A stretch of 64,000 nt of DNA. Origin: Verrucomicrobiaceae bacterium (GTDB lineage Bacteria; Verrucomicrobiota; Verrucomicrobiia; Verrucomicrobiales; Verrucomicrobiaceae). The stretch is taken from the NCBI GenBank assembly GCA_947458455.1, contig CANGYJ010000017.1, forward strand, positions 1 through 64,000, read 5' to 3'. Below, piece after piece: positions 1 to 64,000 of the stretch. A program made the position numbers and the translations under genes. A model generated the notes under the pieces. It worked only from the letters and a program-made list of their open reading frames with translations. It made no database searches and was not told the origin of the DNA. The stretch's first letter is position 1. Each line of letters starts with the position of its first letter.

Positions 1-65
1 GCTGTCAAACTCCGCTGCGGCCTCATCTCGCTACGCTCGATGAGACCTCCGCTGCGTTTGACAGC
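1..65. repeat. 65-bp imperfect palindrome (REP-like)
   Basis: The outer arms GCTGTCAAAC (1-10) and GTTTGACAGC (56-65) are perfect inverted repeats. An inner pair, CTCATC (22-27) and GATGAG (39-44), continues the dyad. The intervening TCCGCTGC (11-18 and 48-55) is a direct repeat and forms an internal loop. The element reaches the window edge and may continue to the left. Its proximity to a REP-type transposase makes a REP relationship plausible, but that is inference. Confidence 0.6.
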
Positions 66-115
66 GTGAGAGAAACAACCAACATCAAGATCAACCCAAG
101 GAGGCTGGAACTACA

Positions 116-367
116 TTGATGATCTGTCCCACTCCAGGGAGCAGGCCATATGCTTTCGTTGAAGCGGTCAGCAAAAGTATGTCTGAAAGGGAAAAACTTG
201 TCGCTAAAGCGATGAGTGGGGATGCAGAAGCAGCTCTGGAGCTAGCCCGCCATTACTCATTCGCTGCGCAAGACGATGATAAGGCAGAATTTTGGTACAA
301 GAAGGCCGCTGATAATGGAGGAGAAAAGGAAAAGAGCATTTATGAGTCTTTTATGGAGGGAAGGTGA
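116..367 (+). CDS. small Sel1-like repeat protein
   Basis: An 83-residue protein of unknown function. Residues about 34-70 resemble one or two Sel1/TPR-like helical repeats (GDAEAALELARHY, then AEFWYKKAADNGG), a fold that usually mediates protein-protein contacts. An AAGGAGG sequence at 98-104 is a good ribosome binding site for either the TTG at 116 or the ATG at 119; the ATG is the likelier start. An internal ATG at 179 is also possible. The gene sits alone between a palindrome and a mobile patch, so it may be accessory. No signal peptide is evident. The family assignment is tentative because a single repeat is weak evidence. Confidence 0.5.
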   Translation: MMICPTPGSRPYAFVEAVSKSMSEREKLVAKAMSGDAEAALELARHYSFAAQDDDKAEFWYKKAADNGGEKEKSIYESFMEGR

Positions 368-449
368 CGCTATGAATCCCTACACAGCTCGTCGCAAGCT
401 CCTCGGCTCCGCTCTGCACTCACCACCAGTATGAACCGGGTACATAGGG

Positions 450-477
450 GAAAACGGGGTCAGGGAAACGGGGTCAG
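450..477. repeat. two copies of GAAAACGGGGTCAG motif
   Basis: Two adjacent 14-bp units, GAAAACGGGGTCAG at 450-463 and GGAAACGGGGTCAG at 464-477. They lie upstream of the IS110 remnant. The same unit recurs six more times at 709-796 and in degenerate form at the transposase start codon, so the IS110 fragment is bracketed by copies. Confidence 0.85.
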
Positions 478-554
478 GCGACATGAAGCACGGAAAATCA
501 AGGGTTCCAGCGGCATTCCCTGGTGAAAAGTGAGTTTGGTATGGTGTCGGTGCC

Positions 555-708
555 ATGAGAACCTCATCCAACACTCCGCCGTCCATCGTCACCGAAGCCG
601 CCACCTTCATCGGCATCGACTACCACAAAAAGTACAGCGTCTGGCACGCGGTTAATGCCGCAGGCTTCGACCTTGGCAAAGGCCGCATCGAGCATCACTC
701 TCCGCATG
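555..708 (+). pseudogene. truncated IS110-family transposase (N-terminal fragment)
   Basis: The ATG at 555 opens a frame whose first roughly 50 residues match the N-terminus of DEDD transposases of the IS110/IS1111 family: FIGIDYHKKYSVWHAV, which carries the first catalytic Asp in GIDxHK, followed by a G-R-I-E-H segment. Homology stops at about 708, where the GAAAACGGGGTCAG array begins. A full IS110 transposase is over 300 residues, so this is a remnant of about one sixth. No remaining part of IS110 is seen downstream of the REP-type transposase, so this is either a deletion or an insertion followed by loss. Confidence 0.75.
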
Positions 709-796
709 GAAAACGGGGTCAGGAAAACGGGGTCAGAGAAAACGGGGTCAGAGAAAACGGGGTCAAGAAAACGGGGTCAGAAGAAAACGGGGTCAG
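709..796. repeat. six-copy GAAAACGGGGTCAG direct-repeat array
   Basis: Copies start at 709, 723, 738, 753, 767 and 783. The unit is 14 bp with 0-2 bp spacers (A, AG or AA). A seventh, degenerate copy (GAAAACGGGG) at 831-840 abuts the start codon of the downstream transposase. With the pair at 450-477 there are nine occurrences in 400 bp, and I found no others in the window. The units are head-to-tail with almost no spacer, which excludes CRISPR. They may be transposon-end or transposase-binding motifs (inference). Confidence 0.9.
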
Positions 797-841
797 GGAG
801 CAACTGCTTGACAAAATCAAGCCTTGACTTGAAAACGGGGC

Positions 842-1903
842 ATGGCACGCAGCATTCGCATTCAATCCTCCGGGGCTTATTACCACGTCATGGCTCGCGG
901 GAACCGTCGTGAGGACATCTTCCACGATGATGATGACCGGCGTTTCTTTCTGCACACGCTGAGCCAGGCCTGTGAGATGACGGGCTGGCGCGTGCATGCC
1001 TGGGTGCTGATGGGCAATCACTACCATCTCTTCCTCCAGACGCCGGAGCCAAACCTCGTCGCGGGGATGTCCTGGCTGCAAAACACGCTGACACGCCGCT
1101 ACAACGTGCGGCACCGGAAGTGGGGGCGGTTGTTTGGCGACCGTTACAAGGCGGTGGTCGTGGAGGGCGAGGACCAATACCACTACCAGACGCTGATGGA
1201 TTACATTCATCTTAACCCGGTGAGAGCGCGGATGATCCGCCCGAAAGACGGGCAGAGTGTGATGGATTACGCGTGGAGCAGCATCGCGGGTGGTTACGCG
1301 TTGCCACCGAAGAAGCGGGCAAAGTGGCTGGATGCGGAGGCGGGTCTCAAAGCGTTCAACCTGGCGGATACAGTGGCGGGTCGGCGGGCGATGGTGGAGA
1401 GGTTGGACAAGCGTGCGGTGAGCGAGGAGATCAAGAGCTGTGGCGTGCCGCCGCAGGGAGAGGAGGTGGATGCACGGGCGAGCCATCTGAGGCGAGGCTG
1501 GTACTGGGGCACGCAGGCCTTTGGCGAGGCGATGCGGAAGCTGGGGCAGAAGCTCCTCAAAAAGACCGCGCCGGTGTCGCGGGCCTATCAGAAGCATGAA
1601 CTGGTGCGGGAGTACGGGGAGCGACAGGCGCTGGAGTGGCTGGTGAGGGGGCTGAAGGCGGGAGGCCTCAGAGCGGGCAGTCTCTTCCAAGTGAAAGGAT
1701 CCGATCCGAGGAAGGTGCTGCTGGCGGACCTGCTCTGGCGGCGCACGGTGGTGTCTCAGGAGTGGCTGGCGGAGAAACTGGCGATGAAATCGGCGGCGAA
1801 TGTGAGCCAGCAACTCCGTCGTCTTGACGTGAAGTCAGCGATCAAGAAGGTGCCACAAGACCTGAAACACTTTCTGGAGGAAGCCGATAACACGAACTCA
1901 TGA
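842..1903 (+). CDS. REP-associated/IS200-like Y1 (HUH) transposase
   Basis: A 353-residue protein of the Y1_Tnp family, REP-associated tyrosine transposase (RAYT) type. The N-terminal half has the hallmarks: start MARSIRIQSSGAYYHVMARGN, the HUH motif in GNHYHLFLQT (about residues 60-69), and the helix YHYQTLMDYIHLNPVRARM (about 101-119) that carries the candidate nucleophilic tyrosines. The C-terminal about 60 residues look like a DNA-binding helix bundle (DLLWRRTVVSQEWLAEKL). These enzymes cut and join single-stranded DNA at hairpin repeats. The ATG at 842 lies directly on a degenerate GAAAACGGGG unit. The reading frame is intact, so the gene may be active. Confidence 0.9.
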   Translation: MARSIRIQSSGAYYHVMARGNRREDIFHDDDDRRFFLHTLSQACEMTGWRVHAWVLMGNHYHLFLQTPEPNLVAGMSWLQNTLTRRYNVRHRKWGRLFGDRYKAVVVEGEDQYHYQTLMDYIHLNPVRARMIRPKDGQSVMDYAWSSIAGGYALPPKKRAKWLDAEAGLKAFNLADTVAGRRAMVERLDKRAVSEEIKSCGVPPQGEEVDARASHLRRGWYWGTQAFGEAMRKLGQKLLKKTAPVSRAYQKHELVREYGERQALEWLVRGLKAGGLRAGSLFQVKGSDPRKVLLADLLWRRTVVSQEWLAEKLAMKSAANVSQQLRRLDVKSAIKKVPQDLKHFLEEADNTNS

Positions 1904-1921
1904 ATGCGAATACTCGGTTAA

Positions 1922-1939
1922 GAATGGCCTTTGCCATTC
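1922..1939. terminator. short perfect hairpin between convergent genes
   Basis: GAATGGC (1922-1928), a CTTT loop and GCCATTC (1933-1939) form a perfect 7-bp stem. It lies between the stop of the REP-type transposase and the stop of convergent recJ. There is no T-tract, so it could equally be the right-end subterminal hairpin of the mobile element. Confidence 0.4.
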
Positions 1940-1975
1940 CGCCTGTTCGCAGATCAACACCTCGTCCTGAGCGGA

Positions 1976-3691
1976 TCATTCCGAGGCACGCACACTATCG
2001 AGCGTAACCTGCCACTGTTCCTGACCTCGGAAAAAGCTGCGCTGGAGGCGCATCGCCACATCCCAGGGGGCGGGGGGCAGTTTGCCGATGGGGGCATTGA
2101 ACCAGACGCTGTCCATCCCTGCGCCATCCTGCGTGAGCATGAGGCGCAGATGCTTCCCTTTGATGCTGCGGCCGGGTAGCTTCGGCATCACGCGACGGCA
2201 GAAAAACAAGGGTTCCGGGTTCTTTTGCCCGAAAGGCTCCATCAGCTTGTAGTTCTCCAAAAAGGAGAGCGTGAGGTCTTTGAGCTTCACCTCGGCATCG
2301 AGCTCCAAAAGAGGCGTCATGGCCTCATCGCTGAGGGCTTGGCGAGCAGCCGCCGAAAAGGCAACGCGAAAGCTATCGAACTTGGACTCCTCCACGGAGA
2401 TGCCGGCAGCCATGGCGTGCCCGCCGCCGCCGAGAAGGTGCTCGTGGCAGACTTCAATGGCCTCGACCAAGGAAAAACCGGGAATGCTGCGCCCGCTGCC
2501 CTTGCCCACGCCGTCTTCACCGAAGGAAACGAGGATGGTGGGACGGTGACAAAGCCGCGAAATCCGGGAGGCGACAATGCCGATGACGCCGGGATGCCAG
2601 TTTCGTGACCCGAGCACGATGGCGGAGAGATCATCGAGATCACCGAGCGTGCCGAGCATGGTCTCCGCCTCGGCGTGAACGGCTTGCTCGACGTTTTGGC
2701 GGTCTTTGTTTTGGGCTTCGAGCAGGTTGGCTAGCTCGGCGGCCGTCTCCATTTCGGGAGCGAGGAGTAGTTCCAGTGCCTTGGCGGCCGTATCCAGCCG
2801 ACCTGCGGCATTCAGACGGGGACCCAGGCGGAAGCTGACATGATGCGTCTGCACCAGACCGTCCACACCTGCGAGCTGCTTCAGGGCCCGCAGACCGAGG
2901 CGCTGCGTCTGCCCCAGTGCCTCCAGGCCACGGCGCACGAGGAGGCGGTTTTCACTCACCAGCGGCACGAGGTCCGCCACGGTGCCCAGGGCCACGAGAT
3001 CGAGCGTTTCTTTGAGGTCGAAATTCGGCGCCGGGCGTGTTTTGAGCAGCGCATGAGACACTTTAAAGACGAGGCCTGCGGTGCAGAAGTAGTGCCATTC
3101 CTCGCCGAGCTTCGGATTCACCATCGCGAGGCATTTCGGCTTCCCGAGCGGGGAAAGCTCATGGTGATCCACGATCACACAGTCTACGCCCTGCTCGGCC
3201 AGCCACGCTGTCTCATTGAGAGAGGTCGTGCCGCAATCCAGCGCGATGAGGAGGTCCGGCTTGCCGAAAAGCTCGAAGCATTTCGCCAGTCCATCCATGC
3301 TCAGACCGTAGCCTTCCTCCATGCGGGAGGGCAGGAAGAGCTTCGTCTCCAGCCCGTAGGCCTTCAAAACGAGGTGCAGCAGGGCCATTGAGGTCACGCC
3401 ATCCACATCGTAATCTCCGTAAAGAACCACCTTCTGCTTCTCATCCACGGCCTTCAGCATGCGTTCCACGGCGGCGGGCATCCCCGGCAGGAGGCGGGGA
3501 TCGCCCAGGGTGGCCAGCTTCGGCACGAGAAAGTCCCGAGCCTTTTCCGCGGTGGTGATGCCGCGCTGGGCCAGCAGATGGGTGAGCAGAGACGGCAGGC
3601 CGGTCTCAGCCGCCAGTTCGGCCGCGCCTTCGGCATCTGGCTTCACGAGCCAGCGAGGCGGACGGATGAACATGGCGGGAGTTTCAGACAT
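1976..3691 (-). CDS. recJ: single-stranded-DNA-specific exonuclease RecJ
   Basis: A 571-residue 5'-3' single-strand exonuclease of RecF-pathway recombination and mismatch/base-excision repair. The DHH phosphoesterase core is clear: GDYDVDG at about 92-98, LDCGT at about 151-155 and VDHHELSP at about 174-181, which provide the metal-binding aspartates and histidines. A DHHA1 region with GGGGHAMAAGI follows at about 415-425, then a C-terminal OB-like region. The length matches bacterial RecJ. The start at 3691 gives MSETPAMFIRPP. The gene is convergent with the mobile patch and divergent from the DUF3592 gene; no operon partner is apparent. Confidence 0.96.
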   Translation of the reverse strand: MSETPAMFIRPPRWLVKPDAEGAAELAAETGLPSLLTHLLAQRGITTAEKARDFLVPKLATLGDPRLLPGMPAAVERMLKAVDEKQKVVLYGDYDVDGVTSMALLHLVLKAYGLETKLFLPSRMEEGYGLSMDGLAKCFELFGKPDLLIALDCGTTSLNETAWLAEQGVDCVIVDHHELSPLGKPKCLAMVNPKLGEEWHYFCTAGLVFKVSHALLKTRPAPNFDLKETLDLVALGTVADLVPLVSENRLLVRRGLEALGQTQRLGLRALKQLAGVDGLVQTHHVSFRLGPRLNAAGRLDTAAKALELLLAPEMETAAELANLLEAQNKDRQNVEQAVHAEAETMLGTLGDLDDLSAIVLGSRNWHPGVIGIVASRISRLCHRPTILVSFGEDGVGKGSGRSIPGFSLVEAIEVCHEHLLGGGGHAMAAGISVEESKFDSFRVAFSAAARQALSDEAMTPLLELDAEVKLKDLTLSFLENYKLMEPFGQKNPEPLFFCRRVMPKLPGRSIKGKHLRLMLTQDGAGMDSVWFNAPIGKLPPAPWDVAMRLQRSFFRGQEQWQVTLDSVRASE

Positions 3692-3792
3692 GTGAGGTTT
3701 GCGAATAATTTGTTTCCTTGTATGGAGCCTTCGCGGCGGCTAGTCAAAGAATCGCTACTCCGCTCAAAGACGGCCGCGATGGAGAAAAAAAG

Positions 3793-4293
3793 ATGCACGC
3801 AGATCATGCAGGAAAATGGTGGCTCGCGGCGATGGGAGTCGTGCTCATCGCAGCCGGATCGTTTTTTGCGTGGAGGCTCTGGCTTTCCTACCAAATGACC
3901 TCCGTCAGCCACTCATGGCCGGAGGTTCCCTGTCTCATTGAGGCCTCACACATCATCAGCGAGCGACCCACGCCGACCTCCGCCCTCGCTCATGAGGTCA
4001 AGATTCGGTATCGCTATGACGTTGGCAGCGTCTCGTATGTCTCCACCCGCATCCGTCATGTGGAGGCGGCTCCCAGCGCCCACCTCGACAAGGTGCAGGC
4101 GGTGCAGCAGCAGTTCCCACCTAGCACGCAGCAGGTCTGCCGGGTGAATCCTGCCGATCCAGCGGACTCCGTGCTCCTTCCCGGCACGCGGGCAGCGCTC
4201 TACTCCATCTGGTTTCCCCTGCTCTTCGTCGCCGGTGGCGTAGGCATGCTCGTGGGCATCGCACGCCGCCGAAACCCATCTCTCCCTTTATGA
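3793..4293 (+). CDS. DUF3592-like membrane protein
   Basis: A 166-residue predicted inner-membrane protein. It has a TM segment at about 8-30 (WWLAAMGVVLIAAGSFFAW), an extracytoplasmic domain, and a second TM near the C-terminus (IWFPLLFVAGGVGMLVGIA) before a basic tail. The two-helix layout with a beta-rich middle (EVKIRYRYDVGSVSYVSTRI) and a segment resembling V-x-x-N-P-x-D-P-x-x-S matches DUF3592. Its function is unknown. The ATG at 3793 was chosen because GGAG lies at 3781-3784. The frame is open further upstream without a good start. The stop overlaps the next gene's ATG (ATGA), which implies translational coupling. Confidence 0.75.
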   Translation: MHADHAGKWWLAAMGVVLIAAGSFFAWRLWLSYQMTSVSHSWPEVPCLIEASHIISERPTPTSALAHEVKIRYRYDVGSVSYVSTRIRHVEAAPSAHLDKVQAVQQQFPPSTQQVCRVNPADPADSVLLPGTRAALYSIWFPLLFVAGGVGMLVGIARRRNPSLPL

Positions 4294-5156
4294 AGCTCGA
4301 ACAAACCGTCTCCACCCCCAGCCCCCTCCTTCCCTTCCTCTTTGAGGCCTTTCCGGAGGCCAAAAAAACCAAGGTCCGCCAGTGGCTGAAGCATGGCTCT
4401 GTGCAGGTGAATGGCCGCTCCATCACGCAATTCGATCACGCTTTGTCCGCCGGAGATAAAATCGCCATCCGCCCGCAGAAAAAGCCCGTCGAGGAGGTCT
4501 CTCCCCTGCCCCCCGGCCTCAAAATCCTCCATGAAGATGCCTCGCTTCTCGTGGTCGAAAAGCCCGCTGGATGGCTCACCATCGCCAAAGACAGCGGCAA
4601 AGGACGAAACATCTACTCCGTGCTCATGGACCACGTCCGCTCCGTGACGCCGAAACTGCGTGTGTGGATCGTTCACCGTCTCGACCGCGAAACCTCTGGC
4701 CTCATCGTCTTCGCCAAGACCGAGGAAGCCAAACGCACCCTTCAGGAAAACTGGCAGGACTTTGAAAAACGCTACCTCGCCATCACCGAAGGCATCCCAG
4801 CCAAGCCCGAGGGAACTTTTCGCTCTCATCTCGACGAGTCCAATCCCATGCGTGTTTACAGCGCCGCGGCCACGGAAGATACCCGTGAAGCCATCACTCA
4901 CTATCGTGTACTGAAACGCGGTGCCGGGCGTGCTCTCGTGGAGCTCAATCTCGATACCGGACGCCGTCACCAGATCCGCGTCCAGCTCTCCGATGCCCAC
5001 TGCCCTGTCCTGGGGGATGTTCGCTACGGTGCCAAGAGTGATCCGGCAGAGCGCCTCGCTCTCCACGCCAGCCAGCTTGTTTTTAAGCACCCCGATGACG
5101 GCCGGAAGATGCGCTTTGATTCTCCGCTGCCGAAAAATCTCGCCTCACTGATCTGA
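4290..5156 (+). CDS. RluA-family pseudouridine synthase
   Basis: A 288-residue RNA pseudouridine synthase that isomerises uridine in rRNA or tRNA. An N-terminal S4 RNA-binding domain (about 12-55, KVRQWLKHGSVQVNGR) precedes the catalytic domain, whose signature HRLDRETSGLIVFAK (about 128-142) contains the catalytic Asp. RRHQIRVQL (about 228-236) and the closing LHASQLVFKHP are also typical of RluA/RluC/RluD. The exact target cannot be assigned. The start overlaps the stop of the upstream DUF3592 gene. Confidence 0.92.
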   Translation: MKLEQTVSTPSPLLPFLFEAFPEAKKTKVRQWLKHGSVQVNGRSITQFDHALSAGDKIAIRPQKKPVEEVSPLPPGLKILHEDASLLVVEKPAGWLTIAKDSGKGRNIYSVLMDHVRSVTPKLRVWIVHRLDRETSGLIVFAKTEEAKRTLQENWQDFEKRYLAITEGIPAKPEGTFRSHLDESNPMRVYSAAATEDTREAITHYRVLKRGAGRALVELNLDTGRRHQIRVQLSDAHCPVLGDVRYGAKSDPAERLALHASQLVFKHPDDGRKMRFDSPLPKNLASLI

Positions 5157-5162
5157 CGATCC

Positions 5163-6656
5163 TCAATAGGCGTTGTCCCGCTTGAAGAAAGTCAGCGCCA
5201 TGATCTGGATGTCGAGCCAGAGGCTCCAGTTTTCCAGATACCAGAGGTCACACTGGATGCGCTCGCCGAGATCAGTGTCGCCACGCAGGCCGTTGATCTG
5301 AGCCCAACCGGTCATGCCAGGCTTGGCCGTGTGGCGGGCGTTGTAGTGAGGAATCTCGTGCTTGAAGCCAGCGATGAGTTCCGGACGCTCCGGACGCGGG
5401 CCGACGAGGCTCATATCGCCCTTCAGCACATTCCAGAACTGCGGCAGTTCGTCGATGTTCGTTTTGCGCATGAAAGCGCCCACTCGTAGGCGGCGCGGGT
5501 CGTCTTTGACGCACCATTGCGCACCTTGGCTCTGCTCTGCGTTGAGTTTCATGGAGCGGATCTTGATGATCTCAAAAGGCACGCCGTTGTAACCCCAACG
5601 GCGCTGGCGGTAAAAGATGGAGCCTTTGGACTCCAGCCATACCAAAGCACCAAAAAGGGCCACGATCGGGCCGCTTAGCAGGAGACCCACGAGGGCACCG
5701 ACGATGTCGAGCGCACGTTTGGCCATCACGTTGATCGTGTGGTCCAACGGCAGGCGGGTGACGCCGAGGATGGGCGTGCCAGCGATGGTTTCGAGAGCCA
5801 GGCCCGAGGAAAAGATGCGGAAGACGGATGGGATGACTTTGAATTGGATCATCTCGCGCTCGCAGAGATTTGCCAAGGCGATCATCTGGTCGCGGGCACC
5901 ATGCAGGTCCGCCACGATGACCATGTCCACCGCATGCGTGCCGATCAGACGCTCCACCTCGGCAAGGCTACCTAGGCAGGGAAACTCAGTCTCGGGCAGG
6001 GCTTCCTGTGCTTCGGGATCGATCTGCACCCATCCCAGGATGTCATAGGCGCTGGCTTGATCCCGCTTGAGGGTCTTCCAAAGCGAAAGGGCATCCTTGT
6101 TCCAGCTGAGGAAGAGCGTGCGCTGCTGGAGAGCCTCGACCCGACCAGGAGAGCACAGGTAGCAGTGAAAAAGAGTGCGCCAGCTAAGCAAGAGCAGCAA
6201 AGCGCAGGCTCCATTGAGAGCCATGAAGACGCGGGAGATCGAAGGCTCCAATTTCAAGGCGAGGCTGATCGCGAGGAAGCCGGCGGTCCAGATCAGCACG
6301 CTCTTGGCCATACGGGAGGCGATGAGGCGGCTGCGCAGCAGCACATTGGAGTGATAGATCCCCTGCCAGCTCAGCACAATCACGAGTGAAACGCTGCCCA
6401 AAACGATATAGCCCACATATTGGCGAAGGGAGATGGGATCCACAATTCCTAGATCACGCATGGCCGTGTGGAAGCGAAGGCCATAAGCAGCAAAAGCCGC
6501 CACGAAAGCCATCAAAAGATCCCCAAACACCGAGGCCACCACCCACCAGTGTGGTGAGACCTGCTCCTTTTCACGCCAGACGCGGCGGGCTTCCAAAGCA
6601 TCCAGTAGAGCCACATTGGGTTGTCCGGGGTAGTTGGCGGTGAGGGTTGAATTCAT
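5163..6656 (-). CDS. polyprenyl glycosylphosphotransferase (exopolysaccharide/O-antigen initiation)
   Basis: A 497-residue membrane enzyme that transfers a sugar-1-phosphate to undecaprenyl phosphate, the first step of exopolysaccharide or O-antigen repeat assembly. The N-terminal half has about four to five TM segments and a Rossmann-like middle. The C-terminal bacterial sugar transferase domain has the KRALDIVGALVGL TM entry, FEIIKIRSMK, KTNIDELPQFWNVLKGDMSL, VGPRPERPE and KPGMTGWAQINGLRG. The ATG at 6656 is preferred to the upstream frame extension. A roughly 300-bp AT-rich region lies upstream. The GDP-fucose genes at 28-30 kb could feed the same surface polymer (inference). Confidence 0.92.
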   Translation of the reverse strand: MNSTLTANYPGQPNVALLDALEARRVWREKEQVSPHWWVVASVFGDLLMAFVAAFAAYGLRFHTAMRDLGIVDPISLRQYVGYIVLGSVSLVIVLSWQGIYHSNVLLRSRLIASRMAKSVLIWTAGFLAISLALKLEPSISRVFMALNGACALLLLLSWRTLFHCYLCSPGRVEALQQRTLFLSWNKDALSLWKTLKRDQASAYDILGWVQIDPEAQEALPETEFPCLGSLAEVERLIGTHAVDMVIVADLHGARDQMIALANLCEREMIQFKVIPSVFRIFSSGLALETIAGTPILGVTRLPLDHTINVMAKRALDIVGALVGLLLSGPIVALFGALVWLESKGSIFYRQRRWGYNGVPFEIIKIRSMKLNAEQSQGAQWCVKDDPRRLRVGAFMRKTNIDELPQFWNVLKGDMSLVGPRPERPELIAGFKHEIPHYNARHTAKPGMTGWAQINGLRGDTDLGERIQCDLWYLENWSLWLDIQIMALTFFKRDNAY

Positions 6657-6964
6657 GGTCTTGTGGTCGAGTCCTTGTTGTGAAAATTCTAGTGGGTAGA
6701 AACAACAGCGCAAGACAATGTTATATCTTTTATGATTTTTTTCTTATTTTCGAATATTAAACCCTTTCAATTTTGATAATTTACATTCAGTTGATTCATT
6801 CCAGCCAGATGAACATGACCAAAAAGCTTATCGTTCGTCAGCTTTAGCTTCAGTATCGGCCATGATGAAGGTTTCAGAATGATGAATTTCACCTCTCCGC
6901 CCCCATTCTCAAAGGCGTCAGGACCGCCTCTTGAGATTTCCATGGAAAAAACTAATCTGCGCCC
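6657..6964. promoter_or_regulatory. AT-rich divergent intergenic region
   Basis: About 308 bp between the glycosylphosphotransferase (minus) and a small lipoprotein gene (plus). The part from about 6715 to 6790 is strikingly AT-rich compared with its surroundings (runs such as TTATATCTTTTATGATTTTTTTC). It probably holds promoters for both directions, but I cannot fix -35/-10 boxes with confidence. No ORF or RNA gene is evident. Confidence 0.4.
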
Positions 6965-7138
6965 ATGAAAACGAACTTTTTCCTCCTTTTGAGCCTGTCG
7001 ATTCTGTTCACCTCGTGCCGCAATCGCCTTGGCGAAGGCCCCGTGGAACGGGCTGGCCGTGGCGTGGATAACGCAGTGAACTGGGTGGGCTATGGCGTCC
7101 GCCGCACGGGCGAAGGCATCCAGCTGGCAACTCGCTGA
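6965..7138 (+). CDS. small lipoprotein (57 aa)
   Basis: Begins with ATG at 6965 and ends with TGA at 7136-7138. The 57-residue product has a lipoprotein signal, MKTNFFLLLSLSILFTSC, with the lipobox cysteine at 18. A 39-residue mature part rich in Gly and Arg follows, with a repeated motif (AGRGVDNAVNWVGYGVRRTG). It is predicted to be lipidated and exported; the function is unknown. The size and character recall entericidin-like small lipoproteins, but no real family match is claimed. Only two bases separate its stop from the miaA start, so the two are likely co-transcribed. Confidence 0.7.
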   Translation: MKTNFFLLLSLSILFTSCRNRLGEGPVERAGRGVDNAVNWVGYGVRRTGEGIQLATR

Positions 7139-7140
7139 AC

Positions 7141-8028
7141 ATGCTGCCCGCATCCACCATCTTTCTCGCTGGACCCACCGCGTCTGGAAAATCAGCCCTC
7201 GCGCTGGAACTAGCCTCGCAACTGGACGGCGAAATCGTCAACGCGGATGCCTTTCAGCTCTACGCAGGCCTCGATGTGCTCACGGCCAAGCCCTCCACGT
7301 CTGATTTGACCCGCCTGTCGCATCATCTCTACGGCGTGCTGCCGCTCACCGAAGCCTGCGATGCGCAGCGCTATCACGACCTCGCCAAGACCGTCATCGA
7401 AGAAATCGCCTCGCGTGGCAAAACACCGCTCGTGGTCGGCGGCTCCGGTTTGTATCTCAAAGCACTCACCCATGGCCTCGCACCGCTGCCACAGGGCGAC
7501 GCGGTCATGCGTGAAAAGCTCCGCGAAAGGTCGCTGGAGGACAAAGTAGCCGAATTGCTCGCTCTCGACCCCGCTGCGGCCGCAGCGGTCAATCTGCGCA
7601 ATCCACGCTACGTCGAGCGAGCCCTCGAAATCTGTCTCCTCACCGGAAAACCGCAGTCCAAACTGCGCCAGAGCTTCCAAAACGCGACGCCGAGCTTTCG
7701 TGGCCTCGTTTTGAATTGGGAGCGCGAGACCCTTTGCCGCCGCATTGAGGCCCGCACGCGGCAAATGCTCGTCAGTGGAGCCATCGAGGAGGTTGCGGCG
7801 CTTGGCGTAGTCTCCCTAACGGCCTGCAAGGCCATCGGCATTCGTGAGATTCGCGACCACCTCACCGGCAAACTCACCCGCGAGCAAACCATCGAGGCCA
7901 TCACCATCGCCACCCGCCAGTATGCCAAGCGCCAGGCGACGTGGTTTCGGCGTGAGACGTGCTACCAAACGATTTGCCTCGATTCCTCATCCACCGCACA
8001 GTCCGCCCTGCGCCTTCTTGGCCTTTAG
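7141..8028 (+). CDS. miaA: tRNA dimethylallyltransferase MiaA
   Basis: A 295-residue enzyme that transfers a dimethylallyl group to N6 of A37 in tRNAs reading UNN codons. The P-loop GPTASGKS is at 11-18. The substrate region NADAFQLYAGLDVLTAKPS follows, where MiaA usually has D-S-x-Q-x-Y; here it is DAFQLY. VVGGSGLYLKALTHGL and the C-terminal TRQYAKRQATWFR complete the signature. The length is close to the family norm. It directly follows the small lipoprotein gene and precedes aroB by 30 bp. Confidence 0.96.
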   Translation: MLPASTIFLAGPTASGKSALALELASQLDGEIVNADAFQLYAGLDVLTAKPSTSDLTRLSHHLYGVLPLTEACDAQRYHDLAKTVIEEIASRGKTPLVVGGSGLYLKALTHGLAPLPQGDAVMREKLRERSLEDKVAELLALDPAAAAAVNLRNPRYVERALEICLLTGKPQSKLRQSFQNATPSFRGLVLNWERETLCRRIEARTRQMLVSGAIEEVAALGVVSLTACKAIGIREIRDHLTGKLTREQTIEAITIATRQYAKRQATWFRRETCYQTICLDSSSTAQSALRLLGL

Positions 8029-8058
8029 CTTTCATCTTTTAGCTTGTATCTATTCCTA

Positions 8059-9159
8059 ATGCCTCCCCAGCCTATCCGCCCTGTCTTCGTCAATCTCGGC
8101 CCGCGCAGCTACGTCGTGCAGGTCGGCAAAGGGCTGCTCGCCACGGTGGGCGAGGAAGTGAACAAAAAACTCGCTGATCGCACCCGCTGCGCTGTCATCA
8201 CCGATTCGAATGTCGCCCCGCTTTACGCGGAGAAGGTCCTCCAAAGCCTGCGTGATGCCGGGAAGGAACCGCACCTCATCACCGTGCCTGCCGGAGAGGC
8301 CTCGAAGTCCCTCATCAGCAGCGAGACCGTGCTCAGTGAAATGGCCAGGGCCGGCCTCGACCGCAAAAGCTTCGTCGTTGCCCTCGGTGGCGGGGTCATC
8401 GGTGACCTCGGCGGCTTCTGCGCGGCCATTTACCAGCGAGGCATCCCTTATGTGCAAATCCCCACTACCGTACTCTCGCAGGTGGACAGCTCCGTCGGCG
8501 GCAAAACCGGTGTAAACCTGCCCGACGCGAAAAACATGGTCGGTGCCTTCCACCAGCCCGTTTTGGTCATCGCGGATATCGACACGCTCTCCTCGCTGCC
8601 AAAGCGTGAGTGGAATGAAGGCTTTGCCGAGATCATCAAGCACGCCGCGATCAAAGACCCCAGCCTATACAACCAAATCGATGCCATCGCCGAGGGCAAA
8701 GGCGATCTCGTGGCCGTCATCCGGCGGAACATTTCCATCAAAGCCGCCATCGTCGAGGCGGATGAGTTCGAGACCATCGGCACGCGTGCCCTTCTCAACT
8801 TCGGCCACACCCTCGGCCACGCCATCGAGGCCGCCGCAGGCTATGGCAAGCTCCTCCACGGCGAGGCCATCTCTCTCGGCCTCCGAGCTGCTGCTTGGCT
8901 GTCCACACAAATGAGCGGCCTCAATTCACAGGAGCACGACCGCATCGTGAACCTCCTGAAGCGCTTCGAACTGCCCGTCGTGCTCGGTGAGGAGTTCTCC
9001 ACCGATGAAATCATGCGCATCGCCCGCATGGACAAAAAATTCGAGGAGGGTCGCATCCGCTTCGTGCTCCTCCGAAAGGCCGGTGATGCCTACTTGTGCA
9101 AGGACGTCCTCGAAGGGCACCTCATCAATGCCCTCGACGAGTTGCGAAAGCCGGTGTGA
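8059..9159 (+). CDS. aroB: 3-dehydroquinate synthase AroB
   Basis: A 366-residue NAD- and metal-dependent enzyme that cyclises DAHP to 3-dehydroquinate in the shikimate pathway. It shows VVALGGGVIGDLGGFCAAIYQRG, the PTTVLSQVDSSVGGKTGVN signature and KNMVGAFHQP. The metal-binding residues lie in EIIKHAAIKD, FGHTLGHAIE and LLHGEAISLGL. The ATG at 8059 is used; the frame extends upstream only with a non-ATG start. It lies just downstream of miaA on the same strand and upstream of the TIM-barrel gene. Confidence 0.97.
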   Translation: MPPQPIRPVFVNLGPRSYVVQVGKGLLATVGEEVNKKLADRTRCAVITDSNVAPLYAEKVLQSLRDAGKEPHLITVPAGEASKSLISSETVLSEMARAGLDRKSFVVALGGGVIGDLGGFCAAIYQRGIPYVQIPTTVLSQVDSSVGGKTGVNLPDAKNMVGAFHQPVLVIADIDTLSSLPKREWNEGFAEIIKHAAIKDPSLYNQIDAIAEGKGDLVAVIRRNISIKAAIVEADEFETIGTRALLNFGHTLGHAIEAAAGYGKLLHGEAISLGLRAAAWLSTQMSGLNSQEHDRIVNLLKRFELPVVLGEEFSTDEIMRIARMDKKFEEGRIRFVLLRKAGDAYLCKDVLEGHLINALDELRKPV

Positions 9160-9204
9160 TTTGATTCGTGACAAAACGCGGCGCTTTGACGTATTTCAAA
9201 GACC

Positions 9205-10098
9205 ATGCCCAACCGCCGCCGCTTCCTCCGAACCCTCTCCGTCACCACCCTCGCCGCCGCCTCGGGCAGTCTCCTGCCAGCTCAAGAGGTCAAACCTGCC
9301 CGCAAGCTGCGCAAGGCCATCATGGGCGGCACGCTCGGCTTCAAAGGCACGCTCATCGAGAAATACAAAGCCGCCAAAGAAGCCGGTTACGAAGGGGTGG
9401 AGCCCGCCGGAGGCCTGAACCAGCAGGAGGTCATTGACGCCCTCGGCCAGTCCGGCCTGCAAGCCGCCAGCGTGTGCTGCCACACGCATTGGAAGCAGAC
9501 GCTCACCCATCCTGATGAAAAAACCCGCGAAGAAGGCCTGCAGGGCGTTCTTCAAACCCTCCGCGATGCCAAGGCCTACGGCGCGGATTCCATCCTCGTC
9601 GTCCCCGGCACCGTGGGCGACGACGTGACCTACCAGCAGGCCTGGGACCGCTCCATCGCCCAGATCAAGAAGGCCGTGCCGCTCGCCAAAGAACTCGGCG
9701 TGAAGATCTCCATCGAGAACGTCTGGAATAACTTCATCCTCAGCCCCATCGAGGCCGTGAAATTCCTCGACGAAATCGGCGATCCGATCGTCGGCTGGCA
9801 TTTCGACATCGGCAACGTGCTGCGCTACGGCTGGCCGGAGCATTGGATCCCTGTGCTGGGCCAGCGCATCAACCGCATCCACGTCAAAGAATACAGCACC
9901 AAGAAGATGAAGGACGAAGGCGTGTGGAAAGGCTTCGACTGCGACCTCACCGAAGGCACCAACAACTGGGCCGCCATCATGAAAGCGCTCGATAGCATCA
10001 GCTACACCGGTTGGGCCATCAGCGAACAACGCGGTGGCATCAACCCCAACGGCCTCCGCATGCTCGTCGAGCGCATGGACAAGATTTTTGCCATGTGA
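9205..10098 (+). CDS. Tat-exported sugar phosphate isomerase/epimerase-like TIM-barrel protein
   Basis: A 297-residue protein of the xylose-isomerase-like TIM-barrel superfamily (AP_endonuc_2). The N-terminus NRRRFLRTLSVTTLAAASGS is a twin-arginine signal, so a folded, probably metal-bearing enzyme is exported. Likely metal ligands lie in VKISIENVWNNF (Glu), VGWHFDIGNVLRYG (His and Asp) and INRIHVKEYS (His). The substrate is not assignable; relatives act on hexuloses or inositols. A rho-independent terminator follows at 10121-10156. Confidence 0.88.
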   Translation: MPNRRRFLRTLSVTTLAAASGSLLPAQEVKPARKLRKAIMGGTLGFKGTLIEKYKAAKEAGYEGVEPAGGLNQQEVIDALGQSGLQAASVCCHTHWKQTLTHPDEKTREEGLQGVLQTLRDAKAYGADSILVVPGTVGDDVTYQQAWDRSIAQIKKAVPLAKELGVKISIENVWNNFILSPIEAVKFLDEIGDPIVGWHFDIGNVLRYGWPEHWIPVLGQRINRIHVKEYSTKKMKDEGVWKGFDCDLTEGTNNWAAIMKALDSISYTGWAISEQRGGINPNGLRMLVERMDKIFAM

Positions 10099-10120
10099 GG
10101 TAATCACGGCCTCGTCCTAC

Positions 10121-10156
10121 AAAGCCTCCTCGCCGCCATGCCTGGAGGCTTTTTTG
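10121..10156 (+). terminator. rho-independent terminator
   Basis: AAAGCCTCC (10121-10129) pairs with GGAGGCTTT (10144-10152) around a 14-nt loop and runs into a T-tract. It lies just after the TIM-barrel gene and before glycogen phosphorylase, so it separates the two units. Confidence 0.8.
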
Positions 10157-10320
10157 TGTCCGCAGCATGGCTCGATGCCAGCCCACGCCCACTTTCCCAC
10201 CGTCCCGGCACAGCAAGTGCTCATTGGGTCTTTGAAACGGCCCTTTCACCATCCATCTACTTGCCCTTCCGCCATCGCTCGATCCTCGTCCCGGCCCCAT
10301 TTCGTCCCCCGCCCCTTTCC

Positions 10321-12789
10321 ATGGAATCCCCGCTCAACTGCCCGCCTTCTGACTCCACTGAGTCGCTCAAAACCTCGATCACCAACCACCTCCGCTTCAC
10401 CCTGGGGGCCTTCATCCAGTCCGCCTCCGAGAACGACTGGTGGGTGGCCACCTGCCTCGCCGTGCGTGACCGTGTGATGGACATGTCCACGAAGTCCCGA
10501 TCGCTACATCGTCAGGAAGGCGTGCGCCGCGTGCATTACCTCTCGCTCGAATACCTCATGGGCCGCCTTTTGGAGAACAACCTCCGCAATTCCGGTCTCT
10601 ACGATCACACGAAGGCCGCCCTCAGCGAGATGGGCAAAGATCTCGATTCCCTGCTGCAACGCGAGCCTGACATGGGCCTCGGCAATGGTGGCCTGGGCCG
10701 TCTCGCCGCGTGCTTCATGGATTCGCTCAGCACGCTGAACCTGCCCGCCATCGGCTACGGCATCCATTATGAGTTCGGCCTCTTCAAACAGGAGTTCGTG
10801 AACGGCAAGCAGATCGAGCATCCAGACGCCTGGATGCGTGATGGGAGCCCGTGGAAGATCGCTCGCCCGTCCTACCGCCAAAAGATTCATCTCTATGGCC
10901 GCAGCGTGCAGAAGTTCGACGACCTCGGCAATCCCCACTACGAGTGGGTCGATACGAAGTGCCTCCTCGGCCTCCCATGGGACATCCCGATCGTCGGTTA
11001 TGAATCCCACACCGTGAACGTCCTCCGCCTCTGGCAGGCGCAGGCGGATGAAGACCTCAATCTCCAAATCTTCAACGACGGTGGCTACATCGACGCCATC
11101 CGCGAGAAGGCCATGGCCGAGACCGTCTCGAAGGTGCTCTACCCGAACGACAGCACGGAAAGCGGCAAGGAATTGCGCCTCGTGCAGCAGTACTTCTTCG
11201 TCGCCTGCTCACTGGCCGACATCATCCGCCGCTTCAAAAACGGCTACAACCTTCCTTGGAGCGAATTCCCCTCCAAAGCGGCCATCCAGCTCAACGACAC
11301 GCATCCCGCCGTCGCCATCCCCGAGCTTATGCGCATCCTCGTCGATGAGGAAAAGCTCGATTGGGCCCAGGCCTGGTCCATCTGCCAGCAGACCTTTGGT
11401 TATACCAATCACACGCTGCTCCCCGAGGCCCTCGAAACGTGGTCCACATCCCTCTTCGAGCGGGTGCTGCCGCGTCACCTCCAGATCATCTACCAGATCA
11501 ATCACCTCTTCCTCACCCACGAAGTCGAGGCCAAATGGCCCGGCGATAACGAGAAGAAAAAAATCCTCTCCCTCATCGAAGAACGCGGCGGTCACAAAGC
11601 CGTGCGCATGGCCCACATGAGCGTCCTCGGCTCCCACGCCACCAATGGCGTCGCCGCGCTGCACACGCGTTTGCTTTGCGAGCGCCTCTTCCCCGAATTC
11701 CACGAGCTGTATCCCGAGCGCTTCCTGAATCTCACCAACGGCGTCACCTTCCGCCGCTGGCTCGATGTGTGCAATCCGGAGCTCTCCACCCTCATCACCG
11801 AGTCCATCGGCTCCGGCTGGCTCAAAGATGCCTCGAAGCTCCGCGGCCTCGAAAAATTCGCCACGGACAGCTCCTTTCAGCAGCGCTTCCACGACATCAA
11901 ACGCAGCCACAAAGTCCGCCTCGCCAAGATCATCCAGGACACCTGCGGCGTCAGCGTCAGCCCGGATGCGCTCTTCGATGTGCAGATCAAGCGACTGCAT
12001 GAGTACAAGCGCCAGCACCTCAATCTCATCCACATCGTCAGTCTGTATCGTCAGCTCCTCGACAATCCGAACCTCGATATCGCCCCGCGTGTTTTCATTT
12101 TCGGTGCCAAGGCCGCTCCCGGCTACTATCTCGCCAAAAACATCATCCACGCCATCAACGCCCTCGCCGCGAAGGTGAACCATGATCCACGCATCGGTGG
12201 CAAGCTGAAGGTCGTCTTCATCCCGAACTACGGCGTCTCCATCGCCGAACGCATCATTCCTGCGGCCGATCTCAGTGAGCAAATCTCCACCGCCGGCAAG
12301 GAAGCCTCCGGCACCGGCAACATGAAGCTCGCCCTCAACGGTGCTCTCACCATCGGCACGCTCGATGGAGCCAATGTCGAGATCCTCGAAGAAGTCGGTG
12401 ACGACAACATCTTCATCTTCGGTCTCACCGTCGAAGAGGTCACCGAACTCCGCGCCAAGGGTTACAACCCCATGGATTTCTACTGGGCCAGCGAAGAGCT
12501 GCGCCTGAGCCTCGACTGGCTCACCAGCGATGCCTTCACCGGCAACGCCAATGAGTTCAAACCGCTCCGCGACAGCCTCCTCCATCACGGCGACCCCTTC
12601 CTCGTCATGGCCGATTACGACAGCTACTCCGCCGCACAGGCCAAAGTCAGCTTGGCCTATCAAAACGTCCCCGAGTGGACCCGCAAAGCCATCCTCAACA
12701 CCGCCCGCGTCGGCAAATTCAGCAGCGACCGCACCATCCTCGAATACGCCGAGAAAGTCTGGAAGCTCCCGCAGGTCGCGGTGCCGTAA
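10321..12789 (+). CDS. glgP: glycogen/starch/alpha-glucan phosphorylase
   Basis: An 822-residue PLP-dependent GT35 enzyme that phosphorolyses alpha-1,4-glucans to glucose-1-phosphate. The PLP site is [20 protein letters not shown], with the Schiff-base lysine at 669. Other signatures are [43 protein letters not shown] and [16 protein letters not shown]. The length matches the bacterial/eukaryotic long form. The ATG at 10321 (MESPLNCPP) is chosen because the 60-residue upstream extension crosses the terminator region and is low-complexity. No other glycogen gene is nearby. Confidence 0.97.
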
Positions 12790-12828
12790 GGCAGCAGGCG
12801 AATCCTACTCGTCCTCTTACTCCTCCCT

Positions 12829-12858
12829 CGCCCGCAACACTTCGCGTAGCGATGCGGG
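12829..12858. repeat. hairpin with CCCGCA/TGCGGG arms downstream of glgP
   Basis: CCCGCA (about 12832-12837) and TGCGGG (about 12851-12856) flank an inner TTCGCG/GCGA pairing. It is a possible 3' stabiliser for the glgP transcript or a REP-like unit. It has no T-tract. The surrounding 12790-12965 holds no gene. Confidence 0.4.
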
Positions 12859-12965
12859 CGGGTCGATCAAGGTGCGTCGTTTCACGTTTCAAGTATCGAG
12901 TTTCATGATGCTCCGCTCACGCGCCAGCGTCGTGGCAAGTCCTCTTTCTGCTATTTCCGCAGACG

Positions 12966-13403
12966 TTAGGGCTCCAGTTTAGGACTGGCTTTGACGGTGT
13001 TCTTGCCGTCAAAATCTTTACCGGTACACTTGAGGGTGTCAGGATCAAGCTTGAGCGTCGCCATCGCGCCTTTCGAAAGCACCAACTTCACCGTCCACCC
13101 CTCGTTGGACCAGGCAAAGGCCTCCCCCTGATAGTGGTGAATGCCACTGCCGCCTTCCTTCAAGGTGATCGAGGTGACGCCTGCATCTCCCGCGTCCCAT
13201 TCCCAGTCGCAAGCCGTCAGGACTTTTCGGCGCTCATCATCAGTCCTCGCTCGTTTTGCGAGCTTGATGAGTTCCGCTTTGAACCAGTCATTGACCACCT
13301 TGCGTCTGGCTTTGAGTTCGTTTTTAAGTTCCGACACAGGCTCGGCCTGGATGGTGGCAGAACAGACGCCGAGCACGGCGAGGAGGAGGAAGAGCGTTTT
13401 CAT
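12966..13403 (-). CDS. secreted hypothetical protein
   Basis: A 145-residue protein of unknown function. The ATG at 13403 starts a clear signal peptide (MKTLFLLLAVLGVCSATIQAEP), with cleavage predicted after about residue 20. A charged helical stretch (ELKNELKARRKVVNDWFKAEL) follows, then a beta-rich C-terminal half containing CDWEWDAGDAG, SGIHHYQGEAFAW and LDPDTLKCTGKD. Its location is likely periplasmic. It lies on its own between glgP and the gluconokinase gene. Confidence 0.7.
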   Translation of the reverse strand: MKTLFLLLAVLGVCSATIQAEPVSELKNELKARRKVVNDWFKAELIKLAKRARTDDERRKVLTACDWEWDAGDAGVTSITLKEGGSGIHHYQGEAFAWSNEGWTVKLVLSKGAMATLKLDPDTLKCTGKDFDGKNTVKASPKLEP

Positions 13404-13460
13404 CAATGGAGAGGCATCATCACATGCCTGCCGCACCTGCCTCAAGCTATTTTCAGGCGA

Positions 13461-13538
13461 TTACGCCCGACGCCGATGGCGTAAGTAGATCATGGCGGCC
13501 AAGCCAATCCAAAGGATGAAGCTCGCGGGGCTGAATGC
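13461..13538 (-). other. in-frame TM/basic tail after gntK stop codon
   Basis: Directly after the gntK TAA, in the same frame, 25 further codons encode AFSPASFILWIGLAAMIYLR plus a His/Arg-rich end and then TAA. This has the shape of a C-terminal sorting anchor (one hydrophobic helix then a basic cluster). It has no start codon of its own. It may be the relic of a lost cell-surface protein or a chance reading; readthrough is unproven. Confidence 0.3.
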
Positions 13539-14042
13539 TTATCCTTTCGAGTTCAGGCACCCCACGATGGACTCGACAATTTCATCTGGGGATGGCTCGA
13601 TGGACACGCGAACAAGGTCCGGCGTCATTTCGAGCGTGGCGAGCTGACTTTCGAGCAGGCTGAGAGGCATAAAATGCCCTTTTCGAGCGGCCATGCGTTC
13701 GGTGATGAGTTCGCGGGAGCCATCGAGGAGCACAAAAGCGATCTGGCTGGCATCGTCATCGCCACGGAGCTTGTCGCGGTAAATGGGCTTCAACGCGGAG
13801 CAGCCGACGATATGCACGGGCGTCTTGCCACGCATGGCGAGGATGCGCTGGCGCAGCGTGGCATACCAGGGCCAGCGGTCTTCGTCCGTGAGCGGAGTGC
13901 CCGTGGACATCTTGGCTTTGTTCGCGGGCGGATGAAAATCATCCCCATCGTCAAAGGTGCCCCCCAGCCGTTGCGCGAGCTTTTGACCGATGACCGACTT
14001 CCCACTGCCAGAGACGCCCATGAGAATGATGGTGGGAGGCAT
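13539..14042 (-). CDS. gntK: gluconokinase
   Basis: A 167-residue kinase that phosphorylates D-gluconate to 6-phosphogluconate, feeding the Entner-Doudoroff or pentose phosphate routes. The Walker A is GVSGSGKS at 9-16. The family-specific DDGDDFHPPANKAKMSTGTPLTDEDRWPW is well conserved, split here as DDGDDFHPPANKAKM and GTPLTDEDRWPW, and GCSALKPIYRDKLR and GHFMPLSLLESQLATLE complete it. The gene lies 48 bp downstream of PTS enzyme I on the same strand. The start at 14042 is preceded by an open, uninformative region. Confidence 0.94.
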   Translation of the reverse strand: MPPTIILMGVSGSGKSVIGQKLAQRLGGTFDDGDDFHPPANKAKMSTGTPLTDEDRWPWYATLRQRILAMRGKTPVHIVGCSALKPIYRDKLRGDDDASQIAFVLLDGSRELITERMAARKGHFMPLSLLESQLATLEMTPDLVRVSIEPSPDEIVESIVGCLNSKG

Positions 14043-14090
14043 GAGAAGACGCGGAGGTGGACTGGTGGGGCACTGGCGGAATGATCCGTC

Positions 14091-15857
14091 CTATTCAAAC
14101 AACTCGGGGTAGCACCGCAGAGCGTGTGAGCGGGTGAGTTCGAGGATCTCGCCGGGCAGGCTTCGCTTGAGCGCCTCGGCGGCCAGTGCCTGGCACTCAG
14201 GCACGTTGAGTTGACGAATGGCATGCTTCACACGAGCCACTTGACCAGCGGCGACGCTGAGTTCGTTCAGGCCGAGGCCGATCATGAGCGGCGTCAGCTC
14301 CAAGCTGGAGGCCATTTCACCGCAAATGCCGATGCGGATCCCTGCACGCCGGGCAGCCAGGACGGACAAATCAATCAACCGAAGCACCGCGGGATGGGTG
14401 GGCTGGTAAAGGCCTGCCACCCGATCGTTCAGGCGATCCACGGCGAGGGTGTATTGAATGAGGTCATTCGTGCCGAGGCTAAAGAAATCCACCTCCGCAG
14501 CGATCTGATCGGCGGAAAGCGCCGCGCTGGGGATCTCGATCATCGCCCCAACCTCGATCGCTTCCGGGATGGTGTGTCCTTCGCGCTCCAATTCCGCCGC
14601 GCACTCCGCCAGCAGGGCTTTGGCATCGAGCACTTCCTGCAAACCGGAAACCATCGGAAACATAATGCCCACTCGTCCATGCATCGCGGCACGGAGCAAG
14701 GCACGAAGCTGGGTGCGAAACATATCCGGCTTGCCAAGGGAGAGGCGGATGCCGCGCCAGCCGAGGAAGGGATTGGGTTCTGGCTCTTCCGCGAGACGTT
14801 CGTCCACCTTGTCACCGCCCAGATCGAGGGTGCGGAAGACCACACGCTTCGGAGCGAGCGATTTGACGACGGTGGTGTAAGCCGTGGCGATTTCATCTTC
14901 CGTGGAATTCGGATTTTCGAGATGCAGCATCTCCGTGCGGAAAAGCCCCACTTCCTCTGCGCCGCTGTCATTGACGATTTGCGCCTCCTCCACGAATTCA
15001 GCGTTCGCTCCCACACAAATGACGCTCCCGCAGGTCGTGATGGCCTCGCCATGGCGGTCCACTTGGAAGACGTCTTCGCGTTTCTCCGCCTGCTCCTCAC
15101 GGCTGCGATAGCGGGCGAGCGTTTCAGGCGTGGGATTGACGATGAGATGACCTTCTTCGCCATCGAGAAAGACCGCATCGCCGCTGTGCAGTGTCTCGCA
15201 GATGCCGTGCAGCTTCACCACCGCCGGGATGGCGAGGGATTTAGCAATGATGGCCGCATGGGAGACGGCGCTGCCGGTCTCCAGGGCAAAGCCCAGCACC
15301 TTCGAACGGTCGAGCTGTACGGTATCGGAAGGTGTGAGATCATGCGCCACAATGATGACGGGCTCATCAAACATCGGGGTTTCCAGCAGTTCACCGCGCA
15401 GATGGCGCATCACTCGCTGGGTGACGTCTTTGATGTCGAGGAAGCGCTCCCGCAGATAGGCATCCTGAAGCCCACGGAGCTTCTCCATGTGCTTCGTCAT
15501 CAGCCGGTAGTAGGCATAATCGACGCTGATGAGCTGCTCACGAACGGTTTTCTCCACCTGGCGCAGGATGGAGCCGTCCTGAATGATCAGGAGGTGCGTC
15601 TCGAAAATCTCACTCTCTGCGCTGCCCTCCTCGGCACCCATCTCACGGCGCAAAGCCTCGATCTCCTGACGGGTCACATCCAGCGCCGCGTGCAGGCGCT
15701 TCATTTCATGGTCCACCGCTTCCGGGGCGATGCTATCCTCATCCGGCTCATCAAAGTGATCCTTCAAAACATGGACCACCGCATGCGCCACACCCGCCGA
15801 GACGGCGGTTCCTATCAAAAGACGTTCTGGAGGGGGGGGCGGCGCAAGATCAGCCAT
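14091..15857 (-). CDS. ptsI: phosphoenolpyruvate-protein phosphotransferase (PTS enzyme I)
   Basis: A 588-residue PTS enzyme I that takes phosphate from PEP on a histidine and passes it to HPr. The phospho-histidine is in GSAVSHAAIIAKS (His200). The C-terminal PEP/pyruvate-binding barrel shows FRTLDLGGDKVDERLAEE, NPFLGWRGIRLSL, EVDFFSLGTNDLIQYTLAVD and IGICGEMAS with the active-site Cys. The ATG at 15857 is preferred over a 24-residue upstream extension because it gives the normal length. No HPr or EII gene is in the window, so the role (sugar uptake or regulatory PTS) is open. Confidence 0.95.
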   Translation of the reverse strand: MADLAPPPPPERLLIGTAVSAGVAHAVVHVLKDHFDEPDEDSIAPEAVDHEMKRLHAALDVTRQEIEALRREMGAEEGSAESEIFETHLLIIQDGSILRQVEKTVREQLISVDYAYYRLMTKHMEKLRGLQDAYLRERFLDIKDVTQRVMRHLRGELLETPMFDEPVIIVAHDLTPSDTVQLDRSKVLGFALETGSAVSHAAIIAKSLAIPAVVKLHGICETLHSGDAVFLDGEEGHLIVNPTPETLARYRSREEQAEKREDVFQVDRHGEAITTCGSVICVGANAEFVEEAQIVNDSGAEEVGLFRTEMLHLENPNSTEDEIATAYTTVVKSLAPKRVVFRTLDLGGDKVDERLAEEPEPNPFLGWRGIRLSLGKPDMFRTQLRALLRAAMHGRVGIMFPMVSGLQEVLDAKALLAECAAELEREGHTIPEAIEVGAMIEIPSAALSADQIAAEVDFFSLGTNDLIQYTLAVDRLNDRVAGLYQPTHPAVLRLIDLSVLAARRAGIRIGICGEMASSLELTPLMIGLGLNELSVAAGQVARVKHAIRQLNVPECQALAAEALKRSLPGEILELTRSHALRCYPELFE

Positions 15858-15941
15858 TCGGAACCATCTTTCACGCAGGCCACGGGCTTTGGCAATAGAT
15901 GACTTTCGGGGAGAGTGCGCCCTAGCCACCCTAACGACGGA

Positions 15942-16565
15942 CTACTTCAGCTCCTGAATGCGGAGATTGCGGAATTTGTAGGTGGCTCCCTTTTCGCCGT
16001 GGTGCTGGATGGCGATGACACCGCTGGCGTCCATGCCGTCCTCGACATCGGTGGTGAGGACGCCGTTGACGAAGATTTTGAGGCTCTTGCCACGGCATTC
16101 GATGCGGTAGGTGTTCCAGTCGTTGCGTTTGAAGGCATCGCCAGCACGGGCGCGGAAGGCGGCTTCGCTCTCCTTGTTTCCTTTGATGGGGCTGATGAAC
16201 CACATGCGGCGGCCTTCATCGTAGAGTCCGCCGGACCATTTGCGGTTCGCATCGCCGTCCACCTCGGCCTGATAACCGAAGACCTTGTTCTTTTCCACAT
16301 GGGCGCGGAACATGAAGCCGCTGTTCGCCTTGCCTTCGGGCAGCTTGATCTCTCCTTCGAAGATGAAGTCGCCGTAGGTCTTCTCGGTGACGACGAAGAA
16401 TTTCTTTTCGCCGGTAAGGTGGATTTCACCGTCCACGATGTCGATCTTCCCCCACTCATAGGCATTCTTCCAACCGGTGAGCGTTTTGCCGTCAAAGAGC
16501 GGCGTGAAGTCAGCGGCGAAGGCGGACAGAGCGGAGAGAGCGAGGGTTGCGAGGAGGGTTTTCAT
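15942..16565 (-). CDS. DUF1080 (3-keto-disaccharide hydrolase-like) secreted protein
   Basis: A 207-residue exported protein. The signal peptide MKTLLATLALSALSAFA precedes a DUF1080 concanavalin-like jelly-roll fold with typical motifs: FTPLFDGKTLTGWKN, YGDFIFEGEIKLPEGKANSG, the GYQAEVDGD region, and a C-terminal GVIAIQHHGEKGATYKFRNL. Members hydrolyse 3-keto-glycosides or bind glucan-like polymers. The family is greatly expanded in Verrucomicrobiota and Planctomycetota. It lies between hprA-like and ptsI genes on the same strand. Confidence 0.9.
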   Translation of the reverse strand: MKTLLATLALSALSAFAADFTPLFDGKTLTGWKNAYEWGKIDIVDGEIHLTGEKKFFVVTEKTYGDFIFEGEIKLPEGKANSGFMFRAHVEKNKVFGYQAEVDGDANRKWSGGLYDEGRRMWFISPIKGNKESEAAFRARAGDAFKRNDWNTYRIECRGKSLKIFVNGVLTTDVEDGMDASGVIAIQHHGEKGATYKFRNLRIQELK

Positions 16566-16585
16566 GAGAGGTTGGAGATAAGGGA

Positions 16586-17542
16586 TCAGGGATTGACGAC
16601 ATTGACAGGAGAGCCGGCGAGGAAGGCCTTCACGTTGGCGGCGCAGGCGGCGATGAGGCGGACGCGGGCTTCTCGGCTGGCCCAGGCAACGTGAGGGGTG
16701 ACGAAGCAGTTTTTGGCGCCGAGGAGCGGATTGCCCTCCTTGGGCGGCTCGACGCTCAGCACATCGACGCCAGCTCCGGCAATGGTTCCGGCCTCCAAAG
16801 CGGCCGCGAGAGCTTGATCGTCGATCAGCGGACCACGGCCGGTGTTGATGAGTAGGGCGGTTTTTTTCATCAGGCCCAGCGTGCGGGCATTCACGAGGTG
16901 CTTCGTGGCATCTGTGAGCGGGCAGTGGAGGGAGATGACATCGGCTTCACGGAAAATGGTATCGGTATCGGCGGCCTCGATGCCAGCGGGAGGTCCGGCA
17001 CCCCAGTTTCGCTTCGAGGCGAGGACCTTCATGCCGAAGGCCTGGCCGATGCGGGCCACCGCGGCACCGATCTCGCCATAGCCGATGATGCCCAGCGTGC
17101 GACCAGCCAGTTCGATGATAGGCTTATCGTAGTAGCAGAAATCCAGGCAGTTCTGCCAGCCACCCGCAGCCACACTTTGGGCTGAGGCACCCACGTTGTT
17201 CGAGAGCTCCAAAATGAGCGCGAAGACATGCTGCGCCACGGCAGGCGTGCCATAGCCGGGCACGTTGGTGACGATGACCCCACATTCCTTGGCCGCCACG
17301 GTATCCACGACATTGAAGCCAGTGGCGATGACGCCGATGTATTTCAAATCTGGCAACGCCTCGATAATCTCACGCGTCATCGGAGCCTTGTTGGTGATGA
17401 CGATGGGCGCTCCGGCGCAGCGGGCCGCCGTTTCAGCCACGGGCGTGCGAGGATGCCTCTCGCAGGGAGCGATGGATTCAAAAGGAGCCCAGGAGACATC
17501 GCCAGGATTGGCTGTGTGGGCATCGAGCATGACGATTTTCAT
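16586..17542 (-). CDS. D-2-hydroxyacid dehydrogenase (glycerate dehydrogenase/hydroxypyruvate reductase-like)
   Basis: A 318-residue NAD-dependent D-isomer-specific 2-hydroxyacid dehydrogenase. The Rossmann site is TLGIIGYGEIGAAVARIGQAFGMKV. The catalytic triad lies in LLINTGRGPLIDD (Arg), EPPKEGNPLL (Glu) and CFVTPHVAWAS (His). VPGYGTPAVAQHVFALILEL is typical of the glycerate dehydrogenase/HprA subgroup, which interconverts hydroxypyruvate and glycerate. The ATG at 17542 gives MKIVMLDAHTANPGD. It sits 4 bp downstream of thyA's stop, suggesting co-transcription. Confidence 0.92.
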   Translation of the reverse strand: MKIVMLDAHTANPGDVSWAPFESIAPCERHPRTPVAETAARCAGAPIVITNKAPMTREIIEALPDLKYIGVIATGFNVVDTVAAKECGVIVTNVPGYGTPAVAQHVFALILELSNNVGASAQSVAAGGWQNCLDFCYYDKPIIELAGRTLGIIGYGEIGAAVARIGQAFGMKVLASKRNWGAGPPAGIEAADTDTIFREADVISLHCPLTDATKHLVNARTLGLMKKTALLINTGRGPLIDDQALAAALEAGTIAGAGVDVLSVEPPKEGNPLLGAKNCFVTPHVAWASREARVRLIAACAANVKAFLAGSPVNVVNP

Positions 17543-17546
17543 AGGT

Positions 17547-18344
17547 TTAAACGGCAATGGGAGCTTTGATGGCGGGATGGGGATCGTAGCCTTCGAGGGT
17601 GAAATCTTCGAAGGTGAAACCATCGAGGTGCTTCACCTCGGGATTCATCTTCATCACCGGCAGCGGGCGGGGTTCACGCGAGAGCTGCTCGCGGGCCTGA
17701 TCGAGGTGGTTGGAGTAAAGATGCAGGTCACCAAAGGTATGGACGAACTCACCGGGCTTCAAACCGCACACCTGGGCCACCATCATGGTGAGCAGCGCGT
17801 AGCTGGCGATGTTGAAAGGCACGCCGAGGAAAAGATCGGCGCTGCGCTGGTAAAGCTGGCAGCTCAGGTGGCCTTGATCGACGAAGAACTGAAACAGGCA
17901 GTGACAGGGCGGCAGGGCCATCTCATCAATGCGAGCCACATTCCAAGCGCTGATGATGTGGCGACGGCTGTAAGGGTTCTTCTTTAACGACTCGATGACA
18001 TCGGCGATCTGGTCGTGCGGGGCGGCATCATCGGCTCCCTGCCAACGCCGCCATTGAGCGCCATAGACGGGACCGAGATCGCCCTTCTCATCCGCCCATT
18101 CGTCCCAGATGGTGACTTTGTTGTCCTGGAGGTATTTGACGTTCGTGTCCCCTTTGATGAACCACAGCAGCTCATGGATGATGGAGCGCAGGTGAAGCTT
18201 TTTCGTCGTGACGAGGGGAAAATGAGTGCGCAGATCGTAGCGGCTTTGCTCACCGAAAACGGAATACGCGCCCGTGCCCGTGCGGTCCTCCCGGTAGGAG
18301 CCGTGTTCGAGCACTTTGCGGAGCAGGCGGTGGTATTCTTCCAT
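17547..18344 (-). CDS. thyA: thymidylate synthase
   Basis: A 265-residue enzyme that methylates dUMP to dTMP with methylene-tetrahydrofolate. The catalytic Cys147 is in [10 protein letters not shown]. The signature [21 protein letters not shown] and the dUMP site [23 protein letters not shown] are intact. The final residues PAIKAPIAV match the conserved C-terminus that closes the active site. The ATG at 18344 ([15 protein letters not shown]) gives the canonical length. A folP-like gene is found 5 kb away but is not linked. Confidence 0.97.
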
Positions 18345-18397
18345 CCGGCTGTCATAGCGGGCCACGCGCCGGATGCAAACGGCCACGCTGTCTTCGC

Positions 18398-19470
18398 TCA
18401 AGACTGCATTTCGAGGCGCTCGCGGAGGGATTTGGGCCTTGCGTCGTTGGAAACAACGGGCGGCGTGGGGTGCAGCTCGGACGCCTCCACGTTCGACAGG
18501 TAGCGAAACGAGGCACGGTAAGCCACGATGCCCACCAAGATGTAAGCCGCGAGGTGTTTGGGGCCGATGAGGCGCAGCAAAAAGCCCATCACATGCATCT
18601 CGAAGGTGGGCTTGGCCGCCTCGGCGAGGATTTCATCGCGGGTGCGGCGGTCCTCATTGCGTTTGGCATCGAGGATGTTGAAGGGATCGTCATCGGCGAG
18701 CTTGCGTCGGCCAATTTGATCCATCTCCGCCGCCTCAGCGGCGATCAAGGCGGATCGCTGCGCATCCTCCATTTTCGTCTCCTCGATCATGGCTTTTTCC
18801 TCGGCCGATATTTCGGCGGTCTCAGGGGCGAACAGCGTGCCGTATTGCATGTAGATGTAGCTGTCATAGCCCGTGGTGGTCACGACGCCCACAATCACCG
18901 TGATCACCGCCAGCACGCCAGCACGCCAAAACGCCGCTCCACGCCGCGCCCCGTCAGCCGAATGATCCACCCCACGACGAAGCCCACGGCGATGATGAGG
19001 AGAAAATAGGCCCGCCAACTCGTCGTCGAGGTGAGGCTGGAGCCGATGGCACTCACGCAGAGGCCAACCACCGCGCCGACGATGGCCAGTGGAAAGCTCT
19101 GCTTCCGGCGGAACTCCTCATACCGCTCCTGCGTGCGTTTCCAATTGTCTTCCATCAGCATTTGAGCGCGGCGTTTTTTCTTCTCCGCTTCGCTAAATCC
19201 CTCCATCTCCTCCAACTGGCTAGCGGTCCGCTGAGAGGCAGCTGCCTCCTGCGGCAGGCTGAGCGTGAGACTCAGGCTACCAATGGAAAGGACATCCCCG
19301 TCATTCACCAGCGTGCCCGTCACCGGCGCTCCATTCACCCGCAGAAACGCGGCCGGATCGAGCTTGTGCAGTTCCAACCCATACGGAGAAGGGCGCAGCT
19401 CGCAGTGCCTCGCGGTCACGCCTTCCACACCCACCAGCGGAATATCACACTGCGGGTCCGTGCCCACCAC
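18398..19470 (-). pseudogene. FHA-domain membrane protein, frameshifted by 8-bp tandem duplication
   Basis: The N-terminal frame (19470 down to 18904) encodes an FHA phosphothreonine-binding domain (VGTDPQCDI, GVTARHCEL, INDGDVLSIG-type end) followed by a charged linker and TM helices. The C-terminal frame (to 18398) carries another TM and a charged tail (ADDDPFNILDAKRNEDRRTR). The two frames join exactly at a tandem duplication CAGCACGC x2 (plus strand 18911-18926). Removing one copy gives a continuous reading through ERRFGVLAVITVIVGVV. The start is uncertain: no ATG, so GTG at 19470 or an earlier codon. About 357 residues if repaired. Confidence 0.75.
18911..18926. repeat. 8-bp tandem duplication (CAGCACGC)x2
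   Basis: Two perfect head-to-tail copies at 18911-18918 and 18919-18926, inside the FHA gene. They shift the frame by +2. They are consistent with slipped-strand duplication, or with an assembly error. Confidence 0.85.
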
Positions 19471-19639
19471 CGCAGGAAGCGGCGGCAGCTCGCAGCAATG
19501 GCCGCTGGGTGCCTAGAGATAGGCAGGCATGGTTCAGAAATGACGGCCCTGAATTCATCCTGACAAGGCGCAACACCTCTCTGCGGCAGCCACCCCATTC
19601 CGTGTTCGACATTCCGGCAACCGCATTCATCCTCCGCCC

Positions 19640-20044
19640 ATGGCCGAACTTTCCGATGACAGCGCTCTGCGCACCCGCATGCAGCGTCTCCACATCCAGG
19701 AGGATGATTTGGAAGAGACCTTCATTCGCGGCACCGGAGCGGGCGGACAAAAGATCAACAAAACCTCCTCCACCGTGGTGCTGCGTCACCTCCCCAGCGG
19801 CGTGGAGATCCGCTGCCAGCGGGAGCGTTCCCAAGCGCAAAACCGCCATGTCGCCCGGGTGGAACTCTGTGACCGCCTGGAGACCCAGCAAGCCGCCGCG
19901 AGGCTCGAAGTGCAAAACGAGAAGGAAAAAGCCCGCCGCCAAAACCGCCCGCGTCCTCGCTCCTTGAAGAAAAAACTCGTCAAATCCAAGCGCCACCGCG
20001 CTGGCATCAAACAGAACCGCGGTCGGCCAGGAGGTGAAGACTGA
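19640..20044 (+). CDS. peptide chain release factor-like (GGQ domain) protein
   Basis: A 134-residue protein consisting essentially of a class I release-factor catalytic domain. The peptidyl-tRNA hydrolysis motif GGQ is in RGTGAGGQKINKTSSTVVLRH (GGQ at about 36-38). The downstream C-terminal tail is rich in Lys and Arg (KARRQNRPRPRSLKKKLVK), as in ArfB/C12orf65-type ribosome-rescue factors. It lacks the stop-codon-recognition domain of RF1/RF2. Probable role: release of peptides from stalled ribosomes. It may be truncated relative to RF2 but matches the small stand-alone family. Start ATG at 19640. Confidence 0.87.
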   Translation: MAELSDDSALRTRMQRLHIQEDDLEETFIRGTGAGGQKINKTSSTVVLRHLPSGVEIRCQRERSQAQNRHVARVELCDRLETQQAAARLEVQNEKEKARRQNRPRPRSLKKKLVKSKRHRAGIKQNRGRPGGED

Positions 20045-20198
20045 GATTTCCCCTCACCGTCTCAGCGCATTGATTAGCTCATCAATGAACCGGTTCGGTC
20101 CGGGGTGGACATTCTCACCTCAGTCATAATCAAATAGTGACCGCCATAACAAGTTAACTCCATCACTAATGAATCGCTCCATTCCTAATTCTGTTCGT

Positions 20199-20255
20199 AG
20201 TTCGGGCTTCAGCCCGTTTCACGGAGCTCCCAATCACGGCCTGAAGGCCGAACTA
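20199..20255. repeat. REP-like double hairpin within inverted repeat
   Basis: The outer arms TAGTTCGG (20199-20206) and CCGAACTA (20248-20255) are inverted. Inside are two compact hairpins: GGGCT-TC-AGCCC (20204-20215) and CGGCCT-GA-AGGCCG (about 20237-20250). The remainder of 20045-20304 between convergent genes holds no ORF. It is a likely REP/BIME-type element and may serve as a bidirectional transcription barrier. Confidence 0.65.
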
Positions 20256-20304
20256 CCAACAATCAACGTCACATGTGCTCCGGGCGTAGGATGAAGAGGA
20301 CGGC

Positions 20305-21765
20305 TTACTTCTTCTTGAACAGGCTCTTCAGTCCATTGAGCAGCTCCTTCGCTTCCTGCGGATTGCTGATGAGGGTTTCGAGGGCACCACCGCCGAGGTT
20401 TTTGATCTTGTTCACCAGTTCGTGCTGAGGTTCAGGCTTCGAGAGGGAGCCGGTGAGGGTGATGTCGATGTAGGGATTGCCCTGGGCATCGGAGATGAGG
20501 GAAAGGATGCCGCGAGTGAGAAAATCCGGCAGCCCCTTGTTGTTGATGCCTTGAACAATGGCCTCACGCACGGTGGGACCAAAGACGAGGCGCAGCGGCA
20601 TCATCTGCTGGTCTTTGACGGTGTTGATCCAGGCTCCCTGGCCGATGGTGAAGGCAAAGTCAGGCAGCACCATGCGGGCTGGCTCGCGGAAGGAGAGCGT
20701 CTCGCGGTCGTAGCTCACGCTGGCACGGGCCTCCTCGGCCAGCGTGCCGCCGAGACGCACTGGACGGAGGTCGATGCCGTGATCGAGGAGCTTGGTCATC
20801 TCATTGCCCGCGGCGTCACCGAGGGTCATGTGGCCGCCGATGGTCGATCCGGCTTCAAAGACGAGGGTGAGAAGGGCGGCGGGCTTCCAAAGCAGGGTCT
20901 GAGGCTCCAGCGGTGTCACATCCCCTTCCCCGTGGAGGCTCACATCGGCGAACTGCACCGGCTTCATCACGCCGCCGATCTCCGCGAGGCCATTCGCCTG
21001 CACCTTGGCCTTCAAGGTGGCGTGAATGTGATTGTGTCGTTCGAGATCATCGGGGTCGACGTCGATCTGATCGAGGACGAGATCGAGATCACGGATGTCG
21101 GCCTCGAACTGCGAGGAGACGGCTTTGTTGGTGATGTGGATGTGGGCCTTTTCGAGGCGGATCTCACGCAGCGGGATGCGCTCAGGCTTCTCGGCAGGTG
21201 CGGGGACTTCCGCGATCACGGGCTCGGCAGTTGGACCGGGCAGCGGAGGAACTTGCGCCGCCTCAGCAGGCGTCACGGGCACCGCTTTCGGCAACTCATT
21301 GGATGGCACTTCGGCGACTACCGGGCCTGCGGCCACGATCGGAGGCTGGAAGAGCTTCTCCAAGGAACTGCCCGTCTGCGGGTCGAGCGTCTCACGCAGT
21401 TCGATGCCAGCAAAGCGCACCAAATTCGGCGTGATGCGGCGCTGCAAAATGTCATCGCTGAGCAGCTCGGCGTAGGCCAGCTCGATCTGCACCGGTGCAT
21501 CGACCAGGGGAGGACGTTCCGACAGTGCTTTGCCCACATGCTCATCGCGTGGGGCGATCTTGATACCATTCAGTCGAAGCGTGGGCGGCCAGGAGAAGAG
21601 TGAAAGGCTCGAGGAATCGAGGTGAGCGCGGCAGTTGCAGTTCTGCTCGGTCATTTTCACCAGATACTCAGGGCTGACGTAGCTCTGAAGCCACATTGCA
21701 AAGACGAAAGGCGTGGCGATGGCGAGGAGAACGAGAACGCCGAGGATTTTGAGCACGAGTTTCAT
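20305..21765 (-). CDS. AsmA-like / DUF748-type envelope protein
   Basis: A 486-residue protein with one N-terminal TM (MKLVLKILGVLVLLAIATPFVFAM) and a large predicted periplasmic beta-rich part. The layout recalls AsmA-like proteins, which bridge or influence lipid transport in the envelope. The middle has a Pro/Ala/Glu/Val-rich low-complexity segment (about 165-215) between two beta regions. The C-terminal part (DFLTRGILSLISDAQGNPYIDITLTGSLSKPEP) closely resembles the end of AsmA-like repeats. The family assignment is moderate. ATG at 21765; divergent from the methyltransferase gene with about 98 bp between. Confidence 0.7.
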   Translation of the reverse strand: MKLVLKILGVLVLLAIATPFVFAMWLQSYVSPEYLVKMTEQNCNCRAHLDSSSLSLFSWPPTLRLNGIKIAPRDEHVGKALSERPPLVDAPVQIELAYAELLSDDILQRRITPNLVRFAGIELRETLDPQTGSSLEKLFQPPIVAAGPVVAEVPSNELPKAVPVTPAEAAQVPPLPGPTAEPVIAEVPAPAEKPERIPLREIRLEKAHIHITNKAVSSQFEADIRDLDLVLDQIDVDPDDLERHNHIHATLKAKVQANGLAEIGGVMKPVQFADVSLHGEGDVTPLEPQTLLWKPAALLTLVFEAGSTIGGHMTLGDAAGNEMTKLLDHGIDLRPVRLGGTLAEEARASVSYDRETLSFREPARMVLPDFAFTIGQGAWINTVKDQQMMPLRLVFGPTVREAIVQGINNKGLPDFLTRGILSLISDAQGNPYIDITLTGSLSKPEPQHELVNKIKNLGGGALETLISNPQEAKELLNGLKSLFKKK

Positions 21766-21863
21766 GTCGGGAGATGTTGGCGGGCAGAGGCCGGATGTCG
21801 AACGCGGATTGACGTGCGAGGGCGGGTTGCATTCGAGCCAAGGCCGGGCCATGAACACCGTCC

Positions 21864-23033
21864 ATGTCCACCCTTATCGTCCAGCCCCGCAGCCGCCTTT
21901 TCCATGGTCACGTGTGGATTTACGCCCTCGAAATCCAAAAACGCCTCGGTGATCCCCAGCCGGGTGATGTCGTCCGCCTCCAGGACGTGCGTGGAAAGCC
22001 GCTCGGCAGCGCCATCTACAATCCGAAGTCCCAAATCTCCGCCCGCCTCTTCTCTTACCGCCGCCAGGATCTCGATCTCGATCTCTTCACGCGGCGCATC
22101 GAGCGAGCCATCAAGGTCCGCGAGGCTGCTGGAGTCGATTTGAATCTCTGCCGCCTCATCTGGAGCGAGAGCGATGGCCTCCCCGGTGTGGTGGTGGATC
22201 GCTACGGCGACTTCCTCGTGCTGCAAACCCTCACGCTCGGCATGGCCCAGCGCCAGGACCTGATCGTGGAGGCACTCAACAACGTGCTCAAACCACGCGG
22301 CATCATCCAGCGCAATGAAGGCGCCGTGCGCCTCGCGGAAGGCCTGGAGCAAGTCAAAGGCGTCATCAGTGGCGAGACGCCGGAGCCATACGTCGTCCGC
22401 TATCAGGGCAGCGCCTTCCACGCCGATCTCATCGACGGCCAAAAGACTGGTCTCTACCTCGACCAGCTCGATAACTACCAGCATGTGGCCAAGTTTGCCC
22501 GGGGCCGCCGTGTGCTCGATTGTTTCTGCAATCAGGGCGGCTTTGCCCAAGCCGCCGCGCTCGCCGGAGCCGCCGAAGTCACCGGCGTGGACATCAGCGA
22601 AAGCGCCGTCGAGCTGGCCAAGAAGAACGCCGCCATCTCCGGTGCGAAGATCGACTTCGTGGCCGAGAACTGCTTCGATTTCCTCAAGCGCCAGGAAAGC
22701 GCCGATGCCCGTTACGACCTCATCATCCTTGATCCGCCCTCCTTCACGAAATCGAAGAGCACCGTCCGGGATGCCCTTCGTGGCTACAAAGAGATCCATC
22801 TCCGCGCCATGAAGATGCTCGAGCCCGGCGGCATCTTTGCCACCTTCACCTGCTCCCATCATGTGAGCGCCGGTGAGTTTCACAGCAGCATCACCGAGGC
22901 TGCGGTGGATGCCAAAAAGGTTCTCCGTCGCGTGACCACCTTCTCCCAGCGCCCCGATCACCCCGTGCTCGCCACCATTCCCGAGACCGAATACCTCCGT
23001 GGCTACGCCTACGAGGTCGTCGCCTCTTGGTGA
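21864..23033 (+). CDS. class I SAM-dependent rRNA methyltransferase (RlmI-like)
   Basis: A 389-residue methyltransferase. The N-terminal PUA domain (MSTLIVQPRSRLFHGHVWIYA, GDVVRLQDVRGKPLG) is followed by a central domain and a Rossmann SAM domain with LDCFCNQGGFAQAAALAGAAEVTGVDIS (motif I and acidic loop) and the catalytic LDPPSFTKSK. It matches the RlmI/COG1092 family, which makes 5-methylcytosine in 23S rRNA; the specific site is inferred. The stop at 23033 is 21 bp before folP, suggesting one transcript. Confidence 0.93.
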   Translation: MSTLIVQPRSRLFHGHVWIYALEIQKRLGDPQPGDVVRLQDVRGKPLGSAIYNPKSQISARLFSYRRQDLDLDLFTRRIERAIKVREAAGVDLNLCRLIWSESDGLPGVVVDRYGDFLVLQTLTLGMAQRQDLIVEALNNVLKPRGIIQRNEGAVRLAEGLEQVKGVISGETPEPYVVRYQGSAFHADLIDGQKTGLYLDQLDNYQHVAKFARGRRVLDCFCNQGGFAQAAALAGAAEVTGVDISESAVELAKKNAAISGAKIDFVAENCFDFLKRQESADARYDLIILDPPSFTKSKSTVRDALRGYKEIHLRAMKMLEPGGIFATFTCSHHVSAGEFHSSITEAAVDAKKVLRRVTTFSQRPDHPVLATIPETEYLRGYAYEVVASW

Positions 23034-23054
23034 GCCGTTTCAAAGCCCTGTCGC

Positions 23055-23906
23055 ATGATCCTCCGCGCCCGCCAGCACGTCCTTGAGTTCCCGCGTCGCC
23101 CCTTGGTGATGGGCATCGTGAACATCAATGACGACTCGTTTTGCGGCGATGGCACCCTCGATCCCACCGCCGCCCTCGCCCAGGCCGAGCAGCAGCTCCG
23201 CGATGGCGCGGACATCATCGACATCGGCGCGGAAAGCGCCCGCACGAACCGCGAGGCCATCAGTGTCGATGAAGAGATCGACCGCTTGAAGCCCTTCCTC
23301 GCCAAATGGCCGGAGCTGAAGGCCCATCACAATTCCCCCCTGCTCTCCATCAATACCTGGCGCTCCGATGTCATCGCCGAAATCCTCCCGCATGGCGGCG
23401 ACATCATCAACGACATCAGCGGCCTGCCGGATGCCTTCAATGCCAAACTCTGCGCCGAGCACGGCGCGGCCCTGCTCATCATGCACAGCGTCGGCCAGCC
23501 GAAGGTGGCCCACACCCATGTGAGCTATGAAAACATCATGGACACGATGGAACGCTTCTTTGTGCAGCGCCTCGTCATGGCCGAAAGCGTCGGCCTCAGC
23601 CGCGAGCACCTCCTCCTCGATCCGGGCATCGACTTCGCCAAGCAACGCGAGGACAACCTCACCATCTACCGCGAGCTGGAACGCCTCCACCGCTTCGAGC
23701 GGCCGCTGCTGCTGCCCGTCTCACGCAAAACCGTCATCGGAGATGTCCTCGGCGTGCCCGCCCTCGAGCGTGATCCCGGCACCATCGCCTGCATCGCCGC
23801 CGGCATGCAGCGCGGAGCCCACCTCTTCCGCGTCCACCACGTCAAAGCCGCCGTGCAGGCCGTGAAGATGCTCTCGGCCGTCCAGCAGGCTCCCCTGCAA
23901 CGCTGA
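23055..23906 (+). CDS. folP: dihydropteroate synthase-like protein
   Basis: A 283-residue TIM barrel of the dihydropteroate synthase family (folate pathway). It retains RPLVMGIVNINDDSFCGDG, DIIDIGAESART, PLLSINTWRSDVI, DIINDISGL and LLLDPGIDFAKQREDN. Key positions deviate from the classic pattern: NxTPDSF is NINDDSF here, and the classic D-I-G-G-E-S-T-R-P-G is DIGAESARTNRE. The C-terminal end LFRVHHVKAAVQAV keeps the R-x-H-D-V-like loop as RVHHV. The fold is confident; strict functional identity is less so. It follows the RlmI-like gene. Confidence 0.85.
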   Translation: MILRARQHVLEFPRRPLVMGIVNINDDSFCGDGTLDPTAALAQAEQQLRDGADIIDIGAESARTNREAISVDEEIDRLKPFLAKWPELKAHHNSPLLSINTWRSDVIAEILPHGGDIINDISGLPDAFNAKLCAEHGAALLIMHSVGQPKVAHTHVSYENIMDTMERFFVQRLVMAESVGLSREHLLLDPGIDFAKQREDNLTIYRELERLHRFERPLLLPVSRKTVIGDVLGVPALERDPGTIACIAAGMQRGAHLFRVHHVKAAVQAVKMLSAVQQAPLQR

Positions 23907-24250
23907 TCCAGAAGCCCGCCTCGTCGCGGAACGCGCCAGCGTTCCGAAAGCTCGGAAGACACACGTCTTCCACTACCTCAGCCAGCGATGCCAAGGCGCG
24001 CTTCAATATCCATGAATAGGTAACGAAGCCGGGAGATGCGGGTGGAGTTCACCCGGATGCTACCGGGCGGCAAGCGGGAGGCTGCAAAATAACCCAAAAG
24101 GCCAACCACGGAACACACGGAAAATAGATGCCGGAAGTCCAAAATACGACCTCAAGAAGTGAACCCAGCATGTGGTCGGTCATTGGTGTCATTCCGTGTA
24201 TTCAATGTATTCCGTGGTTCCTGATTTCTGGATGAGAACCTTTGTGGAGA
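23907..24250. repeat. intergenic repeat region with double hairpin and AACCACGGAA-type dyad
   Basis: 344 bp without a gene. Two tidy hairpins, GGAACGC-gcca-GCGTTCC (23928-23945) and GGAAGAC-acac-GTCTTCC (23954-23971), recall REP pairs. Farther on, AACCACGGAACACACGGAA (about 24104-24122) is mirrored by TTCCGTG...TTCCGTGGTT (about 24192-24219), forming an inverted repeat about 115 bp long. A related TTCCGTGTATTCCGTG tract appears inside the M56 gene at about 40562. Confidence 0.7.
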
Positions 24251-24979
24251 TCACACGCACTCCAGCAGCTCCCCCAACTCGCCTTTAATCTCATCGGAGG
24301 TGGGGTCATCGAGCGTGACGCTGACCTGCTGAAAGAGGATTTCCCGCCAGCGCTGGCGCAGGCGGAAGACATGGGACTTCACGGTGCTCTCCGTGCAGCC
24401 CAGGAGTGTGGCGAGATTGGCATAGTTCGGCGTTTTCTCCTTCGTGAGGCCCAAACAGGGCCGCAGGGCGGCAAACAGCTCGCGTTTGCCATCGGCGCTG
24501 AATTCCTGCTCAAGCACGTGGAGCGTGAACTCCAGCAGCGTAAGCGCCCAGCGGCGCTGATACAGGCGGTCGGGCGTGAGATCATCGGCAGGCTCGCTGG
24601 CGAAGCGTTCCTCCGCCCAGCCGCCATCGAAGCTGGTGAGCAGATGGGCACCGCGACGCTGCGCGGAGGCCCGCTCGTGCTCATTGTGGAGGTAATTCCG
24701 CACACAGGTGAGCAGGAAGGTGCGCAGGCGGCCCTTCGCGGGATCCGCATGAGCGAGCGTGCCTTTTTCCAGCAGCCGGGCGAAGAAGCCCTGCGTCAAA
24801 TCTTCCGCATCATGTGCTCCATGACCGCTGCGGCGGATGTAGGCATAGACGGGATACCAATACGAATCACAAAGCGCGGCCAAAGCCTGGAGTGCTTCGT
24901 CGTCGATGTCGCCATTCGCACGCTGAACGAGGCTCCAGCGGGTGGTTTGGAAGGATCGGGGCAGGACTTGGGAAGGCAT
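24251..24979 (-). CDS. ECF-type RNA polymerase sigma factor
   Basis: A 242-residue sigma-70-family factor. Region 2 includes CDSYWYPVYAYIRRSGHGAHDAEDLTQGFFARLLE (DAEDLTQGFF is the core -10-binding helix), then GRLRTFLLTCVRNYLHNEHERA. Region 4 contains the HTH LATLLGCTESTVKSHVFRLRQRWREIL. The N-terminal RSFQTTRWSLVQRA is typical of factors common in Planctomycetota and Verrucomicrobiota. No anti-sigma factor or kinase is adjacent; the neighbour upstream in transcription is unrelated. The start ATG at 24979 is well placed. Confidence 0.93.
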   Translation of the reverse strand: MPSQVLPRSFQTTRWSLVQRANGDIDDEALQALAALCDSYWYPVYAYIRRSGHGAHDAEDLTQGFFARLLEKGTLAHADPAKGRLRTFLLTCVRNYLHNEHERASAQRRGAHLLTSFDGGWAEERFASEPADDLTPDRLYQRRWALTLLEFTLHVLEQEFSADGKRELFAALRPCLGLTKEKTPNYANLATLLGCTESTVKSHVFRLRQRWREILFQQVSVTLDDPTSDEIKGELGELLECV

Positions 24980-25030
24980 GGCTCGCTCAGTGGATACAAG
25001 AACCGAGGCGACAGGTTGCGAAAACCTTCC

Positions 25031-25735
25031 TCACGAGCGCTTCTGCGCAAACAACCACGTCCAGAACTCGGGGTTGTCATACGTCGCGGTCCAGGAGTCG
25101 TGGCCGATGCCGGGGTAGAGGGTGAGTTTGACGGGAGCACCGAGCTTTTGAAGGGCGGCGTGGATCTTGTGACTGTTCTCGACGGGCACGGCGCCATCTT
25201 TGTCGCCGTGGAAGATCCAGGCGGGCATGGTTTTGAGGCGGGAGGCTGTCACCCAGCGCACCCCTGCCCCGCCGCAAATGGGCGCGATGGCGGCGAAGGT
25301 ATCGGGATATTCAAAGGCGGTGTCCCAGGTGCCGAAGCCGCCCATGCTGAGGCCGGTCAAATAGACGCGGCTGGAGTCGATGCGCTCAGTCTTGATGAGG
25401 TGATCGGTGATGGCTTTGACGCCGTGCGGATTCCACAAGTCATTCGCGGGGCATTGCAGACTGGCGATGACGGCGGGGAACTTCTGCCCGGCGGCGATGA
25501 GCTTCGGCAGGCCGTGCTTTTTGAGCTGTTCGAGGTCGCTGCCTCGCTCGCCGCTGCCATGGAGGAAGATGACGAGCGGCCATTGTTTCTTCGACTCGGC
25601 CTCGTAACCTTCGGGTCTGCTCAGGAGGTAGCTGTAACTGACTTTGATGACGAAATCGCCGCTGAAGTTTTGCGCGATCTGGGTGTCGGCGAAGGCAAAC
25701 GAAGCGGCTAAGAGGAAGGCGAGGGTTCGGACCAT
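25031..25735 (-). CDS. secreted alpha/beta-hydrolase (phospholipase/carboxylesterase-like)
   Basis: A 234-residue exported serine esterase. The signal peptide MVRTLAFLLAASFAFA is followed by an alpha/beta-hydrolase core: WPLVIFLHGSGERG, the nucleophile elbow TGLSMGGFGTW (Ser), WIFHGDKDGAVPVENSH (Asp) and YPGIGHDSWT (His). It resembles the family once labelled predicted peptidases/dienelactone hydrolases, abundant in polysaccharide-degrading bacteria. It probably removes acyl groups from plant polymers (inference). It overlaps the C-terminus of the upstream copper ATPase gene by 28 bp in another frame, suggesting coupled expression. Confidence 0.88.
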   Translation of the reverse strand: MVRTLAFLLAASFAFADTQIAQNFSGDFVIKVSYSYLLSRPEGYEAESKKQWPLVIFLHGSGERGSDLEQLKKHGLPKLIAAGQKFPAVIASLQCPANDLWNPHGVKAITDHLIKTERIDSSRVYLTGLSMGGFGTWDTAFEYPDTFAAIAPICGGAGVRWVTASRLKTMPAWIFHGDKDGAVPVENSHKIHAALQKLGAPVKLTLYPGIGHDSWTATYDNPEFWTWLFAQKRS

Positions 25736-28242
25736 GGGAACATAACGGCCTCATCGGTGACGGCCTTGCGCTCCGCATGCGCCCGGAAGATGAGCGCCAC
25801 GAGCAAAAGCGTGGCCAGCGAGCTCAGCGGCATCAAAATGGCGGCGAGCAGCGGGCTGAGATGACCCATGAGGCCCATGATGGCGGTGACGATATTGTAA
25901 GAGACTGAGAAGGCGAAGACGGCACGCACGGCGAGGCGATGCGTGGCGGCGATGTCGAGCAGGCTGCTCATGAAGCGCATGCTGTGACCGAGGAAGTAGA
26001 AGTCTGCCTTGTGCTCCAGGAAGCTGCGACCGGTGACCGGACTGCCCGCACAGGATGCGGCATCGAAGGCGAGGCTGTCATTGGCTCCATCGCCAATGTA
26101 CAGCGTGCCGTGCGGATCATGCGCAGTGATCCACGCGGCTTTTTCATCGGGCGTGAGGCTGTGGTGCCATTGGTCGCGTTGCAGGCCCAGTTGAGCAGCG
26201 ATGTCGGCCACTTTGGGTTCGCGGTCGCCACTGAGGATGCGGATGCGAAGGCCGCGCTTGCCGAGGGCGTTGACTTCATCGCTGGTCTCGCCTCGCAAGG
26301 CATCATGGAAGCGGAAGGCGGCAAGGAGTTGCGGCTGGGCAGGCCCCTCACCCCGCCCTCTCCCCGGAAGGTCATCAAGAGGATAGTGAAGCGTCGTGCC
26401 GGGGAGAGGGAGGTTAGCTTCGCTCGGCACCATGGCCTGGTCCCTCTCCCCTGCATTGCCATCACGCTGGCTGGAAAGGCTCGCTACAGGGGAGAGGTTA
26501 GGTGAGGGGACAGCCTGCCGCGTGAAGACCGCATCAGCGGAACCATCGTTCGAGCGACTCAAGGCCCACACGATGCCGTGTTGCTCAAAGTGTAGTCCGT
26601 GGCCGGGTGTTTCGATGACTTCCAAATCCAGCAGGCGATCCGGCGTGCCGCCGAGAGCATCGAACAAGCTGCGGCTGACGGGATGGAGATTTCCACTGGT
26701 GAGGTGTCGCAAAGCCTGACGGGCATTTTCATCGAGCGAGGCGAGCGATTCGGGATTCACGAGCACGGGATTTTCCAAGGTGAGCGTACCCGTCTTATCA
26801 AAGACGATCTGACGCACTCGTGTGAGCTTTTTCCAAAGGCCGAGCGTGCGAACAAAGACGCCGTGACCTTCCGCCCGGCTCGCGGCGATGTCATCGGCCA
26901 GCGGTGCCGCCACGCCAAGAGCGCAGGGGCACGAGACGACGAAGACAGAGATCATGACCTGCATGGCCTTGGTCCACTCGCCCGTGTGCTGCCACCACCA
27001 GATGCCGCCGATGACGCCCGCGAGCACGACGATGATCAAATAACCACGCAGCAGCTTTTCGAGACGCAGATCGCGATTTTCGCCGCCGCGGCGTGCTTCA
27101 AGGAGTTCGTGCAGCGTGGAGTCTTTCCAGGCTTCGAGGGCGATGGCATTCAGCGTGCGCGTTCCGGCATTGAGAGCACCGGAAGGCAGCAATTGGCCGC
27201 TGGAGCGAGCACAGGCATCGCTTTCGCCATTGATCCATTCGAGGCTGATGCTGGCGTGCGGGTCTTCGAGCTTCGCGGCGACGGGGATGGCCTGGCCGGG
27301 CTTCACGGTGAAGGTTTCACCAGCCTTCAGAGCCTCCAGCGCATCCGCTTCGGGAATGGAAGGATCACGCACGAGGCGGCGGCGGTTGCGGGCGACGGCC
27401 ATCTGCTGCACGAGACGACCGCCAAGCATCAGGAAGATGAACATGGCGACGAAGTCGAAGTATTTGAGCCCCTGCTCACCGCTCATCCAGCCGATGATCG
27501 AACCCGCGTAAGCTGCGAGAATGCCGAGCGTGATCGGTGTGTCGATGTGCAGCACACCCGCCCGCAGCGCATGCCAGGCCCTCAGAGCGAAGTAGCTGCC
27601 GCCGATGAACAAGGCCAGCGTGGCCGAAGCGGCGGCGACGAGGTCAAACCACCGCGCAAAGGGGAAATCGGCTGGCATGCCAAAGTAAGACGGCAGCGAG
27701 AAGGCCATCGCATTCATCGCGAAGGCTCCGCAAAGACCAGTGCGGCGTTCGAGGCTGTTGTCCGTGGCTGTTCCGGCATCCGCACGCGGCACGCCGAGCA
27801 GGTAGCCGAAGCGCTGAAGCTCGCGGGCAAACTCGACGGGCTGAAACTGCCCCGGCTGCCACGCCATGCGGATCTCGCCACGAGAAATATCTACCGAGAC
27901 CTGCGTACCGCCCATTTTGGCAAAGATTCGCTCGATGAGCCAGATGCAAGCCATGCACGAAAGGCCCTGGATGGAGACGCTCAGCCCAGCGGCCACGTGT
28001 TGATCTGCTCGTTGAGACTCGGCGGCAAAGGTGGAGGACTCCAGCCAGCCGTAGTCCTGCTGTCGCATGGCCTGCGGCGATACCGGCGGGAGGTTTTGGC
28101 CGCCTTTGAGATCGTAGAACTGCTCCAGGCCCTCCTGCTGAAGCATGTCGTGAACGTAGTGGCATCCGGCGCAGCAAAAGCTATCGCTCCGGGATGAGGG
28201 CACAGGGGTGCCGCAGTGTTGGCATGTCGCGCGTGAAGACAT
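25708..28242 (-). CDS. CcoI/FixI-type copper P1B-ATPase
   Basis: An 844-residue heavy-metal P-type ATPase. An N-terminal Cys-rich zinc-ribbon-like metal domain (CQHCGTPVPS...FCCAGCHYVHDML) and an HMA domain with GLSCMACIWLIER come first. TM bundles follow, then SCPCALGVA (Cys438-Pro-Cys440), the phosphorylation site FDKTGTLT (Asp482), and the GDGANDS hinge. The layout matches ATPases that load copper into cbb3 oxidase. Residues about 578-633 are encoded by a palindromic element (26344-26509) inserted in the nucleotide-binding domain without breaking the frame. Start ATG at 28242; an upstream frame extension of 27 residues is less likely. Confidence 0.92.
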   Translation of the reverse strand: MSSRATCQHCGTPVPSSRSDSFCCAGCHYVHDMLQQEGLEQFYDLKGGQNLPPVSPQAMRQQDYGWLESSTFAAESQRADQHVAAGLSVSIQGLSCMACIWLIERIFAKMGGTQVSVDISRGEIRMAWQPGQFQPVEFARELQRFGYLLGVPRADAGTATDNSLERRTGLCGAFAMNAMAFSLPSYFGMPADFPFARWFDLVAAASATLALFIGGSYFALRAWHALRAGVLHIDTPITLGILAAYAGSIIGWMSGEQGLKYFDFVAMFIFLMLGGRLVQQMAVARNRRRLVRDPSIPEADALEALKAGETFTVKPGQAIPVAAKLEDPHASISLEWINGESDACARSSGQLLPSGALNAGTRTLNAIALEAWKDSTLHELLEARRGGENRDLRLEKLLRGYLIIVVLAGVIGGIWWWQHTGEWTKAMQVMISVFVVSCPCALGVAAPLADDIAASRAEGHGVFVRTLGLWKKLTRVRQIVFDKTGTLTLENPVLVNPESLASLDENARQALRHLTSGNLHPVSRSLFDALGGTPDRLLDLEVIETPGHGLHFEQHGIVWALSRSNDGSADAVFTRQAVPSPNLSPVASLSSQRDGNAGERDQAMVPSEANLPLPGTTLHYPLDDLPGRGRGEGPAQPQLLAAFRFHDALRGETSDEVNALGKRGLRIRILSGDREPKVADIAAQLGLQRDQWHHSLTPDEKAAWITAHDPHGTLYIGDGANDSLAFDAASCAGSPVTGRSFLEHKADFYFLGHSMRFMSSLLDIAATHRLAVRAVFAFSVSYNIVTAIMGLMGHLSPLLAAILMPLSSLATLLLVALIFRAHAERKAVTDEAVMFPWSEPSPSS
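26344..26509. repeat. 166-bp palindromic element inside the copper ATPase gene
   Basis: The termini CCCCTCACC (26344-26352) and GGTGAGGGG (26501-26509) are perfect inverted repeats. A second pair, CCTCTCCCC (26357-26365) and GGGGAGAGG (26489-26497), lies inside them, and a third CCGGGGAGAGGGA/TCCCTCTCCCC pair (about 26399-26451) lies in the centre. The minus-strand reading frame of the ATPase passes through without a stop. It has the nested architecture of mobile palindromic elements such as BIME/RPE. Confidence 0.8.
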
Positions 28243-28319
28243 GCGGCAAGATGCCGCGTCTAGGTGATCCTGCTGCCCGGTGCTTGGCAATGAGGAGGCG
28301 GGAATTGCCCGCCGGGACC

Positions 28320-29258
28320 TCAAGCACCACGGAGACGACCTGAGGCTTCCTCAGCGAGGAAACACTGGTAGGCTTGGGCAATGCCGTCCTTCAAGAGGAT
28401 GCGTGGTTTCCAGCCGAGCGCGGTGAGGCGGGAGGTGTCGAGGAGCTTTCGCGGGGTGCCATCGGGCTTGGTGGCATCCCAGATGATCCTTCCAGGATAA
28501 CCGATGGCGCTAGCGACGAGTTCGGTGAGCTCGCGGATGCTGACATCCGTGCCGCAGCCGACGTTGACGAGATCAGGCGGATTCTCCACGGCCATGAGGA
28601 AGGCGCAGGCATCGGCGAGATCGTCCACATGCATGAATTCACGCAGCGGCGTGCCGGTGCCCCAGGCGCTGACTTCGGGAAGGCCAGCCAGCTTGGCCTC
28701 GTGAAAGCGCCGGATGAGGGCGGGCATCACATGGCTGTTCTGCGGGTGGTAGTTATCCCCCGGCCCGTAGAGATTGGTGGGCATGGCAGCGTGATAAACG
28801 ACGCCATGCTGCTTGCGATAATACTCGGTCATCTTCAGACCGGCGATCTTCGCAATGGCGTAGGCTTCATTCGTCGGCTCCAGCGCGGAGCTTAGCAGGC
28901 AGCTCTCCGGCATGGGCTGAGGGGCGTGCTTGGGATAGATGCAGGAACTGCCCAGGAAAAGCAGGCGCTTCACACCTGCCTGCCAAGCGCTGTGGATGCA
29001 GTTCGTGGCGATGGCGAGGTTCTCATACAAGAACTCGGCCGGGTAGGTGTTGTTGGCGTGAATACCCCCGACCCTGCCCGCCGCGATGATGGCGGCATCG
29101 GGCTTCTCGGCGGCAAAAAAGGCCGCGACGGCTGCCTGATTGCCGAGATCCAGTTCACGACGCGTGCGCAGCAAAAGCTCGACTCCCGGCTCGTTTTGAT
29201 AACGACGCACGAGCGCGGCTCCCGCCATGCCTGCATATCCTGCGATGAAGAGTTTCAT
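28320..29258 (-). CDS. fcl: GDP-L-fucose synthase
   Basis: A 312-residue short-chain dehydrogenase that epimerises and reduces GDP-4-keto-6-deoxymannose to GDP-L-fucose with NADPH. The Rossmann glycine loop is [16 protein letters not shown] at the N-terminus (classic variant G-x-x-G-x-x-G). Catalytic residues lie in [16 protein letters not shown] (Ser) and the Tyr-x-x-x-Lys of [39 protein letters not shown] is also typical of Fcl/WcaG. The gene ends with TGA at 28320 and lies 7 bp downstream of gmd; together they form the GDP-fucose branch. Confidence 0.95.
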
Positions 29259-29264
29259 CCTGTG

Positions 29265-30278
29265 TTAGGCAAGCGCGGCTTTGATGCGAGCCTCGTTCTT
29301 GGCAAGTTCGAGGTCGGCATCGACCATGATTTTCACGAGATCTTTGAAGAGCACTTTAGGCTCCCAGCCAAGCTGGCGCTTAGCCTTCGCGGGATCACCG
29401 ATAAGCAATTCGACCTCGGCAGGACGCTCGTAACGATTGTCATGCACGACGTACTTCTCCCAATCAAGACCAAGCAGTCCAAAGGTCTCTTCGCAGAATT
29501 CGCGGACGCTGTGCGTCTCGTTGGTGGCGACGACGTAGTCATCAGGCTTGTCCTGCTGGAGCATGAGCCACATCATCTCGACGTATTCACCGGCAAAGCC
29601 CCAATCACGTTTGGCATCTAGATTGCCGAGGTAAAGTTTGTCCTGCAGACCCATTTTAATGCGAGTGGCGGCACGGGTGATTTTGCGAGTGACGAAGGTC
29701 TCGCCACGGCGGGGGCTTTCGTGGTTGAAGAGAATGCCGTTGGAGGCATGCAGACCGTAGCTCTCGCGGTAGTTTACGGTAAGCCAGTAGGCATAGACCT
29801 TGGCGCAGCCGTAGGGTGAGCGGGGCCAGAAGGGCGTTGTCTCCGTCTGCGGCACTTCCTGCACCTTGCCGAACATTTCCGAGGAGGATGCCTGATAGAA
29901 GCGGGTCTTGTTCACGAGGCCAGCCTCGCGGATGGACTCCAGAATGCGCACCGCACCGAGGCCGTCCACATCACCGGTATATTCTGGAATGTCGAAAGAG
30001 ACCTTCACATGGGACTGGGCACCGAGATTGTAGATTTCATCTGGCTTCAGTTCATAAAGCAGCTTCACGAGATGAACGGCATCGGCGAGATCTCCGTAAT
30101 GCAACTTGAGGCGGCTGCCATCAACATGCGGGTCCTGGTAGATGTGATCGATGCGCGAGGTGTTGAAGGTGGACGACCGGCGGATGATGCCGTGAACTTC
30201 ATAGCCTTTTTTGAGAAGCAATTCGGCGAGATAGGAGCCGTCCTGGCCGGTGATGCCTGTGATGAGCGCTTTTTTCAT
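29265..30278 (-). CDS. gmd: GDP-mannose 4,6-dehydratase
   Basis: A 337-residue NADP-dependent enzyme that converts GDP-D-mannose to GDP-4-keto-6-deoxy-D-mannose. It has [65 protein letters not shown], the active-site [41 protein letters not shown], and [21 protein letters not shown]. All are diagnostic. It is first in the gmd-fcl pair, whose product is likely used for a surface polysaccharide or glycan. Confidence 0.97.
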
Positions 30279-30498
30279 ATAGAGTGGTTCGAGGAGAGGT
30301 GACTAGCGTCTTTTTGGCTCGTTTCGAGCAGATTTTACAATTTGCAGGCATTCTTTGCAGCGTTGCCGATCAAATTAGGCCCCGATGCTGTGCTTTTCGT
30401 GTGCCAAAATGCCAACCGAAAGCTTTTGCACTGAGATTCAGAACCCTTGGCGAAAAGAATGGATTCTTCGCGGCACCGGCAAGGCTCACCCTGTAAAT

Positions 30499-30942
30499 TT
30501 AACGGTAGCCGTAGGAGAGCGCCCACATGACGCCCTCGTCCTTCTTGGACTTGAGGAAGAAGACGATCTTGTAGGTACCGGTCTTTTGCGGGTTCACGCG
30601 GATGCTGAGGGCGTGGTTGCCGAGCTTGCTATCGATCTGGATAGCATTGCCTTTTTCGTCGTAAACCTTGATGTCGAGTTCCACATCATCATTCACCGAG
30701 CCGAGCCAGAAAGCGTACTCATTTCCTTTGAAGAGCTGATGGGAGATCATGAGCTTTTGGCCGCTCTTCACCTCGCCGTTCCAGTAGTCCTCACGAACGA
30801 TGAAGCCCTGCTCCACGAAAGGCGTGGCCGCCTCCATGGTGTAATCGTGACTTTCATCGACGGTGGCGAGGGCCGGAATCGGTGCGAGGGCGAGCGCGAG
30901 GCAGGCCAGAGCGGAAAAAAAAGTAGGTCGTGTCATCTTCAT
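30499..30942 (-). CDS. secreted protein of unknown function
   Basis: A 147-residue protein. A signal peptide begins at the ATG at 30942 (MKMTRPTFFSALACLALALAPIPALA, cleaved near residue 26). The mature part has a beta-sandwich look (EQGFIVREDYWNGEVKSGQK, VELDIKVYDEKGNAI, LSIRVNPQKTGTYKIVFFLK), reminiscent of C-terminal pre-peptidase (PPC)-like carbohydrate or protein-binding modules. No family is assigned. The next upstream gene, also exported, begins 25 bp before it on the same strand, suggesting an operon. Confidence 0.65.
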   Translation of the reverse strand: MKMTRPTFFSALACLALALAPIPALATVDESHDYTMEAATPFVEQGFIVREDYWNGEVKSGQKLMISHQLFKGNEYAFWLGSVNDDVELDIKVYDEKGNAIQIDSKLGNHALSIRVNPQKTGTYKIVFFLKSKKDEGVMWALSYGYR

Positions 30943-30967
30943 CGGAATGGGAGCGAACTGGGATGAA

Positions 30968-31795
30968 TCACTTTTTGGATAGAATACCGGAGAGAAGGGT
31001 CTCGCAGGTCTTGCTGATGTCACTGATGGCATCTTTTGAGAAACCATCGACGGCTCCTTCCATCTTCTCCAGCACGCTGCCGAGGCCTTTGCGAATGGAT
31101 TTGAGCAAATCGTGCTCCTGGGCGGATTTGGGCATCTTGCTGATCGAGTTCACAAAGTGCTCAACGAGCATCGGCTGATTCAGCAACTCGGCACGGTCCG
31201 CTGAGAAATTCTTTCCGACGACGGAGGTGACCGAGGCGGTGCCACGCAGCCAGCCGCCGAGGCTGACGCACTGCGAGAGATCCATGTCCTTCATCTCTTC
31301 CATGGTGTCCTTCACGGTCTTTTGCGTTTGGTCGAACTCCTTGCGGATGGAGCGCCAATCGTTTTTGTCAGCCGCATCCAAGATAGCCTGAGAATGCGGA
31401 CGAACGGCCTTGGTGAGGCCGAGGGCGGTGGCGAGGGTGGTCACATCGCGACCTGCATCTTTAACGGCTTCTTTGTCCTCCGCCTGAACGGCGACGAAGC
31501 CCTCAGCGACGACATAGCCAAAAAGCAGCGCCAGCTTGGTGCGGTCGCTGGAGTTTGGCACCTCGAGATCACGGATCTCATGCTTCCAGTTTGGCTCGCC
31601 GAGCTTGTCGAGAACGGAGAAAACCTCACTAGGCACGGGAACGACCACATCATCGACGACCTGACCTGGGAAAGCGAGTGGATCAAACTCCTGCACGCCT
31701 GTGGTGCCCTGCGGAGCGGCCAGGGCGGTGGTGGTCAAAAGAGCGCTCGCAGCATAGACGGCAAGTCGGGGGATTGGGAAAAGCGAAGAGGTCAT
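30968..31795 (-). CDS. secreted helical protein of unknown function
   Basis: A 275-residue protein. The ATG at 31795 starts a signal-like segment (MTSSLFPIPRLAVYAASALLTTTALA). The mature protein is mostly helical and charged (KTVKDTMEEMKDMDLSQCVSLGGWL, LKSIRKGLGSVLEKMEGAVDGFSK). It has two Cys that could pair (DLSQCVSL and SKTCETLL). No domain is recognised. It precedes the PPC-like gene, with 25 bp between, so the two may act together in the periplasm. Confidence 0.6.
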   Translation of the reverse strand: MTSSLFPIPRLAVYAASALLTTTALAAPQGTTGVQEFDPLAFPGQVVDDVVVPVPSEVFSVLDKLGEPNWKHEIRDLEVPNSSDRTKLALLFGYVVAEGFVAVQAEDKEAVKDAGRDVTTLATALGLTKAVRPHSQAILDAADKNDWRSIRKEFDQTQKTVKDTMEEMKDMDLSQCVSLGGWLRGTASVTSVVGKNFSADRAELLNQPMLVEHFVNSISKMPKSAQEHDLLKSIRKGLGSVLEKMEGAVDGFSKDAISDISKTCETLLSGILSKK

Positions 31796-31875
31796 GACGT
31801 CGGATTCGGACAAGGTGAATGAAGCCGCATTCAAAGAGTGCCGCAACTGGTTTGACCACCTGCCTTTTGTGCCTG

Positions 31876-32682
31876 TCACGAAGGAAATTTCGCCATTGAA
31901 CTGCTCTTCACATAGCCGAGCACAGCAAGACTGCCGGTGAGGGGATGTCGGGCCGTGCTGGTCACGATGCCGATTTCGCATCCTTCGGCATCATGCAAGG
32001 CGTCACCCGGTGCCATTTCGCGATCCATTTCCCATGATTGAAGCTGCTTCGGCATCTTGCCGGTCGTTTTGATACGGGAAAGGATCTCCTGGCCGATGTA
32101 GCAGCCTTTGGCGAAATCCATCGCACGGGCCTCAAGGCCAGCTTCAGGTGGAAAAGTATCGCTATTCAGTTCATGCGGCCATCGAGGCACCTTTTGGATC
32201 ACGCGGAAGGTTTCGACCTCGTCGAGGCTTAAAACGGGCACGGCTGGCTCAAAGCTCTCCCCAGCCGGAAGCCACACATCCATGCCTGGCAGGCCAAAAC
32301 GCATGCTTTGAAGCCCTTCGCTCGCATGAGAGCCAAAGACATGCCAGAGCTGCCAATCGTCCGTCACATCCGTGAGTTCGACATCATCCGCCACGATGTA
32401 TTTTTCCAAGCGCATGCCCAGCGTCTCACGCAGTCCCTCTTCCGCATCGAGCCACAGCGACTCGTCTCGCGAATGAATCATCACATCGCCTGCGATGCGG
32501 CCTTTGGCATCGGTGACGCAGGCGTAGATCGTGTGACGGTCATCGGCGCGGCGCACATCATTGGTCACCTGGCCGTTTAGGTAGCGCACGCGATCTACGC
32601 CGATCAGTTTCCACTTGGAGCGGTTGGAGAGATTCACCGCCGCGCCGTGCGTGACGAGGTTTTGGAAGGTTTCAGTCTGCAT
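31876..32682 (-). CDS. ygfZ: YgfZ/GcvT-like folate-binding protein
   Basis: A 268-residue protein of the YgfZ (GcvT-related) family, which uses tetrahydrofolate and helps assembly or repair of some Fe-S enzymes, including the tRNA methylthiotransferase MiaB. The diagnostic K-G-C-Y-x-G-Q-E motif is present as KGCYIGQEILSR, with the reactive cysteine. DRVRYLNGQVTNDVR and DAKGRIAGDVMIHSRD are also typical. The ATG at 32682 is chosen; the longer frame is poorly supported. It is divergent from the AI-2E transporter gene 84 bp away. Confidence 0.9.
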   Translation of the reverse strand: MQTETFQNLVTHGAAVNLSNRSKWKLIGVDRVRYLNGQVTNDVRRADDRHTIYACVTDAKGRIAGDVMIHSRDESLWLDAEEGLRETLGMRLEKYIVADDVELTDVTDDWQLWHVFGSHASEGLQSMRFGLPGMDVWLPAGESFEPAVPVLSLDEVETFRVIQKVPRWPHELNSDTFPPEAGLEARAMDFAKGCYIGQEILSRIKTTGKMPKQLQSWEMDREMAPGDALHDAEGCEIGIVTSTARHPLTGSLAVLGYVKSSSMAKFPS

Positions 32683-32766
32683 GCAGGCATCTATTGAGCA
32701 CGAAGACACCGCCCCGCAAGCCATGGAAACTTGCGCCGCACCTCTTCTTCGCGGAAACTCGGCCAC

Positions 32767-33963
32767 ATGAGTGACTTTGGCAAAACACCCGAACAGGAAG
32801 TGGACTGGGGTAGCCGTGGCTCGCAGGTCATCGTGACTTTGGCGTGCCTCTTCATCGTGCTGGCAGGCATGAACCTGGCCGCGAATCTACTACTCCCCAT
32901 CGTGTATGCCTTCTTCCTTGCCGTGCTGAGCTATCCGCTGGCTCGCTGGCTGCGTCGGCATCGCTGGCCGATGCCGCTGGCGCTCGGCGTGACGATGTTT
33001 GTGAACCTCGCCGTCGTCGCCGGGCTCATCACCATCGCCGTGCGGCTCATGGTGAGCTTTGCGGCGGACCTGCCTCGCTATGTGAAAGGCCTCAACAGCA
33101 AGCTTGGCGAGATGGCGCTCTGGCTAGAAGGCAAAGGCGTGAGCGGCGTGAAGGCAGAAGTCGATCATCTCTTTGACTGGAACACCGTGGTGGAATGGAG
33201 CACGCAGGACAATGTCATGCGCGGCCTCGGCACGGCGCTCGGCAGCACATTTGGGGCGGTGAGCACCGTCTTCGTCGGCCTCGTCATGATTTTGCTCCTC
33301 ATGATGTTCATCCTCATGGAGGCGCACGGTACGCACTCGCGGCTACAGGCCGTGAAACTCTCTGGCGGCCCGGATTTCTCCGGCCTGATGCGCTCCGCGG
33401 ACGACATCCAAAAGTATCTCGGCGTGAAGACGCTCATCAGCGCTCTTACCGGCCTGCTGGCGGGCGTCTTATGCTGGCTCTTTGGCCTGCAATATCCGCT
33501 GCTCTGGGCCATCCTCGCCTTCGTGTTCAATTTCATCCCCGCCGTCGGCTCTACCGCAGCCTCGATCCCAGCCATCGCGGAGGCGCTGGTGCAAAACGGA
33601 CCGATGCATGCCGTCGTCGTGGCCGTGGGATATGGCGGGATCAATTTCTGCCTCGATAATTTTGTGCAGCCGCACCTCCTCGGGAACCGCTTTGGTATCT
33701 CACCGCTCGTCGTCATCCTCTCCGTCATCTTTTGGGGCTGGCTTTGGGGACCGCTGGGCATGTTCCTCGCCGTGCCGCTCACGATGGTGATGAAGGTTAT
33801 TCTCGACAACACCGAGGAATTCCGCTGGCTCTCCGTCATGATGGCGAAAAAGAAGGTGCGCCACGGCGAGGTGGAGGTGGCTGGTTATGACCTGCATCTC
33901 CATGAGGGCGAGATCATCGGCAGCGGCGCCAGCACGGAGATTCCCGGGCGACGCGAGCCGTGA
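32767..33963 (+). CDS. AI-2E/PerM-family transporter
   Basis: A 398-residue polytopic membrane protein with about eight hydrophobic segments: an N-terminal pair (VIVTLACLFIVLAGMNLAANLLLPIVYAFF), TMs from about 75-95, 160-185 and 215-265, and the C-terminal GFGISPLVVILSVIFWGWLW-type region before AVPLTMVMKVIL. The segments DNFVQPHLLGNR and FGISPLVVILSVIFWGWLWG are the most conserved in this family. Members export AI-2 or small ions; the substrate here is unknown. ATG at 32767; no operon partner. Confidence 0.87.
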   Translation: MSDFGKTPEQEVDWGSRGSQVIVTLACLFIVLAGMNLAANLLLPIVYAFFLAVLSYPLARWLRRHRWPMPLALGVTMFVNLAVVAGLITIAVRLMVSFAADLPRYVKGLNSKLGEMALWLEGKGVSGVKAEVDHLFDWNTVVEWSTQDNVMRGLGTALGSTFGAVSTVFVGLVMILLLMMFILMEAHGTHSRLQAVKLSGGPDFSGLMRSADDIQKYLGVKTLISALTGLLAGVLCWLFGLQYPLLWAILAFVFNFIPAVGSTAASIPAIAEALVQNGPMHAVVVAVGYGGINFCLDNFVQPHLLGNRFGISPLVVILSVIFWGWLWGPLGMFLAVPLTMVMKVILDNTEEFRWLSVMMAKKKVRHGEVEVAGYDLHLHEGEIIGSGASTEIPGRREP

Positions 33964-34136
33964 TTTGGAGTTCCAAAAAAAGGTCAAGGCTGCATGCTTT
34001 CACTCGATCCATTGGCTACAGAAGTTATATCAAACCGAGGTTAGTGATGTCATTCGTTTGTCTCCAGTCTTGATGTTTTCCATCGAACCTGCCAGCATCG
34101 TGCCGAGTCACCGAAATTCTCATTCAATTCACCGCC

Positions 34137-34967
34137 ATGAAGACCCGTTCGAACACCACAGCCATCGCTTCTCGCATTCTGCTCGCCCTGGGAGCCACCG
34201 CGCTCATCTCATCCTGCTCGTTGCCGCCGCGTCAGGCTTGGAGCATGATCCAGCGTGACGGCCTCTTCAATTATTGGGCTTATTCCTCCGGTCATCAGCC
34301 CAGTTTCGGACGTCCCAGCCCACCTCTTCAGCGTTCTTCTAGTCAATCCCTCGCTTACAGGCCTACCTACTCGCCTTACGGCCAGCCTCGCGTGAGCTAC
34401 ACGTCGCCTGCTCGCACTTCCTCGGCACCAGTGACGAACCGCTACGACGCTCCCTCCACCTCCCCTGCCCCAGCGCCGCAGCTTGCCCAGCCATCTTATC
34501 GTCCCAAGTCCAGCTCCTCGCCGCGTCGCAGTACCAAGCCGCGCATCGTCAAAGTCGATGACGAGCCAGTTCATAAGCCCTCCGTCGTGGAGACCGCGCC
34601 GAAAAATTCTCCCTCACCATCGACTTCAAAGCCATCCAGCAGCCCGGCTCCCAAAAAAGACCTTCCGTATGGCAATGCCGTCGCAGGACGCCCCAACATG
34701 GTGAACAGCCCTTACGCCAGCAAAGCTCAGCTCGTGGATGTGGCCGGTATGGGACCTGGGCAAACAGTGAAATGCCCTTACTCCGGAAAGCTCTTCCGCG
34801 TCCCGCCGACCCAGCAGGCCGCCAACAAGGTCGAATCCAAGCTCGATGCACCTGCACTGAAGTCCCCGGCAAAAACCGAGGACAAACCCAAATCCGAGCC
34901 CAAGAGCTCAGAAGCTCCAAAATCCGAGCCGAAGGCCGAAAGCAAGCCAGAGGAGAAAAAGCCCTGA
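34137..34967 (+). CDS. Pro/Ser-rich lipoprotein
   Basis: A 276-residue predicted lipoprotein. The signal ends at the lipobox Cys near residue 27 (ALGATALISSCSLPP). The central region is very rich in Pro, Ser, Ala and Lys. A small conserved-looking patch sits at about 205-225 (MGPGQTVKCPYSGKLFRVPP), which resembles a short zinc-ribbon-like or SPOR-like motif. The tail is Lys/Glu/Pro-rich repeats (SEPKSSEAPKSEPKAESK). Its disordered nature suggests a periplasm-spanning spacer. Function unknown. Confidence 0.65.
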   Translation: MKTRSNTTAIASRILLALGATALISSCSLPPRQAWSMIQRDGLFNYWAYSSGHQPSFGRPSPPLQRSSSQSLAYRPTYSPYGQPRVSYTSPARTSSAPVTNRYDAPSTSPAPAPQLAQPSYRPKSSSSPRRSTKPRIVKVDDEPVHKPSVVETAPKNSPSPSTSKPSSSPAPKKDLPYGNAVAGRPNMVNSPYASKAQLVDVAGMGPGQTVKCPYSGKLFRVPPTQQAANKVESKLDAPALKSPAKTEDKPKSEPKSSEAPKSEPKAESKPEEKKP

Positions 34968-35091
34968 TCCAAGCCCAGGGCCATTTAGCATCCGCTGAAC
35001 GTTTCCCAGTCTCGAATTGCCTCTTGCGCCTTCGAGGAACGGTGGAACTCTAGCCGCCCTCGAACCCAATCCATCCCTCAACAACTCAATC

Positions 35092-35334
35092 ATGGGCCAG
35101 CAACTTAACAAAATCGTCAAACGCATCCGCCGGAAGAAGTATCTCGAACGCAAAAAGGCCCTGGTTAAAGCCGGCGTGACCCGCAAAGCTCGTATTGCCA
35201 AGGCGGAGAAAACCGTGAAGAAGGCCCCCGTGAAGAAGGCCCCTGCGAAGAAGGCTGCTCCGAAGAAGGTTGAAGCTGCCGTCGAGGCCGTTGCCGCTGC
35301 GGCTCCTGCTGCCGAAGCTCCCGCCCAGGAATAG
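35092..35334 (+). CDS. small Lys/Ala-rich basic protein
   Basis: An 80-residue protein. The first half (MGQQLNKIVKRIRRKKYLER, then KKALVKAG) is a basic helix. The second is a Lys/Pro/Ala-rich tail (KKAPVKKAPAKKAAPKK) ending in Ala/Glu-rich sequence, the composition of histone H1-like and some ribosome-associated proteins. It is probably a nucleic-acid-binding protein, inferred from composition. ATG at 35092. A strong rho-independent terminator (35366-35399) follows, so it is probably transcribed alone. Confidence 0.75.
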   Translation: MGQQLNKIVKRIRRKKYLERKKALVKAGVTRKARIAKAEKTVKKAPVKKAPAKKAAPKKVEAAVEAVAAAAPAAEAPAQE

Positions 35335-35365
35335 TCCGGGTTAGGAAAAACCTTTCGCTCCATCC

Positions 35366-35399
35366 GCACCGCCCGCTTCACCGCTGGCGGTGCTTTTTT
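35366..35399 (+). terminator. rho-independent terminator
   Basis: GCACCGCC (35366-35373) pairs with GGCGGTGC (35386-35393) followed by six T residues. It lies 30 bp after the stop of the Lys/Ala-rich gene and upstream of the cobalamin riboswitch. Confidence 0.85.
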
Positions 35400-35488
35400 A
35401 TACCCTCCCGGCACCTTCCTTGACGAGGAGAAGATGCCGCTTTAGGCAGGCCCATGGCGCAGGGATCATCTCCCTGCGTTTTCTTTAT

Positions 35489-35673
35489 CTTCGCAGATGC
35501 AGGGAAGGCCGTGAGAACCGGCCACAGTGGCGCTGCGGTATCGGGTCACAGACCTCCATTCGTGCTCATTCGCACGGAACAAAGCCAATCGGGAGCAATC
35601 CACGGTGAAGGCGGAGGCGAGGAAGGCGGTAAAACCGCCAGGAAACCCGGAGTCCGAACATCTCTCTGCGAAG
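35489..35673 (+). promoter_or_regulatory. cobalamin (adenosylcobalamin/AqCbl) riboswitch
   Basis: The layout fits the B12 riboswitch. P1 closes with CTTCGCAG (35489-35496) and CTGCGAAG (35666-35673). The five-prime conserved core AGGGAAGGCCGTGAGAACCG lies at about 35501-35520, followed by GGCCACAGTGGCGCTGCGG. The 3' B12 box is GCCAGGAAACC (35637-35647). The start codon of the BtuB-like receptor lies 32 bp downstream. Cobalamin would be expected to repress the receptor at the level of transcription or translation. Confidence 0.82.
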
Positions 35674-35704
35674 TCGTCATCGAACCAATGAACCCAGCAA
35701 AACC

Positions 35705-37585
35705 ATGTACCTCCAAAAACTACGAGGAAGGGCCTTCGTGCTCTTTCTCACCCTCGGCAACGTTTCTGCCGCCGAGCCTCAAAAATCCGTCGAACTGACG
35801 GAACGCGTCATCACCGCCACCCGAACCGAAACCGAGCGCTGGCGCACCGCCTCAAGCGTCACGGTCATCGACCGCAAGAAAATCGACGAGCAGCAGCTCA
35901 AGTTGCTGCCAGATGCCCTCCGGCAAGTTCCTGGCCTCGTCATCGCGGATCGAGGCACGCCCGGTTCCACCGTCGGCATCTTCCTCCGTGGCACCAACAG
36001 TGACCAGACGCTCGTCGTCATCGATGGGCGACCCGTCCCCGGCAATCTCGCCGGTCTTTACAACATCGAAACGATGGCGCTCGACAATGTCGAGCGCATC
36101 GAAGTCCTCAGCGGTCCTGCTTCGAGCTTGTACGGTGGCAAAACCCTTGGCGGCGTGATCAACATCATCACCCGCAGCGGCAAAGGCCTCACCAAGCCCG
36201 AGTCAGCCCTCTCGTGGGAAGGCGGCAGCTTTGGTTTCTCGCGTGAAACCCTCAGCACGCGTGGCTCGGCGGGCATTTACGACTGGAGTGTCGAGCTGAG
36301 CCGCACGGACACTCAGGGTTACCGCATCAACAGCCAAATGCAGCTCACCAACACCGCCGCCAAGGTCGGCGCACAGCTCGCGGACACGCTGCGCTTTGAC
36401 CTCGACCTGCGTTACTACAATGCGGACATCGGAGATCCAAATAACAACGATGATCCCGACAACCACCTGCTGACCGAGTTTTGGAGCCTCTCTCCACGTC
36501 TCGTCTGGGATACCACGGAGCGTTGGAAGCAGACGCTGACCTATCAGTTCGGGAGTTTCCGTCAGGTCGCCACGGGCTATCCTTTCGCAGGCCAGAATAA
36601 CCGCATCACCTCACGCAATCACTTCTGGGAGTACCAGAATGTCTTCCGCGCGACGGACAAATGGACCATCAGTAGCGGCATGTCGGTGCAGGACCTCACT
36701 TACAACCGCTACAACGACGATGACAATCCGCTGTTCTTTGGATTCCCGACCAACCCAGGCTCCAAGTCCTACGATGTCGATCAGGAAGAAACCAATTGGG
36801 CTGTCTTCCTGCAATCCCAGGCCGAGATCCTCCCCGGCTGGAACCTCACGGGCGGCCTCCGCTACGACAGTTACTCCGATTTTGGCGAGGCCACCACCTG
36901 GCGAGCGGGCACCAGTTGGCGTCTGCCTTGGACGCAGACCATCCTGCATGCCAACTACGGCACCGCCTTTGCGCCCGCTAGCCCGCAAAACCGTGAAGCA
37001 GGCGTGTGGGGTTTCGCGGGCGGTGAATTGGTGAATCATCAGCCGGAACTCAGCAAAGGCCTAGAACTCGGCATCGAGCAGCCCTTTGCCGACAACAAGG
37101 CCTCCATCAGCCTCACCTACTTTCACAACAACATCCGCAACCTCATCGTGTATGACCCAATTCTCTTCGCTCTGAGTCAGGTCAATCAAGCACGCACGCA
37201 AGGCCTGGAGTCCGCGTTCAACTGGCAGCCCAGTGAGAGCTTCGGCTTCAGTGCTCAATACACTTACCTCGATGCCAAGGACACCAGCTCGGGAAAACGG
37301 CTCGTGCGGCGACCGCGTCACACCGTCACCAGTGACATCTGGGTGAAGCCTGTGCCCAAGCTGCGCTTTGGACTCGGCGCTCTCTACATCATGGATCGAG
37401 AAGAAGCCAATCAAGTCGATGTCGAGGACTACCTGCGCCTGCGCCTCACCGCCAGCTACGAGCTAAGCAAGAACTGCGAGCTCTTTGCCCGCGTGGAAAA
37501 CTTGCTCGGCGAGCGATACTCCGAGGTACAAGGTTTCCCCGCCATGCGAACCGGTGCCTTTGCAGGATTCAGGCTGCGCTTTTGA
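35705..37585 (+). CDS. TonB-dependent receptor (BtuB-like)
   Basis: A 626-residue outer-membrane receptor. A signal peptide (MYLQKLRGRAFVLFLTLGNVSA) precedes a plug domain beginning ELTERVITATRTETER, with DALRQVPGLVI, GTPGSTVGIFLRGTNSDQTLVVIDGRP and SGPASSLYGGKTLGGVINIITRSGKGL. A 22-stranded beta barrel follows and ends in FAGFRLRF, an aromatic-terminated strand. The cobalamin riboswitch directly upstream points to B12 (corrinoid) as the substrate. ATG at 35705 follows an A-rich leader. No B12 ABC transporter is nearby. Confidence 0.93.
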   Translation: MYLQKLRGRAFVLFLTLGNVSAAEPQKSVELTERVITATRTETERWRTASSVTVIDRKKIDEQQLKLLPDALRQVPGLVIADRGTPGSTVGIFLRGTNSDQTLVVIDGRPVPGNLAGLYNIETMALDNVERIEVLSGPASSLYGGKTLGGVINIITRSGKGLTKPESALSWEGGSFGFSRETLSTRGSAGIYDWSVELSRTDTQGYRINSQMQLTNTAAKVGAQLADTLRFDLDLRYYNADIGDPNNNDDPDNHLLTEFWSLSPRLVWDTTERWKQTLTYQFGSFRQVATGYPFAGQNNRITSRNHFWEYQNVFRATDKWTISSGMSVQDLTYNRYNDDDNPLFFGFPTNPGSKSYDVDQEETNWAVFLQSQAEILPGWNLTGGLRYDSYSDFGEATTWRAGTSWRLPWTQTILHANYGTAFAPASPQNREAGVWGFAGGELVNHQPELSKGLELGIEQPFADNKASISLTYFHNNIRNLIVYDPILFALSQVNQARTQGLESAFNWQPSESFGFSAQYTYLDAKDTSSGKRLVRRPRHTVTSDIWVKPVPKLRFGLGALYIMDREEANQVDVEDYLRLRLTASYELSKNCELFARVENLLGERYSEVQGFPAMRTGAFAGFRLRF

Positions 37586-37608
37586 TGCAGCCATGCTAGA
37601 TCAGCCCC

Positions 37609-38385
37609 GTGGCTACCCGCACGTCACGTTCTGATTCCCCTGCCGCGCTGCGCGAGCGGTTCATCCGCCGCGTCAGCGCGGCTTCGCCCTTTTACCAGAT
37701 GTTCGATCATCTGCCGGATCTCGCGTTCTTTGCCAAAGATCGCGATTTCCGCTTCATGTGCGCCTCACGCCGCTTCATGGATCGCTTCGGCATTCACCAT
37801 GAAAACGAGATCGTCGGCAAAAACGACTTCGATCTCTTCCCGGATCGCCTCGCCGAGAATTTCCGCCGCGATGACGAGGAAGTCTTCAGCACTGGCAAAC
37901 CCAAGCTCAACATCGTCGAGCTCTTTTTCACCGATCAGGGCCTGCCAGACTGGTTCGTCACCAACAAGCTCCCGCTCTTCGACGCCAAAGACCGCGTCAT
38001 CGGCCTCATGGGCACCGTGCAGAGCTTCGAGGGCAAAAAACAAGTCCTCCAACCCTACCTGCAAATCGATCGCGCCCTCGCCTACATCCGTGAGCACTTC
38101 CGCTCCGGCGTTTCCATCACCGAGCTGGCTGAAATCGTGCATCTTTCGCCGCGCCAACTTCACCGGAAGTTCGTCGAGACCTTTGGCGCCAGCCCGCAGG
38201 CCTTCATCATGAAGCTCCGCATCCAGGCCGCCTGCGAAGCCCTCCAAAAAGAGAGCGCTCAGATCGCCGAAGTAGGTCGCGAGCTCGGCTTCTGCGATCA
38301 AAGCGCCTTCACCCAGCACTTTCACCGGCACATGGGCATGACACCTCTGCATTACCTGCGGCAATTTCGTCTTCGCAGGGCCTGA
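37609..38385 (+). CDS. PAS-AraC family transcriptional regulator
   Basis: A 258-residue regulator. Residues about 25-140 form a PAS-type sensory domain (FYQMFDHLPDLAFFAKDRDFRFM, ENEIVGKNDFDLFPD, PLFDAKDRVIGLMGTVQ). A C-terminal AraC/XylS double HTH starts near 165 (ITELAEIVHLSPRQLHRKFVETFG, then IAEVGRELGFCDQSAFTQHFHRHMGMTPLHYLRQFR). The start is GTG at 37609. It lies 23 bp after the TonB receptor, so it may be in the same riboswitch-controlled transcript; that would be an unusual arrangement for a DNA-binding regulator. Confidence 0.88.
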   Translation: MATRTSRSDSPAALRERFIRRVSAASPFYQMFDHLPDLAFFAKDRDFRFMCASRRFMDRFGIHHENEIVGKNDFDLFPDRLAENFRRDDEEVFSTGKPKLNIVELFFTDQGLPDWFVTNKLPLFDAKDRVIGLMGTVQSFEGKKQVLQPYLQIDRALAYIREHFRSGVSITELAEIVHLSPRQLHRKFVETFGASPQAFIMKLRIQAACEALQKESAQIAEVGRELGFCDQSAFTQHFHRHMGMTPLHYLRQFRLRRA

Positions 38386-38436
38386 ATTTCCGTTTGCCCA
38401 ATGTCACAACTCCGCCTAAAGACTGCGCCCCACCCC

Positions 38437-38511
38437 GCGCGGTTAGCTCAGTGGTAGAGCATTGCCTTCACACGGCAAGGGTCGCAGGTTCGAACCCTGC
38501 ACCGCGCACCA
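38437..38511 (+). tRNA. tRNA-Val (CAC)
   Basis: A cloverleaf: acceptor GCGCGGT/ACCGCGC, D-loop AGCTCAGTGGTAGAGC, anticodon arm TTGCC-TTCACAC-GGCAA with anticodon CAC, and T-arm GCAGGTTCGAACCCTGC. The CCA is encoded at 38509-38511. It decodes the valine codon GUG. Confidence 0.95.
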
Positions 38512-38536
38512 TCTTCGTCCAAGCAAACAAGATGCT

Positions 38537-39676
38537 TCAAACAGCCATCCGCATCATTAGCGGAGCTGCCCAGACAGCCGCCGCAAAAAGCAAGGCGGCG
38601 ATCCCCATCGCAAACAACGCGATCAGCACGATTTCCAAGCTCTTCACACGGATCAGCGACACCCGTGACACCCCGATGTCCTCCAGCGTCGTGAACTCCC
38701 GCTTCCTCAACCGGAACGACAGCGCAAACACCAGCGCCGAAACAAACAACGCCGCGCCCGCTGTCGTCAGCAGCATCGTCGTGGCAAAGCCTTCCAGCCG
38801 CACGAGCTGCGTCAGCAGCCCCTCCATATCGTCTCGCGGACGAATGAGCTGAGCCGTCTTGGATTTCGCATACTGCCCGGCCATCAGCGCTTCCGTTTTC
38901 GCATCCGGTGGCACCACGATCGCCGCGCTGATCGGATACTCGCCCGTGTCGCCATGAAAATGAAACGAGTTCAAATTCGCCTCGGTGACCTCTTGAAACA
39001 TCCGCACCGCCGCATTGGCGACCGTGTTGTGCTCCTCCTCTTGGAGCACATCGGTGCCCTTCACATCATCGTGACCGTGCGCACGTCCCTCGATGAGCCA
39101 CGCGGTCTTCAGATCGCAAAACACCGCGTCATCATCCGGCGTGCCGTTGGCGGTCAAAACACCGGCGATGCGCATCTTCAGCGGGTAAGTGCCCGCCATA
39201 TCGAAAGTCTGTTCCGGCGTCGAAAAGATCGCGTCACCTGGTTTGAGGCCACGTTCATCCGCCAAACGGGCCCCGAGCACACAATCCCCCAGCCTCGTGA
39301 TCTGCTTCCCTGCCTTCAGCGCCAGCCCACGGAACGCAAAATACTCCAGCGCCGTGCCCACGATGGGGGCCTTCTGCGCCTCAAAGCGCACATGCAGCGG
39401 GATACCACCCTCTGGCATCTCCTTCAGCGACAGCGACGCCAGAATCTCCTTCTTAAAATACAGCGCCGTCATCATCAGATCCAGCGCACTGCCTTTCGTG
39501 CCCACGATTTGCGGCGTTGAGGCTGCCCTCGCACGCAGATCCGCCTGCGCATGCCGCACCAACACCCGCAGGCAAAGCGGCAGCGCCACCACCAGTCCCA
39601 GCGCCGCCGCCAACAACACGCTCTGCGTGCGATGACGCAGCACATAGCGGAGGGCGAGATGAAGGGCGGGTGTCAT
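38537..39676 (-). CDS. FtsX-like ABC transporter permease (orphan)
   Basis: A 379-residue permease. The ATG at 39676 starts MTPALHLALRYVLRHRTQ. An N-terminal TM (VLLAAALGLVVALPLCLRVLV) precedes a large periplasmic region (MacB-type, about residues 35-260). Three TMs close it, including FATTMLLTTAGAALFVSALVFAL and IVLIALFAMGIAALLFAAAV. It is typical of the DevC/LolC class of lipoprotein or peptide exporters. No ATPase lies next to it. A possible partner is the LolD-like ATPase at 44 kb (inference). Confidence 0.8.
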   Translation of the reverse strand: MTPALHLALRYVLRHRTQSVLLAAALGLVVALPLCLRVLVRHAQADLRARAASTPQIVGTKGSALDLMMTALYFKKEILASLSLKEMPEGGIPLHVRFEAQKAPIVGTALEYFAFRGLALKAGKQITRLGDCVLGARLADERGLKPGDAIFSTPEQTFDMAGTYPLKMRIAGVLTANGTPDDDAVFCDLKTAWLIEGRAHGHDDVKGTDVLQEEEHNTVANAAVRMFQEVTEANLNSFHFHGDTGEYPISAAIVVPPDAKTEALMAGQYAKSKTAQLIRPRDDMEGLLTQLVRLEGFATTMLLTTAGAALFVSALVFALSFRLRKREFTTLEDIGVSRVSLIRVKSLEIVLIALFAMGIAALLFAAAVWAAPLMMRMAV

Positions 39677-39719
39677 GAGAACGCCGACAGTGCGAAGCAA
39701 AAAGCCCCTTGCCAACTTT

Positions 39720-39760
39720 GGATTACACCCGTAATCCCAGCCGGATCACACTTGTAATCC
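39720..39760 (+). promoter_or_regulatory. two BlaI/MecI-type operators overlapping a candidate promoter
   Basis: GGATTAC-accc-GTAATCC (39720-39737) and GGATCAC-actt-GTAATCC (39743-39760) are near-identical 18-bp dyads, 23 bp apart centre to centre, resembling the BlaI consensus ATTACA-nn-TGTAAT. They lie just upstream of the repressor's ATG (39767). TTGCCA (39709-39714) and TAATCC (39732-39737) with a 17-bp gap could be a promoter that the first operator covers. This is inference. Confidence 0.7.
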
Positions 39761-39766
39761 TGCCTC

Positions 39767-40171
39767 ATGCCTGACGAAGACGACATTCCCGCCACGCCCC
39801 GCATTTCCGACGCCGAATGGACCGTCATGAAGGTCCTTTGGGAACGCGGCACTAGCACCCTCGGTGATGTCGTGAAGGAACTCGAAGGCCGCCTGCACTG
39901 GAAACCCCGCACCGTGCAGTCCCTCATCCGTCGACTCACCGACAAAGGTGCTCTGGCCGTCGAAGCCGTCGGCCGCGAGTTCCGCTACACACCCGCCGTC
40001 GCTCAGGATCAGTGCCAGCATGAGGAAAGCGTCAGTTTCCTCGACCGCGTTTTCAACGGCCGCCTCAAACCCTTCGTCGCTGGCTTCATGGAGCGTGAAG
40101 AAGTCACGAAAGACGACCTCGCCGCCCTTCGTGAGGTGCTCGCCCAAGCCGAGCGCAAACTGAAGAAGTGA
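39767..40171 (+). CDS. blaI: BlaI/MecI/CopY-family repressor
   Basis: A 134-residue winged-helix repressor. ISDAEWTVMKVLWERGTSTLGDVVKELEGRLHWKPRTVQSLIRRLTDKGAL contains the recognition helix, and VSFLDRVFNGRLKPFVAGFMERE is the dimerisation tail with the region cleaved by BlaR1-type proteases. Two matching operators sit directly upstream, so autoregulation is likely. It pairs with the M56 metalloprotease/sensor gene 136 bp downstream; in the classic circuit the sensor triggers destruction of this repressor. Confidence 0.92.
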   Translation: MPDEDDIPATPRISDAEWTVMKVLWERGTSTLGDVVKELEGRLHWKPRTVQSLIRRLTDKGALAVEAVGREFRYTPAVAQDQCQHEESVSFLDRVFNGRLKPFVAGFMEREEVTKDDLAALREVLAQAERKLKK

Positions 40172-40561
40172 TCCCAAGTCGTCCTCGTCCTCCTACTCGA
40201 ACTCGTCCTCGATCCTACCGCGCCATTAGAAGTCAGATGTGAAAAGTTAAAAGTGGCTTCGCATCCGCGTCAGCGCCCATTTTCCAATTTTCAGTCCCAC
40301 CCGCGCCATGACCGCCGCCACGCTCCTCCACTGGCTTCAGCGAACCACCCTCGAAGCCAGCCTGCTCATCCTCGCCGTGCTCGGCCTGCGCCGGATGCTC
40401 GGCACGCGTCTCAGTCCCGCGTGGCGCATCGGATTGTGGATGCTCGTCGGAGCCAAACTCATGCTCCCCGCATTCATCCCGGCGGGGTTTGGTCTCGGAG
40501 CGCTCTGGAGGGACAAAAATGACCTTAGTGACCCAAGGGACATCTCCATCATCTCCGAAGC

Positions 40562-40589
40562 TTCCGTGTATTCCGTGCCTTCCGCGGTT
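40562..40589 (+). repeat. TTCCGTG-type repeat tract inside the M56 gene
   Basis: TTCCGTGTATTCCGTGCC (from 40562) followed by TTCCGCGGTTG resembles the right arm of the intergenic repeat at 24192-24219. It encodes part of a loop between the predicted first and second membrane regions, so the repeat family probably entered the coding region here. Confidence 0.5.
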
Positions 40590-40751
40590 GAAATTCAGAC
40601 GCCTGCGGTCCTTCCGCACCCCTCATTCACCCTTCGTCATTCAGCGCTAGCGGCCTGGCGCCTCGGCACCCTCACCGTCCTCACCACCGCCCTCCTCCGC
40701 CAGCGCCGCTTTCACCAGCATCTGTGCACCCTTCCTCTCGCCGACGATCCG

Positions 40752-40779
40752 CATCTCTCATCACCCATCTCTCATCCCA
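40752..40779. repeat. 14-bp imperfect tandem duplication in M56 gene
   Basis: CATCTCTCATCACC (40752-40765) and CATCTCTCATCCCA (40766-40779) share their first 11 bases. The duplication adds 14 bp, a frame change of +2, and is the likely lesion in the sensor gene. Confidence 0.75.
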
Positions 40780-41979
40780 AGCACGCGTCACCACCCCTCG
40801 CATCCTCCTCACCGCCACCGGCACCACACCCGCCCTCGTCGGCATCCGCCAACCGCGCCTCCTCCTCCCTTCTGACTGGCAGACGCGCTTCACCGACCGC
40901 AGCCTGCGTCACGTGCTGCTGCACGAGCTGCACCACATCCGCCATCGCGACCTCCTGTGGAACTGGGCTGCCACCGCCGTGCAGGCGCTGCATTGGTTCA
41001 ATCCGCTCGTGTGGTTCGTCGTGTCACGCTTCCAGGCCGATCGTGAGCAGCGTTGCGATGCCGGAGCGCTCGCCATTCTCTCGCCCGCCGAGCGATTCGA
41101 CTACGGGCACACGCTGCTGCGCATCCAGGAAACCTTTTTCGCACCACCAGCCATCGCAGGGTTGGCTCCATGCGTGCGCCACCACCCCACCCTGCACCAA
41201 CGCATCCTCATGATCGCCACCCCGACCACCCGCCAGCCCATGATCCAGGCCCTGCTCGTCCTCACGCTCAGCGTGCTGGTCGGCTACTCCTTCACCACCG
41301 TCCGCGCCGCCGAAAAAGAAGTTCCACCGAAGGTCCGCGAAGGCTCCACCACCACCAAAAAAGATCCGTCCAATCCGTCGGATCAGTCCGATCAAAAAAA
41401 GCCCTCTATGAAGGACGGCCAGCGCAAACCCAACGCCGAACGCGACGGCGACAAACCCCGCACCGCCCCCCGCGAGGGCGAAGGCATGAAAAAGCCCGGC
41501 GCAGAACGTGATGCGGGCACTCCTGCCCGCAAAGGCGATGGCGAAGGCCGCCAACCCTCCGCCGAATCCGGCCCAAAGACCCGCCAAGGCTCCGAAGGGA
41601 GCGCAGCCGAGCGGAGCGAGACAGACCGCCAAAGGCGGCCCGAAGGGCAAGGCGGGGACGCCGAGTCAAACACTCCTGTCCGCAGCTCCGGCGCAGTCCT
41701 CACCCTCAAAGTCATCGACGGCGGCGACACCGTCCTCATCGGTGACGAAAAAGTCCCCATGAACCGCCTCCGCGGCTTCCTCAGTACCTTCCTCCCCGAC
41801 CACCCCGGTGCCAAAGTCGAAGTCGCTGGCAACGACGACACCCCTCTCAAAGCCCTCCACAACACTGTCGATGCCGTCCGCGACAACGGGAACAAGAACG
41901 TGGGCATCAAGGTGGAGTAAGTTTGCATCATCGACAACTCCCAGGGCAAAGTTTGCTGTGGGAGGAGAGTGCCCGCGAA

Positions 41980-42112
41980 AATGACGAATGAGTAATTCCG
42001 AATGACGAAGGAAGCCCCAATTCCAAAAGCATCAACCAACCCGCTTTCCATGTCCCCTTCGTCATTCAGCCTTCGTCATTCCTTCCTCATTCTGATTTCG
42101 TCCTTCGTCATT
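41980..42112. repeat. AATGACGAA-type inverted repeats
   Basis: AATGACGAAT (41980-41989) and AATGACGAAG (42001-42010) are mirrored by CTTCGTCATT at 42057-42066, 42071-42080 and 42103-42112. The right arm lies within the pectate lyase coding region. Other members occur at 46141-46172 and 48411-48537. All are near gene ends or starts. Confidence 0.8.
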
Positions 42113-43600
42113 CCTCCGCTCGCGGAGGCTGCGACACCCATCGAAGTCTCCGCCGCGGCGATCAAAGCCGTCAGCTTCTACCACTCCCACGCGGCGGCCC
42201 ACGGCGGTTACGTCTATCGCTACAGCGCCGACTTCACCCTGCGCGAAGCCGAAGGCATCCCCGGCCCCGACACGATCTGGATTCAGCCACCGGGCACACC
42301 CGCGGTCGGGATGGCGATGCTGGATGCTTACGAGGCCACGAAGGACGAAAAGTGCCTCGCAGCCGCCGTGGAGGCCGCGCGATGCGTTTCGCGCACGCAG
42401 CTCGCTTCGGGTGGTTGGGACTACTCGGGCCATTTCGATGTCAAAGGCCGCGAATCGAAGAATTACTGCCGCAAGGCCGATGGCACTGCCATTCCACGCA
42501 CGCAGACCATCTCGCGTGAGGCTGGCTGGCACAACTGGCGTCGTCAGGACAAGAAAAACTACGCCACCTACGACGACGATGTCTCCCAGGCCGCCACGCG
42601 GTTGCTCGTGCGGGTCGATCACGCGCTCGGCGGCAAGGACGCCGAAATCAAAGCCGCCGCCGACTTCGCACTGCACACCCTCCTCATGACGCAGTATCCG
42701 GCGGGCGGTTGGAGCGCGAATTTCGATGACGTGCCCACCTTTCCGCCGCCCGTCGAAAAGTATCCCATCAAGCCCGCCAACTACCCCGCCGACTGGCCGC
42801 GCAAGTGGCCGAAGGACTTCACCGGCTGCTATGTGCTCAATGACAACACCCACGCCACCTTGATGAGCACCCTGCTCCTCGCCTGGCAGCTTCGCGGCGA
42901 TCAAAAATACCTCGATGCCGCCAAACGCGGCGGCGACTTCCTCCTGCTCGCGCAGATGCCCGATCCGCAGCCCGCCTGGGCGCAGCAATACAACGCCGAC
43001 ATGCAGCCCGTGTGGAGCCGTCAATTCGAGCCCACCGCCATCAGCGGTCGCGAAAGCCAGGCCGCCATGTGGGCGCTGTTGAAGCTCGCCGCGGCCACTG
43101 GCGATCAAAAATACCTCGCCCCCGCCGCCAAAGCCATCACCTACCTCCGCACCGTGCTCCTGCCAGGCAACAAGCTCGCCCGCTTCTACGAACTCCACAC
43201 CAACAAGCCTCTCTACTTCGAGCGCGGCCCCGGCGGCAAAGGTTTCGAGCTCACCTATTCCGACAAGCGTGCCTCCTCTAACTACGGCTGGGTCTGGGAC
43301 AGCGAACTCGACGCCCTGCAAGTCGCCGGTAGCCAGATCGCCCGTGGCGAGCCCGTCCCCTTCCCACGCACCGAAAAAGAACGTTGGTCCTCCCCACCCA
43401 CCGACGCCGACATCGCCACCATCCTCAAAGAGCAAGCCGCCAACGGCTCTTGGCCCGTCACCGACGACGAACGCGGCATCATGCGTGATGCAAACGGCAA
43501 AAAAACCAAGCCAGCAGGCGGCGTGATCTACAGCCTCGACTTCACGCAGAATGTGAAAGCGTTGAGCGCGTGGCTGAAAGCGAAAAGAGGCATGCAATGA
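42050..43600 (+). CDS. pectate lyase (PL10-like)
   Basis: A 516-residue exported pectate lyase with a family PL10 (alpha/alpha toroid) character. Motifs are ISREAGWHNWRRQDKKNYATYDDDVSQAATRLL, MTQYPAGGWSANFDDVPTFPP, LNDNTHATLMSTLLLAWQL, WSRQFEPTAISGRESQAAMWALL and GFELTYSDKRASSNYGWVW. Residues about 3-22 of the signal peptide (FSLRHSFLILISSFVIPP) are encoded by an AATGACGAA-family repeat. ATG at 42050 is preferred; an earlier ATG at 42002 also lies in the repeat. It may act with the TIM-barrel, DUF1080 and esterase proteins on plant polysaccharides (inference). Confidence 0.9.
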   Translation: MSPSSFSLRHSFLILISSFVIPPLAEAATPIEVSAAAIKAVSFYHSHAAAHGGYVYRYSADFTLREAEGIPGPDTIWIQPPGTPAVGMAMLDAYEATKDEKCLAAAVEAARCVSRTQLASGGWDYSGHFDVKGRESKNYCRKADGTAIPRTQTISREAGWHNWRRQDKKNYATYDDDVSQAATRLLVRVDHALGGKDAEIKAAADFALHTLLMTQYPAGGWSANFDDVPTFPPPVEKYPIKPANYPADWPRKWPKDFTGCYVLNDNTHATLMSTLLLAWQLRGDQKYLDAAKRGGDFLLLAQMPDPQPAWAQQYNADMQPVWSRQFEPTAISGRESQAAMWALLKLAAATGDQKYLAPAAKAITYLRTVLLPGNKLARFYELHTNKPLYFERGPGGKGFELTYSDKRASSNYGWVWDSELDALQVAGSQIARGEPVPFPRTEKERWSSPPTDADIATILKEQAANGSWPVTDDERGIMRDANGKKTKPAGGVIYSLDFTQNVKALSAWLKAKRGMQ

Positions 43601-44152
43601 AGCGCGGAAGCCGCAGGATCGTAGGCCGGATGTGTTCGGCGCAATGCACAGCGCCGACACTCATAGTAACCTTCGCCGAACTATCCGACTGGTTTGTGGG
43701 CGTTGGAGTTAGCCATGTCCATCGAAACCGGATAGTTTGGCGAAGAATGTCGGAGATGCTGCCACCCCCTTTCCGCCAAACAAATCCGGCCTACGTCCTG
43801 GCCGCCGAGCCGCAGGCTCGAAAGACAATAGCCGGTGGTGAAGTTCGCGAAGCGAACGAGAACCACTGGAAACCGCCACCCCCTCCACGTTTCTCATTCA
43901 CCGCGCCCTGGAAAGGCGCGAGAAGCCAACGTCAACCCAGCGCATCCGATCTAGCCAAATCGTCCCCTTCTCGCGCCCTTCCAGGGCACTCCCCTGATTC
44001 GTTGATCGTTTCTCGTACTCGATCCGGTGGTTCTCGCTCGCCAAGCCTCGCTTCACCACCGGCTAATCTCTCGCGAGCCTCCGGCTCGACTCTGAAAAAC
44101 CTCCGCGCCCTTCCAATCTCTGCGGTGCTCCTGCTTGGCCCCACCCGGCAAT
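43601..44152. repeat. 552-bp nested inverted-repeat region
   Basis: No gene. Element A has arms GTAGGCCGGAT (43621-43631) and ATCCGGCCTAC (43784-43794), with inner CTTCGCCGAACTATCCG (43671-43687) mirrored at 43729-43745 and a small TCGGCGC/GCGCCGA hairpin (about 43635-43657). Element B has AGCCGGTGGTGAAG (43830-43843) mirrored exactly at 44051-44064, CGAACGAGAACCAC (about 43853-43866) mirrored at 44026-44040, and a central GCGCGAGAAG (43915-43924) mirrored by CTTCTCGCGC (43968-43977). Both are long hairpin elements without a transposase. Confidence 0.8.
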
Positions 44153-44812
44153 TCATCGCGTGAAAGAGTCCATGCGCTGCGTTTGATCAAAGCGAGGAAG
44201 CAGGTCGTGATCGTGGGTGACGACGACGAGGGTGCTTTGACGAGTCCTGGCATCTTCGATCAGCAGATCGGTCACGACTTGAGTGCGGACGGGATCGAGC
44301 GAGGCGGTGGGCTCGTCCGCAAAGAGAAACCTCGGTTCATGTGCGAGGGCACGAGCGATGGCGGCTCGCTGACGCTCTCCCTGAGAGAGTTGGCTCACGA
44401 GCTTGGTGCGGTGAGGGGCGATTTGCAGGCGTTCGAGCAGCGCGGGAAGATTCGATGAGGCTTTGGCAAGGGTTTCGCGGCTGAACTCATGGGGCAGCAG
44501 GATGTTTTCTTCGACGGTAAGGTAGTCGAGTAAGGCGAAGTCTTGAAACACGAGCCCAATGTGTCGGAGGCGAAAGGCTCGCAGGGCCTCATGAGACATT
44601 TGGGATAGGTTTTGACCTTCCAGCTCCACGATGCCGCTCGATGGAGCGAGCAGGCCGGTCATCAGGCGCAGCAGCGTGGTCTTCCCGCCGCCGCTGGCTC
44701 CAGCAAGAGCGAGCGTGGCACCCGCAGCGACCTTCAATTCCGACACCGCGAGTCGAAAAGCATCTCCCGGATAGGCGAAAGCGAGATCGCGGATGGTGAG
44801 TGCGTGCTTCAT
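44153..44812 (-). CDS. LolD-like ABC transporter ATPase
   Basis: A 219-residue ABC ATPase. The Walker A is GASGGGKTTL (about 37-46), the signature is LSQGERQRAAIARAL (about 140-154) and the Walker B is RFLFADEPTASLD. It belongs to the MacB/LolD class. The stop region lies at the junction with the inverted-repeat tract. It begins 10 bp after the stop of the upstream permease gene. With the two permeases it forms a complete LolCDE-like exporter, which in Gram-negatives extracts outer-membrane lipoproteins. Confidence 0.9.
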   Translation of the reverse strand: MKHALTIRDLAFAYPGDAFRLAVSELKVAAGATLALAGASGGGKTTLLRLMTGLLAPSSGIVELEGQNLSQMSHEALRAFRLRHIGLVFQDFALLDYLTVEENILLPHEFSRETLAKASSNLPALLERLQIAPHRTKLVSQLSQGERQRAAIARALAHEPRFLFADEPTASLDPVRTQVVTDLLIEDARTRQSTLVVVTHDHDLLPRFDQTQRMDSFTR

Positions 44813-44822
44813 GACGATTCAT

Positions 44823-46133
44823 TTAATCCCGCAGCGCCACGGCCGGATCGACGCGGGCAGCGAAGAAGGAGGGGATGACAGCGGCGAGCAGGCAGAGGAA
44901 GACGGCGATGGAGCAGATGATGCTCAAATCGGCGAGATCGGTATGGGCAGGGATCTCGGAGAGGAAATAGATATCCTGCGGGAAGAGGTCGAGATCGAAG
45001 GCGCTGGCCATCCATTCGCGGAAGGCATTCCGCACCGATAGAACAGCGAAGCCTCCGAGGATGCCGCCGATGACGCCGATGACGGCGACGAAGCCTGCCT
45101 GAGCGACAAAGATGGTGATGATCTGCCAGGCGCGGGTGCCGAGGGCGGTGAGGATGCCGATCTCACGCCGCTTTTTCACGGTGACGGTGATGGTGGTATT
45201 CATCACGCAGATGGCGGCCACGAGCATGATGAAGAGCAGAAGAAAGTACATCATCACCCGCTGGTTCTCGACGGATTGTAGCATGTCCTCATGCTCTTGA
45301 TCCCAAGTCCGCCAGCCCCACTGCGGCGGCAGGGTGCCGTCAATGTAGGCCGTTTCCATGAGCTCGGCGGCAGCATCGGGATCAACGAGCTCGAGTTCGA
45401 TGCCGGTGACCTCGCCATCGAGATCGAAGAACTCCTGGGCGATGTTCAGCGGCACATAGCCACGGGTGCCCGCTGTATCACCGCGGAGGATGCCGACGAG
45501 TTTGAGGTCTTTGGAAAGGATGCTCACGCTATCGAGCTTCTCGGCGCGTTGCTCATCGGCAGCATCTTCGGGGATTTCCCGGACATCGGCGATGAATTGC
45601 CGCACGCTGGCAGAGGCATGCACGACGATGGTATCGCCACGCTTGGCGCCGATGTCGCGGGCCTGCTGATCGGTGAGGATGATATTGTCGTCGTTGAGAT
45701 CGAAAACGCCTTCGGTGAGATGCTTGGCGAGCTTGGTGGCGAGGGCGTTGTCTTGATCCGGGGACAAACCGAGCACGGGCAGGCCTTGCAAGCTGCCTTC
45801 CTTCTCGACGACGACATTGCCCTCGGCCACGGGTGTGGCGGCGAGGAAGCGTTTGTCCTTGGCGAGCTTGTCGCGGAGTTCACGCCAGCCGGTGGCCTGC
45901 GGTGATTCGGGACCGGTTTCGCCGCCGTTGTGCAATCGCATCACGACAACATGCGGCTCAAAGCCGAGCAGCATCTTCCGAAACTCGATCTGCCAGCCCT
46001 TAAAGACGCTCATCACCGTGACGAGCACGCCCACACCGAGCACGACGCCGAGCATCGAGATCACGGTGATGACCGAGATGAAGCTACGCGTGGGGCGCAG
46101 GTAGCGAATGGCGAGGAAGAGAGGAGCGGTCAC
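44823..46133 (-). CDS. LolC/LolE-like ABC transporter permease
   Basis: A 436-residue permease with MacB-type topology. An N-terminal TM (FISVITVISMLGVVLGVGVLVTVMS) is followed by a large periplasmic domain. Three C-terminal TM regions include MMYFLLLFIMLVAAICVMNTTITVT, AQAGFVAVIGVIGGILGGF and LSIICSIAVFLCLLAAVIP. It ends in RVDPAVALRD, the same last residues as the upstream permease, showing that the two are paralogues. It lies between permease 1 and the LolD-like ATPase. Confidence 0.88.
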   Translation of the reverse strand: MTAPLFLAIRYLRPTRSFISVITVISMLGVVLGVGVLVTVMSVFKGWQIEFRKMLLGFEPHVVVMRLHNGGETGPESPQATGWRELRDKLAKDKRFLAATPVAEGNVVVEKEGSLQGLPVLGLSPDQDNALATKLAKHLTEGVFDLNDDNIILTDQQARDIGAKRGDTIVVHASASVRQFIADVREIPEDAADEQRAEKLDSVSILSKDLKLVGILRGDTAGTRGYVPLNIAQEFFDLDGEVTGIELELVDPDAAAELMETAYIDGTLPPQWGWRTWDQEHEDMLQSVENQRVMMYFLLLFIMLVAAICVMNTTITVTVKKRREIGILTALGTRAWQIITIFVAQAGFVAVIGVIGGILGGFAVLSVRNAFREWMASAFDLDLFPQDIYFLSEIPAHTDLADLSIICSIAVFLCLLAAVIPSFFAARVDPAVALRD

Positions 46134-46140
46134 GAAGTGA

Positions 46141-46172
46141 AATGACGAAGGTCGAATGAAGGAATGACGAAT
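46141..46172. repeat. AATGACGAA-type repeat between two permease genes
   Basis: AATGACGAAG (46141-46150) and AATGACGAAT (46163-46172) sit in the 42-bp gap between the two LolC/E-like genes. The spacing does not break the operon. Confidence 0.7.
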
Positions 46173-46175
46173 GGC

Positions 46176-47471
46176 TCAATCCCGCAGCGCCACGGCTGGA
46201 TCGACGCGGGAGGCAAGCCAAGCGGGCGGGACAGCAGCGGCGAGGCAGAGGAGGACGGAGCCACAGGCGGTGTAAGCGATGAACGCGGGATCGATATGGG
46301 CTGGGATGGTGGAGAGGAAGAGATCGGAGTCGCTGGAGCTGCCGCCGGAGAGGGTGGCGATGAGGCCACGAATGTCATTACGATAGCGCAGCACGAGGGC
46401 GCTGAGGCCAAGACCGGTGAGCGTGCCGACGACGCCGACCACGGCGGCCTGAGAGACGAAGATTTGAATGATCTGCCCCTGCCGAGCACCGAGCGCGGCG
46501 AGCACGCCGATCTCGCGTCGCTTCTGGGTGGTAACGGTGATAGTGGTGTTCATCACGGCAAAGGCCGCCACGAGACCGATGATGCCGATGATGAAGAACA
46601 TCATGAAGCGCTCGTTGCTCATTGCGGCGAGTCGTCCATCACCCTCGTCCGTCCATAGCACGACTTTCCATCCGGCGGGGATGATGTTCTGCTCTTCGAG
46701 GCGCTTCTTGAGCGCTTTGATATCGTTCGGATTCGTTGTCTCGGCCATGATGCCGGTGAGTTTTTCTCCGAGTCCAAAGATTTGCTGAGCAGTGGCCAGC
46801 GTGGTGTAGGCGAAGTAACCGGCGGTCTCGACGCGGGTGTAGCCGAGGAGCTTCGCCTCGGTCGGACGGAGTTTGATGAGCTTGAAGGCCTCGTGACGCT
46901 TCTTTTCATCGGAAATATCCGAAGCCACGCGAAAGCGATTTACAGCGCTGGTGACGCTCGATGAGGCATAAACAGCCAGTGAATCGCCGGGACGTGCGTC
47001 GATCTCGGCAGCGGTGTAATCGCTCGTGACGATGCCGCCATCGGAAAGGTCCATGGTGCCATCAAGGCGGTGCTTGGATACTTTGGCCATGTAGGAGGCA
47101 GCGGAATCTACTGGGAGGCCAAAGAGCACGGTGGCGGATTGATTCCCTTCATGCTCGACGAAGAACATGCCACCGGCGTAGCTCATCGCGGACTGGATGC
47201 CCGCCTGCGGGCGCAGCTTGGCGAGCGTCGCTTCGACGATTGAAGGTTCGGCAGGCTTGCCATCGGCTGGCTTCAAAATCAGGTGCGGCTGGTAGCCGAT
47301 GAGCGCCTGGCGGAACTCGCCCTCAAAACCCTTCATCACCGCATTCACGACGATCATCATGAGCACGCCCACCGCCACGCCAAGGATCGAGATCACCGTG
47401 ATGACGGAGACAAAGGACCGCTTCGCACGAAGATAACGGCGGGCAAGAAAGGAGACGGCGCTGACAGACAT
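46176..47471 (-). CDS. LolC/LolE-like ABC transporter permease
   Basis: A 431-residue permease. The ATG at 47471 gives MSVSAVSFLARRYLRAKRSF, with the first TM VISILGVAVGVLMMIVVNAV. The periplasmic domain spans about residues 50-270. The rest is TM-rich (FIIGIIGLVAAFAVMNTTITVT, VSQAAVVGVVGTLTGLGLSALVL, FIAYTACGSVLLCLAAAVPPAW). It ends RVDPAVALRD. The three genes lie in one direction: this permease, the second permease, then the ATPase. Confidence 0.88.
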   Translation of the reverse strand: MSVSAVSFLARRYLRAKRSFVSVITVISILGVAVGVLMMIVVNAVMKGFEGEFRQALIGYQPHLILKPADGKPAEPSIVEATLAKLRPQAGIQSAMSYAGGMFFVEHEGNQSATVLFGLPVDSAASYMAKVSKHRLDGTMDLSDGGIVTSDYTAAEIDARPGDSLAVYASSSVTSAVNRFRVASDISDEKKRHEAFKLIKLRPTEAKLLGYTRVETAGYFAYTTLATAQQIFGLGEKLTGIMAETTNPNDIKALKKRLEEQNIIPAGWKVVLWTDEGDGRLAAMSNERFMMFFIIGIIGLVAAFAVMNTTITVTTQKRREIGVLAALGARQGQIIQIFVSQAAVVGVVGTLTGLGLSALVLRYRNDIRGLIATLSGGSSSDSDLFLSTIPAHIDPAFIAYTACGSVLLCLAAAVPPAWLASRVDPAVALRD

Positions 47472-47518
47472 GAAAGCACCGAATGAGGCGCGAGGCAGGC
47501 CCCGGCGCAAAAGGATTT

Positions 47519-48373
47519 TCACGCCCTCTTTCGAGAACTGAAAAGCCCGTATCGTGGGCTAAAGATGTAGGCGAGCATGAAAAGGCCGCCGAGCACGACG
47601 ATGATGGTGGCGCTGACACTCCAGCCGAGCGGATACGAGAGGAAAAAGGCCGCCACGGAGCCGAGGCCGCCGATGATGCCACCGCCCCAGAAGAGCGTGC
47701 GGGCATTGTTGGTGAGCAGATAGACCGTGGCCGCTGGGGCGACCATCAAACCGACGCTCAAAATGCAGCCGACCGCTTGCAGCGAGGAGATAAGCACGAG
47801 GATCGTGATGCCAAACAAGGCATAGCTGAGCAGCCGCACCGGCACACCGAGGCTCGCGGCGATGTTCGGCTCGAACATGTAGATGAGCAGCGGCCTTTGC
47901 AGCGCGATCAAAGCGAGCACCGCGACGGCGCTGATGCCGAAAGCGATCCACAAATCGCTGTCCGCCATGCCGACGATGCTACCGAAGAGCCATTCATCGA
48001 GCTGCTGACGGATGTCGAGCTTCGTGAGAATGAGCAGACCGCCCGCGAAGGCCGTGGTGTAGAGAATGCCCATCGCGGTATCCTGATCGAGCCGGGAGGT
48101 GCGGGAGAGAAAGAGCGAGCCAAGGCCGACGATCAGTGCGGCAAACACCGCGCCAGCCAGGGCGCTCCACTGCGTCAAACCGGCTACCAGCACCGCCAGC
48201 GCAATGCCGGGCAGCAACGCATGCGAGAGCGTCCCGATCTTCAGCGCCGATTTTTGCAGCACCACAAAGGCGCTCACGAATCCATTCGCGAAGCCGATCA
48301 TCAAACACGCCAGCAACGCCCGCTGAGCGATGGGCTCGGCGAGGCAGTCGGAAAGCGTGGTGGAGAGGATCAT
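47519..48373 (-). CDS. znuB: metal ABC transporter permease (ZnuB/ABC-3 family)
   Basis: A 284-residue permease of the ABC-3 (zinc/manganese) family with about eight hydrophobic segments. Typical features are an early GFANGFVSAFVVLQKSALKIGTLSHALLPGIALAV and LVLISSLQAVGCILSVGLMVAPAATVYLLT. The ATG at 48373 (MILSTTLSDCLAEPIAQRA) is used; the frame extends into the AATGACGAA-type repeat upstream, giving a spurious extension. The product would move Zn2+ (or Mn2+) inward. Confidence 0.9.
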   Translation of the reverse strand: MILSTTLSDCLAEPIAQRALLACLMIGFANGFVSAFVVLQKSALKIGTLSHALLPGIALAVLVAGLTQWSALAGAVFAALIVGLGSLFLSRTSRLDQDTAMGILYTTAFAGGLLILTKLDIRQQLDEWLFGSIVGMADSDLWIAFGISAVAVLALIALQRPLLIYMFEPNIAASLGVPVRLLSYALFGITILVLISSLQAVGCILSVGLMVAPAATVYLLTNNARTLFWGGGIIGGLGSVAAFFLSYPLGWSVSATIIVVLGGLFMLAYIFSPRYGLFSSRKRA

Positions 48374-48410
48374 GGGGGATTTTGGGGCGTGGGGGGAGAG
48401 GCGGAGCGGG

Positions 48411-48537
48411 AAATGACGAATGATGAATTCAGAATGGCGAATGAATGACGAAGCACGAAGGCCGAAGAGGCGTTCGCGAGCATTCATCATTCGGAGTTGG
48501 GGCTTCGTTCGTCATTTGGCATTCTGATTTTGTCATT
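48411..48537. repeat. AATGACGAA-type inverted repeat between znuC and znuB
   Basis: The left part has AATGACGAATGATGAATTC (48412-48430) and AATGACGAAG (about 48444-48453). The right part has CATTCATCATTC (48481-48492) and a TTCGTTCGTCATTTGG stretch (about 48504-48518), with a final TTTGTCATTTG. The TGA stop of the ATPase gene (48533-48535 on the plus strand as TCA) lies in this repeat, so the ATPase's C-terminus may have been set by it. Confidence 0.7.
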
Positions 48538-49336
48538 TGTCGCCGTAGGCCTTCGCGATGGTCTCGGCGTTAAACGCTTCCTTCATCGTCCCGAAGGCGA
48601 GTTGCGTTCTTTTGATCAAAAGGAGCTCGTCGAAGATGTCCGGGGCAGTCTGGAGATCGTGATGGCTGGCGATGAGGAGGCGGCCTTCGTGGGTAAGTTC
48701 GCGGAAGAGTTTGGCGAGGCTGTCCTGGGCGGGTTTGTCGAGGCCGGTGAAGGGCTCGTCGAGCAGGAGGACGTGGGCTTCTTGCGCCAGGGCACGGGCG
48801 ATGAAGGTTCGCTGCTGCTGGCCGCCGCTCAGAGCGCTGATTTGGCGGTCCTGGAGGTCGAGCAGTTTCATCGCGGAGAGCGCACGTTCAACGATTTCGG
48901 CGTCGTGGCGGGAAAACGAACGCCACCAGCCGAGGTTCGGGTAGCGGCCCATCTCGACGAGGCCGCGCACGGTGATGGGGAAGTTCCAATCGATGTCGCC
49001 ACGCTGCGGCAGGTAGGCGATCTCATGGCTGCTGCGGGTGAGCGGCTTGCCACGCCAGAGAATACTGCCGCTATCCGCCCGGATGAGACCAGCGAGGGAT
49101 TTTAATAAGGTGCTCTTCCCGGCTCCATTCGGGCCGATGAGGGCGATGCTGCGGCCGCATTCGGTGGAGAAACCAATGCCATCCAGGGCGAGCACCTCGC
49201 GGTAGGTGACGCGAAGGTTCGAGACCTCCAGCTTGTGATGATGCGTGGAGGCATCGCCACCGCCGCCCCAGCAGACGTGGCCGTCCGCATGTGTGTGCCC
49301 GCAGGCGCTGTGGTCATGGTCGTGCGTGGTTACCAT
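48533..49336 (-). CDS. znuC: metal ABC transporter ATPase with His-rich N-terminus
   Basis: A 267-residue ATPase for the zinc importer. The Walker A is GPNGAGKSTL (about 69-78), the signature is LSGGQQQRTFIARAL and the Walker B is LLLDEPFTGLD. The first 34 residues are an unusual His/Cys-rich extension (HDHDHSACGHTHADGH, then a Gly tract and HHH), which could bind or sense metal. It overlaps the preceding 140-aa gene by 7 bp, so translation is likely coupled. Confidence 0.92.
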   Translation of the reverse strand: MVTTHDHDHSACGHTHADGHVCWGGGGDASTHHHKLEVSNLRVTYREVLALDGIGFSTECGRSIALIGPNGAGKSTLLKSLAGLIRADSGSILWRGKPLTRSSHEIAYLPQRGDIDWNFPITVRGLVEMGRYPNLGWWRSFSRHDAEIVERALSAMKLLDLQDRQISALSGGQQQRTFIARALAQEAHVLLLDEPFTGLDKPAQDSLAKLFRELTHEGRLLIASHHDLQTAPDIFDELLLIKRTQLAFGTMKEAFNAETIAKAYGDK

Positions 49337-49752
49337 TGGAAGTGATAGACCTCGTTGAGACTGCCTGCGGCAGACCAGTTGGTTTCACGTTTCGTATCCT
49401 GACCATCGGGTTCGATCTCAATGGTCAGCGCCTGATCGGGGGCACCGTAAGCCCAATCGGCGGCGACGAGCAGATCGAGGCTCAATGGGAGCGTGGCTTC
49501 GAATTCGACCGCGTTGTCCATCCAGTCGCCTTTTTCGAGCAACTCACGCTCACCGAGCTTCACGCTGAGCTTTTCGGGCTTGTGGACGAAACGCACGCGA
49601 ACAAGCGATTTGGCCTCCTTCGGCTTCGTGGTGCCTCTCGCGGCCTTCGGCGGCTCCACGGGGGCGTTGCCAGTCAAATAGGCCAGCGGGATCGCCAGCA
49701 CGACGAAGGTGATGACGAGCACAAAGAGCTGAATGGGCGGCGAACCTCGCAT
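49330..49752 (-). CDS. membrane-anchored protein in zinc ABC operon
   Basis: A 140-residue protein of unknown function. A TM/signal anchor (IQLFVLVITFVVLAIPLAYLTG, residues 8-29) is followed by a basic linker (PKAARGTTKPKEAKS) and a beta-rich periplasmic domain (RVRFVHKPEKLSVKLGERELLEK). There are no His or Cys clusters, so metal chelation is not obvious. It sits between the substrate-binding and ATPase genes, with its start 6 bp after the binding protein's stop, so it is likely part of the importer's operon. Confidence 0.7.
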   Translation of the reverse strand: MRGSPPIQLFVLVITFVVLAIPLAYLTGNAPVEPPKAARGTTKPKEAKSLVRVRFVHKPEKLSVKLGERELLEKGDWMDNAVEFEATLPLSLDLLVAADWAYGAPDQALTIEIEPDGQDTKRETNWSAAGSLNEVYHFQW

Positions 49753-49758
49753 GGCGGC

Positions 49759-50646
49759 TTATTTCTGCGTGCCGAGCGCCGCCACGATGGCGCGGACGTT
49801 GTGGGCGATCATCGTTTCAAAGGTGTGCGCATGCTTCGCGGTGCCATCGGCCACGAGCGGATCGCCCATTTTCACGCCGGTGCTGCGCACGATCTCCGCC
49901 AGCACCTTCGGATTGGCCTGATCTTCGGGAAAGGCGGCCTTGATGCCATGCTCGCGAATCGTGGCGATGGAGTCGGTGACGTGCTTCAGACTCGAATCAT
50001 CGCTGCGGGAGACGCCGAGGATCGAGATGGGCTCGAAACCATACTCCTTGCAGAAGTAGCCAAAGGCATTGTGCGCCGTGACGAGCTTGCGATCCGCCCG
50101 GTCGATCTTGGCGATCTCGATCTTTGCCCAGGTTTTGAGTTCGCCGAAGCGCTTGGAAGTGGTTTTGGCATTCGCGGCGTAGGCGGCTTCATTGGCTGGA
50201 TCAGCCTCGGCAAAGACATCGGCCACGATGCGGGCGGCCCGCTGCATATTCTCGGCGCTGTGCCACCAGTGCGGGTCAAACTCGCCATGATGATGATCGT
50301 GCCCTTCGCCATGATCGTGATCGCAGGCGTAAGGGATGGAGGGCACTTTTTCACCGATCTCGACGAGCTGTACGCCCGTGCCGAGGCTGTCGCGCAGCTT
50401 GTCGAGGTAGGTTTCGAGGCCCTTGCCGGAGGCAAGGATCAATTTCGAGCCGCGCATGGCCGCGATGTCCTTCGTGGCAGGCTCGAAGTGATGGATGTCA
50501 CCACCCGGCTTGAGGATTTCGACGACTTCCACGTTTGCGCCCCCCACTTGACGTGCCAAATCAGCCACGATGGGATGCAGCGAGGCCACCTTCATGGCCG
50601 CGAGAGCTGGCGAGGCAAGGCAGAGAAGGGCGAGGATGAATTTCAT
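49759..50646 (-). CDS. znuA: zinc ABC transporter substrate-binding protein (ZnuA-like)
   Basis: A 295-residue cluster A-I metal-binding protein. A signal peptide (MKFILALLCLASPALA) leads to the mature domain with VASLHPIVADLARQVGG (first His ligand) and GGDIHHFEPATKDIAAM. A His-rich loop, CDHDHGEGHDHHHGEFDPHWWHS, is typical of zinc rather than manganese carriers. VTAHNAFGYFCKEYG (third His) and FPEDQANPKVLAEIVRSTG complete the site. ATG at 50646. It is the first gene of a run znuA - unknown - znuC - znuB. Confidence 0.93.
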   Translation of the reverse strand: MKFILALLCLASPALAAMKVASLHPIVADLARQVGGANVEVVEILKPGGDIHHFEPATKDIAAMRGSKLILASGKGLETYLDKLRDSLGTGVQLVEIGEKVPSIPYACDHDHGEGHDHHHGEFDPHWWHSAENMQRAARIVADVFAEADPANEAAYAANAKTTSKRFGELKTWAKIEIAKIDRADRKLVTAHNAFGYFCKEYGFEPISILGVSRSDDSSLKHVTDSIATIREHGIKAAFPEDQANPKVLAEIVRSTGVKMGDPLVADGTAKHAHTFETMIAHNVRAIVAALGTQK

Positions 50647-50649
50647 GCA

Positions 50650-50666
50650 AGTAAGTAGCACTTACT
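50650..50666 (-). promoter_or_regulatory. 17-bp metal-operator-like palindrome at znuA start
   Basis: AGTAAGT-agc-ACTTACT is a perfect dyad ending 3 bp before the znuA ATG. It would cover the ribosome binding site or a promoter very near the start. It is a candidate Zur/DtxR-type operator, judging by its position in a metal-uptake operon. Confidence 0.6.
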
Positions 50667-50823
50667 AACTGCCTGCACAACGCCGTTCTTGCCATTCACC
50701 TCGCTTGCTTGATCGACTGAGACACTGGCACGGCGGCAGCTCACGAAATTCTGGACAGCTCCCCTGCCCTGTCGCATGGATTCGCCGCTGTTTCGTAATA
50801 TCGACAAACCCCGACCTTTCCGC

Positions 50824-51432
50824 ATGTTTTCCAAGGTGATCCGCCTGTTCATTCCCGCCATCGCTCTGACCTTGGCCGCCTGCTCCTCAGTCGGTGGTGG
50901 CCATCGTGGGCAGACGCAGTATTTGGAGGCCTTTGCGCCTCAGAGCGTGCCACATTCCTCTCTTTACGATGCGGATCAGGTGACCTACTGGGATGGAGAT
51001 GGCATGTCCGGTGCCCCGAGTATCACCATCGACCTCGGTGACCAGAAGGCTTACTTTTACAAAGGCGGCCAGCTCGCCGGGGTGAGTGCTCTTTCCACGG
51101 GCGATGAGAAGCACCCCACGAAGACGGGTAACTTCAAAATCATCCAGAAGGACCAGTGGCATAAATCCAACCTGTATGGCGACTTCGTGGATGGGGCGGG
51201 CAATGTCGTGGTGGCAAACATCGACGTCATGAAGGATAAGCCACCTGCGGGTACTCGTTTTGAAGGATCCAAGATGCATCACTTCATGCGATTCACGGGC
51301 GGTATCGGCATGCATGAGGGCTTCCTGCCGGGCTATCCGGCCTCTCATGGCTGCGTACGTATGCCCGGCCACATGGCTGCCACTTTCTACAACAATGTGA
51401 GCATGGGCACGCCTGTCACAGTAAAGCCCTGA
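50824..51432 (+). CDS. L,D-transpeptidase (YkuD) lipoprotein
   Basis: A 202-residue lipoprotein. The signal MFSKVIRLFIPAIALTLAAC ends at the lipobox Cys20. The YkuD catalytic motif is YPASHGCVRM, with the nucleophilic Cys177 and nearby His in HEGFLPGYPASHG. IDLGDQKAYFYKGGQLAGVSALSTG opens the domain. L,D-transpeptidases form 3-3 peptidoglycan crosslinks or attach proteins to murein. ATG at 50824 is preferred to an upstream ATG at 50776 because it begins the lipoprotein signal. It is divergent from znuA. Confidence 0.9.
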   Translation: MFSKVIRLFIPAIALTLAACSSVGGGHRGQTQYLEAFAPQSVPHSSLYDADQVTYWDGDGMSGAPSITIDLGDQKAYFYKGGQLAGVSALSTGDEKHPTKTGNFKIIQKDQWHKSNLYGDFVDGAGNVVVANIDVMKDKPPAGTRFEGSKMHHFMRFTGGIGMHEGFLPGYPASHGCVRMPGHMAATFYNNVSMGTPVTVKP

Positions 51433-51454
51433 TGCAGTCAAACTCCCCGTTGTC

Positions 51455-51796
51455 ATGACAGACCTCCCACTCGAAATCGGCCCCACGGAAGTGAGTTATC
51501 TGATGGGGCGACCCGGAGAACGTGGCTTTCGCCTGATCGACTGCCGGGAGCAGGATGAATGGCATGTCTGCCGCCTGCCCGGTGCCGTACTGGTGCCGAT
51601 GTCACGCATCGATGAGCTCGCCCCCCTGGCCTTCACCAACCAGCAGGAGCATCTCATCGTGTATTGCCATCATGGCATGCGCAGCCAGCGAGTGGCCCAG
51701 TGGCTGCGCTCAAACGGTTTTCCAAACACGCAAAGCATGCGCGGCGGTATCGACGCGTGGTCCGATCTCGTGGACCCCGATATGCCGCGGTATTGA
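51455..51796 (+). CDS. rhodanese-domain protein
   Basis: A 113-residue single rhodanese domain. FRLIDCREQDEWHVCRLPGAVLVPMSRIDEL is the classic N-terminal half. The active-site loop is CHHGMRS with the catalytic Cys71. MRGGIDAWSDLVDPDMPRY ends the domain. Rhodanese-like single-domain proteins carry sulfur from thiosulfate or other donors. It lies 22 bp after the L,D-transpeptidase gene. Confidence 0.92.
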   Translation: MTDLPLEIGPTEVSYLMGRPGERGFRLIDCREQDEWHVCRLPGAVLVPMSRIDELAPLAFTNQQEHLIVYCHHGMRSQRVAQWLRSNGFPNTQSMRGGIDAWSDLVDPDMPRY

Positions 51797-51862
51797 TGCC
51801 GGTCGAATTTGCGGAATAAACTGACGCAGGATTTTGCGAGCACCTGCGTTGTGGCAGCCGTC

Positions 51863-52708
51863 ATGAAAAAACACTTCACCCATCTCCTCGCGTTCTGCTT
51901 TGCCTCAAGCGTGCTGCTGGCTCAGGTGGACCAACCCAAGGCCGAGACAACATTCGTCATCCCGCCGGATGCGAATGGAAATAAGACCATCATCGCCCGT
52001 GCGGAGCCGCCACGGCCTCTGAAGGTCATCGTTTACAGCGGCCCTGGCGCACCTCAAAAGGGCGTGGACCATGTGGTGAGCGTGCTGAAACCCTTTCCCG
52101 AGGTCAACGTGACGGTGGCACCGCCGGCGAGCTTTGCTACCCTGACGTATACGACCTGTGATGTGGTCATTTTCCCCGGTGGCAGCGGCTCCGGGCAATC
52201 GAAAGGCCTCGGCGAGGCTGGATTGAAGAACGTGCGTGAGTTTGTCAAAAACGGCGGCGGCTATGTGGGCATCTGTGCCGGGGCTTATCTAGCTTGCTCG
52301 AATTTTTCATGGGGTCTCGGCATCCTGAATGCAGGCACAGTATCCTCCAAATGGCGTCGAGGTCAGGCGATGCTCGATCTCGAATGCACGAGCGAGGCTG
52401 CGCCCTTGCTCGGCGAGGTGAAGGGGCTCTTTAAAGTGCGCTACAACAACGGCCCCATCCTCAAACCCTGGACTCGCACGGACATCCCGGCCTACACCAC
52501 GCTCAGCTACTTCCGCACGGAGACGGCGAAATATGGCTCACCGGTGGGCGTGCAGGTGAATTCACCCGCACATGCCATGGCACCGTTTGGCAAAGGTCGT
52601 GTGTTCATCTCCAGCCCGCATCCAGAGAACACGCCGGGCCTCGAGTTCCTCATTCCGCGTGGCATTTTTTGGGCAGCAGGTGATCAAAAAGCTGCCGCGC
52701 TTCCCTGA
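51863..52708 (+). CDS. secreted BPL-N/glutamine-amidotransferase-like protein
   Basis: A 281-residue protein. A signal peptide (MKKHFTHLLAFCFASSVLLAQ) precedes a class I glutamine amidotransferase-like fold of the biotin-protein-ligase N-terminal (BPL_N) type: VIVYSGPGAPQKGVDHVVSVL, DVVIFPGGSGSGQSKGLGEAGL, and the nucleophile elbow GGGYVGICAGAYLACSN, where Cys would be the nucleophile. The C-terminal part keeps GRVFISSPHPE. The substrate is unknown. ATG at 51863 is used; the upstream start is non-ATG. Confidence 0.8.
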   Translation: MKKHFTHLLAFCFASSVLLAQVDQPKAETTFVIPPDANGNKTIIARAEPPRPLKVIVYSGPGAPQKGVDHVVSVLKPFPEVNVTVAPPASFATLTYTTCDVVIFPGGSGSGQSKGLGEAGLKNVREFVKNGGGYVGICAGAYLACSNFSWGLGILNAGTVSSKWRRGQAMLDLECTSEAAPLLGEVKGLFKVRYNNGPILKPWTRTDIPAYTTLSYFRTETAKYGSPVGVQVNSPAHAMAPFGKGRVFISSPHPENTPGLEFLIPRGIFWAAGDQKAAALP

Positions 52709-52727
52709 TGCACGAGGGCAAACGAGT

Positions 52728-54164
52728 TCAACGAGGCACGCTGGAGTTTTTCAATTCTACTGCCATCTCGATGAGGGCGTCCATCATCTTCACCGAGGCC
52801 TTAGATTCGAGGTTGTTCGTGCCAGGCCAGGTCTCGTAGCCACCGAGGTCAAAGTGACGCGGGGTGGGCATGTAGCCGTAGTAACCATGGGCTAGCTCGA
52901 CCATGAAGGATTTGGCGAAGGGGCTGCGCTTGCGGAATTCGACACCGGTTTCGGCAAAGGTCTCGCAGGGTGAACTGCCGATGCACACCTCGCCGATGCG
53001 GAGAATCTGGGCAGGAAACCCGGTCTGTGGGCTGGCTTGGGCGAGGCGCTGAACGCGGCCGGCATAGGCGAGAGGGAGATCGGCCTTGCCGCCCTGGATG
53101 CGGGGAGCCTTCGCCTCGGTTTCTTTGGCCCAGGCGATGAGTTCATCGGGAACGGTGCGCCACTTCACATCGAGTTCGCGATACTTCGCGGCCAGTGACG
53201 CTTCGTTTTGCCAGCTCAGCTTGGCCAAAGCGGCATTCACCTTGGCGGCCACATCTTCGGCCACATAGCGCATCTGCTCATAGGGTGCCTTGCGTGGCTT
53301 TGGAGAGCGGAAGTTGATGTTGTTGGCATCGCCGCTAGTGCCATTCGCCATGATGCCGACGAAGGGTGGATACTCGCCACCGTCTTTTTGGAGTCGTTTC
53401 AAAGCCTCGCAATAATAGCCGTAGTAGTCGGCGGAGATGTCGGCCCCATTCACGCCGCCGACGTAGTGCAGCGAGTAAGCGGAATAGACGGAGATGAGGC
53501 GTCCACCGGGTTCCCTGACGGCGATGAAGCTCACCGTGGGATCTGGCTCGCCCGCAGGTTCGACGAGTGCGGGGTTCCCTGCCCCGGGGTTCATTTTGAC
53601 CTTGTCGATCTGGCCAAAGGGATTCGGCGGCATGCTGCCTTCCTTGAGGAACCAGCGGCGGATATGCACATGCTCCGGCACATCGACGGTGCCAAAAGCG
53701 ATCTCGGCCGGGCGCAGCAGGTTCACCGCTCGACGAACGCCATCCGCGATGCGGCGGGCGACGAACTTTTGATAATCCGTCAGCTCCACATCGGAGAAGT
53801 AGCCACGCACGGGACCGCCCAGCGCATTCACCGCCGAGTGCGTGTGCGTGCCGCTGATGAGCACATTCGCCGCAGGAATACCGGTTTCCTTCTCAATGAG
53901 CTCACGAGCCTTCAGCGAGACACTGCGGTGCAGACCGAGCAAATCACACACAACGAGAGCGAGCTTCGTTTTCCCATCATCGAGCACAAGGCAGCGGGCG
54001 TGCAACTCATCGTGAATGTTCGTGCAGGGATAAGGTGCAAAACCACCAACGACCTCGCTCCCGAGTTCCGGCGTGATGTTGCTCGTGGCGGCACCCGCCT
54101 TGAGAGGCGCATCAGCGGCATGAAGGGCAACGGCGGTAGCGAGCAGGAAGAGGAGCGGGCGCAT
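52728..54164 (-). CDS. neutral/alkaline ceramidase-like secreted protein
   Basis: A 478-residue exported protein of the neutral/alkaline non-lysosomal ceramidase N-terminal family. The signal is MRPLLFLLATAVALHAADA. It begins KAGAATSNITPELGSEV, typical of the family. Metal-binding residues probably lie in VLISGTHTHSAVNALGG (His-x-His) and YSLHYVGG, and GIMANGTSGDANNIN is the glycine-rich catalytic region. It lacks the full C-terminal domain of true ceramidases. In Verrucomicrobiota such proteins are often linked to carbohydrate metabolism. The exact substrate is unknown. Confidence 0.85.
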   Translation of the reverse strand: MRPLLFLLATAVALHAADAPLKAGAATSNITPELGSEVVGGFAPYPCTNIHDELHARCLVLDDGKTKLALVVCDLLGLHRSVSLKARELIEKETGIPAANVLISGTHTHSAVNALGGPVRGYFSDVELTDYQKFVARRIADGVRRAVNLLRPAEIAFGTVDVPEHVHIRRWFLKEGSMPPNPFGQIDKVKMNPGAGNPALVEPAGEPDPTVSFIAVREPGGRLISVYSAYSLHYVGGVNGADISADYYGYYCEALKRLQKDGGEYPPFVGIMANGTSGDANNINFRSPKPRKAPYEQMRYVAEDVAAKVNAALAKLSWQNEASLAAKYRELDVKWRTVPDELIAWAKETEAKAPRIQGGKADLPLAYAGRVQRLAQASPQTGFPAQILRIGEVCIGSSPCETFAETGVEFRKRSPFAKSFMVELAHGYYGYMPTPRHFDLGGYETWPGTNNLESKASVKMMDALIEMAVELKNSSVPR

Positions 54165-54196
54165 GAAGGCTATACAGCTCTCACGCCGCACTTTTG

Positions 54197-54616
54197 TCAC
54201 GGCTTCTCGATGAGCGGATCTCCCTGGCGATGAAGATGCTGGAAGTCCGAGACGTTCAGCGTGCTCAACCGCTCCACCCCGAGCTTTCGTGCTGCGATGA
54301 GGTGCATGTAGTCATAAATGCCACCAGCTCGCACACCTTGCTTTCTTGCCTGAGACTGGGCCGCGAGAATTTCATCGACGGTCAGCTCGACGAACTGAAC
54401 GCATGGACGAATGCTCTCGCGAATCATCCTCGCGGCCACATCGGCATCGATCCTCGCTCCGAGCCGGCCACCGGTCAGCGTAGCAAAGGTTTCATTCAGC
54501 GAGTGGGGACTCGTCCAGTTTCCCTGCGCCATCATCAAAGCATCGCAAGCGGCGTGGTCAGAATCGTCAGGCAGTAGCGACGCGACGAGCACAGAACTGT
54601 CAATGTAACGGCTCAT
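54197..54616 (-). CDS. vapC: VapC-like PIN-domain toxin
   Basis: A 139-residue PIN-domain RNase. SRYIDSSVLVASLLPDD supplies the first catalytic Asp, HSLNETFATLTG the Glu, IYDYMHLIAARKLGVERLSTLN the later acidic residues. It overlaps the antitoxin's stop by 4 bp (ATGA). VapC toxins cleave initiator tRNA or rRNA; the specific target is unknown. Confidence 0.88.
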   Translation of the reverse strand: MSRYIDSSVLVASLLPDDSDHAACDALMMAQGNWTSPHSLNETFATLTGGRLGARIDADVAARMIRESIRPCVQFVELTVDEILAAQSQARKQGVRAGGIYDYMHLIAARKLGVERLSTLNVSDFQHLHRQGDPLIEKP

Positions 54617-54882
54617 CGGCTCGCAGCTCGAGCCGCAAGGGCCTCACGTTCCTCGCGAACGGCTTTCCCAGCGTCCATGACCATGCCGGTGGGAGCGAGC
54701 ACCACACGGCCGCTGGATGAAATCGCCGTCGCCTCGGCGAGCGGCACTTCTTTGACGATCTCAATGCGGTCTGCCGTCACTTCAGCCCTGACACGTGCAC
54801 CAGGCTGCCCGCCAAAAACGCGGCGCAACGTCTCCGGCAAGGTGATCTGGCCGGATTCATCAATGGTCAGGGTGGCGGTCAT
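54613..54882 (-). CDS. vapB: AbrB/MazE-type antitoxin (VapB-like)
   Basis: An 89-residue protein. An N-terminal SpoVT/AbrB swapped-hairpin domain (MTATLTIDESGQITLPETLRRVFGG) binds DNA. The C-terminal part (VAPTGMVMDAGKAVREEREALAARAASR) is a predicted helix that would occupy the toxin's active groove. The ATG at 54882 was selected over an upstream start by the position of the AbrB domain. Transcription with the toxin is implied by the 4-bp overlap. Autoregulation is typical. Confidence 0.85.
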   Translation of the reverse strand: MTATLTIDESGQITLPETLRRVFGGQPGARVRAEVTADRIEIVKEVPLAEATAISSSGRVVLAPTGMVMDAGKAVREEREALAARAASR

Positions 54883-54942
54883 GCGGCCAAGACTATGCCC
54901 AGCATGAGAAAGCTCAACTTTCAAATGCGCCCGGTCTTCGAC

Positions 54943-55914
54943 TCACGGCTTCCAATCCACCGGCAAGCTCAACGACCACACCTCATTCGAAAGCGGTCTC
55001 GCGTGGCCGCCGAGGAGCCAGAGCTTGTCTTGGAAAACGAGCACGGAATGCTCGTGGCGGGCCTTCCATGAGGTTTTCGTTTCCAGGCGCTGCCACTCGC
55101 GGCCATTGGCGCTGTGCCAGACATCGCCGAAGTTGTCTTTTTCCTTCGACCAACCGCCGATCACCCACATGCGGCCACGATACACGGCGGCGCTGAACCA
55201 CAGTCTCGGTGCCCACGCGGCCTGCTCCGTCTCGCAGGTCCAGCTCACGCCATCGGTGGAGGACCACACATCGTTTCGGGCTTTGTAGGTGGGCACATAG
55301 TTGCCACCACCGAGGACGTAGATTTTGTCGTTCAGCGGCACGGCTTGATGGTAAGCCCTCGGCGACCACGCGGATTTCGCGGTGGCCTGCGTCCAGGCTT
55401 TGCCATCGGCGGAGGACCACACATCGTTCTTCGTGCTCGTGGCATCGCCAAAGTAGTAGTTCTCCGTGCCGCCGAGCATCCACAGCCGTCCGCGATGCTC
55501 CACCAGACCTGCCGCGAGCCTCGGCGACCATCCTGCGGCGGATGTCACCTGAGTCCATTCGATGCCATCGGGCGATGACCATACCTCGTGGCTGGCGGAG
55601 TGACCGGGCAGACGGCCATTGAACCATCCACCCATCACCCAGGCCTTGTTTTGATAGGTGAGGCTCATGGCGAGATCGCTGTGCTTCCAGGGTGCTTGCG
55701 GCGCGGCGAGCGTCCAGGTTTTGCCATTGGCGGAGAACCACACATCGCGTGGCGGAGCCTCGAAGGATTGAAACCAGCCGCCGCCGATCCAGAGCTGGTC
55801 GTTCAAGACGAACTCCACCTGCGAATCGCGTGCCTGCCAGCGGGCGTTGCCTTCCAGCACCCAGTCGGCGGCAGGCAGTGAAGAGGAGAGGAGGAGGCAA
55901 AACAGGAGCTTCAT
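54943..55914 (-). CDS. secreted Kelch/galactose-oxidase-like beta-propeller
   Basis: A 323-residue exported propeller. The signal MKLLFCLLLSSSLPAA is followed by six similar blades, each with a pattern like WSSxDGxxWTQxTxxAxWxxR (for example NDVWSSADGKAWTQATAKSAWSPR) and an IYVLGG/MWVIGG/WMLGG strand. This gives the regular Kelch-like repeat seen in proteins of unknown substrate. No catalytic residues are recognised. ATG at 55914 (or 55920, six bases earlier). Confidence 0.8.
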   Translation of the reverse strand: MKLLFCLLLSSSLPAADWVLEGNARWQARDSQVEFVLNDQLWIGGGWFQSFEAPPRDVWFSANGKTWTLAAPQAPWKHSDLAMSLTYQNKAWVMGGWFNGRLPGHSASHEVWSSPDGIEWTQVTSAAGWSPRLAAGLVEHRGRLWMLGGTENYYFGDATSTKNDVWSSADGKAWTQATAKSAWSPRAYHQAVPLNDKIYVLGGGNYVPTYKARNDVWSSTDGVSWTCETEQAAWAPRLWFSAAVYRGRMWVIGGWSKEKDNFGDVWHSANGREWQRLETKTSWKARHEHSVLVFQDKLWLLGGHARPLSNEVWSLSLPVDWKP

Positions 55915-56011
55915 GGTCATCTCATACGATGCGGATGGAGGATTCCCGCTTTTGCGGCATGAATTGAAAGCTCGCCATCGCGACCGACGATTCGCGAGCG
56001 CTCTTTTAACC

Positions 56012-57112
56012 ATGAAAACACGCCGCCACTTCCTCGCCGGGCTCACCACCGCTGCCGCCTCCTCCTGGACCCAATCCATCTACGCGGCTCCTGATCCGAA
56101 TAAGGACGTGGTCATCGGTCACGGCACGCATCGCTACAAGGTGAACAAGGACTGGGTGCCCGCCGGTCAAGGCCGACATCATCCGATCCTGAACTGCCAC
56201 GAGATGGTGCAGGTCAAAGACGGCCGCCTCTTCATGGTGGGCGATCATTCGCACAATCAGATGCTCGTCTTCAAACCGGACGGCACCATCCTCGAATCCT
56301 GGGGCGGCATGTGGCCTGGTGGACACGGCCTGAGCCTCTCGAATGAGAATGGCGAGGAGTTCCTTTTCGTCACCGACAGCGGCCTGTGGAAGAGCGGCAA
56401 TGGTGGCTATCGTCAGACGGGTCGCGTGACGAAGACGGACCTCACGGGCAAAGAAATCTTCTCCATCAGCCACCCGATGAGCGTCGGCGCTTACGAGCCT
56501 GACATGGTCTTCAACCCCACCGAGACGGCGGTGGCTCCGAATGGCGATATTTACATCGTCGATGGCTACGGCTCGCAGTTTGTGCTGCGCTACGATGCCC
56601 GCGGGAAATTCATCCAGCGCTTCGGCGGCAAGGATGGCGTGCCCGCCGAAGAGAAGCTCAACAACGCCCACGGCATTGCGATTGATACCCGCCAAGGCGC
56701 GGACAAAGCCACCGTCGTCGTCACCTCGCGAGTCGATAACTGCTTCCGCCGCTTCACCCTGGATGGCAAATACGTTGAAACTCTCCCCGTGCCCGGCGCG
56801 ATGGTCTGCCGCCCCGTCATCGCAGGTCATGAGCTCTACGCCGGTGTCTGCTGGAGCAAGACGCCGGACATCAACAAGCTGCCGCAGAACCCCAGCGGCT
56901 TCACTGTGGTGCTCAACGCCGAAAACAAAGTCGTCAGCGCCCCCGGCGGCACCGAGCCCGTGTATGAAGAAGGCAAACTCAAGCCGCTCCAGCAGGCCGA
57001 GCGGGTCTTTGACCACGGTCACGACGTCTGCGTGCTCGAAAACGGCGATCTCATCGTGTGCCAGTGGAATGCTTTTCAGACTTTCCCAATAAAGCTGGAG
57101 CGTGTTTCGTGA
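56012..57112 (+). CDS. Tat-exported NHL-repeat beta-propeller protein
   Basis: A 366-residue protein. The N-terminus MKTRRHFLAGLTTAAASSWT has the twin-arginine motif. Propeller repeats (GHGLSLSNENGEEFLFVTDSG, TAVAPNGDIYIVDGYGSQFVLRYDARGKFIQRFG, DVCVLENGDLIVCQWN) match NHL repeats. It is possibly a sugar- or peptide-binding periplasmic protein. It is divergent from the Kelch gene (about 98 bp between starts). Start ATG at 56012; the longer upstream frame is not needed. Confidence 0.85.
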   Translation: MKTRRHFLAGLTTAAASSWTQSIYAAPDPNKDVVIGHGTHRYKVNKDWVPAGQGRHHPILNCHEMVQVKDGRLFMVGDHSHNQMLVFKPDGTILESWGGMWPGGHGLSLSNENGEEFLFVTDSGLWKSGNGGYRQTGRVTKTDLTGKEIFSISHPMSVGAYEPDMVFNPTETAVAPNGDIYIVDGYGSQFVLRYDARGKFIQRFGGKDGVPAEEKLNNAHGIAIDTRQGADKATVVVTSRVDNCFRRFTLDGKYVETLPVPGAMVCRPVIAGHELYAGVCWSKTPDINKLPQNPSGFTVVLNAENKVVSAPGGTEPVYEEGKLKPLQQAERVFDHGHDVCVLENGDLIVCQWNAFQTFPIKLERVS

Positions 57113-57121
57113 TAGCACCCG

Positions 57122-58099
57122 ATGCGCCTTCTCATTTCCCTCCTCCTCACCGCTCTGAGCCTCCACGCCGCCGAGGTCACGCACTACTACGACGAGCCGG
57201 GGCGGCGTTTTTTGATGCTGACGACGAATGGCCATCGGGTGGAGCTGCGGGTCAGGTTTGCCTACGATCCGGGGTCGATGGGCGTGTGGGATGGGAACGG
57301 CGAAAAACGCGATGGCGGACTCGTCTTTGCCGCCACGGTGCCGGAAGAGGGCATGGATCGCGGGCCGTATTTCGCGGCGAAGCTGAGTGACACGAAGGTG
57401 GTCATCGACTTCCGCACTGAAAAGCCGGACCAGCCTGATCCGGGCATCCGGGGCGAGTTTCGCAAGATCAGTGAGGAGAAGCGCCAGCAGCTCGCGAAGA
57501 AGGAATTCAAGGCCGCCGAAGACCGACTCGATCTCGCCTGGAAAAATGCCAGTCGTGCTGGCGGCCAGGCGGACAAGGCCATTGTGCCCGAGTGGAAGGC
57601 CTGGTGGCCGAAGCTGCGCGAGATGTGGCTGAAAGTGGCCGCGCAGCCTTCCGATCAGAAGAACGCCGATCACTGGCTGAAGGCCGCCCAGGTAACGATG
57701 CTGGCTTATTCCTTCAACGAGCAGCGGGTGGATCCCAAACACTCCGGCGGCTGGGAGGGCGAGTATGACGACGGCTTTGGCGGCCATGTCTCGATCCGCG
57801 TGGCAAAGGACGGACGGCTACGAGTAACGCTGACTTGCACGCGTGGCAATGAAGCTCAGGGGGCGGACCTGAGCTTCGACGTGCCGATGGATGCCCTGAA
57901 GGAAAAAGGCAACGAGCGCACGGCAACGGCTTTTGCACGCCCGGCCATGGCAGAGACGCCGGAGGCCGCAAAAAGCCTCCGTGTGATGCTGCGGCGCCAA
58001 GGCGGTGGCCTGTGGGTGGAGGTGATCAGCCAAGCCAACTCCTCGGCGTGGCTGGATGGCATCTATCGCTGGTATCCGATGCCGGAGGTGGTGGAGTAA
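57122..58099 (+). CDS. secreted protein of unknown function
   Basis: A 325-residue exported protein. A short signal peptide (MRLLISLLLTALSLHAA) leads to a beta-rich domain (VTHYYDEPGRRFLMLTTNGHRVELRVRFAYD). A charged helical middle (KKEFKAAEDRLDLAWKNASRAGGQ) follows, and a C-terminal domain of about 100 residues with GGWEGEYDDGFGGHVSIRVAKDGRL. I cannot name a family. It is 9 bp downstream of the NHL gene, so the two are likely co-expressed. Confidence 0.65.
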   Translation: MRLLISLLLTALSLHAAEVTHYYDEPGRRFLMLTTNGHRVELRVRFAYDPGSMGVWDGNGEKRDGGLVFAATVPEEGMDRGPYFAAKLSDTKVVIDFRTEKPDQPDPGIRGEFRKISEEKRQQLAKKEFKAAEDRLDLAWKNASRAGGQADKAIVPEWKAWWPKLREMWLKVAAQPSDQKNADHWLKAAQVTMLAYSFNEQRVDPKHSGGWEGEYDDGFGGHVSIRVAKDGRLRVTLTCTRGNEAQGADLSFDVPMDALKEKGNERTATAFARPAMAETPEAAKSLRVMLRRQGGGLWVEVISQANSSAWLDGIYRWYPMPEVVE

Positions 58100-58105
58100 A
58101 CCGGA

Positions 58106-59149
58106 TCAGGCATACTCAATGAGGGCTTTCACGACTTTTCGCTCGCGAACGGCGGCGAAGCCATCGGCGATCTGATCGAGCTGGAAGCGATGGGTGATGA
58201 AGTCCTTCGAGGTGAGCCGACCTTCACGAATCCACTGGCAGAGCTGGGGCTGGGCTTCGCGTTCGTATGGCCGCGTGGGCCATTGGTGGACGAAGAGGTT
58301 GAAATTGAAGTCGGCGAGCTGGCGATCGAGGTGCAGCGGGCCGCCGGTGAGGACGCCGTAGATGCAGTGGGAGCCGCCGCGTTTCAGCAGTGGAAGGGCC
58401 TGCATGGCGATCTCCGCTTTGCCGACGGCATCAATGACCGCATCGAGTTTTTGACCTCGGGATTGGGAGAGCTGGGCGATGGCGGGGTCTCCGGGAGCAA
58501 AGACGGCATCGGCTCCGAAGGCCTTGGCACGGGCTTGCTTCTCGGGATGGCGGTCCACCACGCCGATCCAGCCAAGGCCGAAGAGGCGACCGAGCTTGAC
58601 GAAGCTCTGCCCCACCGGGCCAGCACCGAAGATGAGTACGTCATCGCCGGGCTTGAGATGGAAGTCTCGAAACGCACCCAAAACCTCCCGCCAGGTGCAA
58701 AGCAGCACAGCTTCCTCGGCAGGGATGTCTGCATCGACGCGGGTTTGAATCTCGTAAACCTCGATCCAGCCGTTTTTCTCATCGGCGACACCATCGGCGA
58801 CCATGGCGAAGTGATCGTTGGCGAGGGTGAATTCGCCAAAACCGCCCCAACCGCTATCCACGCCCTCTTTTTGGAGATCAAAGACCAGTCCACCGACGAC
58901 GCGGTCGCCAGGGATGAAATTCCTCACCTTGTCGCCCACCTCGACGACGATGCCGACGCTCTCGTGCCCGAGGGCAAAGGGAAAAGCGTCCTCCATGCCG
59001 GGGAATTTGCCCGCGAGGAGCTCGCTATCCGTTTGGTTGCAGATGCAGGCGACTTCCGTCTTCACCAGAGCCTGATACGGGCCGGGCTTCGGCACGGGGG
59101 TGTCGAGAAGGGCGATTTCGTAGGGCTGGACGGCGATGACGGATTTCAT
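58106..59149 (-). CDS. zinc-dependent medium-chain alcohol dehydrogenase-like
   Basis: A 347-residue MDR dehydrogenase. The catalytic-site region CICNQTDSELLAGKFPG (Cys) is followed by FALGHESVGIVVEVGDKV (GHE). The Rossmann glycine motif is VLIFGAGPVGQSFVKLGRLFG with an Asp (VVDRHPEKQ), so NAD+ is likely. It lacks the structural zinc Cys cluster. The substrate is unclear (polyol or sugar acid relatives). The C-terminal end is at 58106. It is convergent with the secreted gene upstream, with 6 bp between the stops. Confidence 0.87.
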   Translation of the reverse strand: MKSVIAVQPYEIALLDTPVPKPGPYQALVKTEVACICNQTDSELLAGKFPGMEDAFPFALGHESVGIVVEVGDKVRNFIPGDRVVGGLVFDLQKEGVDSGWGGFGEFTLANDHFAMVADGVADEKNGWIEVYEIQTRVDADIPAEEAVLLCTWREVLGAFRDFHLKPGDDVLIFGAGPVGQSFVKLGRLFGLGWIGVVDRHPEKQARAKAFGADAVFAPGDPAIAQLSQSRGQKLDAVIDAVGKAEIAMQALPLLKRGGSHCIYGVLTGGPLHLDRQLADFNFNLFVHQWPTRPYEREAQPQLCQWIREGRLTSKDFITHRFQLDQIADGFAAVRERKVVKALIEYA

Positions 59150-59216
59150 GAGCGGCGCATCTGAGAGCGAGTTCAGGCCTCCCGCAACCTCCCCGAAGAC
59201 GTTTTGCGCCTGAATC

Positions 59217-59291
59217 TGGTATCCCCGGCAGGAATCGAACCTGCATTTAGAGTTTAGGAAACCCTCGTTCTATCCATTGAACTACGGGGAC
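59217..59291 (-). tRNA. tRNA-Arg (CCT)
   Basis: On the minus strand the acceptor is GTCCCCG/CGGGGAT, the D-arm is AGTTCAATGGATAGAAC, the anticodon arm is AGGGT-TTCCTAA-ACTCT with anticodon CCT, and the T-arm is GCAGGTTCGATTCCTGC. The CCA is encoded (TGG at 59217-59219 on the plus strand). It decodes AGG. Confidence 0.93.
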
Positions 59292-59382
59292 TTGGGGGCT
59301 TCATCCTTGGCGGAGGGCGCGTTGGAGTTCAAGCACGGGTTACTCTGATATGAGGCTCTCAAACGGCGTCCTTTTTCATCCT

Positions 59383-60486
59383 ATGAGCAGTGAGGCGGAA
59401 GAACTATTTGCCAAGTCACCCGCCGCTGCGGCAGTCTCTTGGCTCATGAATCCGCGCATCCTGCTCGTCCTCGTTTCTTGCCTCCTGAGCGTCCTCACCG
59501 GTCTGGCCCTCTCTCGCCGTGGTGCGGAGGCTCCGGCCACCCGCACGCGGCCGCTGATCGGGCTTTCGATGGACACTTTAAAGGAGGAACGCTGGCAGAA
59601 GGACCGTGACCTCTTCGTGGCAGAAGCGGGTAAGCTGGGGGCGGATGTGGAGGTGCTCTCGGCGAATAGCAGCGATACGAGGCAGCTCGCCGATGTGGAG
59701 GCTCTCATCACCCGAAAGGTGGATGCGCTGGTCATCATCCCGAAAGATGCGGCGGCGATGGCCAAAGCGGTCAACCTAGCTCACCAGGCCGGCATTCCCG
59801 TGCTCGCTTACGATCGTCTCATCACGGGCTGCGATCTCGATCTCTACATCACCTTTGATAATGTGAAGGTGGGTGAGCTTCAGGCGAAATTCCTGGCTGA
59901 CCGCCTGCCTCCCACTGGCAAAATGCGGCTCCTGCGCATCTACGGCGCCAAGACGGACAACAACGCGAAGCTCTTCAAACAAGGCCAGGATAACATCCTC
60001 CAGCCGCTCATCGCCGCCGGTAAGGTCGAGGTGCTTCACGAGGACTGGGCGGACGACTGGAAGCCCGAAAACGCCAAGAAAATCATCAACGCTGCCATCA
60101 CCAAGCACGGCCCAGGCTTTGAGGCCATCCTTGCCAGCAATGACGGCACCGCCGGGGGAGCTATCCAGGCCCTCACCGAGGAAGGGATCGCCGGCAAAGT
60201 GCTCGTCACCGGCCAGGATGCCGATTTGGCCGCCTGCCAGCATCTGGTCCAGGGCACACAGACGATGACGGTGTACAAACCGCTCCACCTGCTCTCTCAA
60301 CAGGCCGCCGAACTCGCCGTGCGCCTCGCGAGCCGTCGCCCGGTCATCGCTCGGGATATTTCCCCGAATGGCGAGGTCGATGTGCCCTCGGTTTTCCTCC
60401 CGATTCATGCGGTGACGAAGGATAACCTCCGCGAAACCGTCATCCGAGATGGTTTGAGGAGCGAAAAGGATGTTTTCGGGCGCTAA
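59383..60486 (+). CDS. periplasmic sugar-binding protein (XylF/RbsB-like), orphan
   Basis: A 367-residue type I periplasmic binding protein. RPLIGLSMDTLKEERWQKDRDLF opens the ligand domain, then QLADVEALITRKVDALVIIPKDAAAM, GIPVLAYDRLI, and GGAIQALTEEGIAGKVLVTGQDAD. It closely resembles xylose-binding proteins. The N-terminal segment includes a single membrane anchor (NPRILLVLVSCLLSVLTGLAL), so it is membrane-anchored. No permease or ATPase is adjacent. The start is uncertain (59350, 59383 or 59446). Confidence 0.87.
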   Translation: MSSEAEELFAKSPAAAAVSWLMNPRILLVLVSCLLSVLTGLALSRRGAEAPATRTRPLIGLSMDTLKEERWQKDRDLFVAEAGKLGADVEVLSANSSDTRQLADVEALITRKVDALVIIPKDAAAMAKAVNLAHQAGIPVLAYDRLITGCDLDLYITFDNVKVGELQAKFLADRLPPTGKMRLLRIYGAKTDNNAKLFKQGQDNILQPLIAAGKVEVLHEDWADDWKPENAKKIINAAITKHGPGFEAILASNDGTAGGAIQALTEEGIAGKVLVTGQDADLAACQHLVQGTQTMTVYKPLHLLSQQAAELAVRLASRRPVIARDISPNGEVDVPSVFLPIHAVTKDNLRETVIRDGLRSEKDVFGR

Positions 60487-60515
60487 GGATACTCTGGAGC
60501 CTGCTCTCGGCCTTC

Positions 60516-61745
60516 ATGCCGCTGATTGACACCCCGCGCTTCCCGTTCCAAACCTTCCGCCCCCAACTTTCGCCGCATTACATGCCCGATTCTTACGCGC
60601 TGCCCGAGAAGGAGTTTACCTCCTTCGTGCCCGGCTATTGGGCCGGAAAAAACATCTCTCCACAAGACTGGAACAGTGCCGCTTGGCAGCTCCGCAACCG
60701 CGTCACCACGCTGGCCCAGCTCGAAGAGCACCTCACGCTCTCGGATGAGGAGCGGGCGGGCGTCCTTCTCTCCGGCAACAAGCTGGCGATGGCGATCACG
60801 CCGCACTATTTCAACCTCATCCACGCCCACGATCCCTCCTGCCCCATCCGTCGGCAGGTCATCCCCCGCATCGAGGAGACCTGGGACGATCCCGATGAGA
60901 TGAGCGATCCCTGCGGCGAGGATAGCCACATGCCCGTGCCCGGTCTCGTGCATCGTTACCCGGACCGCGTGCTCTTCCTCGTCACGGATCGCTGCGCCAG
61001 CTACTGCCGCTACTGCACCCGTAGCCGCGTCGTCAGTGGCGTGGGCGAGCAGGAGCTTCACACGGAATTTGAGGCCGCTTTTCGCTATCTAGAAAAGCAC
61101 ACCGAGGTGCGTGATGTGCTCCTTTCCGGCGGTGATCCCCTGCTCTTCTCGGATGCGAAGCTCGATGCCCTGCTCACCCGCCTGCGCAGCATCAAGCACA
61201 TCGAATTCATCCGCCTCGGCACCCGCGTGCCCATCTTTGTGCCGCAGCGCATCACGCCCGAGCTTTGCCGCATGCTGCAAAAGCATCATCCGCTGTGGAT
61301 GAGCATTCACACCAATCATCCCCGTGAGCTGACCACGGAGGTGCGTGACGCTTTGAGCCTGCTCGCCAACCACGGCGTGCCGCTGGGTAATCAAAGTGTG
61401 CTCCTCCGCGGGGTCAACGACGACGCCGCGGTGATGAAAAGCCTTCTGCATAAGCTGCTCATGTGCCGTGTGCGCCCCTATTACCTCTACCAGTGTGATC
61501 TCATTCAGGGCAGCTCACACCTGCGCACGAGCGTCACCGAGGGCGTGGAGATCATCGAGCAGCTCCGCGGCCACACCACGGGTTATGCCGTCCCTCAATT
61601 CGTCATCGACGGCCCTGGCGGCGGTGGCAAAATCCCCGTGAATCCCGATTACGTCCTTCTCCGCGACGAGCAGCGTGTGCTCCTCCGAAACTACGAGGGC
61701 AAAACCTTCGAGTATCCCGAGCCTGCGCTCGTCCGGGTGTCCTGA
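60516..61745 (+). CDS. lysine 2,3-aminomutase-like radical SAM enzyme
   Basis: A 409-residue radical SAM protein of the KamA/EpmB family. The [4Fe-4S] motif is CASYCRYC (Cys160, 164, 167). Other features are VRDVLLSGGDPLLFSDAKLDALLTRL, IRLGTRVPIFVPQRI, NQSVLLRGVNDDAAVMKSLLHKLL and FVIDGPGGGGKIPVNP, with PLP attachment usually in this last region. Product is beta-lysine, or R-beta-lysylation of EF-P if EpmB-like. The N-terminal 100 residues match KamA rather than EpmB. EpmA is not seen nearby. Confidence 0.92.
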   Translation: MPLIDTPRFPFQTFRPQLSPHYMPDSYALPEKEFTSFVPGYWAGKNISPQDWNSAAWQLRNRVTTLAQLEEHLTLSDEERAGVLLSGNKLAMAITPHYFNLIHAHDPSCPIRRQVIPRIEETWDDPDEMSDPCGEDSHMPVPGLVHRYPDRVLFLVTDRCASYCRYCTRSRVVSGVGEQELHTEFEAAFRYLEKHTEVRDVLLSGGDPLLFSDAKLDALLTRLRSIKHIEFIRLGTRVPIFVPQRITPELCRMLQKHHPLWMSIHTNHPRELTTEVRDALSLLANHGVPLGNQSVLLRGVNDDAAVMKSLLHKLLMCRVRPYYLYQCDLIQGSSHLRTSVTEGVEIIEQLRGHTTGYAVPQFVIDGPGGGGKIPVNPDYVLLRDEQRVLLRNYEGKTFEYPEPALVRVS

Positions 61746-61867
61746 TGGTTTTCCTGTGGGGAGATTATAGTGATGATTCACCCAAATTCCCCGAACGATA
61801 CGGTGTTTGTTGGCCATTGTTGGCGAAAGTCCATCCCATCCTCCCCGGTTCTTGACGCACGTTTAAC

Positions 61868-63214
61868 ATGCCCTTACGTTCACTGTCAATGCGTTCTCCC
61901 CTCACTTCCCGACTCCCGGTCGCCGCCTTTGCCGTGGCCGCGACGTTTTTCACCGTTCAGACGCCTGCCTTTGCCTTGCTCGACTTCATCTTCGGCAAGA
62001 AGGAAAAGGTAGCACCGACCGCCGACGAACGCACGATGCAGGAGAAGGCTGCTCAGCAGCTCCTCAGCGAAGGCCTCGCCGCCCAAGAAGCTGGCAAATC
62101 GGGCCGCGCCAATGGCTACTACGAAAAGGTCGTGAAGCAGTATCCCTTCACCAAAGCCGCCGGTGAGGCTGCGTACCAGCGGGCCGTCATCGTTCGTCAC
62201 GCCGAAAACGACCTCGAGGATGCCTTTAACGCCTTCCAAGACTTCATCGATAATCACCGCCAGAGCCCTCGTTTTGCCGAAGCCATCGAAAGGCAGTATG
62301 AAATCGCCGAAGAGGCAAAAGGCGGCAAAAAGCAGCGCAGTCTGATCCTGCTGCCGATGAAGATGAACCCTTCGGACATCCTCGCCTTTTACGAAAAGAT
62401 CATCTCCAACGCCCCCTACGGCAAATTTGCCGCTCTGAGCCAGTTCAGCATCGCCGAGCTGCATCAGGATACCAATGAGAAGGACAAAGCGGTGCAGGCT
62501 TACCAGAAGGTCGTGGACAACTACCTTGGCACCTCGCAGGCCTCCGAAGCGCAGTTCCGCATCGCTTCCATCAGCAATGTGGCTGCGCAGCGCAGTGAGG
62601 ATGCCTCAAATCTCACCGCCACCCGCGATGCCCTCAAGACCTACATGGCCGTCAATCCTGGTGGCGAGCGCAAGCAAGAGGCTGAGCAGATCCTCCGCCA
62701 GGTCAACACGGCCGAGGCAAATCAATCCCTGACCGTCGCCAAGTTTTATCGCACTCAGGGCAAAACCGTCGCCGCGGCGATGTACCTCAACGAAGCGATC
62801 AAATTTGGCTCTCCCGAAGTCTCTGCTGAGGCACGCGAAATCCTGGCAGAACTTGCCGCCGAAGACCCGGAGGGTGTCACCCAATCCCGCCGCGGTCAGC
62901 CAGACCAGGATTTCACCAAGCTGGCCTCGAAAGATCTCAAATCCCGCCCCGATTACGTCGGCCCGATGGCGCCTGAACTCGCCCGTTTGGCTGAAAAGCC
63001 GCGCATGAGGTCCGGTAACGATTCCTTCATGCCCATCCCGCTCACCGAGCCTGCCCTGCCTTTGCAGCCCGGCGGTGCTAGCCCAATGCCCGGTTCCCTG
63101 CTGCCGACTCTCCCGGAGACGGAAAAGCCTGCCCTGCTCCCTGTGCCACCCACACCTAGCAGCACAGCGCCCGCTCCTGGCGCTCCTCCCGCCCCCTCGA
63201 AGCCAGCGTCGTAA
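61868..63214 (+). CDS. TPR-containing exported protein (BamD-like)
   Basis: A 448-residue protein. A signal sequence (PLTSRLPVAAFAVAATFFTVQTPAFA) precedes helical TPR-like repeats: GKSGRANGYYEKVVKQYPFTKAAGEAAYQRA, LEDAFNAFQDFIDNHRQSPRFAEAIERQY, and KAVQAYQKVVDNYLGTSQASEAQFRIA, as in BamD/YbgF-type outer-membrane proteins. The tail from about 370 is Pro-rich and low complexity. It is followed 58 bp later by an LptE-like gene, consistent with outer-membrane biogenesis. ATG at 61868; 61889 is an alternative start. Confidence 0.82.
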   Translation: MPLRSLSMRSPLTSRLPVAAFAVAATFFTVQTPAFALLDFIFGKKEKVAPTADERTMQEKAAQQLLSEGLAAQEAGKSGRANGYYEKVVKQYPFTKAAGEAAYQRAVIVRHAENDLEDAFNAFQDFIDNHRQSPRFAEAIERQYEIAEEAKGGKKQRSLILLPMKMNPSDILAFYEKIISNAPYGKFAALSQFSIAELHQDTNEKDKAVQAYQKVVDNYLGTSQASEAQFRIASISNVAAQRSEDASNLTATRDALKTYMAVNPGGERKQEAEQILRQVNTAEANQSLTVAKFYRTQGKTVAAAMYLNEAIKFGSPEVSAEAREILAELAAEDPEGVTQSRRGQPDQDFTKLASKDLKSRPDYVGPMAPELARLAEKPRMRSGNDSFMPIPLTEPALPLQPGGASPMPGSLLPTLPETEKPALLPVPPTPSSTAPAPGAPPAPSKPAS

Positions 63215-63272
63215 TTTCTTGCGTCGCGCGTTCCACTTCGCCATTCTCGCCGCCCTTCGTCGCAGCCCTCGC

Positions 63273-63782
63273 ATGAAACATCTTTCCTTTTTGCTCCTCG
63301 CCGCCGCTTGCGTCCTTTTGCCCGCCTGCGCAGGCTATCAGTTAGGGGGGCAAAAGCCGATCCGGCTTCGTGAGATTCGCACCTTGGCAGTGCCAGCCTT
63401 TGATAACCTGACATTGGAGCCCCGCGTGGCCGTCAATGCTACGAATGCGGCGATCAAGGCCATCCAAAACCATGGCACCTATGAGATCGTCCCTCGCGAT
63501 CAAGCCGATGCCGTGCTGAAAGCCAGTGTTCGCAATGTGCATCGCACTCAGTTTCGCTCGGATCGCACCAACATCCTGCGCAGCTCCCAGATGCAGGTCA
63601 CTCTCGATATCCAATACTCCATCGAAGATCGGAGCGGTCGCGTGCTCTACACCAATTTCGTCAACGGAGAGACCCAAATGCTCATCGACCCGAATTTGCA
63701 GCTTTCGGAGACCCAAGCTCTCGAAGACGCCGCCCAACGCGCCGCCATTAAACTTGCCGATGACATCTGCGAAGGCTGGTGA
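63273..63782 (+). CDS. lptE: LptE-like LPS-assembly lipoprotein
   Basis: A 169-residue outer-membrane lipoprotein. The signal [19 protein letters not shown] ends at the lipobox Cys19, followed by the typical AGYQLG. The mature protein has [29 protein letters not shown] and [16 protein letters not shown], in keeping with the LptE family, which forms a plug with LptD for lipopolysaccharide export. ATG at 63273. It overlaps the next gene by 23 bp. Confidence 0.85.
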
Positions 63783-64000
63783 CCTACTGCCGGAGGAGGA
63801 ACCGCTCGGAGCACCTCCTATCCAATCCCCCGAGGATGATCCTTTCGAGGCTCCTCAGCCCTCTCATCGTCTCGTTGCCGGCCTGCATCTCGTCGCCACG
63901 CCCATCGGCAATCTCGGCGACATCACGCCACGGGCCGTCGAAGCCCTGCGAAATGCCGATCTCGTCGCCTGCGAGGACACACGGCACTCCGGCATGCTTT
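63760..64000 (+). CDS. rsmI: 16S rRNA 2'-O-ribose methyltransferase RsmI (partial)
   Basis: The frame begins with ATG at 63760 and runs past the window edge. Its visible 80 residues contain an acidic, Pro-rich head ([17 protein letters not shown]) and then [37 protein letters not shown], which is the diagnostic N-terminus of RsmI (tetrapyrrole methylase fold). RsmI methylates the 2'-OH of C1402 in 16S rRNA. The overlap with lptE implies coupling. The head of about 36 residues is longer than usual for RsmI. Confidence 0.9.

What the first reader, a model, noticed from the sequence alone, without database searches (positions are those of the whole stretch)
450..1903. REP-type transposase preceded by an iterated GAAAACGGGGTCAG array that brackets an IS110 remnant
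Nine copies of a 14-bp motif (two at 450-477, six at 709-796, one degenerate at the ATG) occur only here in the window, around a truncated IS110 N-terminus. The motif abuts the start codon of an intact HUH (Y1) transposase. Such enzymes act on single-stranded palindromic ends, so head-to-tail units without spacers are odd. They may be binding iterons, a product of repeated single-strand insertion at one site, or a decoy regulating the gene.
Basis: partly seen in the sequence, partly recalled or inferred. Interest (0 to 1): 0.72.

Follow-up and report, generated by a model that had tools for sequence, protein, structure and literature searches.

The report
Transposon end tips stacked in tandem
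The short repeats in front of this gene are copies of the tip of a mobile DNA element, stacked outside its own end, with the remains of a second mobile element that very likely inserted itself into that tip; the element family is known, but the stacking of its tips seems not to have been described.

Summary
The array is real: two units at 450-477 and six at 709-796; no second array was found in the genome. The "ninth unit" at the ATG is a conserved leader. GAAAACGGGGTCAG is the outer 14 bp of the left terminal inverted repeat (TIR) of a TIRYT element, a known Y1-transposase class with GGGGWSAS TIRs. A GGGGTCAG-type motif precedes 32 of 33 homologous genes and its inverse follows 23 of 34; this copy has lost its right TIR. 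Tip duplication is widespread: 27 of 124 TIRs collected without selecting for it have one on the outer side, at left and right ends (inner-side control: 2 of 147). The inner edge is compatible with GGGGTCAG| in 13 of 18 longer units, while the outer edge varies. This suggests repeated single additions at a fixed point, perhaps the transposase nick (inferred). The IS110 remnant very likely comes from an IS110/IS1111-like element that targets this TIR: its left end follows GGGGTCAG or a near form at 20 loci (12 exact), and a right end meets a tip-less TIR body at three. The transposase has a predicted DnaA-domain-IV-like C-terminus. Verdict: new variant of a known kind.

The parts
450..477 (+). 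two tip units, GAAAACGGGGTCAG and GGAAACGGGGTCAG, at the left of the IS110 remnant
478..554 (+). left non-coding end of the IS110/IS1111-like element (GCGACATGAAG...), joined directly to GGGGTCAG
   Evidence: same junction with GGGGTCAG or a near form at 19 loci judged by eye (window included) plus L146; 12 of these 20 exact
555..708 (+). N-terminal fragment of an IS110-family transposase, cut after about codon 51; the sequence then passes into the second array
709..796 (+). six tip units, steps 14, 15, 15, 14, 16 bp; five end in GTCAG, one in GTCAA
783..813 (+). left TIR: innermost tip unit plus TIR body GGAGCAACTGCTTGACA
808..813 (+). TTGACA, inner end of the TIR, 28 nt before the ATG; likely -35 box (inferred)
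   Evidence: 28-30 nt before the ATG in 9 of 10 genes listed, absent in L066
831..840 (+). GAAAACGGGG in the leader; not a tip unit
842..1903 (+). TIRYT-class Y1 transposase, 353 aa; HUH codons 1019-1027, presumed catalytic Tyr121 codon 1202-1204
   Evidence: Y1_Tnp 44.6 bits; alignment A1; 4er8 Z 15.8, rmsd 2.3, 155 aligned
1592..1900 (+). C-terminal domain, predicted DnaA-domain-IV-like (about residues 251-353)
   Evidence: AF2 model of residues 246-353, pLDDT 88; six best VIA rows all DnaA, 3pvp Z 8.1, rmsd 3.8, 90 aligned, next other protein Z 4.5; Z near 8 can be a mere common arrangement for helical models, and Foldseek alone is weak, best E 0.29
1904..1910 (+). last bases shared with relatives (ATGCGAA); the right TIR that follows here in several relatives is missing
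   Evidence: one search lists the window among 11 right ends without the motif

Best explanation
Identity (about 0.93): the locus is a right-truncated copy of a TIRYT element, that is a Y1 (HUH) transposase gene bounded by TIRs whose outer part is RAAAYGGGGTCAG. The repeated 14-mer is that outer part. An IS110/IS1111-like element that very likely targets this TIR inserted beside GGGGTCAG and was later cut back. Mechanism (about 0.45, inferred): the array grows by single additions caused by the element's own transposase. The enzyme nicks at GGGGTCAG| and the end is rejoined, or re-copied, to the terminus of another copy such as the sister strand, so each event adds one tip outside the element. 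The inner edge is fixed because it is the nick; the outer edge varies by a few nucleotides because cutting at the terminus is loose. Shown by sequence: tip identity, outer-side duplication at left and right ends, preferred inner and variable outer edge, and junctions that fit targeting by the IS110-like element. Inferred: that the edge is the nick, that the transposase does it, and the rejoining step.
For: 32 of 33 left ends and 23 of 34 right ends of homologues carry the motif. In TIRs without duplication, sequence information runs from about -5 to +25 relative to GGGGTCAG and flanks are near random (n = 97). 40 of 147 TIRs have an outer-side tandem duplication, against 2 of 147 on the inner side and 0.3 of 147 with shuffled flanks. 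Leaving out the loci that were fetched for being tandem: 27 of 124; units of 12 bp or more have an inner edge compatible with GGGGTCAG| in 13 of 18, against 2.0 of 18 expected for uniform edges with the same ambiguity (two of the 13, L041 and L052, by a wide range). Both ends: 10 of 32 left, 5 of 23 right. 8 of 9 TIR-tip arrays with three or more units have unequal motif-to-motif distances, which fits separate additions better than crossover of one fixed unit. Pairs of GGGGTCAG: 122 matches in 96 relatives against 37 of the reversed control (summed by hand); 48 against 6 in 145 genomes of the phylum (summed by hand). TnpAREP enzymes cleave and rejoin single strands (PMC8266576, passages).
Against: No experiment, and no two strains of one species, so array growth is never seen directly. 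8 of 27 unselected duplications have their inner edge inside GGGG and 6 elsewhere (10, 10, 17, 21 and 34 nt in, one just outside), so the edge is a preference, not a rule. TnpAREP enzymes cut at CT (PMC8266576, passages); a CT lies on the opposite strand of GGGGTCAG, but a C|T cut there falls one base from the edge seen in the unambiguous cases. Counted by genome, the pair pattern is hardly above its control: 36 of 96 genomes against 30 of 96; only the totals differ clearly. The best empty-site candidate (L025) is incomplete, as its right flank could not be confirmed as homologous. Counts are of related sequences, not independent events.
Confidence: 0.5

Rival explanations
1. Ordinary replication slippage or unequal crossing-over at G-rich TIR tips, without the transposase. 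The element only supplies an unstable sequence.
For: 8 of 27 unselected duplications are short units ending inside GGGG with 1-3 bases of ambiguity, as slippage would give; pure 7-bp GGGTCAG runs exist (L086, L088, L095).
Against: The preferred edge after GGGGTCAG (13 of 18 longer units), with at most one base of ambiguity in 8 of those 13; unequal unit lengths inside 8 of 9 arrays; near absence on the inner side (2 of 147).
Confidence: 0.25
2. Insert and collapse: a new TIRYT element inserts next to GGGGTCAG of a resident one, and recombination between the two copies removes one body, leaving an extra tip.
For: Left-end stacks: L058 holds four left ends in a row with differing bodies (same place as L027), L053 three. 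Each insertion would bring its own terminus, explaining the loose outer edge.
Against: Several tip units carry the same locus-specific prefix as the neighbour unit (L026, L103, L105), which a newcomer would not bring. The tip-less TIR bodies found adjoin the IS110-like right end, not a TIRYT right TIR.
Confidence: 0.15
3. The units are binding sites kept by selection (iterons, or a decoy) for the DnaA-IV-like domain, controlling the promoter inside the left TIR.
For: Predicted DnaA-domain-IV-like C-terminus; TTGACA of the TIR at a near-constant distance from the ATG (9 of 10 genes).
Against: Arrays also occur at right ends and at loci without a gene nearby; 22 of 32 left ends have no perfect duplication.
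Confidence: 0.08

Closest known systems
TIRYT / TIRtron (Di Nocera 2013, PMC3733652; subclass 2.1 of Quentin 2018, PMC6006769)
   Same: Y1 transposase related to TnpAREP, TIRs with GGGGWSAS at similar distance from the gene, C-terminal HTH/DnaA-like extension, dispersed TIRs in dimers or clusters.
   Different: The parts I read of these papers (abstract, section 16 and passages of the first; abstract, section 20 and passages of the second) describe no iterated tips, no fixed duplication edge and no IS110-type targeting of the TIR. Their figures and supplements were not seen.
RAYT / TnpAREP with REP or REPIN (E. coli TnpAREP, 4er8)
   Same: Same catalytic core fold; same HUH/Tyr chemistry expected.
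   Different: REPs are GTAG-tagged palindromes; here the repeated unit is not palindromic and forms no hairpin.
IS1111-family IS4321/IS5075, which target Tn21-family TIRs (Partridge and Hall 2003, seen only as a title in the reference lists of PMC11208160 and PMC11187229)
   Same: A DEDD-transposase IS that inserts into another transposon's TIR.
   Different: Here the target is the TIR of a Y1 type element, which also iterates its tip; no intact copy with both junctions was seen.

Membership tests
TIRYT (Y1 subclass 2.1) | Y1/HUH core related to TnpAREP | tested here: met
   Y1_Tnp 44.6 bits (cut-off 23); REP_Tyr_transpos 61.2 bits, below its cut-off of 80; 4er8 Z 15.8, rmsd 2.3, 155 aligned
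TIRYT (Y1 subclass 2.1) | TIRs with GGGGWSAS on both sides of the gene | tested here: met
   Met for the homologue family: 32 of 33 left, 23 of 34 right ends. The window copy itself has only the left TIR.
TIRYT (Y1 subclass 2.1) | C-terminal HTH or DnaA-C-like domain | tested here: inconclusive
   Leans to met: six best VIA rows all DnaA (Z 8.1 to 6.5; next 4.5), but Z near 8 may be a common helical arrangement, Foldseek best E 0.29, and Pfam gives only a sub-threshold LexA HTH hit in 5 of 20 members
RAYT / REPtron | GTAG-tagged palindromic repeats beside the gene | tested here: not met
   Only two inverted repeats with close arms in window 1-2500 (1-65 and 1965-2046), neither of GTAG type; no GTAGGT...ACCTAC in the window; array strand folds to 0 kcal/mol
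IS200/IS605 insertion sequence | IS200-type transposase by curated model | tested here: not met
   NF033573 20.3 bits against cut-off 55
IS200/IS605 insertion sequence | Subterminal hairpins at the ends | tested here: inconclusive
   One weak hairpin at 806-822, -5.1 kcal/mol, z -1.4; right end absent
IS110 family (remnant) | DEDD N-terminal and Transposase_20 C-terminal domains | tested here: met
   In the near-complete relative L144; the window fragment is too short to score
IS110 family (remnant) | Site-specific insertion with target halves on either side | tested here: inconclusive
   Leans to met: left junction at 20 loci; right junction ...TTCAGAGA|AGGGTGC at L040, L076, L108; L040 upstream is homologous to the IS110 3' non-coding region of L160, the other two share only its last 60 bases or so. 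No single copy with both junctions was seen.
IS1111 subgroup | Guide RNA in a long right-hand non-coding region; subterminal inverted repeats | not tested
   Short left and long right non-coding region would fit; ACGGGTCAGG at L160:430-439 resembles the target, a lead only

The most novel reading that the evidence does not exclude
TIRYT transposases carry out terminal reiteration: a HUH nick at GGGGTCAG followed by addition of one tip per event, giving a growing array of end tags outside the element. The DnaA-IV-like domain may bind these tips like boxes at an origin, so that the element builds its own iteron array.
Probability: 0.2. Interest if true: 0.75.

Novelty: new variant of a known kind. 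Interest (0 to 1): 0.5.

Why it matters
Subclass 2.1, which probably equals TIRYT, occurs in 14.9% of the strains analysed by Quentin 2018 (PMC6006769, section 20), and the texts I read assign it no cleavage site. A duplication edge that prefers GGGGTCAG in many loci gives a concrete prediction of the nick, testable with one oligonucleotide assay. It also suggests how short head-to-tail arrays can arise beside single-strand transposases, and adds a likely case of an IS110-like element preying on another transposon's ends.

Tried and rejected
Palindromic REP: rejected. Ninth unit at the ATG: rejected. GGGGTCAG as a pre-existing target left behind by TIRYT: not favoured, since the tip arrives with the element at junctions in known sequence (window after CCGCATG of IS110, compared with L144 and L153; L053 and L058 inside TIRYT genes). 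Empty sites: 21 flank pairs searched in 96 genomes, only 3 candidates scored per genome; one partial candidate (L025), not conclusive. TIR body as a DnaA box: 30 of 124 TIRs match TTWTNCACA at 8 or 9 of 9 positions against 4% of shuffles, but the consensus built on the window's own TIR scores only 6, so a lead only. Profile search of the PDB by sequence: no match at E 0.01.

Literature (open-licence PubMed Central only): RAYT/REPIN terms, 27 papers; GGGGTCAG plus transposase, 16 papers, none on this subject by title and start of abstract; TIRYT, 2 papers; IS110 and bridge RNA, 12 of 20 listed; Y1/TIR/tandem/IS200/iteron, 12 of 25 listed; IS1111/Tn21, 8 of 28 listed. Bertels 2017 on RAYT groups was not among the 15 listed; it is recalled only and not used.

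Rows dropped or judged by eye: 19 of 35 fuzzy matches were judged genuine IS110 left ends (10 with exact GGGGTCAGGCGACATGAA, one more, L152, with exact GGGGTCAG); L146 was missed by that non-overlapping search and added. In one search three of 12 arrays (L086, L088, L095) were set aside as plain 7-bp repeats; distances there are measured from motif to motif, so only their inequality is informative. In one search loci L082-L111 and later ones were left out to avoid selection for tandem repeats. In one search the loci of the own genome and of G053 were left out.

Full report
Observation. The array exists as described apart from the ninth unit. Eight units with at most one mismatch lie at 450-477 and 709-796, and the 5.35 Mb genome has only one other match with at most one mismatch. 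The window is the first 64 kb of contig C17, so its left edge is a contig end. Relatives found by the protein bear record titles such as Prosthecobacter and Verrucomicrobiaceae, with a few others; the genome itself is unnamed.

What the motif is. The protein is a Y1 transposase, with HUH at residues 60-62 and Tyr121 in an alignment of 20 sequences, 41-89% identical to it; the second His is nearly invariant (HYQ in L050). Upstream of its close homologues a constant sequence precedes the gene: RAAAYGGGGTCAG, then KGTGCAANTNNTTGACA; more distant ones keep GGGGTCAG with other bodies (L044, L045, L047). A GGGGTCAG-type motif was found at 32 of 33 left ends with enough sequence, the window included; the exception is the 42%-identity homologue L050. 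The inverse follows the stop codon at 23 of 34 right ends. Of the 11 right ends counted as lacking it, four are not plain losses: L062 has a degenerate TIR, L037 has it further downstream, in L049 it overlaps the stop codon, and L040 is interrupted by the IS110-like element. The window copy looks like a true loss: it shares TGAATGCGAA with relatives and then diverges where they continue into the right TIR. GGGGWSAS is the published motif of TIRYT TIRs (PMC3733652, section 16), and subclass 2.1 is the likely matching protein class (PMC6006769, section 20). The TIR is dispersed: 36 of 96 related genomes have it with at most one mismatch and the reversed control matches in none. Mini-elements of 61-82 bp with two inward TIRs exist (L052, L097, L136; L113 is the L052 one again).

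The protein. The model (mean pLDDT 84) matches E. coli TnpAREP 4er8 with Z 15.8, rmsd 2.3 over 155 residues. Its C-terminal part, modelled alone (pLDDT 88), gives six DnaA entries as the best rows (Z 8.1 to 6.5, next 4.5). Z near 8 can be a mere common arrangement for helical models and Foldseek alone is weak (best E 0.29), so this stays a likely, not a proven, likeness; Quentin 2018 reported Bac_DnaA_C-like extensions in this subclass (passages). Against six relatives dN/dS is 0.08-0.16, so the gene is under purifying selection. TTGACA at the inner end of the TIR lies 28-30 nt before the ATG in 9 of 10 genes listed; a promoter there is inferred.

Tip duplication. For every TIR I asked whether a perfect tandem duplication of 7-60 bp touches its outer part. 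In all loci held then, 40 of 147 TIRs had one; the mirrored test on the inner side gave 2 of 147 (L053 and L075, both complex repeats), and shuffled flanks gave 0.3 of 147. Loci L082-L111 had been fetched by a tandem pattern and bias this. Without them 27 of 124 TIRs have one. Among these the inner edge is compatible with GGGGTCAG| in 13, lies inside GGGG in 8, and elsewhere in 6. For the 18 units of at least 12 bp it is compatible in 13, where uniform edges would give 2.0; two of the 13 (L041, L052) count only by a wide range of ambiguity. Left and right ends are affected: 10 of 32 and 5 of 23 of those tied to a gene. The outer edge is mostly 5-8 bases outside GGGGTCAG, at the element terminus, but reaches up to 15 bases into locus-specific flank. 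Of 12 arrays with three or more units, three are plain 7-bp repeats; of the other nine, eight have unequal motif-to-motif distances. In the window the pieces between motifs read GAAAAC, AGAAAAC, AGAAAAC, GAAAAC, AAGAAAAC. A single unit amplified by crossover would give equal lengths, so the units look like separate events. How far the pairs spread: in 96 relatives the pair pattern has 122 matches against 37 of the reversed control, but by genome only 36 against 30; with the narrower spacing, 145 genomes of the phylum give 48 matches in 18 genomes against 6 in 4. Of 26 such loci from other genomes, four pairs of them overlapping, 7 have a TIRYT-like match within the up to 1.5 kb held on each side.

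The IS110 remnant. The N-terminal fragment has relatives in 12 of 96 genomes, own included. At 19 loci judged by eye, and at L146, its left end GCGACATGAA or a variant follows GGGGTCAG (12 of 20) or a near or decayed form, with unrelated flanks before it. Three loci show the counterpart: a TIR body without tip, preceded by ...TTCAGAGA and then AGGGTGC (L040, L076, L108). The L040 sequence upstream of that junction is homologous to the 3' non-coding region of an IS110 copy (L160); L076 and L108 share L040's last 60 bases or so. So the element very likely inserts into the TIR between GGGGTC and GGTGC, sharing AG (CT on the other strand); no single copy with both junctions was seen. This resembles IS110-family elements that target REPs (PMC11208160, passages) and IS1111 members reported to target Tn21 TIRs (title in reference lists only). 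Copies are mostly cut on the right: 12 N-terminal matches but only 3 C-terminal ones at 70% identity or more, with queries of different length. In three loci an IS110 5' fragment is followed directly by a TIR tip in the same orientation: the window, L146 and, with a degenerate tip, L096; a fourth, L058, has only six matching bases. Adjacent deletion ending at a TIR tip would give this; it is inference.

Mechanism. The most economical reading is that the transposase nicks at GGGGTCAG| and that faulty rejoining or re-copying adds one tip at a time. Slippage alone explains the short units ending in GGGG but not the preferred edge after GTCAG. Insert-and-collapse and selected binding sites remain possible. 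None of these could be tested here, since one genome per species is held. The class is known; tip iteration with a preferred edge and IS targeting of the TIR were not found in the searches made, which cover open-licence PubMed Central only.

Noticed in passing
window 1-65: Inverted repeat with 27-nt arms, 81% complementary, at the very start of the contig; may be a repeat at which the assembly broke.
   Followed up: partly
window 116-367: Short ORF with a sub-threshold Sel1 repeat match (21.2 bits, cut-off 30.7).
   Followed up: no
window 1976-3691 (-): Long ORF that looks like RecJ from its DHH-type motif (recalled, not searched), directly behind the truncated element.
   Followed up: no
L058:2850-3290 (G040:C111); L053: Stacks of left ends in one direction, truncated inside and with differing bodies, ending in a full gene.
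   Followed up: partly
L052:5588-5649, L097, L136: Mini-elements of 61-82 bp made of two inward TIRs, REPIN-like; the one in L052 sits inside a TIRYT gene in place of its middle part.
   Followed up: partly
TIRs with body TGTGCAAAT, such as L030: Some TIR bodies resemble a DnaA box next to GGGGTCAG, while the transposase has a predicted DnaA-IV-like domain; 30 of 124 TIRs score 8-9 of 9.
   Followed up: partly
L086, L088, L095: Pure 7-bp GGGTCAG tandem runs with 3-10 motif copies, apparently ordinary short repeats.
   Followed up: no
L160:430-439: ACGGGTCAGG in the 3' non-coding region of the IS110-like element resembles its target and could be a guide sequence.
   Followed up: no
own genome: Twelve Y1_Tnp matches (two of them halves of one 391-aa frame on C2), of which the window gene is one; the others were not studied.
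   Followed up: no
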